Shown here in pieces: positions 1-28,978 of a DNA stretch of 28,978 bases (position 1 is the first letter of the stretch; the number at the start of each line of letters is the position of its first letter). The DNA comes from a virus: positions 5 through 28,982 of the IMG/VR virus record IMGVR_UViG_3300000228_000028. One strand, 5' to 3'. The position numbers and the translations under genes were made by a program. The notes under the pieces were generated by a model that was given only the letters and a program-made list of their open reading frames with translations, did no database searches and was not told where the DNA came from.

Positions 1-24
1 AATGTAAAGTAAATGTTGTTGCAC
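1..24 (-). CDS. Possible start of a further gene running off the left edge (partial)
   Basis: Only about eight codons are inside the window. On the minus strand a GTG (24-22) follows an AAAAAGGGG ribosome binding site with a 6-nt spacer, and a CGATTT motif copy lies about 42 bases upstream of it, nearly the same distance as for the capsid gene. The visible codons read MQQHLLYI. The DNA is the same 25-bp repeat that occurs inside the preceding gene (139-163), but read in a different frame, so the coding call is tentative. No function can be assigned. Confidence 0.3.
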
Positions 25-25
25 C
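1..25. repeat. 25-bp direct repeat, copy 1 (partner at 139-163)
   Basis: Positions 1-25 are identical to 139-163. The copy may extend beyond the window edge. The partner lies inside the 3' end of the 101-904 gene, where it encodes GATTFTLH. Confidence 0.8.
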
Positions 26-58
26 TATAACCCCTTTTTACTTATTAAGAATAATAGT

Positions 59-72
59 AATAAATCGTTTTT
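59..72 (-). promoter_or_regulatory. CGATTT motif upstream of the left-edge gene
   Basis: Minus strand reads AAAAACGATTTATT, with the central CG at 67-66, 42 bases before the presumed GTG at 24. One of ten similarly oriented upstream copies in the window. Confidence 0.4.
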
Positions 73-100
73 ATTTTATGTTTTTTAATAAATAAATAAA

Positions 101-904
101 TTACGCAATCAAATTAAATTGACAGAAGCCATAATTAAAATGTAAAGTAAATGTTGTTGCACCGTACATGGATGGGTCAAGTTCAACAAATTGTAATAAA
201 TACCTTTCACCATAATAATTAAAAGAGATACATATAACCTGTGTGGAGGGGCTAGGGTTTGCCATGGTAATATCACTTGTTCTAAGATACGCTTCCTGAG
301 TTTGTGAATCATACTCTATGTTTGGATTACCTTGAAAAGGGATAAAAGAGTATAAACTTGTTGATTGCATTGGAAAAGTAGTCTCACTAATACCTTGAGA
401 CAATGAGTGAAAAGAGGTGTCTAATTGTATCTCATCATACCTCACATTATGAGTTAAAAAAAACTTTATGCCATGTATATTTAAACCACCTCGGTACATA
501 TAAGGTGTTTTAATACTTAAATAATTTACTTTATGCTCCAAATTACCATCTATAAAGTCTAAAGCAATAGGATATGTTTCCATCATTATGATTTTACCAT
601 ACCTTTCACCTACTAAAGACGCATTGTACATCATCATTCCAATTACATTTTCTGCCTTTATTAAAGGAATATTATCAGCAGTAAAGGTAAGTGTATTTCC
701 CACCACTGTAATAACTTTATTTTGTAGGCTAAAACCACCTAAAGGGTAATTAACACTTCCTGAAACTTCTCCTTGACCTGTGTACATAGTAGTTGTTAAG
801 GGGTCAGGCATTGTATGAAAAAATGCTATTCTTATATCATCGTAAAGTAAATTAACTAAACCTCTTAACATATTAAACGAGAGGTCTTTACATAAATATT
901 GCAT
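101..904 (-). CDS. Putative virion protein downstream of the tail-tip gene
   Basis: 267 residues; start chosen because AAAAAAAGGAATAAAA directly precedes the ATG. There is no signal peptide or membrane segment. An N-terminal stretch (about residues 37-115) has the pattern YTGQGEVSGS..YPLGGFSL followed by a beta-rich segment and MMMYNASL. This resembles, from memory, small virion proteins with a GEV...Y..GG..L core that are common in tailed phages and usually left unnamed. The gene is the last complete one of the tail cluster, 55 bases after the TipJ-like gene, so a tail-tip, fibre or decoration role is inferred only from position. Its 3' end carries a 25-bp sequence repeated 138 bp further downstream at the window edge. 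Confidence 0.6.
   Translation of the reverse strand: MQYLCKDLSFNMLRGLVNLLYDDIRIAFFHTMPDPLTTTMYTGQGEVSGSVNYPLGGFSLQNKVITVVGNTLTFTADNIPLIKAENVIGMMMYNASLVGERYGKIIMMETYPIALDFIDGNLEHKVNYLSIKTPYMYRGGLNIHGIKFFLTHNVRYDEIQLDTSFHSLSQGISETTFPMQSTSLYSFIPFQGNPNIEYDSQTQEAYLRTSDITMANPSPSTQVICISFNYYGERYLLQFVELDPSMYGATTFTLHFNYGFCQFNLIA
139..163. repeat. 25-bp direct repeat, copy 2
   Basis: Exact match to positions 1-25, spaced 138 bp, and inside the last 25 codons of the 101-904 gene. On the minus strand the match begins GGTGCAACAACATTT. Confidence 0.8.
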
Positions 905-940
905 TTTTATTCCTTTTTTTATATGTACTTTCTAGTAATC

Positions 941-962
941 TTAAAGCATTATTAAAGCATTA
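941..962. repeat. Short tandem repeat at the 3' end of the TipJ-like gene
   Basis: On the minus strand the unit TAATGCTTTAA occurs twice back to back, starting at the stop codon of the 960-4244 gene and running into the short spacer before the next ribosome binding site. Confidence 0.6.
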
Positions 963-3900
963 CCAAGCTAAAACTTCTACACCAACACTTAGTGAGGTGT
1001 AAGAACCAACTTCAGCTTTTACATAGTAAGTACCTCTTGCTGTAACATCAAAAAATAAGTCAGTAGTCTCACCAATCAGTACTGTGCCTTTATATATTTT
1101 AAACACACCCTCAATTAAATTTTCATCTTCACCAGCTACAATAACATCTATGTTTCTGTATCTAGCACCTTTAGCTCTAACTCTTGATTGCCATTGTAAT
1201 CTAAAACCAACTGCCTGTAAATTATCCACAGGATACGGCGTAGCTAACTCTCTTTTAGTATATAGTGTTTGCTCAGTCATGGTGGGAGAAGTAACATATT
1301 GATTAGTACCTCTATACTTTATAACATGATTTAATTCATCAGTCGGTAGAGGTAAATGAAAATCAAACAAATCTATTTTATGAGATACATCTCCTGTGTA
1401 GAGTAACCATAACTTCTTACCTATTGCTTGATTACTTCTTAAATATGTATCCGCTTCACCTAAATTCATAAATAAAGGATATAAAACAAATCTATTTCCG
1501 TCTAAACCTATACGCATACATATTGAAACAGAAAAGAAAAACCCCTCACAATAGCCTATCATTTTACCTCTCTGAGCTTCCTCAGCTGTAAAAAACATAT
1601 CGGATAAAAGCCCATGAATATCTTTTACAATCATATCAGTATAGAATCCTATTTGGTTTTCATAATTGTCAGACTCTCTCCAATCCTCTACAATAGTTTC
1701 TATTGATGTCATATAAGGTGTATAAGGTAAAGTATCTACTTTAGCTTCATAAACTGTTTCATCAGGTATATAATTTTTATTACTTGTTAAAATCATTATA
1801 TTTGGGTCAATAGTTGTATGCTTAGGTGCTAGAGTGTAAGCAAAATTAGGTTGAGTAAAATACACTATGGTACATTCAGCCTCTGAAAAATAAGGGGCTA
1901 AGTATGATTTAATACAATATGTCCCTACATCTTGTACAAACATCGATAAATCATTAGTAGTATTTATTAATTCATTACCATTTCTGAATACTAAAAAGTG
2001 ACCCTCAACAAGTAATTCATCTGTTCCTGCTACAATAGAATCTATATTTTTGTAAATAGCCCCTCTAGCTCTTACCCTAGGAGTCCAAGATAGAGTATTC
2101 CAGAGTGCTTGAAAACCTTGTGGAGGATAGGGTGTAGCTATTAGAGCATTATCATATTGAACCCCTAAGTTTGTTGTAGCTGAATAATCTCTATCATTAA
2201 AAGCATAAGAGTCAATTTGGTGGTCGGTTGTAGAGTCTTTTAATGGTCTTATAAATTCAGAAAATTCATCATGGTATTGGTCTTCTTGTTTGATAAAAAG
2301 CCATAAATCTAAACCTGTTAAGAAAGTCCCTGGTGATAAATGGGAATCTCCTACATCCATAAAAAAATCACTTAACTTATATTGGCTTCCCCCTAAAGAC
2401 TCACAAATACCCACAGAGAAGAAACTACCATTACAATACCCTAAGACTTTGTTTTCTTGTTTTTCTCTATCACTCAACATAAAAGGAATTAATTGTCCTT
2501 TTTCATCATTAACACTAATAGTAGTAGTGTCATCTATTTGTTTACCATATTTACTACCATAGGTCATATTAACAACCTTAGTATAAATAGATTCAGGGAA
2601 CTCAGTAAAAGAGTAATTGTCTGATTTTAATCTGAATCTTGTATTTAAAGGTCTTTCAGTAGTTTGGTAAGTAACAAAAGGTAATACAGATGGTGTATTA
2701 ACCTCACTCCTAGGTGGTATTGCCCACCCCATCTTAGTAACATCTAAAAAAGGGTCAGGCAATGGTGCAGGTGTGGGTGGTTGAAAAAACAGAGGGATTT
2801 GAGGTTGATTCTCCTCTCTATTATATACATCTTCAACAGCTTCCACCTTAAAGTAATCCGATGTTAACTCATCTCCTGAAATAGAAAATACCCTCATAGT
2901 AACATAATATTCTATTTTTATATCAGGTTTAAGATAAATTAAATCACCTATTTGAATAAAAGTGTGTAATACAGGTATATTAAAAGACGCTTTAAGAGAA
3001 TTCTCTGTTCTTATTTTAAGCTCTCTTTGAATAACTGTATCAAGTGCTTCCTGAGTGTTAATCATTTCTAAGTTTATATTATCTGATTTAGTAAATTTAT
3101 GTAATTTAAACAAATCAGTATTTACATAAGTATAATTTGTTTTTTTAGGTCTTTTATCATCATCTAAACCTGTGTAATCAAACACAAAAGTATTATTTAG
3201 TTTCTGTTTAGACAGACTTGTTATTGTTAATTCTTTTGTATTTAAGACACTAAAAGTATTTGTAAAAGTTTTATCCTTAATTTCCTTTCTAAACAAAATC
3301 ATTGAGTATTTTTCGGTCTGTTTATCGAAATTTACAACACCATACACAATTTTACATATGTTAGCTATCATATCTGCGGCTTTTGTAGGCTCATTAATTA
3401 CAAAAGAGACACCTAATTTTTCGGTGTGTAAGATACTTGCACAGTCTTTAAAGGTCTGTAACTCTACATTCTCCATAGGTATGTTTAATAGGTTTGTTAA
3501 AATATCTAATAAAACATAAGCGGGATTATGTACCTCTATTAGAGTGCCATTCATTGTACCAAAAAATGTTTCTTTAGGGTCTGATACATACACTGACCCA
3601 AACACTTTAATAGCCCCTCTTTTTATTAAGAAATGGTACTGAGGTATGCTCTGAACATTATCCCCAATAAAAGTGTCATTAACCATCGCTATGGTAGATG
3701 TACCTACAAAACTGATAGGCAAGGGTAATACTGAATGAATAACACTTGTGTCATTAAGAGGAGAACCATTAAAAAAATATACTAAACTCATATCGGATTG
3801 TGGTGACCCATGTACTTTAGCTTTTTGACCTGTCTTAATAAGGAAACTACCTGTATTACCATTACCTATTTGAGTTTTTAAGTGATACCATTTATTAGCG

Positions 3901-4244
3901 TCATATTCACTTTGCTGTATTTCTGTTATTTTTGGTGATGTATTATCATAATTAGCTTTCCACCACTCACTAAAACCTGTCCCATTAAGTCCCATAGGGG
4001 GGATAGGGTCATTTGGATAAGGGTCTCTATAAAACCTACAAGTACTCTCCCCTGCATTCCCCATCCATACATAACAGCGTTGATATTTATAGTATCGGTA
4101 TTGTCCTGAAACAGGTGGTGCGGATGTGTATGTGTAGGTGTAAACCTTTTCATCATTTAACCATACATGTAACAATAAATCTGATTGTGTGCATAGTGCA
4201 TAAATAAAGTTTGCTGTGTATCTTACACCTACTGTTTGTGACAT
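960..4244 (-). CDS. TipJ-like tail-tip / host-specificity protein, main (C-terminal) part
   Basis: 1094 residues; ATG preceded by AGAAAGGTTTAAG. The N-terminus (GVRYTANFIYALC, residues 6-18, then HVWLNDEKVY) matches the stretch that in TipJ/GTA gp15-type megatron proteins follows the PxxYG...G motif. That missing motif is encoded by the separate small gene 4468-4701 just upstream, so this looks like one protein split in two. The middle holds baseplate-hub-like sequence (about 150-500) and a proline-rich linker (about 485-510). The C-terminal half is an internal duplication: blocks around 533-830 and 836-1094 share GYC.G.FFSV.IC and RVRA+GA.Y+NID.IVAG.DE offset by about 295-300 residues. Expected role: tail-tip assembly and receptor contact. 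Family call is fairly sure, fine function is inferred. Confidence 0.75.
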   Translation of the reverse strand: MSQTVGVRYTANFIYALCTQSDLLLHVWLNDEKVYTYTYTSAPPVSGQYRYYKYQRCYVWMGNAGESTCRFYRDPYPNDPIPPMGLNGTGFSEWWKANYDNTSPKITEIQQSEYDANKWYHLKTQIGNGNTGSFLIKTGQKAKVHGSPQSDMSLVYFFNGSPLNDTSVIHSVLPLPISFVGTSTIAMVNDTFIGDNVQSIPQYHFLIKRGAIKVFGSVYVSDPKETFFGTMNGTLIEVHNPAYVLLDILTNLLNIPMENVELQTFKDCASILHTEKLGVSFVINEPTKAADMIANICKIVYGVVNFDKQTEKYSMILFRKEIKDKTFTNTFSVLNTKELTITSLSKQKLNNTFVFDYTGLDDDKRPKKTNYTYVNTDLFKLHKFTKSDNINLEMINTQEALDTVIQRELKIRTENSLKASFNIPVLHTFIQIGDLIYLKPDIKIEYYVTMRVFSISGDELTSDYFKVEAVEDVYNREENQPQIPLFFQPPTPAPLPDPFLDVTKMGWAIPPRSEVNTPSVLPFVTYQTTERPLNTRFRLKSDNYSFTEFPESIYTKVVNMTYGSKYGKQIDDTTTISVNDEKGQLIPFMLSDREKQENKVLGYCNGSFFSVGICESLGGSQYKLSDFFMDVGDSHLSPGTFLTGLDLWLFIKQEDQYHDEFSEFIRPLKDSTTDHQIDSYAFNDRDYSATTNLGVQYDNALIATPYPPQGFQALWNTLSWTPRVRARGAIYKNIDSIVAGTDELLVEGHFLVFRNGNELINTTNDLSMFVQDVGTYCIKSYLAPYFSEAECTIVYFTQPNFAYTLAPKHTTIDPNIMILTSNKNYIPDETVYEAKVDTLPYTPYMTSIETIVEDWRESDNYENQIGFYTDMIVKDIHGLLSDMFFTAEEAQRGKMIGYCEGFFFSVSICMRIGLDGNRFVLYPLFMNLGEADTYLRSNQAIGKKLWLLYTGDVSHKIDLFDFHLPLPTDELNHVIKYRGTNQYVTSPTMTEQTLYTKRELATPYPVDNLQAVGFRLQWQSRVRAKGARYRNIDVIVAGEDENLIEGVFKIYKGTVLIGETTDLFFDVTARGTYYVKAEVGSYTSLSVGVEVLAW

Positions 4245-4337
4245 CTTAAACCTTTCTATTTTTTATTGCTTAATAATCATTAAGTGCTTTTTAAATGTTT
4301 ATCCATTTGTTTTTTTTTAATAATTATTTAGTAGATT

Positions 4338-4496
4338 TCACTCCCAAATATTATTTTATGTTAAACTTTTCAAGATAAGAAACTAAAATATTATAAATAA
4401 AATCATTCCTCAATATTAGTTTGTGTTAAACTCTCTGAGATAAGAAACTAAAATATTATAAATAAAATCATTCCTCAATATTAGTTTGTCTTAAAC
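4338..4496. repeat. 65-bp tandem array, three copies, starting at a stop codon
   Basis: Units begin at 4338, 4403 and 4468, a constant 65-bp period. The last 29 bp of the first two units are identical (GATAAGAAACTAAAATATTA...), while their first part differs at several positions. The third, partial copy (4468 to about 4496) is the stop codon and last codons (RQTNIEE) of the 4468-4701 gene and is almost identical to unit two. Each full unit carries TATAAT on the minus strand. The array fills most of the 223-bp gap between the two parts of the split TipJ gene. Confidence 0.85.
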
Positions 4497-4701
4497 CACC
4501 AAAATAAATAGCATTTCCTGCTACCAACACAGTACCATAAATAACAGGTACAACCCTACTTTCTGAATTGTCGGGTGTTTGAAAATCCTCAGTACCTGAG
4601 GGTGTTGCACCATCTATCTCAGGTATCATTGCTAACATGATGACTGAAACAACTATTGATGTTATAATTGCTACTATTATATATATTACCCAATCGGGCA
4701 T
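4468..4701 (-). CDS. N-terminal fragment of a TipJ-like tail-tip protein
   Basis: 77 residues; start supported by AAAGAGGAGTAAAA. Residues 4-25 form a hydrophobic helix (WVIYIIVAIITSIVVSVIML). Residues 50-70 read VVPVIYGTVLVAGNAIYFGGL, the characteristic (I/V)PxxYGxxxVxGxxI motif found near the N-terminus of TipJ/GTA gp15-type tail-tip proteins. In those proteins it is followed directly by a Y.ANF..ALC...I..IW motif, which here opens the next gene (960-4244). The coding frame ends at TGA, with TAA close behind in the same frame, so simple readthrough would not restore the fusion. It could be a naturally separate subunit or a gene broken by the tandem duplication that begins at its stop codon. 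Membrane localisation is possible, but the hydrophobic N-terminus is also usual in full-length relatives. Confidence 0.65.
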   Translation of the reverse strand: MPDWVIYIIVAIITSIVVSVIMLAMIPEIDGATPSGTEDFQTPDNSESRVVPVIYGTVLVAGNAIYFGGLRQTNIEE

Positions 4702-4723
4702 TTTTACTCCTCTTTAATAAAAA

Positions 4724-5479
4724 TCAAAAAAATCTCGCAGGGTTTTTGGCGGGTGTATAGGGAAACCCCCCAAATCTTTTTATATTATTATATGTATTTT
4801 GGCACATTTCTGTAGTTTTATCACAACCAATGTTTAAATCAGATGAAATAACAATAGAAGTAGGTAATATTGTAAATTTAGCTGATAAATGTATATAAGG
4901 TTCTCCTGGTGTTACTATACTTAATGATGTTATATATGCAACTTCATTGTAATTAGTAGTTATCTTTCTACCAACAGAATACCCTGAAGATAACCCAATA
5001 GGTTGTATAGTAAAACCATTATCCCGTAAATACATAGTACCTGAAAAATTTACATCTTCTTGGTTAGGTACACCACACTCTACACTACCAAACATATAAG
5101 GACATATTTTAGAAAAAGTTTTATTTGGGACTTGTGAATCTTGAATCATAAACCTAGATATAAAAGTCATTGTAACAGTTTCAGTAGAATAATCAACAGA
5201 ATAGTCGGATAATACACCTTTATACCCTCCATAATCAAATGTATATGGTTTAACAACAATACTAAATTCATCTACTATAAGACCTGATTTAAAAATAGTA
5301 AAAGGGTATTTATTTACAAAAACTTTTATCTTTACATCCTGCATTATTAATTCTTTTGTTATCTCGGTTCTCTCAATACCTATTGGGACATACACATGAC
5401 CATCTATGGTTTTTCTTTTATTACCTGAAATATAATAATAAGTTAAACCTTTATAGGTTATCTCATAAAGTTCTATCAT
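4724..5479 (-). CDS. Lambda gpL-like / DUF2163-type tail-tip protein with a 4Fe-4S cysteine set
   Basis: 251 residues; AAAAAGGGAAAAG precedes the ATG. Four cysteines (126, 135, 219, 226) have spacings of 9 and 7. These are the same intervals I recall for the four cysteines that hold the 4Fe-4S cluster of lambda minor tail protein L. The C-terminus reads FGGFPYTPAKNP (236-247), the conserved ending of the gpL/BR0599/DUF2163 group. In siphophages and gene transfer agents this protein sits in the tail-tip hub just before the TipJ protein, exactly as here. Function: hub component linking the distal tail to the tip. Family assignment is strong; metal binding is inferred from the residues. Confidence 0.8.
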   Translation of the reverse strand: MIELYEITYKGLTYYYISGNKRKTIDGHVYVPIGIERTEITKELIMQDVKIKVFVNKYPFTIFKSGLIVDEFSIVVKPYTFDYGGYKGVLSDYSVDYSTETVTMTFISRFMIQDSQVPNKTFSKICPYMFGSVECGVPNQEDVNFSGTMYLRDNGFTIQPIGLSSGYSVGRKITTNYNEVAYITSLSIVTPGEPYIHLSAKFTILPTSIVISSDLNIGCDKTTEMCQNTYNNIKRFGGFPYTPAKNPARFF

Positions 5480-5499
5480 TCTTTTCCCTTTTTAATACT

Positions 5500-6189
5500 T
5501 TAAAAATTGTTTATTTCATCTGTAACTAAGCTTATTCCACAAGTAGCTATAAACTTTTGATTTGGGGATACCTGAACACTATCTATGTTTATAGGTATTT
5601 TATGGTATTTTATAGTTATTGCGTCATTATCAAAGTGAACCAAATCATACTGCACTAAACCACATACTTCATTATTAAAATCGTTAACAACTGCTACACT
5701 TAAAACTTTAAAACGAGTATATGTAGTATTATGATTTAGTGTGTTAGGAGTACTCATAAAATCATCAAAAGGTTGTAAGTAAAGTAACATTAAGGTTTGT
5801 CTATGTCTTACATACATAGATGAGTGGTAAAACCCTTTTAGTCTAACAAAGTAAGGAGATTCAAACTCTAAATCATTTTCTTGTAATGTGTGTGTTGGGA
5901 ACAAAAAAGGAACTTCCATTCCTTTTACCTCACTAAAGTAAAAATTCTTAAATCTTTTTACTTCATCAACATTATCAAAAAATACATGGGAACTTAGTTT
6001 CTTTGTATTTAGAGATATCTTAGAAAATTCTTTATGAAATATACCTAAAGTTGTATAATCCCTTTCTATGGAAGTATCTAAACCATTAGTAACATCAAAA
6101 TCAAACACATACACATCACTGTTTAAGGTGTACATATTGTTTATAAATTCTATATCACTTTGTAGTTGTAAATCAAAATTTACTTTCAT
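5500..6189 (-). CDS. Tail-tip protein, unrecognised family
   Basis: 229 residues, no membrane segment, no motif I can name; AAAAGGGATAAA precedes the ATG. It lies between the 385-residue protein and the gpL-like protein. In lambda-type and GTA-type phages that place is taken by a distal tail or hub adaptor (gpM-like or gp12-like). A distal-tail role is therefore likely by position only. The stop codon is 20 bases before the start of the gpL-like gene, so the two are probably co-translated. Confidence 0.55.
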   Translation of the reverse strand: MKVNFDLQLQSDIEFINNMYTLNSDVYVFDFDVTNGLDTSIERDYTTLGIFHKEFSKISLNTKKLSSHVFFDNVDEVKRFKNFYFSEVKGMEVPFLFPTHTLQENDLEFESPYFVRLKGFYHSSMYVRHRQTLMLLYLQPFDDFMSTPNTLNHNTTYTRFKVLSVAVVNDFNNEVCGLVQYDLVHFDNDAITIKYHKIPINIDSVQVSPNQKFIATCGISLVTDEINNF

Positions 6190-6210
6190 TTTATCCCTTT
6201 TATGTAGATA

Positions 6211-6366
6211 TTAAATATTGGTGTCATCGTAATTCGATTAAACCTTAAGTACCTATTGAATATATACGAAGTATAGTTAAATAACAAAGTCATCATACAT
6301 TGACAACTACTGCTTTGGTACTTACTAAAAACAAAGTAAATATTAAATAACAGAGTCATCATAACC
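6211..6366. repeat. 66-bp tandem array, three copies, starting at a stop codon
   Basis: Units start at 6211, 6277 and 6343, a constant 66-bp period. TTAAATAACAGAGTCATCATA at 6343-6363 is the reverse of the stop codon and last codons (GYDDSVI) of the 6343-7500 gene. 6277-6297 repeats it with one mismatch over 21 bp, and 6211 onward is a more diverged third copy (TTAAATATTGGTGTCATCGTA). Further similarity between units two and three includes a GTAC-containing stretch. The array fills the whole gap between the two genes. Confidence 0.75.
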
Positions 6367-7500
6367 ACTTTCACCTAGCTCTATTGAAAAGACACAACTG
6401 TTATGTACTACATCACTTTGACTTGATTTTAATACTCTCAATCTTGCTAGTCTATTAATATTATAGCACTCTCTATTCATGATTCTACCATTTAATTCTA
6501 AAGTAACACTGCTTTGGGTTACTTCTTTAATTTTAAATATATTTCTATTGCCACTTAATGAATCCTCGTAAGGAAAATTGGTGGAATCATCACCATAAGA
6601 ATTGTCAGGCAAATCACCTAGATTATAGAAAGAAATTAAATCATCAATGTTAAAATAAAAGTCATTATTATCTACCATTATTTCCCCTGTGAGCATATTA
6701 GCGGATGAAACTGCTCTTATATCATTCCACAAAGGAAAATACACAAAGTCAGCTTCTTTTAATAGTTGAGTATAATAAGCAACTTCTTCTATTCCAATTG
6801 CTTTTATATTAAAATTAAAACTTGTTTTATTGAACCCTGTATTTTTTCTAAATTGTATCCCAACAGATGTTTCATTAATCATAGTATGTGTTTGTATTGT
6901 CTCATTAAGTTCATTTTCAGGCTCAGTATAGATTAATGGGTTAGTCATTCTTATATTATGCTTTGCTGTAATACTATTAAATTTATCTAAGTCATTTTTA
7001 TAAAACTCTTCAAAACGCATAGATACCCATTTAAAAGTAAGGTTTATAAATTGGTATAAAACTGTGTATGTATTGTTTTCCTTAACTCTACTATCTATAA
7101 CACAAGGTTGTTCAGTAAAAAAAGGAATATCAACAACAAAAAAATCAATAAATAACCTTGTAGTAGAATTGGTTGGTGGTGAGTTATATGTTTGATTAAC
7201 AGGAAACAACATATCAGGTAACCCAGCTGTTGAGCGATAACGAATCCTACAATGCAAGACACAATAGGGTAAGACATTAGAATTAGGTACAGTAACCGAA
7301 ATATATTGAGTAGCCCCTGAAGTATTAATAGATAACTCTACTGAGTAAGTTGGTACGGAGTACAAAGTAAAGTTTGTAGTTCCTTTTGGGTAAACCTTAA
7401 GAACATCTAAACCAACTTCTCTACTTGCTCTTAGAGTATAATATGGTTGTGCCTCGAGTGTTGATAGGACTTGTTGACTTGAAAAATATATATCAGCCAT
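6343..7500 (-). CDS. Putative distal tail protein following the tape measure gene
   Basis: 385 residues, soluble, mostly beta-strand-like. The start is supported by AAAAGGTTTTTC before the ATG and by a CGATTT motif 39 bases further upstream. It is the first gene after the tape measure protein, the normal place for the distal tail protein that joins the tail tube to the tip. I recognise no domain motif. Its last codons are copied twice downstream in a 66-bp array. Together with the next three genes it forms the tail-tip group; those genes lack their own CGATTT motif, so this gene may head that transcription unit. Confidence 0.55.
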   Translation of the reverse strand: MADIYFSSQQVLSTLEAQPYYTLRASREVGLDVLKVYPKGTTNFTLYSVPTYSVELSINTSGATQYISVTVPNSNVLPYCVLHCRIRYRSTAGLPDMLFPVNQTYNSPPTNSTTRLFIDFFVVDIPFFTEQPCVIDSRVKENNTYTVLYQFINLTFKWVSMRFEEFYKNDLDKFNSITAKHNIRMTNPLIYTEPENELNETIQTHTMINETSVGIQFRKNTGFNKTSFNFNIKAIGIEEVAYYTQLLKEADFVYFPLWNDIRAVSSANMLTGEIMVDNNDFYFNIDDLISFYNLGDLPDNSYGDDSTNFPYEDSLSGNRNIFKIKEVTQSSVTLELNGRIMNRECYNINRLARLRVLKSSQSDVVHNSCVFSIELGESGYDDSVI

Positions 7501-7531
7501 GAAAAACCTTTTAGTTAAGTTAAAATACTCT

Positions 7532-7545
7532 TAAAAATCGGGTTT
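7532..7545 (-). promoter_or_regulatory. CGATTT motif upstream of the 385-residue tail protein
   Basis: Minus strand AAACCCGATTTTTAAG; central CG at 7540-7539, 39 bases before the ATG at 7500. Confidence 0.5.
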
Positions 7546-7569
7546 TTCAATTAGCTTTAATACATAGAA

Positions 7570-10500
7570 TCAAGCATTGACAATATTTCTAACTATTTTT
7601 CTACCTTCTCTACTTGATAAGTATTGTGCAAATAATTTTGGGTCAACAGAGTTTAATATTACGACCTCACTATTGCTACTAGACTGTTGGCTTTGTGGTG
7701 ATTCCTGAGTATTTTTAATATTATACACATCTTGTCTTGATAAAACATACTCACCTTTTAATAATTTAGCATTTACTTCATCATCCCTTAGATTAGAATC
7801 AGACCCATTACTTACATAACCTCCTGTGTGGTATGTTTGTTGTTTAATTAAAGCAACATTCATCAAACCTGACGCAACAGCCATTGCGGCGTAAACTATA
7901 CCAACAGTAGGATGTATTTCAACGCCAACCTCATAAGCTTTATTCGCTGAATCATAAGTAGCTATTAAAGCTTTTGCCGCACTCATTGCTTGATATGCTT
8001 TAAAAGCTGTTTTGCTTTTTTTACCTGAAGCTTCATAGTATTTCTGTGCTACATCAGCCATCCTACCAAAACCATCTGAAGTGACATCCAATGCAAATTT
8101 AATACTTGCTTGTTGTACTGCCTGTCTTTTACCCTCTTCTAGTTGTGCTATACTTGTTTTAGCTTCCTCAAAAAGTTTATACGATTCTAACATAGTAGCT
8201 CTCTCAGCTTCTGTTTCAAAAGCCCCTGAACCAGCCTGTGAGTTGGAATAAATATCAAAAGATTGTGCTGACTCAAATTTAGTAAAATCAACTCCCTTTT
8301 TAGCACCTATCTCTTTAGAAGCTTCATACTGACCTTGTTTATCATTAATTAAAGGGTCATATTTTTTACCTGAACTTGCGTATATTTGCTCCTCTATTGT
8401 ATCGACACCATTTAATACCAAAGGACTTTGATTCCAAACACTTCTAGGTGTACCTAAATCAATCTTATTTTGTCTGTCCTCTTTTTTTATCTGTTCTTTA
8501 GCTCTAATTAAGGCTTCAAGTTTATTTATATTACCTGATTCTAACTCTAAAAAGCTAAACATCTCTGAATATTTTTCAAACGCTTCTTCTCTCTCTTTTT
8601 TAAACATATCAATAAGCTTACCATTGTTAGTTTGTCTTCGAGTCTCTATTTTAGCAATGGTGTCTTGTATCTTATCATCATACTCAGTAATCTGATTTTC
8701 CAAATCACCTATATTTTTTTCTGACTTGTTAATCTCCTCACTAATTTTTCTTGCTTTTGTATCATCTAAGCTAGAACCACTCAGAGATATTTTTTTACTA
8801 TTTAGTTTGAATAGTTTTGCTTTTTCTTGTGATAATGTATCTTGTAAAGCTTTAGAAAACTCTTTTAATTTATCGATGTAATCAATATCTACATCAGTTT
8901 CAGTTACTTTATTACCAAGTTTTTGTGTAGGACTAATAGAATAAAGTTTTTTATTATCTCCTTCAAGCCTTTTTATCTTAGCTTCTAAAAGTAATTTTTC
9001 CTCTTGTAAAGCTAAAACACCTTTATCTGTGAAAGTATATATATCCTCAAAAGCTAAAAAAGACAAGTCTGATTTTAACTGACCTATCTCTTTCATATTA
9101 TCAGAAATTATATCATAAGATAATGTTCTAATGTTATCATTTATTTGTGTATATACCTGTGGCTGTGAATTATTGTTATCTATATCTTTTAATGCTTTTG
9201 TACCATAACGCTCTATCATAGCTTCTAAAGATTTAACTTTATCACTATATTTACTATTTTTACCACCAACATCATCTAAAATTGTTTTAAAAGTTGTTTT
9301 TAATTCCTCTTTTAATGTTTCAGGAGAAACCTCAACAACTACATCAACATATTTTTTATCTACTGCACCTTTTGTTGTGCTGGTCTCCGTTTTTTTATAC
9401 TGTTGTAAAGATGTAGATAAATTTAATATTGTATCACTTTCTGCTTGAATATCTTTAATATTTTTCTTAACTGTGTCAATTTGGTATTTTAGTGCTTTTC
9501 TACCTTCCTCAGATACTGTATAAAAACCTTCAGATTGTAGTTTTGATAACTCCTCTTGAAGCTCTTTTAGCTCTTTATTATTATTCTCAACCATCCCTTT
9601 TGTCAATGTTTTTAGTTTTTCATTGATTAAATTAAATTTCTCTAATCTTTCATCACCTTTGACTTTTTTGAAACCTTGAACATCTCCTGTTAAAGATTGG
9701 ATATCACTATAATACTCTATGTTAGCCCCTCTATTAAACAATTCATTAAGTACTTTAGTTGAGTTTAATAAAGATTTAGTAGCTTCCTCTACATTGGTCA
9801 ATGAGGTAGTCTTACTAACTCTATCAGGTTGGTTTGTAACTACCTCTTGTCTTACTATTTTAGTCACTGCTGGTACGGTTGTAGTTACAACTTGGTCATA
9901 TCTTAATTTTGTCTCTTTAGGTGTTATAGAGCTTTTTAATGTATTAATACTATCATTTAAACCTTTTATTGAATTAGCTTTATCACTATTATAAGCTTCT
10001 AAATCTCCTTTTTTATTTGAATAGTATGGATTCATATCAAAAGTTTTATTTGTTTCTAAAGAAGTTACAAACCTATCTCTATTTTTTTCATAGTACTTTA
10101 AGGTTGCTTTTTGTTCTTTTAATAAAGCTTCAGCACTAGACACTTTTTCTTTAGCAAAAATATCCATGACCTTTTGACGCTCTTCATTAATGTCTGAAAA
10201 AGCCTTGTCTTTTGCTGTTATAGCTTTTGAAACCCTCAATAAAACTTGTTGAATAGCCTCTAAGGGTTCATCACTTGATTTTTCAGAGAGAAGTTCAGAT
10301 TTTACCTCATTAGACTTTTTGGAATTTAAAATACTAATATACTCTTTTATTCTTTTTTTGGTTTCAGCGTCTGCATTGCTATCCTTAGCAACATAATCTA
10401 AATTTCCTTTTTCATCGTTTATATATTTATTATATAATTTACTAATTTCATCTTGGTTCTCTTTAGCTGTTTTCTTGTCATCTATTTTCCATTTACTCAA

Positions 10501-13500
10501 CTCTTTACTAAGAGCTTCAGCACTAGCCTGAGATTTAGAATTTAGTTTTATCTCTAATTTTTCTTCAGGTGTTTGTATGTTTGCTTTTTGTGTTTGGGTA
10601 AGCCCTGTTCTACTTTCTGTAACTCTAAAAGGGTTATCCCATTTAGTATTTGGTGAGGTAGCTAACATAGGGTTAGTTATCATAAGCATTTTCTGATTCC
10701 CTGCAGTATTAGCATAATCAGGTACACTTCTTTCAGAGTATCCATTCCTACTCGATGATACATCTGACACACCTTTATCAGTTCTCATTATAACATGCTT
10801 TGACCCATCTTTAGAACCCATATAAATCAACGAACCCTCAGGTGCATTTATTATATCCATTTGAGAGTTCCTCATAGTACCCCCACTGCTACCATAGTCT
10901 TTAAGCACATACCCGTCTCTTCTTGCTACCGCCATTTGTTGAGCAGTAGTACCCCCAATATTGAGATGTTTTATAGCCTCCGCATAAACTGTTTGGGTAA
11001 ATGCACTACAATCGGCTCTATTCCCATCACTTTGATTAGTATTATTAAAGTTATACCTTTGTCTTGAATCATGAGCATACCCCCCAACTCTAGTACCAAC
11101 AGCTCTGCAAACATTTGACATATTACCACTTTTATCTAAGTTTAATTCAGCTATTGTTGTAGGTCTTGCTTTACTTTGTGTAGGGGCGTCCACCTTATAC
11201 CCAACCATTCTTAAAAAAGCAGTAACAGTATCATAAAAACCACTTCTTGCTTGGTCTTTTCTAGTACCCCTCTCATTAGGGTTTCTTAAGATACCTCCAT
11301 ACTCTCTTAAATCTGCTTTTAGTTTACCTACTTTAGCTATTTCTGCTGTTATTTTAGGGTCTTTTAAGGTATGGTTCAAGTCTATTAATGAAGCAGAATA
11401 TTTATTTAACCCTTCTATCAAAATATCCTGTGATTTTGCTGATGTACCGTTTCGAATACCTTTTGCTGTTCTTATCTCTAATGCTCTTTCAACCGCTTTA
11501 ACCATCCCATCTGCGGCAATACTTGATGAGTGTCTTGGGTTAGCTTTATTTACCTCACTTGCTTGATACACCTTACCAATAGGGGTTTCTAAAGCCCTTT
11601 TATTTTCTCCTAGATACTTAAGGTAGCCTAATATACCACCCACCACAGCACCACCTGCCATACCTGCCCAACCCCCTACTGAACCACCAACAGCACCTAC
11701 TCCTGCACCTTTTAATACATCACCAATATCACCACCAGCTGAACCTAAAAGTAATTTTTTTCTATTATAACTATCCATTAGTTCATTTAGTTTGTTGAGA
11801 GCTACTTGAAAAGCGTCTGTGACACTATGAGCCATATCTAAAGATAGACTTTTAATATTATTTACAAAACGCTCCCATGCTTTTTGGGTATTGTCAACTG
11901 CTATTTCTGATTTTTTAAGCTCATCTCTTACACCTTCTGATGTTTTTTTAAGGTGTTTTGATATTCTGTCATAATTATTTCTTAAACTATCAAAGACTTG
12001 TTTATCCAAAACTTGTAAATCCCTTATTAACCTACCATAGTCTTCTTTTGATAAGGAATTAAGTTTTTTTATAAAAGACTCCATAGCTTCTTCAGACTCT
12101 TTACCACCTTTTTTCATTTGGTTTGCTAAAAGTTGTTGATTCACACCTAATTCAATAAATACTTTATTTATTGAAGCTTTACTTTCCCCAAGTATTTGAG
12201 CAAATCTTCTAACATTTGTACCAACTGTACTGACCTGCTGACCCGCATTCCTAAAAGCTATGTAAAGAGACGCAACAGCGTTTTCGGTTAGCCCCGCCGA
12301 TAAAGAAGCTTCAAGTGCGTAAGATGAGAAAGTAGCAATGTCATGTGCTGTACCTCTTGATTCATTTGCCATATACGCTAGTATATCACCCAAATGCTCT
12401 ATTTCTTCAGCTGACTTACCAAGAATCCCCTCAGTATTACCATAAGTCTCCTTCCAAACAATAATAGCGTCTGCGGCGTTCTGAAAAGTATCCCCTGTTA
12501 GTGTAGCAAGTTGTAATGATATTTCAGTAGCTTGTTCTAAATCCTTTGTATCAATACCACCCCTAGCAAGTGATATAGCAGTCTCATCAATATCTTTTGT
12601 TAAACCCCCATAAACAGTCCCTAAGTGCATTAACTTAGTTTCTAATATCTCAAATTCTGCTCTATTTTGTGCAATAGATTTTGTACTATCCCCTAAAACG
12701 GCTGTCATCATTGAAACAGTATTGTCAAATTGGATACCTACTACTAAAAACCCAGCAGTAGCTATTGTTAAAGCCCCCATAGCTGTAGCCAATCCCATGA
12801 ATATCATCTGAGACTGTGCTAACCTGCTTACTTTTGAACCAAAAGATTGTTCTTCAAGTTTACCCCTAGCTTCTTGAAACTTTAAGTTAGCTTCCCTATA
12901 TTTTTCAGTATCTTTATCCAAGTTTTGGTTAGCCTTATTTTGTGAAAGCAAATTAATATCACTACTTGCAAAATCATTTCTCTGTTGCTTGATATTCGCT
13001 AACTCTATTTGTAGGTTCTTTTGTCTCTCTCTAGCGTCATTTATAGCCTTTGAAGACGCATAGTTCAAGTTTTTATTTATATTTAAATCATAAGAAGTAA
13101 TAAGTTGCTCATACTTATAAATCATATTGTCGAACTCTTTAGTAGTTTTTTCTTGGGCTAATAAAGTTTGTTTTAGCTCATTCACAGCTTCAGTACCTGT
13201 ATATCTTGTACCTAAATCCGTATCTCTTGTACCAATATCATCAACTATTTTATTGCGTCTCTCTCTTAGAGAAGCTCCCTCTTCGAAGTCATAATTTTTA
13301 ATAGTTGTGTCTATATCCTGAATATCACTAATATCTTTTAACTTTCTTTCTATTAACTTAGCTTTTGTAACTACTACCCCTACATTATCTGCACTACCTG
13401 AAAATACATCTTTAATACTTATGTTTAATGTGTCAAAAGCTTTGAGAAGTTTTTTCTGTTCTGGGCTTCCTTTTCTATTTACATGCCCCACAACACCACC

Positions 13501-16116
13501 ATCAGATAAATCTAGTACTTCCTCAGGCTTTAAACCCATAAGAACACCATTTAAAAAACGCTCTTTGAGTTCTTTAGATTTGTTCTCTATGTTTATTTTA
13601 GAGATATTATCTTTTTTAAAGTCTGTCTCATTTTTTTGTACCTCTGAAATCTGTTGACCAATATTTTTTAAAGTAGTATCGTCATAACCCTGTCGTTTAA
13701 AACTTGTTAAAACATCTGTGTAATGCTTATTTCCGTTGGCAAAATCTGTGTGAGCAGTATTTACAGCTTTTCTAGCCCCTTTTAAGTATTTATCAAAAGA
13801 GTCTATCATTTCTTGTAACTCACTTATTCTTGTAGCAGACAAGCTCTTTTTGAAGCCATCAAAAGCAACTTCTTGTGTTGTAAGCTTTTTACTAAAATTA
13901 CTTATATATTTTTTTGTATTCTCGGTTTCTATATTTTTATCTATATTTTTAGGTGTCAAAACATTATCTATTGTGTGAAGAAGAGACTCTCTATATTCTG
14001 TTAAAGTAGCTAACGGGTTGCCAACCCCATAAACTCTCTCTATATCAGGTACACTACGCAAAAAATCATTATTTGTGCTATTATTTATTCGTTGAGTTAG
14101 CATTAGTTTATGCTTTTCTAGGGTAAAAACACCTTCTTGGTACATCTTGGAGGTTCTAAAATTACTATCCAACACCCCTATTGAAGTGAACTGTTCTAAT
14201 ATTTTATCTGTTTCGTTAAGCTCTCTTCTAGTATGTTTAAGCACTTCATTCACTCTAATACCAAAAGCTCTCCTTTTTTGAATATGTATAGAGTTTTCTT
14301 TTATAGTATTTCTACCAGCGATAGGTCTTACTGTTTGTATATCGGATTCTGACTTTGCACCTCTATTATTTATATCAGAATTAGACATTAAAGTATTCTC
14401 ATCAACTATTGCTTGTTTCATACCCTCAAAATCAATACCACCTAGCTCTTTTGGTAATGGATTGAGCATTTGTGTTTTGTCTAAAAAGGCTATATACTTA
14501 TTATTAGTATTCCTTTGAGCATTATGTAATATTTCAGTATTTCTTATCTTTTGTTTAAATTCTTTAGAAGCCCTGAAAATACTATCTTTGTACCTTTTTT
14601 CATTTTTAATAACTTCCTGTTTTAGCTTATTGTACTCTGAAGTAACTTTACTTTTATTAGTACCGTCAATAGAGAATTTTTCTAAATCTTTTACACTTTT
14701 TTCAAAATCTGATTTACTTTTATCTATATCAGGTGATTCAACCACATCAAATGAAGCCCCTAAAGTCTCGTAAGCACCTTCTAAAAGCAACCCTCTTTTT
14801 TCAGATAATCTAGCAAAAGTGTCTAACCTACTTTTGCTATCCATAGCTTTCTTTTTAGCTGTTCTTATAAAAGTATCACTATGCTCCGACTTTACATCCG
14901 TCTTAATATTATCAATCTCATTATAATCACTTGTAGCAGATATCCTTTTAATTATACCTTGTTTATTCTCTATTTCCACATCAAAAGTGTCCATTATTCG
15001 TTTAATGTTCTCATCATCACTCCCAAGGCTTATATAAGTACTATTTAATTTACCTTTAACAGATTGGAGTGTTTTTATACTCTTATTAAGTTCGGCAGTT
15101 TTTCTATTTCTAGCTCTTTCAACTTCAGTAAAAGACATTTCTGATTGTATTTTAGCATTTTTTAAGTTACTTCTAGCTGATTCAGTTTCAGAGTCTATCA
15201 TATTTAAATAAGATTCTGTACTACTAAAATCTTTAATATCTAAATTTTTTAGGTTATCAATACTTTGTCTTAAATTATTTCTTGAACTATTAACATTGTC
15301 TGAATTTGCTGACCCAACTTGTGCATTTAAAGACTCAGACATACCCTCTAATAGTTTAATTCTTTCTTTATGTCTATTATTAACCTGTTTCTCTAATGCT
15401 CTATCATTTTTTACAGCTTCTGCGTACGCTCTAGTCAATTCCTTAGAGTCACTTACATTATTTGTATTTGGGTCTAGTAATTGTGCTTGTGTAGCCTTAA
15501 TAAACATCTCTTTTTCGTTTGAAAAATCTTTTCTTGCGTATTGTAAAGGTGTCATCTTGTCTAATTTAGTTGCATTATCTACAAATGTACTTAATTTTTT
15601 ATTTAATTGATTTATCCTTACATGGTTACCTGTTGTATTTATTTCATCCTCAATTATTTTATCCAACCCAAGTATATTAAGACCTTTTGCTTTATCTTTA
15701 ATATTTTTTTTAACACCTTCTAAAGTACCATAGAATCTGTTAGTAGCACCTTTTAAGTCCTCACTAGCTATCTTTGTAGAAGCCCCTAAAGCAAGAGCTT
15801 CATTAAATAAACTTTTAGGTGCAGTAGTGACTTTGTTTTTTCTTAGTTGAGTCACTTCAGCTTCTAATTCCTTAACTTTAGCATTTGTTGCGGAGTGTTT
15901 TCTAGGCGTATCTTGATATATATCATAATCTTGTTTAGACATAGCTACATTTGTTTTTTCAATGGCTGTCTTAAGAGCTATTTGTTGAGATAGTAGTTTA
16001 TCATTTTCAGTTATTACGGTTGAAAGGAGTTTACTCAAGGATTGTAAATCATTCTCCACTTCTCCTGTGTTTGGAGCTACCTCTAATATTATTTTTTGTT
16101 TATCTATAATAGGCAT
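7570..16116 (-). CDS. Tape measure protein with internal NlpC/P60 peptidase domain
   Basis: 2848 residues; start supported by GTAAGGGGTTTTT before the ATG. The first ~1080 residues are highly charged and helical (coiled coil). A TP901-type tape measure core follows (about 1100-1420: hydrophobic MGLATAMGALTIATAGFLVVG, then FDNTVSMMTAVLGD and ARGGIDTKDL). A glycine-rich hydrophobic segment lies at about 1455-1510. An NlpC/P60-like domain (about 1660-1815) has the catalytic-type Cys1703 in ADCSAFTQTVY and His1774 in SKHVIMRTD; I could not place the third residue. More coiled coil follows, and the C-terminus has the usual ending TGGYV...LRDDEVNAKLLKGEYVLSRQ. It sets tail length; the peptidase domain probably opens cell-wall peptide cross-links at DNA entry. 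At about 0.15 nm per residue the tail would be roughly 430 nm, far longer than lambda's. Confidence 0.93.
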   Translation of the reverse strand: MPIIDKQKIILEVAPNTGEVENDLQSLSKLLSTVITENDKLLSQQIALKTAIEKTNVAMSKQDYDIYQDTPRKHSATNAKVKELEAEVTQLRKNKVTTAPKSLFNEALALGASTKIASEDLKGATNRFYGTLEGVKKNIKDKAKGLNILGLDKIIEDEINTTGNHVRINQLNKKLSTFVDNATKLDKMTPLQYARKDFSNEKEMFIKATQAQLLDPNTNNVSDSKELTRAYAEAVKNDRALEKQVNNRHKERIKLLEGMSESLNAQVGSANSDNVNSSRNNLRQSIDNLKNLDIKDFSSTESYLNMIDSETESARSNLKNAKIQSEMSFTEVERARNRKTAELNKSIKTLQSVKGKLNSTYISLGSDDENIKRIMDTFDVEIENKQGIIKRISATSDYNEIDNIKTDVKSEHSDTFIRTAKKKAMDSKSRLDTFARLSEKRGLLLEGAYETLGASFDVVESPDIDKSKSDFEKSVKDLEKFSIDGTNKSKVTSEYNKLKQEVIKNEKRYKDSIFRASKEFKQKIRNTEILHNAQRNTNNKYIAFLDKTQMLNPLPKELGGIDFEGMKQAIVDENTLMSNSDINNRGAKSESDIQTVRPIAGRNTIKENSIHIQKRRAFGIRVNEVLKHTRRELNETDKILEQFTSIGVLDSNFRTSKMYQEGVFTLEKHKLMLTQRINNSTNNDFLRSVPDIERVYGVGNPLATLTEYRESLLHTIDNVLTPKNIDKNIETENTKKYISNFSKKLTTQEVAFDGFKKSLSATRISELQEMIDSFDKYLKGARKAVNTAHTDFANGNKHYTDVLTSFKRQGYDDTTLKNIGQQISEVQKNETDFKKDNISKINIENKSKELKERFLNGVLMGLKPEEVLDLSDGGVVGHVNRKGSPEQKKLLKAFDTLNISIKDVFSGSADNVGVVVTKAKLIERKLKDISDIQDIDTTIKNYDFEEGASLRERRNKIVDDIGTRDTDLGTRYTGTEAVNELKQTLLAQEKTTKEFDNMIYKYEQLITSYDLNINKNLNYASSKAINDARERQKNLQIELANIKQQRNDFASSDINLLSQNKANQNLDKDTEKYREANLKFQEARGKLEEQSFGSKVSRLAQSQMIFMGLATAMGALTIATAGFLVVGIQFDNTVSMMTAVLGDSTKSIAQNRAEFEILETKLMHLGTVYGGLTKDIDETAISLARGGIDTKDLEQATEISLQLATLTGDTFQNAADAIIVWKETYGNTEGILGKSAEEIEHLGDILAYMANESRGTAHDIATFSSYALEASLSAGLTENAVASLYIAFRNAGQQVSTVGTNVRRFAQILGESKASINKVFIELGVNQQLLANQMKKGGKESEEAMESFIKKLNSLSKEDYGRLIRDLQVLDKQVFDSLRNNYDRISKHLKKTSEGVRDELKKSEIAVDNTQKAWERFVNNIKSLSLDMAHSVTDAFQVALNKLNELMDSYNRKKLLLGSAGGDIGDVLKGAGVGAVGGSVGGWAGMAGGAVVGGILGYLKYLGENKRALETPIGKVYQASEVNKANPRHSSSIAADGMVKAVERALEIRTAKGIRNGTSAKSQDILIEGLNKYSASLIDLNHTLKDPKITAEIAKVGKLKADLREYGGILRNPNERGTRKDQARSGFYDTVTAFLRMVGYKVDAPTQSKARPTTIAELNLDKSGNMSNVCRAVGTRVGGYAHDSRQRYNFNNTNQSDGNRADCSAFTQTVYAEAIKHLNIGGTTAQQMAVARRDGYVLKDYGSSGGTMRNSQMDIINAPEGSLIYMGSKDGSKHVIMRTDKGVSDVSSSRNGYSERSVPDYANTAGNQKMLMITNPMLATSPNTKWDNPFRVTESRTGLTQTQKANIQTPEEKLEIKLNSKSQASAEALSKELSKWKIDDKKTAKENQDEISKLYNKYINDEKGNLDYVAKDSNADAETKKRIKEYISILNSKKSNEVKSELLSEKSSDEPLEAIQQVLLRVSKAITAKDKAFSDINEERQKVMDIFAKEKVSSAEALLKEQKATLKYYEKNRDRFVTSLETNKTFDMNPYYSNKKGDLEAYNSDKANSIKGLNDSINTLKSSITPKETKLRYDQVVTTTVPAVTKIVRQEVVTNQPDRVSKTTSLTNVEEATKSLLNSTKVLNELFNRGANIEYYSDIQSLTGDVQGFKKVKGDERLEKFNLINEKLKTLTKGMVENNNKELKELQEELSKLQSEGFYTVSEEGRKALKYQIDTVKKNIKDIQAESDTILNLSTSLQQYKKTETSTTKGAVDKKYVDVVVEVSPETLKEELKTTFKTILDDVGGKNSKYSDKVKSLEAMIERYGTKALKDIDNNNSQPQVYTQINDNIRTLSYDIISDNMKEIGQLKSDLSFLAFEDIYTFTDKGVLALQEEKLLLEAKIKRLEGDNKKLYSISPTQKLGNKVTETDVDIDYIDKLKEFSKALQDTLSQEKAKLFKLNSKKISLSGSSLDDTKARKISEEINKSEKNIGDLENQITEYDDKIQDTIAKIETRRQTNNGKLIDMFKKEREEAFEKYSEMFSFLELESGNINKLEALIRAKEQIKKEDRQNKIDLGTPRSVWNQSPLVLNGVDTIEEQIYASSGKKYDPLINDKQGQYEASKEIGAKKGVDFTKFESAQSFDIYSNSQAGSGAFETEAERATMLESYKLFEEAKTSIAQLEEGKRQAVQQASIKFALDVTSDGFGRMADVAQKYYEASGKKSKTAFKAYQAMSAAKALIATYDSANKAYEVGVEIHPTVGIVYAAMAVASGLMNVALIKQQTYHTGGYVSNGSDSNLRDDEVNAKLLKGEYVLSRQDVYNIKNTQESPQSQQSSSNSEVVILNSVDPKLFAQYLSSREGRKIVRNIVNA

Positions 16117-16137
16117 AAAAACCCCTTACATTTTATA

Positions 16138-16151
16138 TAAAAATCGTAATC
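16138..16151 (-). promoter_or_regulatory. CGATTT motif upstream of the tape measure gene
   Basis: Minus strand GATTACGATTTTTATA; central CG at 16146-16145, 29 bases before the ATG. It lies 41 bp from, and faces away from, the copy serving the divergent chaperone genes. Confidence 0.5.
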
Positions 16152-16180
16152 TTTTGTATGTAATATATATGATAACAATT

Positions 16181-16194
16181 CAAAACGATTTTAA
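16181..16194 (+). promoter_or_regulatory. CGATTT motif upstream of the inverted chaperone genes
   Basis: Plus strand CAAAACGATTTTAA; central CG at 16186-16187, 37 bases before the ATG at 16224, followed by AGTATAAAA. It is the only upstream copy seen in plus orientation and serves the only plus-strand genes, which supports the view that orientation matters. Confidence 0.55.
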
Positions 16195-16223
16195 TAGTAT
16201 AAAACACACAAGGTAAGCTACAA

Positions 16224-16670
16224 ATGGCAATAAAAAGAGAAAAAATAGATGTTATAAAATACATACCTAATTTAGAGAGAGGTGAGGACAAGCCTTTCAC
16301 AGTAACTCTAAAAAGATTAACGACTATTGAAATAGCTAGACTAGAAGACGCACTAACAACTTATAACCAAGAGAGCAAAGATATTAAAAGTAGCGTTGCA
16401 ATGTTTAATATAAACCTATGTAAAAGTGGTATCATAGGGTGGGAAAATGTACTTGATGAGAATGATGTAAGTGTTAAACTACTATTTAATAGTGATGATA
16501 ATCTTGTTACAGATAGTTGTATTGATGATATAAGAACATATATAGATGAGATAGCAGGGGTAGTTTCAACAATCTCTAAAAAACCTAGGTTTATTAATGA
16601 ATATGTTAAAGAGTATGATTTTACTATGGAAACATTAGCAAAAGCTAGAGAAGCAATAAAAGAAGAATAG
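16224..16670 (+). CDS. Putative tail assembly chaperone, first gene (gpG-like), on the opposite strand
   Basis: 148 residues, acidic, helical, no membrane segment. Start ATG follows AAGGTAAGCTACAA. It contains SGIIGWENVLDEND...VKLLFNSD (about 67-91), the GW.NV.D..G..V.F pattern common in siphophage tail assembly chaperones that bind the tape measure protein. It sits exactly between the tail tube and tape measure genes, the standard place for the gpG/gpGT pair, but is transcribed the other way. I see no convincing slippery sequence joining it to the next gene: the overlap open in the other frame is only 16660-16674, and the second gene has its own AGGAAT site. The chaperone call rests on position plus this weak pattern. 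Confidence 0.6.
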   Translation: MAIKREKIDVIKYIPNLERGEDKPFTVTLKRLTTIEIARLEDALTTYNQESKDIKSSVAMFNINLCKSGIIGWENVLDENDVSVKLLFNSDDNLVTDSCIDDIRTYIDEIAGVVSTISKKPRFINEYVKEYDFTMETLAKAREAIKEE

Positions 16671-16674
16671 GAAT

Positions 16675-17268
16675 ATGTTAGCCCCTATACCTCAACATAA
16701 GATATATAGAGGGGTTGCATATACTTATAAACCTCTTACTTTATTACAAGTCATGGAAGTGGATAAACTCCACATAGACAAAAGGTTCAATGAGTTTTTA
16801 CAAAGAATAATTGATTTAACTTTTGAAGAAGTCCCTAATGAGATACCTTATGAAGATTTATTTAACATAGCTCAGGGTATATACATTGAATCTACAAATA
16901 TAGAACTAGAGTCTATTGAAAGGTATGTTAATATATCTTTATCTGACACAATGAAAAATTATAATTGCGAATCATGTAAAAGAAAAAAGTTAGATGTAAT
17001 AAGAAATTGTGCATACCTTAAGGATGGGTCAGGAGATAAAAACTTCTCTATACAAATAGATAGAGATGTATATACTCAATGTCCTAAATCTTTAATAAAT
17101 TTTGAGAGAGTAAATATAGCTTTTGAGGCTTATGAGATATTTAAAAAAGGGTTTTTACCTGTTGGTGGTGGTTGGTTTGACCAAACAATGCACTTTTGTG
17201 TATATGCGTCAACAATAGATAGGATAGTTAAACAAAAAGAGTATGAAGCTCTTAAAAAGGCTCATTAA
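16675..17268 (+). CDS. Putative tail assembly chaperone, second gene, with a four-cysteine cluster
   Basis: 197 residues; begins 4 bases after the stop of the first chaperone gene, with AGGAAT before the ATG, so translation is probably coupled. Cys98, Cys101, Cys112 and Cys136 (CxxC-x10-C-x23-C) could bind zinc. The C-terminal part reads NIAFEAYEIFKKGFLPVGGGWFDQ (about 147-170), like the F..Y..F+.G.LP..GG..DQ ending seen in tail assembly proteins of Mu-like and GTA-like siphophages. It would act with the first gene in loading tube subunits round the tape measure. It converges on the tail tube gene, with 76 bases between the two stop codons. The family call is moderate. Confidence 0.55.
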   Translation: MLAPIPQHKIYRGVAYTYKPLTLLQVMEVDKLHIDKRFNEFLQRIIDLTFEEVPNEIPYEDLFNIAQGIYIESTNIELESIERYVNISLSDTMKNYNCESCKRKKLDVIRNCAYLKDGSGDKNFSIQIDRDVYTQCPKSLINFERVNIAFEAYEIFKKGFLPVGGGWFDQTMHFCVYASTIDRIVKQKEYEALKKAH

Positions 17269-17310
17269 ACCTTAAAGCTTTTGTTATTATAATAAGAAGA
17301 GTTACCTCAA

Positions 17311-17328
17311 CACCCTATAAATAGGGTG
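17311..17328. terminator. Hairpin between convergent genes
   Basis: CACCCTAT-AA-ATAGGGTG, a perfect 8-bp stem with a 2-base centre, lies between the convergent stops of the chaperone and tail tube genes. It has no T-run on either side, so it may be a weak terminator or an RNA 3'-end stabiliser rather than a classical intrinsic terminator. Confidence 0.4.
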
Positions 17329-17341
17329 AACAAGGCTACAA

Positions 17342-17355
17342 GTGCTACATAGCAC
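17342..17355. terminator. Second hairpin overlapping the tail tube stop codon
   Basis: GTGCTA-CA-TAGCAC, a 6-bp stem that includes the TAG stop of the tail tube gene and lies 13 bases from the previous hairpin. A role in ending convergent transcripts is inferred from place. Confidence 0.3.
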
Positions 17356-18364
17356 CTATAAGAATAGGGTCAATCTCACTAGAGGCGTTTACCTCAAACT
17401 CAACTGAATTTTCTAACAGTCCATCTGCATTTTCAATACTAACTGCTGAATATCTAAATTTAGGGATATAAATCGCAAATTTATGTGTTCCATTAGCTAA
17501 TTCAAGGTATAAACTGCCATCTGTACTATTTTTAAATTTATTCAGTTCTGAAAAGTCATCAAATATGGTTTTAAAAGTACCTTTAATCATTTTTTTAGTG
17601 ATTATTTTAGCACTTACACCCGCTGATGTTATAGCTTCTCTATCTACAACAGTATTTTCTATTGACAAAGTAACATCTTTAGCCTCTTTAGAAGCACCAT
17701 CAATTATAAATTTACCACTTCTACCTACATAAGGTGTACTTGCTATAACAGTATTGACCAAAAGAGTCTCACCTGTTGCTGATGTAAATCCACTTGCACC
17801 TGCGTCAATAGAGATAGTACAAATATCATTAGTTGGGAAATTAAACTTAGCCGAAGTAGGTACAACTCCTGTGTAATTTAATGTTCTACTATCACCTGTT
17901 GAACAACCATACATTTCTTTAATAGCCAATGAAGCCTGACTACCACAAACTTGATTTAGTTTATATAGAACTCCTGTTCCTGTCTCACCAGAAGCGGCTT
18001 GGTAAATCATACTTGCTGAAGTTGTACCGGCGTCAGAGTACCCAATAAAACACCCTGTCCCTAGTCCCTCAGGTTCTCTTACCCCTACACAAACTTCTAA
18101 AAGGTCAGCACCATTTATATCTTTACTAGCACCACCTAAAGGTATTAATTCCATCCCAATAGTACCTGAAGCTGTCTCTTTAGTAGGTATCTTAGCTTTT
18201 GACAAGAAACTTTGAGCAGTTACTTTTGATTCTACCGAAGCTATTTCAGGTTTCATATTTGTGTCTTCTGTTATTTCAATACAATCAGCGTTAGCAAAAA
18301 CACCTCCTGTATTAAAAGTTACCTCTTTAATAACAGCTACTACTTTTCCACTTATTCTATACAT
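17345..18364 (-). CDS. Major tail (tube) protein
   Basis: 339 residues with no membrane segment; rich in Gly, Ser, Thr and short beta-like stretches, as expected of a tube subunit. The start is supported by AAAAGGATGTACTA before the ATG. It follows the tail-terminator gene and precedes the chaperone/tape measure region, the canonical place of the major tail protein. The C-terminus (KFRYSAVSIENADGLLENSVEFEVNAS) resembles the closing strand region of phage tail tube proteins. Four cysteines at about residues 139-182 are unusual for such a protein but form no motif I can name. It should polymerise into the tail tube along the long tape measure. The call rests on order, size and composition. Confidence 0.72.
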   Translation of the reverse strand: MYRISGKVVAVIKEVTFNTGGVFANADCIEITEDTNMKPEIASVESKVTAQSFLSKAKIPTKETASGTIGMELIPLGGASKDINGADLLEVCVGVREPEGLGTGCFIGYSDAGTTSASMIYQAASGETGTGVLYKLNQVCGSQASLAIKEMYGCSTGDSRTLNYTGVVPTSAKFNFPTNDICTISIDAGASGFTSATGETLLVNTVIASTPYVGRSGKFIIDGASKEAKDVTLSIENTVVDREAITSAGVSAKIITKKMIKGTFKTIFDDFSELNKFKNSTDGSLYLELANGTHKFAIYIPKFRYSAVSIENADGLLENSVEFEVNASSEIDPILIGAM

Positions 18365-18381
18365 TAGTACATCCTTTTAAT

Positions 18382-18395
18382 TAAAAATCGTATTT
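18382..18395 (-). promoter_or_regulatory. CGATTT motif upstream of the tail tube gene
   Basis: Minus strand AAATACGATTTTTAAT; central CG at 18390-18389, only 25 bases before the ATG. Little room remains for a separate -10 box between it and the ribosome binding site. Confidence 0.5.
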
Positions 18396-18410
18396 TATTT
18401 TTTTATATCT

Positions 18411-18806
18411 TTAATGTTGAAAATAATCAACAAAAAGAGTCATTTGAGCGATAGAAAAAGGCATAATAATACCACCGTCTCTTTTAAAATCACTTATATA
18501 GCTCTCGACTGTGTTACACCTTAAAAAAGCATTCCTATTAACAAAAGAGTCAACTTGCTTTACTAAGTAGGTAAGATTATCTTCATAGTTTGTTGACTTC
18601 TGTTTATTATATATTACTATTTCAATGTTTGCCTTATACCTTAGTTTATTATTTTCGTTTGAACGCTCATCCTCACTATAAACAAGAGATATTGCAGGAA
18701 ACTCAGGAATATCATTCCAATTTAAAACAATATTTTTGTAGATTCTTTTAAAATCTTTTAGAGTTTTTAAATCTTTAGCTAACTCATTGATTATTTTTTC
18801 TTGCAT
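18411..18806 (-). CDS. Putative tail terminator (gpU-like)
   Basis: 131 residues; ATG preceded by GGTAGGGTAAA, which overlaps the stop of the preceding gene, so the two are coupled. The pattern is that of tail terminator/completion proteins: N-terminal helix, FPAISLVYSEDER strand region (about 38-50), central IEIVIYNKQ strand, helix, and closing DFKRDGGIIMPFSIAQMTLFVDY. These proteins cap the tail tube and join it to the head. The position just before the tail tube gene fits. The start codon is two bases from the upstream stop. Confidence 0.65.
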   Translation of the reverse strand: MQEKIINELAKDLKTLKDFKRIYKNIVLNWNDIPEFPAISLVYSEDERSNENNKLRYKANIEIVIYNKQKSTNYEDNLTYLVKQVDSFVNRNAFLRCNTVESYISDFKRDGGIIMPFSIAQMTLFVDYFQH

Positions 18807-18807
18807 T

Positions 18808-19305
18808 TTACCCTACCTTACCAACTTTTTTAGTAGCCTTTGTGACAAAATCCCTAATACTTGTTGGCTCTATATTTTCACCTCTTAAGACCCTATCCAA
18901 CCAACCAAACCAAGCTTTTTTAGCACCACTTTTAGGTGTAGGCAGACCAAGGTTTGTATAATACTGTCTTTGTCTATTAGGTAAAGGGACTTCCACCCCA
19001 ACCTTGATATTATATTGAAGCTTACCAGAAGCTGTGAAAGACTCTTCAAAATCGGAGTAAACACTACTTATAAGAAGACCACTATTATAATGAGGGTATA
19101 AAGCATTTTCTCTTTCTAATCTATTAGCTATAACTTCAGGTGGGGCTGGGACTGATAATTTCTCTTTAGTCTCTATTTCCCATTGATTTATGTAGTAATG
19201 TAAGATTGGTTTAAACTTTTTAGAGAATTTTTTAGTGATTCTTTTTTTTAATTTTTTATTAATAAATAAGTAGTTGTCCGTAATCTCAAAAAAATCGTTT
19301 GCCAT
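18808..19305 (-). CDS. Putative head-tail joining protein (HK97 gp10-like)
   Basis: 165 residues, basic N-terminus (KKLKKRITKKFSKKFK). The start ATG follows AAGGATATGA. Between the connector (19314-19859) and the tail terminator, siphophages of the HK97 type carry gp10-like or head-closure proteins of about this size. The PPEVIANRLERENALYPHYNSGLLISSV stretch and GWLDRVLRGE near the C-terminus are compatible with that group but not diagnostic. A match to the CGATTT motif lies inside its first codons and is not counted as regulatory here. Confidence 0.5.
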   Translation of the reverse strand: MANDFFEITDNYLFINKKLKKRITKKFSKKFKPILHYYINQWEIETKEKLSVPAPPEVIANRLERENALYPHYNSGLLISSVYSDFEESFTASGKLQYNIKVGVEVPLPNRQRQYYTNLGLPTPKSGAKKAWFGWLDRVLRGENIEPTSIRDFVTKATKKVGKVG

Positions 19306-19313
19306 TCATATCC

Positions 19314-19859
19314 TTAAAGAGTATAAACTCTAAAAGGCTCTAGTAAAGTCTCAACTAAGTGTGGTAAAGAGTCTTTAGGTCTTATTGATTGTCTTGTGTC
19401 ACTACTAATGGAGTTTATGTTGTCAAGGTTTTTTTGATTATCTTGAAGCATTTTTTTAGCTATTGACATTACAGCGTTTAACAATGCTGTGGGTATGTTC
19501 TCTATATGTTCAAAACCTAAGTAATAAATAACTTCAATATTGTACTCCCCAATAGCAGTATAATAATCTCTAAAAAAGAGTTTATTTCCACTTGCTAAAG
19601 ACACAGAGGGCATTACTACCCCTGATTCTAATATAGACACACACTCAAAAATAGGGGCTTTAGATAAATAAATAAAATTAGAGCCATTACCATGTAATAT
19701 TTCTGTTTCTTGCCTTAAAAATATAGAATAATTATAGGTTTCATAAATATAACTCTCAGCCATCATCAAGAGTGAATCCGCAAACTCTTTTATAGGTAAG
19801 TCAAGAGAATTTATATCTGCATAAGTGTAAAACATACTCTTTAAATCATCTTGAATCAC
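19314..19859 (-). CDS. Head-tail connector / adaptor (gp6-like)
   Basis: 181 residues starting at GTG, which follows AAAGGGTTCTT. The order is that of the gp6-like adaptor family: N-terminal helices (LPIKEFADSLLMMAESYIYETYNYSI), a strand with PIFECVSILESG, then NIEVIYYLGFEHIENIPTALLNAVMSIAKKML, in which the V.Y..G.....IP..L..A....A pattern is typical. Such proteins form a ring under the portal for the tail to dock. Position after the capsid gene agrees. The C-terminal extension (about 145-181) is longer than usual. Confidence 0.7.
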   Translation of the reverse strand: MIQDDLKSMFYTYADINSLDLPIKEFADSLLMMAESYIYETYNYSIFLRQETEILHGNGSNFIYLSKAPIFECVSILESGVVMPSVSLASGNKLFFRDYYTAIGEYNIEVIYYLGFEHIENIPTALLNAVMSIAKKMLQDNQKNLDNINSISSDTRQSIRPKDSLPHLVETLLEPFRVYTL

Positions 19860-19868
19860 AAGAACCCT

Positions 19869-20120
19869 TTACTCTTTTATTTTTCTTTTTCTTTTTTTGC
19901 TTGTATCCTCTGTTTCTGTATTATCTAATACAACAGAGCTAACAACCTCAGGTAGAGTTTTAGTTATGATGTCATTGATAGAAGAATCAGTAATAGAAAA
20001 AGAGGTTGGGAAAGTACTAAGTAAGTACTTCCCTTGCTCTTCTGTCAATGTGTAGGTATTTGAATCCACAAAAGAGATATTTAGAGATTCAAGCCCAAAA
20101 CCTGAATACAATAATATCAT
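19869..20120 (-). CDS. Small protein directly after the capsid gene, unknown
   Basis: 83 residues. Its ATG lies one base after the capsid stop codon and has no clear ribosome binding site, so it is probably made by translational coupling to the capsid gene. The sequence has a short beta-rich N-terminus (ILLYSGFGLESLNISF), the pattern YTLTEEQGKYLLSTFPTSFSI (22-43), and a very basic tail (KKRKRKIKE). Small proteins of this kind are frequent between the capsid and connector genes of siphophages. A head or neck role is likely by position, but I recognise no named family. Confidence 0.55.
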   Translation of the reverse strand: MILLYSGFGLESLNISFVDSNTYTLTEEQGKYLLSTFPTSFSITDSSINDIITKTLPEVVSSVVLDNTETEDTSKKRKRKIKE

Positions 20121-20121
20121 G

Positions 20122-21291
20122 TTACAGATTCACAATCGCTACAGCAGGTGTATCAAGAACACTTAATTTTTGGAAGTCAATATCCAACCAACTTACTAAA
20201 ATATCAACAGAGGATTTAATAGCTCTATCTCTTTCAAGTGTAATACTACCTCTTCTGCCCTGTGCAAAGTATTCTTTATTTACCAAAATAGCCGCAGTTT
20301 TAGTACCCGCACCATCAGGAACACCAAGAGCTGTAAGGTTAGAACCCATCAATTCAGTAGCAACAATAGAGATACCATAAATTTTACCTAGCTCACCTTT
20401 AAGGATAGTTGCATTAGCACCATATTTATCTACTGTAAGAACTTCAGGAACAGCCAATAGGTCATAACCAACACTTAGTGGAACTACAAGAGCTAGTGAT
20501 GTAAGACTAACACCATACACCCCTAATTTTTTTCTAGCGGCAAGAACTTTAGCCGCAGTCAATGCAACAGCTCCACCATCAACACTATTACCCGCTACTC
20601 TAGCAATTTTAAGCAATCCATCAAATGCTTTTAAAGTATTATTAACACCTGCAGTTGCTGTATCACCCATCAAAATAGCTGAATCAACAGCAGTTGCCAA
20701 TGATTTAACAAGTTGTGATGTAATCATATCTATAATTACTGTTACAGTCTCATCTTCAGCTTGGTCTGATAAAGTTACCAATGTTTTAAATCTACTTGTT
20801 TTGAAAGTGATTTTACCAGATGTAAGTGCTGACTCAATAGCGTCAACCGCAGGTGCAATAAGGTAAGCAACAGCGTCACTTGTTCTAGCAGGAAGTGAGA
20901 AAGTACTTCTGCCATCAGGGATTTTTATTGTTCTAAATAGGTCTGCTACTTTTAACTCTAAGGTAAGTCTCTCAATCAATTCAGATGAAAACTCCTCTGC
21001 CAACCAACTTGGTACATCAGTAGGAACAATAGCTTTTTCTTTAATATCCGCATACTCCGCAAAAGAAGTTACAGGTCTGTCTAATAAAAGTGACTTAACA
21101 AAAAGATTTGCTGAGTCTTTACGGTTTGACTCTCTAGTAACTTTTACAGTATGGATAGACTTTCTTTCCACCATTTTTTCTTTAACTTCATCTAAGATAA
21201 GTTTCATCTCTTTGTTTTCAGTATGTAAAGAGAGATTTTCTGCTTTAACATCTGCTATATCTTTCTTTAATTGCTCTATTGCTTTTAACAT
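20122..21291 (-). CDS. Major capsid protein, HK97 fold
   Basis: 389 residues; start follows AAAAAAGGAAATATGCA. Residues 1-45 form a charged coiled coil (LKKDIADVKAENLSLHTEN), the scaffold-like delta domain that HK97-type proheads remove by proteolysis. The rest has the usual landmarks: a LAEEFSSELIERLTLELKVADLFRTIKIPDG segment (about 97-127), TFKTSRFKTLVTLSDQAEDE (E-loop/P-domain region), a spine helix, and a C-terminal RRGSITLERDRAIKSSVDILVSWLDIDF. It follows the prohead protease and precedes the connectors. The exact cleavage site cannot be read from sequence alone. Confidence 0.9.
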   Translation of the reverse strand: MLKAIEQLKKDIADVKAENLSLHTENKEMKLILDEVKEKMVERKSIHTVKVTRESNRKDSANLFVKSLLLDRPVTSFAEYADIKEKAIVPTDVPSWLAEEFSSELIERLTLELKVADLFRTIKIPDGRSTFSLPARTSDAVAYLIAPAVDAIESALTSGKITFKTSRFKTLVTLSDQAEDETVTVIIDMITSQLVKSLATAVDSAILMGDTATAGVNNTLKAFDGLLKIARVAGNSVDGGAVALTAAKVLAARKKLGVYGVSLTSLALVVPLSVGYDLLAVPEVLTVDKYGANATILKGELGKIYGISIVATELMGSNLTALGVPDGAGTKTAAILVNKEYFAQGRRGSITLERDRAIKSSVDILVSWLDIDFQKLSVLDTPAVAIVNL

Positions 21292-21324
21292 TGCATATTT
21301 CCTTTTTTGTATGTTATTTATTTT

Positions 21325-21338
21325 TAAAAATCGTTTTA
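21325..21338 (-). promoter_or_regulatory. CGATTT motif upstream of the capsid gene
   Basis: Minus strand CATAAAACGATTTTTA; central CG at 21333-21332, 41 bases before the ATG. The preceding TAAATACATAAAAC is shared with the copy at 28693-28706. Confidence 0.55.
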
Positions 21339-21362
21339 TGTATTTAAGGTATATTTAATACT

Positions 21363-22163
21363 TTAAATAAGTGATATTTGCTCATCTAATTTAGTGCCTA
21401 ATTCGGAGTATAGTGTGTAAACCTCATTAAAGTTTTCTGGGGTTACTTTGTTAATATCAAAAAAGGTTTTTACATCTTCTAAAGTAATAAGTTTTGGTTT
21501 TAATTGTGGAGTCTCTATTGGAGTAATAGGGTCAACATCAGGGACATTTGTAGGGTCAACATCAGGGACATTTGTAGGGTCAACATCAGGGACATTTGTA
21601 GGGTCAACCTGTTTAATCTTAAGAGTTTTCATTACTTTTTCTTTACTATCAGGTGTAATAGTAAAAGATTTTCCTAAAATACTACAACCACATGAGGTAG
21701 AATAACTTTCTATAAGTGAAAGTGGGTTATCAGGTACAGCTACTAAAGATATCTCATATAACTCAGTTTCAGTAAATATATATAGGTCTGTATCATGGAT
21801 ATATTTAGCATTTTTTGCAATAAACCCTATACTAAAGGCTTTTAAAATACCATTCTTTACATTTTCATAAACTGTTGGGTTTGAGGTTTTATGAACCTCC
21901 GCAGTAATTTTTATACCTTCTTCAGACACAATAATATCTATGATTTTGCCTATTGGTTGGTTAAAATCATGATTAAAAAGAAGTATAGGGTTTAACTCGA
22001 AGTTCTTGGTATCAATGCCAAGAGGACTTACTGCTTCATCACTTCTATCTATAATTACATCACCATTATGTAGAAATTTGTTGGCAAACCCTGTTATTAA
22101 GATTACCTCATTTTCACATGAATCTACTACCACATCTAAAGTGGTGTAACTTTTTATACTCAT
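21363..22163 (-). CDS. Prohead maturation protease (HK97 gp4 / peptidase S78 family)
   Basis: 266 residues from the ATG at 22163, chosen because AAAAAAGGAAATAG directly precedes it; an in-frame ATG 21 bases upstream lies before that site. The catalytic triad of the family is visible: His65 (LLFNHDF), Ser111 (LKAFSIGF) and Glu137 (LYEISLVAVPDNPL). It should cleave the capsid delta domain and itself during prohead maturation. After the protease domain, an 8-residue unit VDPTNVPD occurs three times in a row plus a partial copy (about residues 184-211), followed by a C-terminal helical tail. The tandem repeat makes a flexible spacer and is encoded by identical 24-bp units. Confidence 0.88.
   Translation of the reverse strand: MSIKSYTTLDVVVDSCENEVILITGFANKFLHNGDVIIDRSDEAVSPLGIDTKNFELNPILLFNHDFNQPIGKIIDIIVSEEGIKITAEVHKTSNPTVYENVKNGILKAFSIGFIAKNAKYIHDTDLYIFTETELYEISLVAVPDNPLSLIESYSTSCGCSILGKSFTITPDSKEKVMKTLKIKQVDPTNVPDVDPTNVPDVDPTNVPDVDPITPIETPQLKPKLITLEDVKTFFDINKVTPENFNEVYTLYSELGTKLDEQISLI
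21529..21608. repeat. 24-bp tandem repeat inside the prohead protease gene
   Basis: Three identical 24-bp units (21529-21552, 21553-21576, 21577-21600) plus 8 bases of a fourth. In-frame, they encode VDPTNVPD. Confidence 0.95.
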
Positions 22164-22206
22164 TCTATTTCCTTTTTTGTACATATACCTATATTACTTA
22201 ACTATT

Positions 22207-22220
22207 AATAAATCGTTTTA
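22207..22220 (-). promoter_or_regulatory. CGATTT motif upstream of the prohead protease gene
   Basis: Minus strand CTAAAACGATTTATTA; central CG at 22215-22214, 51 bases before the chosen ATG. It overlaps the portal stop codon region. Confidence 0.45.
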
Positions 22221-23480
22221 GTCACCTTGTTCCTCTTCTTTTGGTGGGGTTGGAGTAACTAAAGGTGTACTTTGTGGTGTTTGATAAAAATTAACTGTAT
22301 CACCATATAAATAAGTAGGCAAAACATTAAAATCAGCTGTCTCGACATCAATAGGGTCTTTACCCACCCATTTTCTAGCTTCATTCAAAGATAGAATTCC
22401 TGAGGACAAAGCAACTCTTGCGGCTTCAGCTCTAGTATCTAAAGAAGTTTCTAACTCTGTTATTCTACTAAAATCAAATTTAAAGTTTATTGTGTTGTCT
22501 TTAAACTTTTGTCTCAAAAATAAATTAATGTTATCTTCTAGCTTATATAAATAAGGGCGAACAGCTACATTAAAGGTAGTTTTAAAAACTTCCTCAGGAT
22601 TTGTACCGACAGATGTTACACCCCCACCTCCAAGTACTAAAGGATTAATTTTAAAAGTCTTATACACCCTCGCCTCAGGAATTTGTAGAGAATCTAACAC
22701 CTTTGAGTCAGTAGGGTTTGATTGGATAGGTTCAAAAGTTAACCCATTAGGAAACACCGCTACACCACCCCTTTGACCCCCTCTAACACCTTTTTTAGTT
22801 GCATATAAAGTGTTAAATTGGTCTCTAATATCAGTGGATTGGGTATTAGATAAAGGATACTCTGATTTTATAATACCTGAAAGTAAACTCCCATTCCTAT
22901 AAAAATCTTGTAAATCCTGTGTAGCAAAACTTTCAAGGTTTAACATATCAAGTAAAGTTTTAACGGTTGGTTGTCCATAAAATCTATTATTTATTGTAGG
23001 GTTTTTTATAGCAATACACTCATCCATGGCATAAGGAATAGTTGTTTTATATAGATACCCTGAAATATAATTTTTATCATCAGTAACTATTTCCATATCA
23101 ATAGGAGTACCAAGAAACCAACTTTCATACCTATTTTTATATTTTTCAAAAGATAAAAAAGAAGTCCCTGTGAGTAACAAACCTTGAATGAGTAATTCAA
23201 TATAATCTGACCAAGGTTGGTAAGGGTTAGGTGATATAATCCATTCGGATAAATATTTGTTAGGTCTTTCACTTGTTATTGTAGGGATTGCCTGACTAGC
23301 TGTCTTTGATATATAATCAACACAACTATAAATAAGGTCTGATTGCTCTAAGTAAAGAGACTCTGAGTATTTTGAGGGGTTTAGAGGAAACTTATTTGTA
23401 GCATGACTTTCTATTTTAGCCATTTTTACATTTATTGATTCTTTTGGGGTTTTTGAAAAATAACTAAAAAAGTTTTTCAT
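22218..23480 (-). CDS. Portal protein, HK97 family
   Basis: 420 residues; ATG follows AAAAAGGTGCAGA. Family landmarks: LIYSCVDYISKTAS (about 49-62) near the N-terminus, NPYQPWSDYIELLIQGLLLTGTSFL, the clip/stem region with TVKTLLDMLNLESFATQDLQDFYRNG, the FKINPLVLGGGG loop, VAVRPYLYKLEDNINLFL, and the C-terminal ALSSGILSLNEARKWVGKDPI, which is highly typical of HK97-type portals. It forms the dodecameric ring through which the terminase pumps DNA. The C-terminus ends in a Pro/Glu-rich tail. Two CGATTT motifs lie upstream. Confidence 0.93.
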   Translation of the reverse strand: MKNFFSYFSKTPKESINVKMAKIESHATNKFPLNPSKYSESLYLEQSDLIYSCVDYISKTASQAIPTITSERPNKYLSEWIISPNPYQPWSDYIELLIQGLLLTGTSFLSFEKYKNRYESWFLGTPIDMEIVTDDKNYISGYLYKTTIPYAMDECIAIKNPTINNRFYGQPTVKTLLDMLNLESFATQDLQDFYRNGSLLSGIIKSEYPLSNTQSTDIRDQFNTLYATKKGVRGGQRGGVAVFPNGLTFEPIQSNPTDSKVLDSLQIPEARVYKTFKINPLVLGGGGVTSVGTNPEEVFKTTFNVAVRPYLYKLEDNINLFLRQKFKDNTINFKFDFSRITELETSLDTRAEAARVALSSGILSLNEARKWVGKDPIDVETADFNVLPTYLYGDTVNFYQTPQSTPLVTPTPPKEEEQGD

Positions 23481-23496
23481 TCTGCACCTTTTTAGT

Positions 23497-23510
23497 TAAA
23501 AATCGAATTT
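23497..23510 (-). promoter_or_regulatory. CGATTT motif upstream of the portal gene, proximal copy
   Basis: Minus strand AGAAATTCGATTTTTAAC; central CG at 23505-23504, 24 bases before the ATG and directly adjoining the ribosome binding site. Confidence 0.45.
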
Positions 23511-23520
23511 CTATTAATCA

Positions 23521-23534
23521 ATAAAATCGTATTT
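23521..23534 (-). promoter_or_regulatory. CGATTT motif upstream of the portal gene, distal copy
   Basis: Minus strand CAAAATACGATTTTATTG; central CG at 23529-23528, 48 bases before the ATG, 24 bases from the proximal copy. Confidence 0.5.
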
Positions 23535-23609
23535 TGTTTTGTTACTCTCTTTGGTTAAACTTACATAGTAAACATATTTAGTAAAATTACCTTAGAATCA
23601 ACGACATAA

Positions 23610-24029
23610 TTAAACAATATAATAAAAATACCCAACACCATTAATTAAATCAAAAGTACTTAATTTTAATTGTCTAACTTTTTCTATTTTTTTAAGTTTG
23701 TTTTTATCTTCTTTTACTATAATACATTTTATTTTCAGCTTTTTATGTATCTCATCATATTTGTCTTGTTTAAATTCTGAAATACTTCTTTTAATAAATA
23801 GAGTATCCTCTATCTGTTTTAATAAAGTCAAAAAATCTTTTTTTAGTATTAAGTTATAAATCCTATCTTTATATGTATAAGGTAAATACCCAAATATCAT
23901 GCTTAAAGACTCACCATTACTTGTTTTTCTGACTACTTGTTTTAACATATTTTTAACCCATATTAAATCATCAGATGAAATAAATATACATTCTAAAGAC
24001 TCTTTAACATGAGGTAGTAATTCTAACAT
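23610..24029 (-). CDS. Unknown protein upstream of the portal gene
   Basis: 139 residues from the ATG at 24029, chosen because AAAAAGGATAAAT precedes it; a TTG further upstream (24071) would add 14 residues but lacks such a site. Soluble and lysine-rich, with a helical middle and a C-terminus ending GVGYFYYIV. I recognise no motif. It stands between two small membrane-protein genes and the portal gene, in a stretch that is not part of the universal head module. The upstream region carries two sets of short direct repeats that could be operator sites. Confidence 0.5.
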   Translation of the reverse strand: MLELLPHVKESLECIFISSDDLIWVKNMLKQVVRKTSNGESLSMIFGYLPYTYKDRIYNLILKKDFLTLLKQIEDTLFIKRSISEFKQDKYDEIHKKLKIKCIIVKEDKNKLKKIEKVRQLKLSTFDLINGVGYFYYIV

Positions 24030-24058
24030 ATTTATCCTTTTTATACTTTTAATACCTT

Positions 24059-24084
24059 GTTTACTCACCAAGTTTACTCACCAA
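24059..24084. repeat. 13-bp direct repeat upstream of the 139-residue gene
   Basis: GTTTACTCACCAA occurs twice back to back (24059-24071, 24072-24084). Confidence 0.75.
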
Positions 24085-24090
24085 GTATTT

Positions 24091-24120
24091 TTAGATTATT
24101 TTAGATTCTTTTAGATTATT
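24091..24120. repeat. Three 10-bp iterons
   Basis: TTAGATTATT, TTAGATTCTT, TTAGATTATT follow each other without gap, so they are on the same helix face. They lie next to the 13-bp repeats and upstream of the 23610-24029 gene. Possible protein binding site. Confidence 0.65.
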
Positions 24121-24159
24121 TAAATATTTAATGTGTATTTAAATAAGCATAAAAAGGTT

Positions 24160-24486
24160 TTATATTCTATCAAAATCTGAACTAAGCAAAGGAAAACTAA
24201 CATTACTGTGATAACTAATAGTAGGTCGCCCACCTGGTGTATTATTTTCAAAATCTCTTTTTATTTTTAAGATAGCTCTTTTAGTCTCTTTAAGATTATC
24301 TTCTGTAGCAGGTTTAATTCTTATGCGAACACCAAATTTTTGAAAATATACTCTTTCAATTGCTCGTATAAGAGACTCTAACTCCCATAAAAGATATATT
24401 TTGCGGGATTCATTACTATATTTCCTTCTCTCTAGGTCTCTAAAATAAAAATAAAGCAGGATAAGTAAAACTATAACCCCATGCAT
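24160..24486 (-). CDS. Small single-pass membrane protein, possibly spanin- or lysis-related
   Basis: 108 residues; AAAGGACATACA precedes the ATG. Residues 3-14 (GVIVLLILLYFYF) form one short hydrophobic segment, followed by a basic turn (RDLERRKY) and a charged helical region of about 70 residues. This is the layout of an inner-membrane spanin or other membrane-anchored helper, but there is no family motif, and spanins are usually next to an endolysin, which is not seen here. It follows a second small membrane protein. Confidence 0.45.
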   Translation of the reverse strand: MHGVIVLLILLYFYFRDLERRKYSNESRKIYLLWELESLIRAIERVYFQKFGVRIRIKPATEDNLKETKRAILKIKRDFENNTPGGRPTISYHSNVSFPLLSSDFDRI

Positions 24487-24541
24487 TGTATGTCCTTTGT
24501 TTTTATTTTATTGTACCTATTTTTTAAAGAATAGTCAAGGA

Positions 24542-24730
24542 TTATTTAGCAATATTAACCAAATATAATGAATATATCATAAAACCACTTGCTATTGTCA
24601 AAACAATACCTATAAAACGAGTTAAAATAAGGTCATTCACCCCATACATAAAATAAGTTGGTTTGAAATTACTAAAAGAAATTATAAGCCCAAGAATAAA
24701 GAATAAAACAAAGATAGTTATACTTAACAT
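24542..24730 (-). CDS. Small two-pass membrane protein, holin candidate
   Basis: 62 residues with two hydrophobic helices (about 2-19 and 38-58) joined by a short loop, the size and layout of a class II holin. Its ATG is one base away from the stop codon of the MazG-like gene, and an AGGA site lies inside that gene, so the two are coupled. No catalytic or family motif is seen, so holin is only a possibility; it might equally be an unrelated membrane peptide. Confidence 0.45.
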   Translation of the reverse strand: MLSITIFVLFFILGLIISFSNFKPTYFMYGVNDLILTRFIGIVLTIASGFMIYSLYLVNIAK

Positions 24731-25254
24731 CTGTAAAGTCCTACAAAAGCTTGAATATGTTTTTGCAAAGTGGGTTCAGGGCTTACAAAATCAGCAGGTT
24801 TTTTAATTTTACCATTATCTTTTTTATCAGCTGTTTTAGTTTTATTAGCACTTAATATAGTATTAAAGCAGTCGTAGAGTAAGCCTTGGTATTTATCTCT
24901 GTCTATTCTAGTACCTAAAGACAGAAAATCATAGAGTTCGTTACTTATTTTAGTAAATCTATACGCATATTTTGTAATTAAATAAAATGATTTTGCTCTT
25001 TGTACTTGGTATGTAAGCCATTTATCTTTATCTAAGGAGTTAGTCTTTGCAACAGTCCCAAGAATAACAAAAGCCAAATCGCATATAGCGTCCATTTTAT
25101 CTACTGTGGTATTTGCATTAAAATACTCTTTATATTCCTCTTCAAGCATATTTTTTTCTAAATTCAAATCTAAAGTACTTAAAGTACCTCTTTCATCATT
25201 CCATTGGAAAACATCTTGATAAAACGCATTGTGTAAAGCTTGTATGTCTAACAT
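24724..25254 (-). CDS. MazG-like all-alpha nucleotide pyrophosphohydrolase
   Basis: 176 residues; AAAAAAGGACAAAA precedes the ATG. Residues 34-70 show the acidic pattern of the all-alpha NTP pyrophosphatase fold: EEEYKE (38-43), then MDAICDLAFVILGTV (54-68), like the EE..E...DA..DI.YV.YGTA core of phage MazG-like enzymes. These hydrolyse (d)NTPs to monophosphates with Mg2+. The C-terminal part (about 90-176), ending TLQKHIQAFVGLYRC, is shared with the next upstream gene and is not part of the usual core. Phage MazG proteins are thought to adjust nucleotide or alarmone pools in the infected cell; the location inside the packaging module is unusual. Fold call is fair, substrate unknown. Confidence 0.6.
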   Translation of the reverse strand: MLDIQALHNAFYQDVFQWNDERGTLSTLDLNLEKNMLEEEYKEYFNANTTVDKMDAICDLAFVILGTVAKTNSLDKDKWLTYQVQRAKSFYLITKYAYRFTKISNELYDFLSLGTRIDRDKYQGLLYDCFNTILSANKTKTADKKDNGKIKKPADFVSPEPTLQKHIQAFVGLYRC

Positions 25255-25266
25255 TTTTGTCCTTTT

Positions 25267-25782
25267 TTATTTGTATAAAGCAATAAAACCTTCAATATGC
25301 TTTTGCATTTTTAGGTTAACATCGATAGAGGTATTTTTTCTCGTATCCAAAAAAGTACTAAAACAGTCGTACCATAATGATGTGTACTTTTGTTGATTTA
25401 TTTTAGTTGATGAAGCTAAAAAAGTATAAAAAACATTTGAAAGTTTTTGAAACTTTCTATTATATATAAATAATAGATATGTAGTACGAATCTTGTCCTT
25501 CGCACAATTCATATACCCCTCAGGAGTACTTTTTGGGTTGTCCTGTGTAGTGTATTGGTGTATATTGTGTTGAGCCACTAATAAAAAACAGTTAAAGGCT
25601 AATTCACACATAGAAGCTATCAAAACTGCATAGGAATAGCTTTCTGTGCAGTCTTTGTAAAGGAGTGCTAAAAATCTTTTTGACCTCTTATAATCAAAGT
25701 CAGGTATTTGTTCATTTTCTTTAAGAAAAGTACCCGCCCCTTTGTAAAAGTTTTTTCTTAAATATTTTAAATCCGAAGACAT
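25267..25782 (-). CDS. Paralogue of the MazG-like protein with most acidic residues lost
   Basis: 171 residues; start follows AAAAAAGGAAATTA. It aligns end to end with the 24724-25254 product: KLSNVFYTFLASSTKINQQKY with KISNELYDFLSLGTRIDRDKY, LWYDCFSTFL with LLYDCFNTIL, and LKMQKHIEGFIALYK with TLQKHIQAFVGLYRC. In the catalytic region EEEYKE of the partner reads ALLYKD (39-44), and DAICD reads ASMCE (56-60), so at least four of the likely metal-binding acids are gone. It is probably inactive as a hydrolase and may act as a partner or regulator. The genes are adjacent, 12 bases apart, and look like a tandem duplication. Confidence 0.6.
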   Translation of the reverse strand: MSSDLKYLRKNFYKGAGTFLKENEQIPDFDYKRSKRFLALLYKDCTESYSYAVLIASMCELAFNCFLLVAQHNIHQYTTQDNPKSTPEGYMNCAKDKIRTTYLLFIYNRKFQKLSNVFYTFLASSTKINQQKYTSLWYDCFSTFLDTRKNTSIDVNLKMQKHIEGFIALYK

Positions 25783-25788
25783 TAATTT

Positions 25789-25829
25789 CCTTTTTTATAT
25801 TATACCCTTTTTTATATTATACCTTTTTT
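25789..25829. repeat. Repeated -10-like plus ribosome-binding-like unit
   Basis: On the minus strand TATAATATAAAAAAGG occurs twice (period 16-17 bp), with AAAAAAGG before it again. Each unit has a TATAAT and an AAAAAAGG. The copy next to the gene is the ribosome binding site of 25267-25782. Confidence 0.7.
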
Positions 25830-25857
25830 AATGAATAAAGTCAAGGTTTAAGACAAA

Positions 25858-27222
25858 TTAAGTAGAAAACATTATAATTTGTGTCATATTAATTCTATGG
25901 GCTGTTGCAACACAATATCTTAATGAACCAATAGCAATATCAAAGTGGGAGAACCTTTTATTTCTTTCAACCTCGCCTGTTTTTTTATTTTTCCAAGCCA
26001 TTGATTTAACCTGTGCAATAGTTTCTACACAATCCTTACTAATTATCAATTTATCCTGCGAAAAAAGGTCATTTATTGTGTCAGTACCTTCAAAAATCTT
26101 ATTAAACGCAGGAGATGACTCATAACTATACTCATAAGATAAATCCGTCATAGCTTGAATGGCACTAGGGTCTGAGAACCTTGATAAATTAGAACCAACA
26201 CTAAATTTATGCTCTAATTCAATAAAACCTTTAGCATGAGAGGACAAAGGGAGTCTATTTCCAATATATTCTCCTAATATGTAATATATTCCGTAAAACT
26301 TGTCAAAGTAACATAGTGTAGCACATGTAGAGTCATTAAAACCAAAATCTAACCCTATATAAAAAATACCATCACTAGAATATTTTATATCTTTAAAATC
26401 AATAGTGTGTTTATTTATATCAAAGTTAAAATAAACAATATTTGTTGAGTTTTTACTCCAAATACCTAAATATTCCTGTGAGAATACTCGAGGGGGCAAT
26501 TCTAATTCTTTTTGTCTAAGAAATTCTTTAGAAATATATGGATTTTTATGTGTTGGGTGGTTTATACTTTTATAACCATTAATACCTAGCTCACCTCTTT
26601 CATAAAACTCGTACCAATCATTATCCTCATCTCTAGCTGTACCTATTAGTAAAGTTTTACTATAAAAATACCCATCATCCGTAACACCGTAATCAGCCTG
26701 AGCTGGTTGTATTTTATTTTCTATTATATCTACAATACCTCCTATATCTTGGGTCTCATCACATATTACAAGACTAAATCTTTGACCTAGTACATTAACT
26801 ATTGATTTAGATGTGGCGGATACAAACCGTTGACCCCCCTCCACAGTAAAACTAAGGTTTTGAGAAGATTGTGATATAATTTTTAAACCTAAGTTCTGAA
26901 TCTTCAATAAAACCATGTCAAAGATAGCTTTAGCATTACTAAAAGTAGGTGTTACAAGCAATACTTGTGAGTAAGGGATTAATAATTCACATATTACTAA
27001 CCTAGATACAAAAAGGGACTTACCATATCTTCTCCCATTTGTAATAGAAAATATATTAAACTCACCTTGTTGAATTATATCTAATAACTCCAACTGACCC
27101 TCATGAGGTTCAAACTCTAAAGCTTTCATAGCAAGTAAATAATTTACCCTACCTTTAAATTGTTGGTAAAGTTGTATTTCATTGTTTGGTGCTTCTTTTT
27201 TACCATTTTTTAAAGCATTCAT
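25858..27222 (-). CDS. terL: Terminase large subunit
   Basis: 454 residues; AAAAAAGGGAAAAA precedes the ATG. ATPase domain: Walker A-type NGRRYGKS (62-69; the usual first Gly is replaced), Walker B LVICDE (151-156) with catalytic Glu156, and coupling motif LLIGTA (191-196). Nuclease domain (RNase H-like): Asp292 in GLDFGFND, Asp351 in SDPSA, Asp428 in HFDIAIGSL, the three metal-binding acids. It cuts concatemeric phage DNA and drives it into the prohead through the portal. It follows the small terminase gene after a 171-bp gap. Assignment is secure. Confidence 0.95.
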   Translation of the reverse strand: MNALKNGKKEAPNNEIQLYQQFKGRVNYLLAMKALEFEPHEGQLELLDIIQQGEFNIFSITNGRRYGKSLFVSRLVICELLIPYSQVLLVTPTFSNAKAIFDMVLLKIQNLGLKIISQSSQNLSFTVEGGQRFVSATSKSIVNVLGQRFSLVICDETQDIGGIVDIIENKIQPAQADYGVTDDGYFYSKTLLIGTARDEDNDWYEFYERGELGINGYKSINHPTHKNPYISKEFLRQKELELPPRVFSQEYLGIWSKNSTNIVYFNFDINKHTIDFKDIKYSSDGIFYIGLDFGFNDSTCATLCYFDKFYGIYYILGEYIGNRLPLSSHAKGFIELEHKFSVGSNLSRFSDPSAIQAMTDLSYEYSYESSPAFNKIFEGTDTINDLFSQDKLIISKDCVETIAQVKSMAWKNKKTGEVERNKRFSHFDIAIGSLRYCVATAHRINMTQIIMFST

Positions 27223-27393
27223 TTTTTCCCTTTTTTGTGGTATCTACTACATAACATAAAACAACAATTTGTTGCTACAACCTCTTTTTATGTGTTAGGT
27301 AACCCTTACTATCCCCTAAGGTGTTTCGAGGGCTTCTACCCCCTCTTATGAGCTAATTTGAGGTGTATATTCTTTATATAACCAAGACATAAG
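27223..27393. other. Structured gap between small and large terminase genes
   Basis: 171 bp without an open reading frame, visibly richer in GC runs than the neighbouring spacers. On the minus strand it can form GAGGG-8 nt-CCCTC and CCTTA-8 nt-TAAGG hairpins and a CAACAA-ATTGTTG element followed by TTTTATGTT. No tRNA could be folded. It might be a processing or attenuation site, or part of the DNA-cutting site. Confidence 0.45.
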
Positions 27394-27903
27394 CTAACCT
27401 TGTTGAGGTTGTAATATCTGAGTCAACAAACTAAGTTGAACACTAGCTTTATCATTAGTACCTAATTCAGCTTTTTCTCGCTCTTTAAGGTAATTATCTT
27501 GTATAGTTAACAAATCGACAATATCTTTATTAGTTATAGTAGAATAATCACCCCCGTTATTAGCCACATGAGCTGATATTTTATCTCGGATAATCTTGCC
27601 TAAAATATTTAATCTAAACTCTTTAGTCATGGTAATTTGAGCATTTATTAACTCTTTATAAAAGGTAACGGCTAAAGGTTTTGTTAAAGTAAAATCTACT
27701 AATTCAACATCTACTTTAAGCTCTTGGGCTATTAAAAAAGAAGTTAAGCCACTTGAATATAACTCGCATATATGTCGTTCAATAGGCATTAAAAGCGAGG
27801 AGGTGTTTGATACATGGGCTGTTAAATTCCCCGTAGTTTGATAGAGAGGGGCAGTTGTTATTTCATGTAATTTATCTTGTTTATTCGTTGTTGTGCCTAA
27901 CAC
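27394..27903 (-). CDS. terS: Terminase small subunit
   Basis: 169 residues starting at GTG, which follows AAAAAGGAATACA. An N-terminal helix-turn-helix is likely at about 41-70 (ERHICELYSSGLTSFLIAQELKVDVELVDF), followed by helical oligomerisation segments (FYKELINAQITMTKEFRLNILGKIIRDKI) and a C-terminal tail. It lies immediately upstream of the large subunit. It should recognise the packaging site and feed DNA to TerL. The iteron array at 27932-28093 begins about 30 bp upstream of the start and is a natural candidate target. Confidence 0.75.
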   Translation of the reverse strand: MLGTTTNKQDKLHEITTAPLYQTTGNLTAHVSNTSSLLMPIERHICELYSSGLTSFLIAQELKVDVELVDFTLTKPLAVTFYKELINAQITMTKEFRLNILGKIIRDKISAHVANNGGDYSTITNKDIVDLLTIQDNYLKEREKAELGTNDKASVQLSLLTQILQPQQG

Positions 27904-27931
27904 TGTATTCCTTTTTATTTTATTTTTTTTT

Positions 27932-28093
27932 GCTTATGCTTTCAGTATGCTTTCAGTATGTTCATACTATGTTAATATGCTTAGAGTATGCTTTCAGTAT
28001 GTTCATACTATGTTAATATGCTTAGAGTATGCTTAGAGTATGCTTTCAGTATTCTCGTACTATGTTCATACTATGTTAATATGCTTAGAGTAT
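27932..28093. repeat. 11-bp iterons arranged in 41-bp higher-order units
   Basis: The 162 bp consist only of four kinds of block: GCTTTCAGTAT, GTTCATACTAT, GTTAATAT and GCTTAGAGTAT, with one variant TCTCGTACTAT. In the order given they form a 41-bp unit that occurs three times (27949, 27990, 28042), with an extra 11-bp block inserted here and there. The array sits between the HTH-protein gene and the small terminase gene. A terminase-binding (pac/cosB-like) site, a replication origin or a regulator-binding array would all fit. Confidence 0.9.
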
Positions 28094-28106
28094 GAAACAA
28101 CAGAAA

Positions 28107-28664
28107 TCAAGAGAGTTTACGAGTTGATTTTTTTAACAAATTAGCGTACTCAGAAAAAGAACCGTAAGTCTTTAAGATATAAAAGATAATAGCTATACTA
28201 GGCGTATCAAGTCTTAAAAGCTTATAAAGGTTAGGTATAGTAATACCTGTTGATTCTGATATCTGTTTTAAAGGTACATTATCAATGTATTGTTGGAGTA
28301 CATTAGAGAATAATGCAACTGTGCTTATAATTTTAGTAAAAGAAGCACCAGCAAAAACACACTTTTCAAGTTCAGGTGAGTAACCTCTATGAATTACATT
28401 ATAGTGAGAATCTAAAAAAAGCCCCGACGCATGATAAAAACCCCCTTTTATTTTATACAATAAGTGAGGTTTAGGTTGTTTCTTAAAAAGTTGTATAGGT
28501 AAGATAAAAAAAGATTCGTCATATCTTTTTTGGTCTAGTATATAATTGTAATCAGCAGGGGCGACAACCCTCAACTTAGCAAAGTAAGCTTTTTCAGCTA
28601 TCAAAGCCTTTTGTAGTTTATCATTCACAAAAGTCTCATTGGGTAGTGAACTAAAAGTTTTCAT
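28107..28664 (-). CDS. Protein with a C-terminal helix-turn-helix
   Basis: 185 residues; AAAAAGGATAAAA precedes the ATG and a CGATTT motif lies 36 bases upstream of the start. Residues 130-151 (VPLKQISESTGITIPNLYKLLR) have the pattern of an XRE/Cro-type recognition helix pair and are followed by TPSIAIIFYILKTYG (154-168), like the last helices of that fold. The first 120 residues, including LLYKIKGGFYHASGLFLDSHYNVIHRGYSPE (68-98), match no family I know. The gene is directly upstream of the iteron array and the terminase genes. It may be a transcriptional regulator or a DNA-binding packaging helper; the DNA-binding call is fair, the role is open. Confidence 0.6.
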   Translation of the reverse strand: MKTFSSLPNETFVNDKLQKALIAEKAYFAKLRVVAPADYNYILDQKRYDESFFILPIQLFKKQPKPHLLYKIKGGFYHASGLFLDSHYNVIHRGYSPELEKCVFAGASFTKIISTVALFSNVLQQYIDNVPLKQISESTGITIPNLYKLLRLDTPSIAIIFYILKTYGSFSEYANLLKKSTRKLS

Positions 28665-28692
28665 TTTTATCCTTTTTAATATGAAGCATATA

Positions 28693-28706
28693 CTAAAATC
28701 GTTTTA
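28693..28706 (-). promoter_or_regulatory. CGATTT motif upstream of the HTH-protein gene
   Basis: Minus strand CATAAAACGATTTTAG; central CG at 28701-28700, 36 bases before the ATG. The 14 bases before it match those before the capsid copy. Confidence 0.5.
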
Positions 28707-28823
28707 TGTATTTATTTAGTACACTTTTTGGCATATTTCTATTTGGAAAAAGGTAAAAACAGATTCCACAATTAAATTCCGCAATTATTCTTTGAGCTAC
28801 CATAACATGGGCGTAAAAAAATG

Positions 28824-28869
28824 AGATTCCCTCTTAAAAAAATAAAAAAATAAAAAAAGTAGGGAATCT
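28824..28869. terminator. Bidirectional terminator with a long A-rich loop
   Basis: AGATTCCCT (28824-28832) and AGGGAATCT (28861-28869) make a perfect 9-bp stem round a 28-nt loop of A-tracts. On the plus strand the stem is followed by GATTTTTATTG and on the minus strand by CATTTTTTTACG, so both directions have a T-run. Confidence 0.65.
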
Positions 28870-28880
28870 GATTTTTATTG

Positions 28881-28978
28881 TGTTTTATATTATAGTGTTT
28901 TATATTATAGTGTTTTATAGTATTATGTTTTATAGTATTATGTTTTATTTTATAGTGTTTTATAGTATTATGTTTTAT
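28881..28978. repeat. 15-bp tandem repeat array running off the right edge
   Basis: Six and a half copies of a 15-bp unit, TGTTTTATATTATAG or TGTTTTATAGTATTA, start at 28881, 28896, 28911, 28926, 28941, 28956 and 28971 without a gap. The first type contains TATAAT on the minus strand. The array continues to the last base of the window. Confidence 0.92.

Follow-up and report, generated by a model that had tools for sequence, protein, structure and literature searches.

The ratio of the tail assembly chaperone forms G and GT is normally fixed by frameshift efficiency. This G:GT ratio, about 30:1 in phage lambda, has been called crucial to the assembly of tails (PMC5009743). The locus described here raises the question of how this balance could be set when the two genes at the chaperone position face away from the tape measure gene: do they encode chaperones, how did they come to lie inverted, and how would the second product be made? 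We analyzed a viral DNA stretch of 28,978 nucleotides, referred to as the window, which covers almost the whole of a linear virus record (28,982 bases). The initial annotation had placed a gene pair at the chaperone position on the plus strand, and two open reading frames, termed P1 (148 aa) and P2 (197 aa) and separated by 4 nt, are indeed found there, flanked by the tail tube gene and the tape measure gene of the minus strand. The features of the locus are as follows.

7570–16116, minus strand: tape measure protein gene, 2848 aa, matching PF10145 (PhageMin_Tail, 1e-21) and containing an NlpC/P60-like domain (PF00877).
16140–16147, minus strand: promoter-like motif ACGATTTT of the tape measure gene, whose CGATTTT, at 16146, precedes the start by 30 nt; the related contig L002 has it too.
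16185–16192, plus strand: promoter-like motif ACGATTTT of the putative chaperone pair, 38–39 nt before P1, with CGATTTT at 16186.
16224–16670, plus strand: P1, predicted gpG-type tail assembly chaperone (short form), homologous to the G ORF of nine phages.
16675–17268, plus strand: P2, predicted stand-alone GT-like chaperone, with an amino terminus resembling G, a carboxy terminus resembling T, and its ATG 4 nt past the P1 stop.
16675–16950, plus strand: G-like (duplicated) domain of P2, from hhalign against the G family and blastp to the G protein of phage P24.
16951–17265, plus strand: T domain of P2, with four cysteines (Cys4, predicted zinc site) and an L..GG..DQ motif, from the invariant residues of an alignment.
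17311–17328, no strand assigned: hairpin CACCCTA-TAAA-TAGGGTG between the convergent 3' ends, without a U-tract.
17345–18364, minus strand: tail tube gene, matching PF18906 (Phage_tube_2, 7e-16), convergent with P1 and P2, with its own motif at 18384–18391.

The minus strand carries the head–tail module, comprising terminase, portal, protease, capsid, connector, tube, tape measure and tail tip genes. The earlier statement that the rest of the window is encoded on this strand holds for every other ORF of plausible gene size, as the remaining plus-strand ORFs are small and overlap minus-strand genes, and the pair converges on the tube gene as had been described. P1 and P2 are not chance ORFs, since frames of at least 148 aa occurred in 0 of 2000 random sequences of matched dinucleotide make-up; their GC3 bias matches that of the other genes. 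The tape measure protein, whose NlpC/P60-like domain spans residues 1686–1782 (PF00877, 5.7e-5), is with 2848 aa longer than the largest tape measure ORF among co-directional relatives (up to 2329 aa).

We next consider the identity of the two proteins. Neither P1 nor P2 has a curated family match in Pfam or NCBIfam, P1 gave a weak XkdN-like match against PHROG (0.011), and direct tblastn searches of both proteins against named phages yielded no matches. The link to named phages was reached via three intermediates (L003, L005, L006), in which the tube gene is followed by a P1-like ORF1, an ORF2 resembling the carboxy terminus of P2 and then the tape measure gene, all in the same direction. Independently of profiles, tblastn connected P1 to L003 (6e-5) and P2 to L005 (5e-10). 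ORF2 (T) of L005 in turn matches Rhodobacter phage loci annotated as tail assembly chaperone beside the tape measure gene, a depositor annotation found at this place in several Rhodobacter phages, including RcZahn and RcTiptonus. P1 is homologous to the G ORF of nine phages with canonical G/T pairs (L003, L005, L006, the Rhodobacter phages RcZahn and RcTiptonus, Alteromonas P24, Rhizobium RHph_I4, Agrobacterium JP1 and Microcystis Mae-JY22), and in all nine the pair is co-directional and located between tube and tape measure. HMM comparison resulted in E-values of 6e-42 for P1/G and 1e-36 for P2/T, using profiles that include the window proteins. Based on alignment and HMM, the last ~100 residues of P2 match the T domain, and the residues invariant in the alignment of 11 T domains (C, C, C, C, L, G and Q) are all retained in P2. 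The chaperone identity, earlier guessed from position, is thus backed by homology to the frameshifting G/T pairs of nine phages, and we assign P1 and P2 with high confidence, on these sequence grounds, as tail assembly chaperones encoded by an inverted pair. The T domain with its Cys4 and GG..DQ residues provides a sequence handle on chaperone genes missed by current family libraries.

A second chaperone candidate was considered and rejected: a 77-aa gene at 4468–4701 (minus strand) matches phrog_1180, named tail assembly chaperone, but matches the amino terminus of the long tail protein phrog_1101 equally well. As it also lacks a Pfam match, its product is more likely a fragment detached from the tail tip protein, and the label of phrog_1180 may be misleading.

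The initial annotation had treated the two genes as a plain chaperone pair; the homology upholds their identity, but P2 is not a plain T partner, as a G-like domain precedes its T domain. Profile–profile comparison (hhalign) of 17 P2 amino termini with 27 G sequences aligned the first ~95 residues of P2 collinearly with the G family at a probability of 96.3% (E 1.7e-9), whereas 100 column-shuffled controls reached at most 1.8% and the tube and T profiles remained below 1%. In addition, blastp matched the amino-terminal domain of P2 to G of Alteromonas phage P24 (E 4e-5). Only the family profiles resolved this relationship, the single-sequence HMM score of the window P2 amino terminus against G being not convincingly above that of shuffles. 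By these comparisons, P2 is a second G-like domain joined to a T domain, that is, a predicted ready-made GT-like protein. In lambda, the G part binds the tape measure protein and the T part the tube protein (PMC5009743); carrying these roles over, P2 would join a tape-measure-binding to a tube-binding domain. Structure models of P1 and P2 were of moderate quality (pLDDT 73 and 77), and Foldseek returned no fold matches at E < 1e-3 for either. The top PDB match of the P1 model was YqbN (3KLU; weak, E 0.7) and the second PDB match of the P2 model the HK97 chaperone (2OB9; weak, E 2.4), while the top BFVD match of P2 was a tail assembly chaperone with several more listed, all at weak E-values.

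To place the inversion among relatives, we compared the window with an independently assembled 18.4-kb contig (L002; L004 is the same contig), which contains the same inverted pair with the same neighbours. P1 and P2 share 86% and 88% amino acid identity between the two, with a DNA identity of about 75–86%. The dN/dS values of 0.078 (P1) and 0.086 (P2) resemble those of tube and portal; both genes are under purifying selection. A tube-profile scan, with repeats of known contigs set aside, yielded 16 further contigs of the family, some of them near-identical to each other, and in 15 of the 15 that carry both genes, G and P2 run in the same direction as tube and tape measure. The inverted arrangement, sought in related phages, was therefore recovered in L002 but not in these 15 other family members. 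In the tube tree, the window and L002 group together at 100/100, apart from the co-directional members. Given co-directional genes in the 15 relatives and in the outgroup phages, the simplest history would be one inversion in the ancestor of the window and L002, and as judged from the relatives found, the inversion is derived and confined to this clade. P1 and P2 thereby depart from co-directionality with the tape measure gene, which is an observed regularity and not a strict definition of chaperones. The order tube, P2 end, P2 start, P1 end, P1 start, tape measure has the geometry of a simple two-gene inversion. An invertible cassette was also considered and dismissed, as no long inverted repeats flank 16224–17268. 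Scans of genome contigs revealed no prophage relatives, and literature searches, whose coverage excluded most subscription journals, found no report of an inverted chaperone pair.

Other segments of these genomes also vary in orientation. The large terminase gene (25858–27222 in the window) points the same way as the head genes in the window and in L039, L042 and L046, but lies on the opposite strand in L030, L032–L034, L040 and L044, indicating that segment inversion recurs in the family. In L003, a high-GC phage contig, a small zinc-ribbon-like ORF (3649–4053, minus strand) lies on the opposite strand between the chaperone and tape measure genes, suggesting that this gap accepts inverted inserts elsewhere.

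The pair had further been described as possessing its own motif, divergent from that of the tape measure gene, and this motif stands up statistically and points the same way as its gene. CGATTTT occurs 11 times in the window compared to 2.2 expected, and lies at most 80 nt before 7 genes compared to 0.1 expected, with a maximum of 2 in 300 Markov simulations. The only plus-strand copy of the extended motif ACGATWWT in the window is the one before P1, and its orientation matches the gene in both the window and L002. The motifs are located 25–50 nt before the starts, where a −10-type element would be, and those of P1 and the tape measure gene diverge about 40 nt apart in the window. In relatives, ACGATWWT precedes portal, tube and tape measure and is found on the other strand before divergent terminase-side genes, indicating that it follows gene orientation; in L022, L024, L025 and L026 it is flipped before a neighbouring minus-strand gene. 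The portal gene is preceded by two copies ~21–24 nt apart (window 23499–23529; L002 16035–16063; also in L032 and L040).

The family displays different placements of this element around the pair. In L029, L030, L032–L034, L040 and L044 a related ACGAT-type motif precedes the tape measure gene, and G, without a motif of its own, is separated from tube by a strong hairpin. L036, L037 and L042 carry the motif before G and none before tape measure, and the inverted clade has motifs before both the chaperone pair and the tape measure gene. The motif resembles the −10 box CGATwt of Campylobacter sigma-28 (PMC3847290), and a sigma-70 consensus scan revealed no excess of sites near the pair. The motif is likely a promoter. 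The hairpin at 17311–17328 could possibly act as a bidirectional transcription barrier; a consensus scan detected no terminator, and L002 contains larger hairpins in the corresponding gap.

Two rival explanations question the pair itself. The plus-strand genes could be an unrelated inserted cassette of moron, defence or regulatory genes that lies at the chaperone position by chance; their opposite strand, their own promoter-like motif and the lack of a curated family match are indeed typical of morons. Both genes, however, have canonical G and T ORFs as homologues, arranged in the same order and at the corresponding position, in co-directional relatives, and the tube/tape measure gap holds no other gene, rendering a cassette very improbable. 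An assembly artefact, conceivable for a virus contig that may be incomplete, we regard as the most far-fetched of the explanations, because the inversion and its neighbours recur in the independent contig L002, at about 75–86% DNA identity, and the motif before P1 turns with its gene in both.

A further rival accepts the chaperones but holds that programmed frameshifting links P1 to P2 as usual, the separate P2 start being an annotation choice. At the opening of the T frame, 8 of the 9 canonical phages have a slippery A6–7 followed by C or G, and Rhizobium RHph_I4 has GGGAAAC at its G/T junction; these heptamers are of the −1 slippery type, and by their sequences the nine are textbook G/GT arrangements. 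RcZahn (L007, 3498–3520) contains GAGGAAAAAAACTC, and the −1 frame from there into the T ORF is open; no clear frameshift evidence was reported for its chaperone genes (PMC8601537). In the window the open frame of P2 extends 11 nt back into the end of P1, and among 15 co-directional relatives (L029–L046) there are 13 whose P2 is shifted by +1 against G, often overlapping and in L030, L034 and L042 without an ATG, so that a non-canonical frameshift, for which these +1 relatives share no conserved slippery site, might still operate there. Within the inverted clade the frame relation differs: P2 is at +1 in the window but at −1 in L002 (the co-directional L032 and L040 have 0). No canonical slippery heptamer was found at the P1 end, which makes programmed frameshifting an unlikely source of P2 in this clade; P1 and P2 thus do not display this widespread, though not universal, feature of G/GT chaperones. 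Frameshifting would also not be needed for a GT-like protein, as P2 already joins a G-like and a T domain, and its ATG and MLAPIPQHK start are conserved in both inverted phages. We consider this rival improbable, if less so than the other two. Against the reading preferred below, neither inverted phage has a well-spaced Shine–Dalgarno sequence for P2: the distance to the ATG is only 2 nt in the window, and in L002 it is large. Three relatives inspected (L016, L025, L026) have no good one by the G stop, which would fit weak coupled initiation.

Taken together, we consider it very probable that P1 and P2 are inverted chaperones with their own promoter-like motif, P2 being a constitutive GT-like form made without frameshifting; the best reading is that the two genes came to form a transcription unit of their own, oriented against their neighbours. 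P1 would be the abundant gpG-like form coating the tape measure protein, and P2 the constitutive gpGT-like form, whose diverged duplicate G domain would bind tape measure or co-assemble and whose Cys4 T domain would recruit the tube protein. The motif would serve as a late promoter, setting how much chaperone is made compared with tape measure and tube. The P2:P1 ratio would be determined by translation, through coupled initiation 4–5 nt past the P1 stop, rather than by −1 frameshifting, and the hairpin would separate the convergent 3' ends. The balance of the two helpers is thus probably set differently from textbook phages, and the earlier proposal that the inversion changes chaperone dose for the long tape measure is plausible. 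With somewhat better than even confidence we further propose for the family that G-domain duplication replaced the almost universal G/GT frameshift and freed stoichiometry from decoding, upon which one clade flipped the pair into an autonomous late unit that faces the other tail genes, with chaperone:tape measure:tube ratios set by separate promoters.

Compared to known systems, the window pair shares with its lambda gpG/gpGT-type homologues, such as RcZahn genes 27/28, the position between tube and tape measure, a G-type ORF, the Cys4/GG..DQ T domain and sequence homology. Unlike these, it is inverted, lacks a conserved frameshift, has its own promoter-like motif and carries the T domain on a stand-alone protein with a G-like domain of its own. 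Phage T4 offers a different likeness. Its genes 26 and 51, which we take to be the T4 chaperones, encode paralogues (blastp 2e-6); gene 26 lies on the opposite strand to genes 51-27-28-29, where 29 is the tape measure gene, and the palindromic TATTTATAAATA lies between genes 26 and 51. Chaperones of T4-like phages are reportedly made by a mechanism other than frameshifting, to judge from the title of a 2022 study by Vladimirov and colleagues (Virology 566:9). T4 is thus probably a partial precedent for a chaperone gene that points away from the tape measure gene and does without a frameshift. P1 and P2 have no significant sequence match to gp26 or gp51, and T4 has a contractile tail and a pair split over two strands, whereas in the window both genes lie on one strand, opposite to everything else. 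A third comparison is with the co-directional family members L029–L046, which resemble the window in their G and G'T proteins, head/tail module, and capsid and portal homologues, with a tube identity of 47–59%, and differ in that the pair is co-directional with tube and tape measure. New in the window is the inversion of an entire pair within a siphophage-type module, in combination with a GT protein that has a duplicated domain and is related to canonical frameshifting G/T genes. A ready-made GT-like protein under three promoter arrangements, including an inversion, amounts to a natural experiment on whether tails need the G:GT ratio, the coupling to decoding, or merely both forms.
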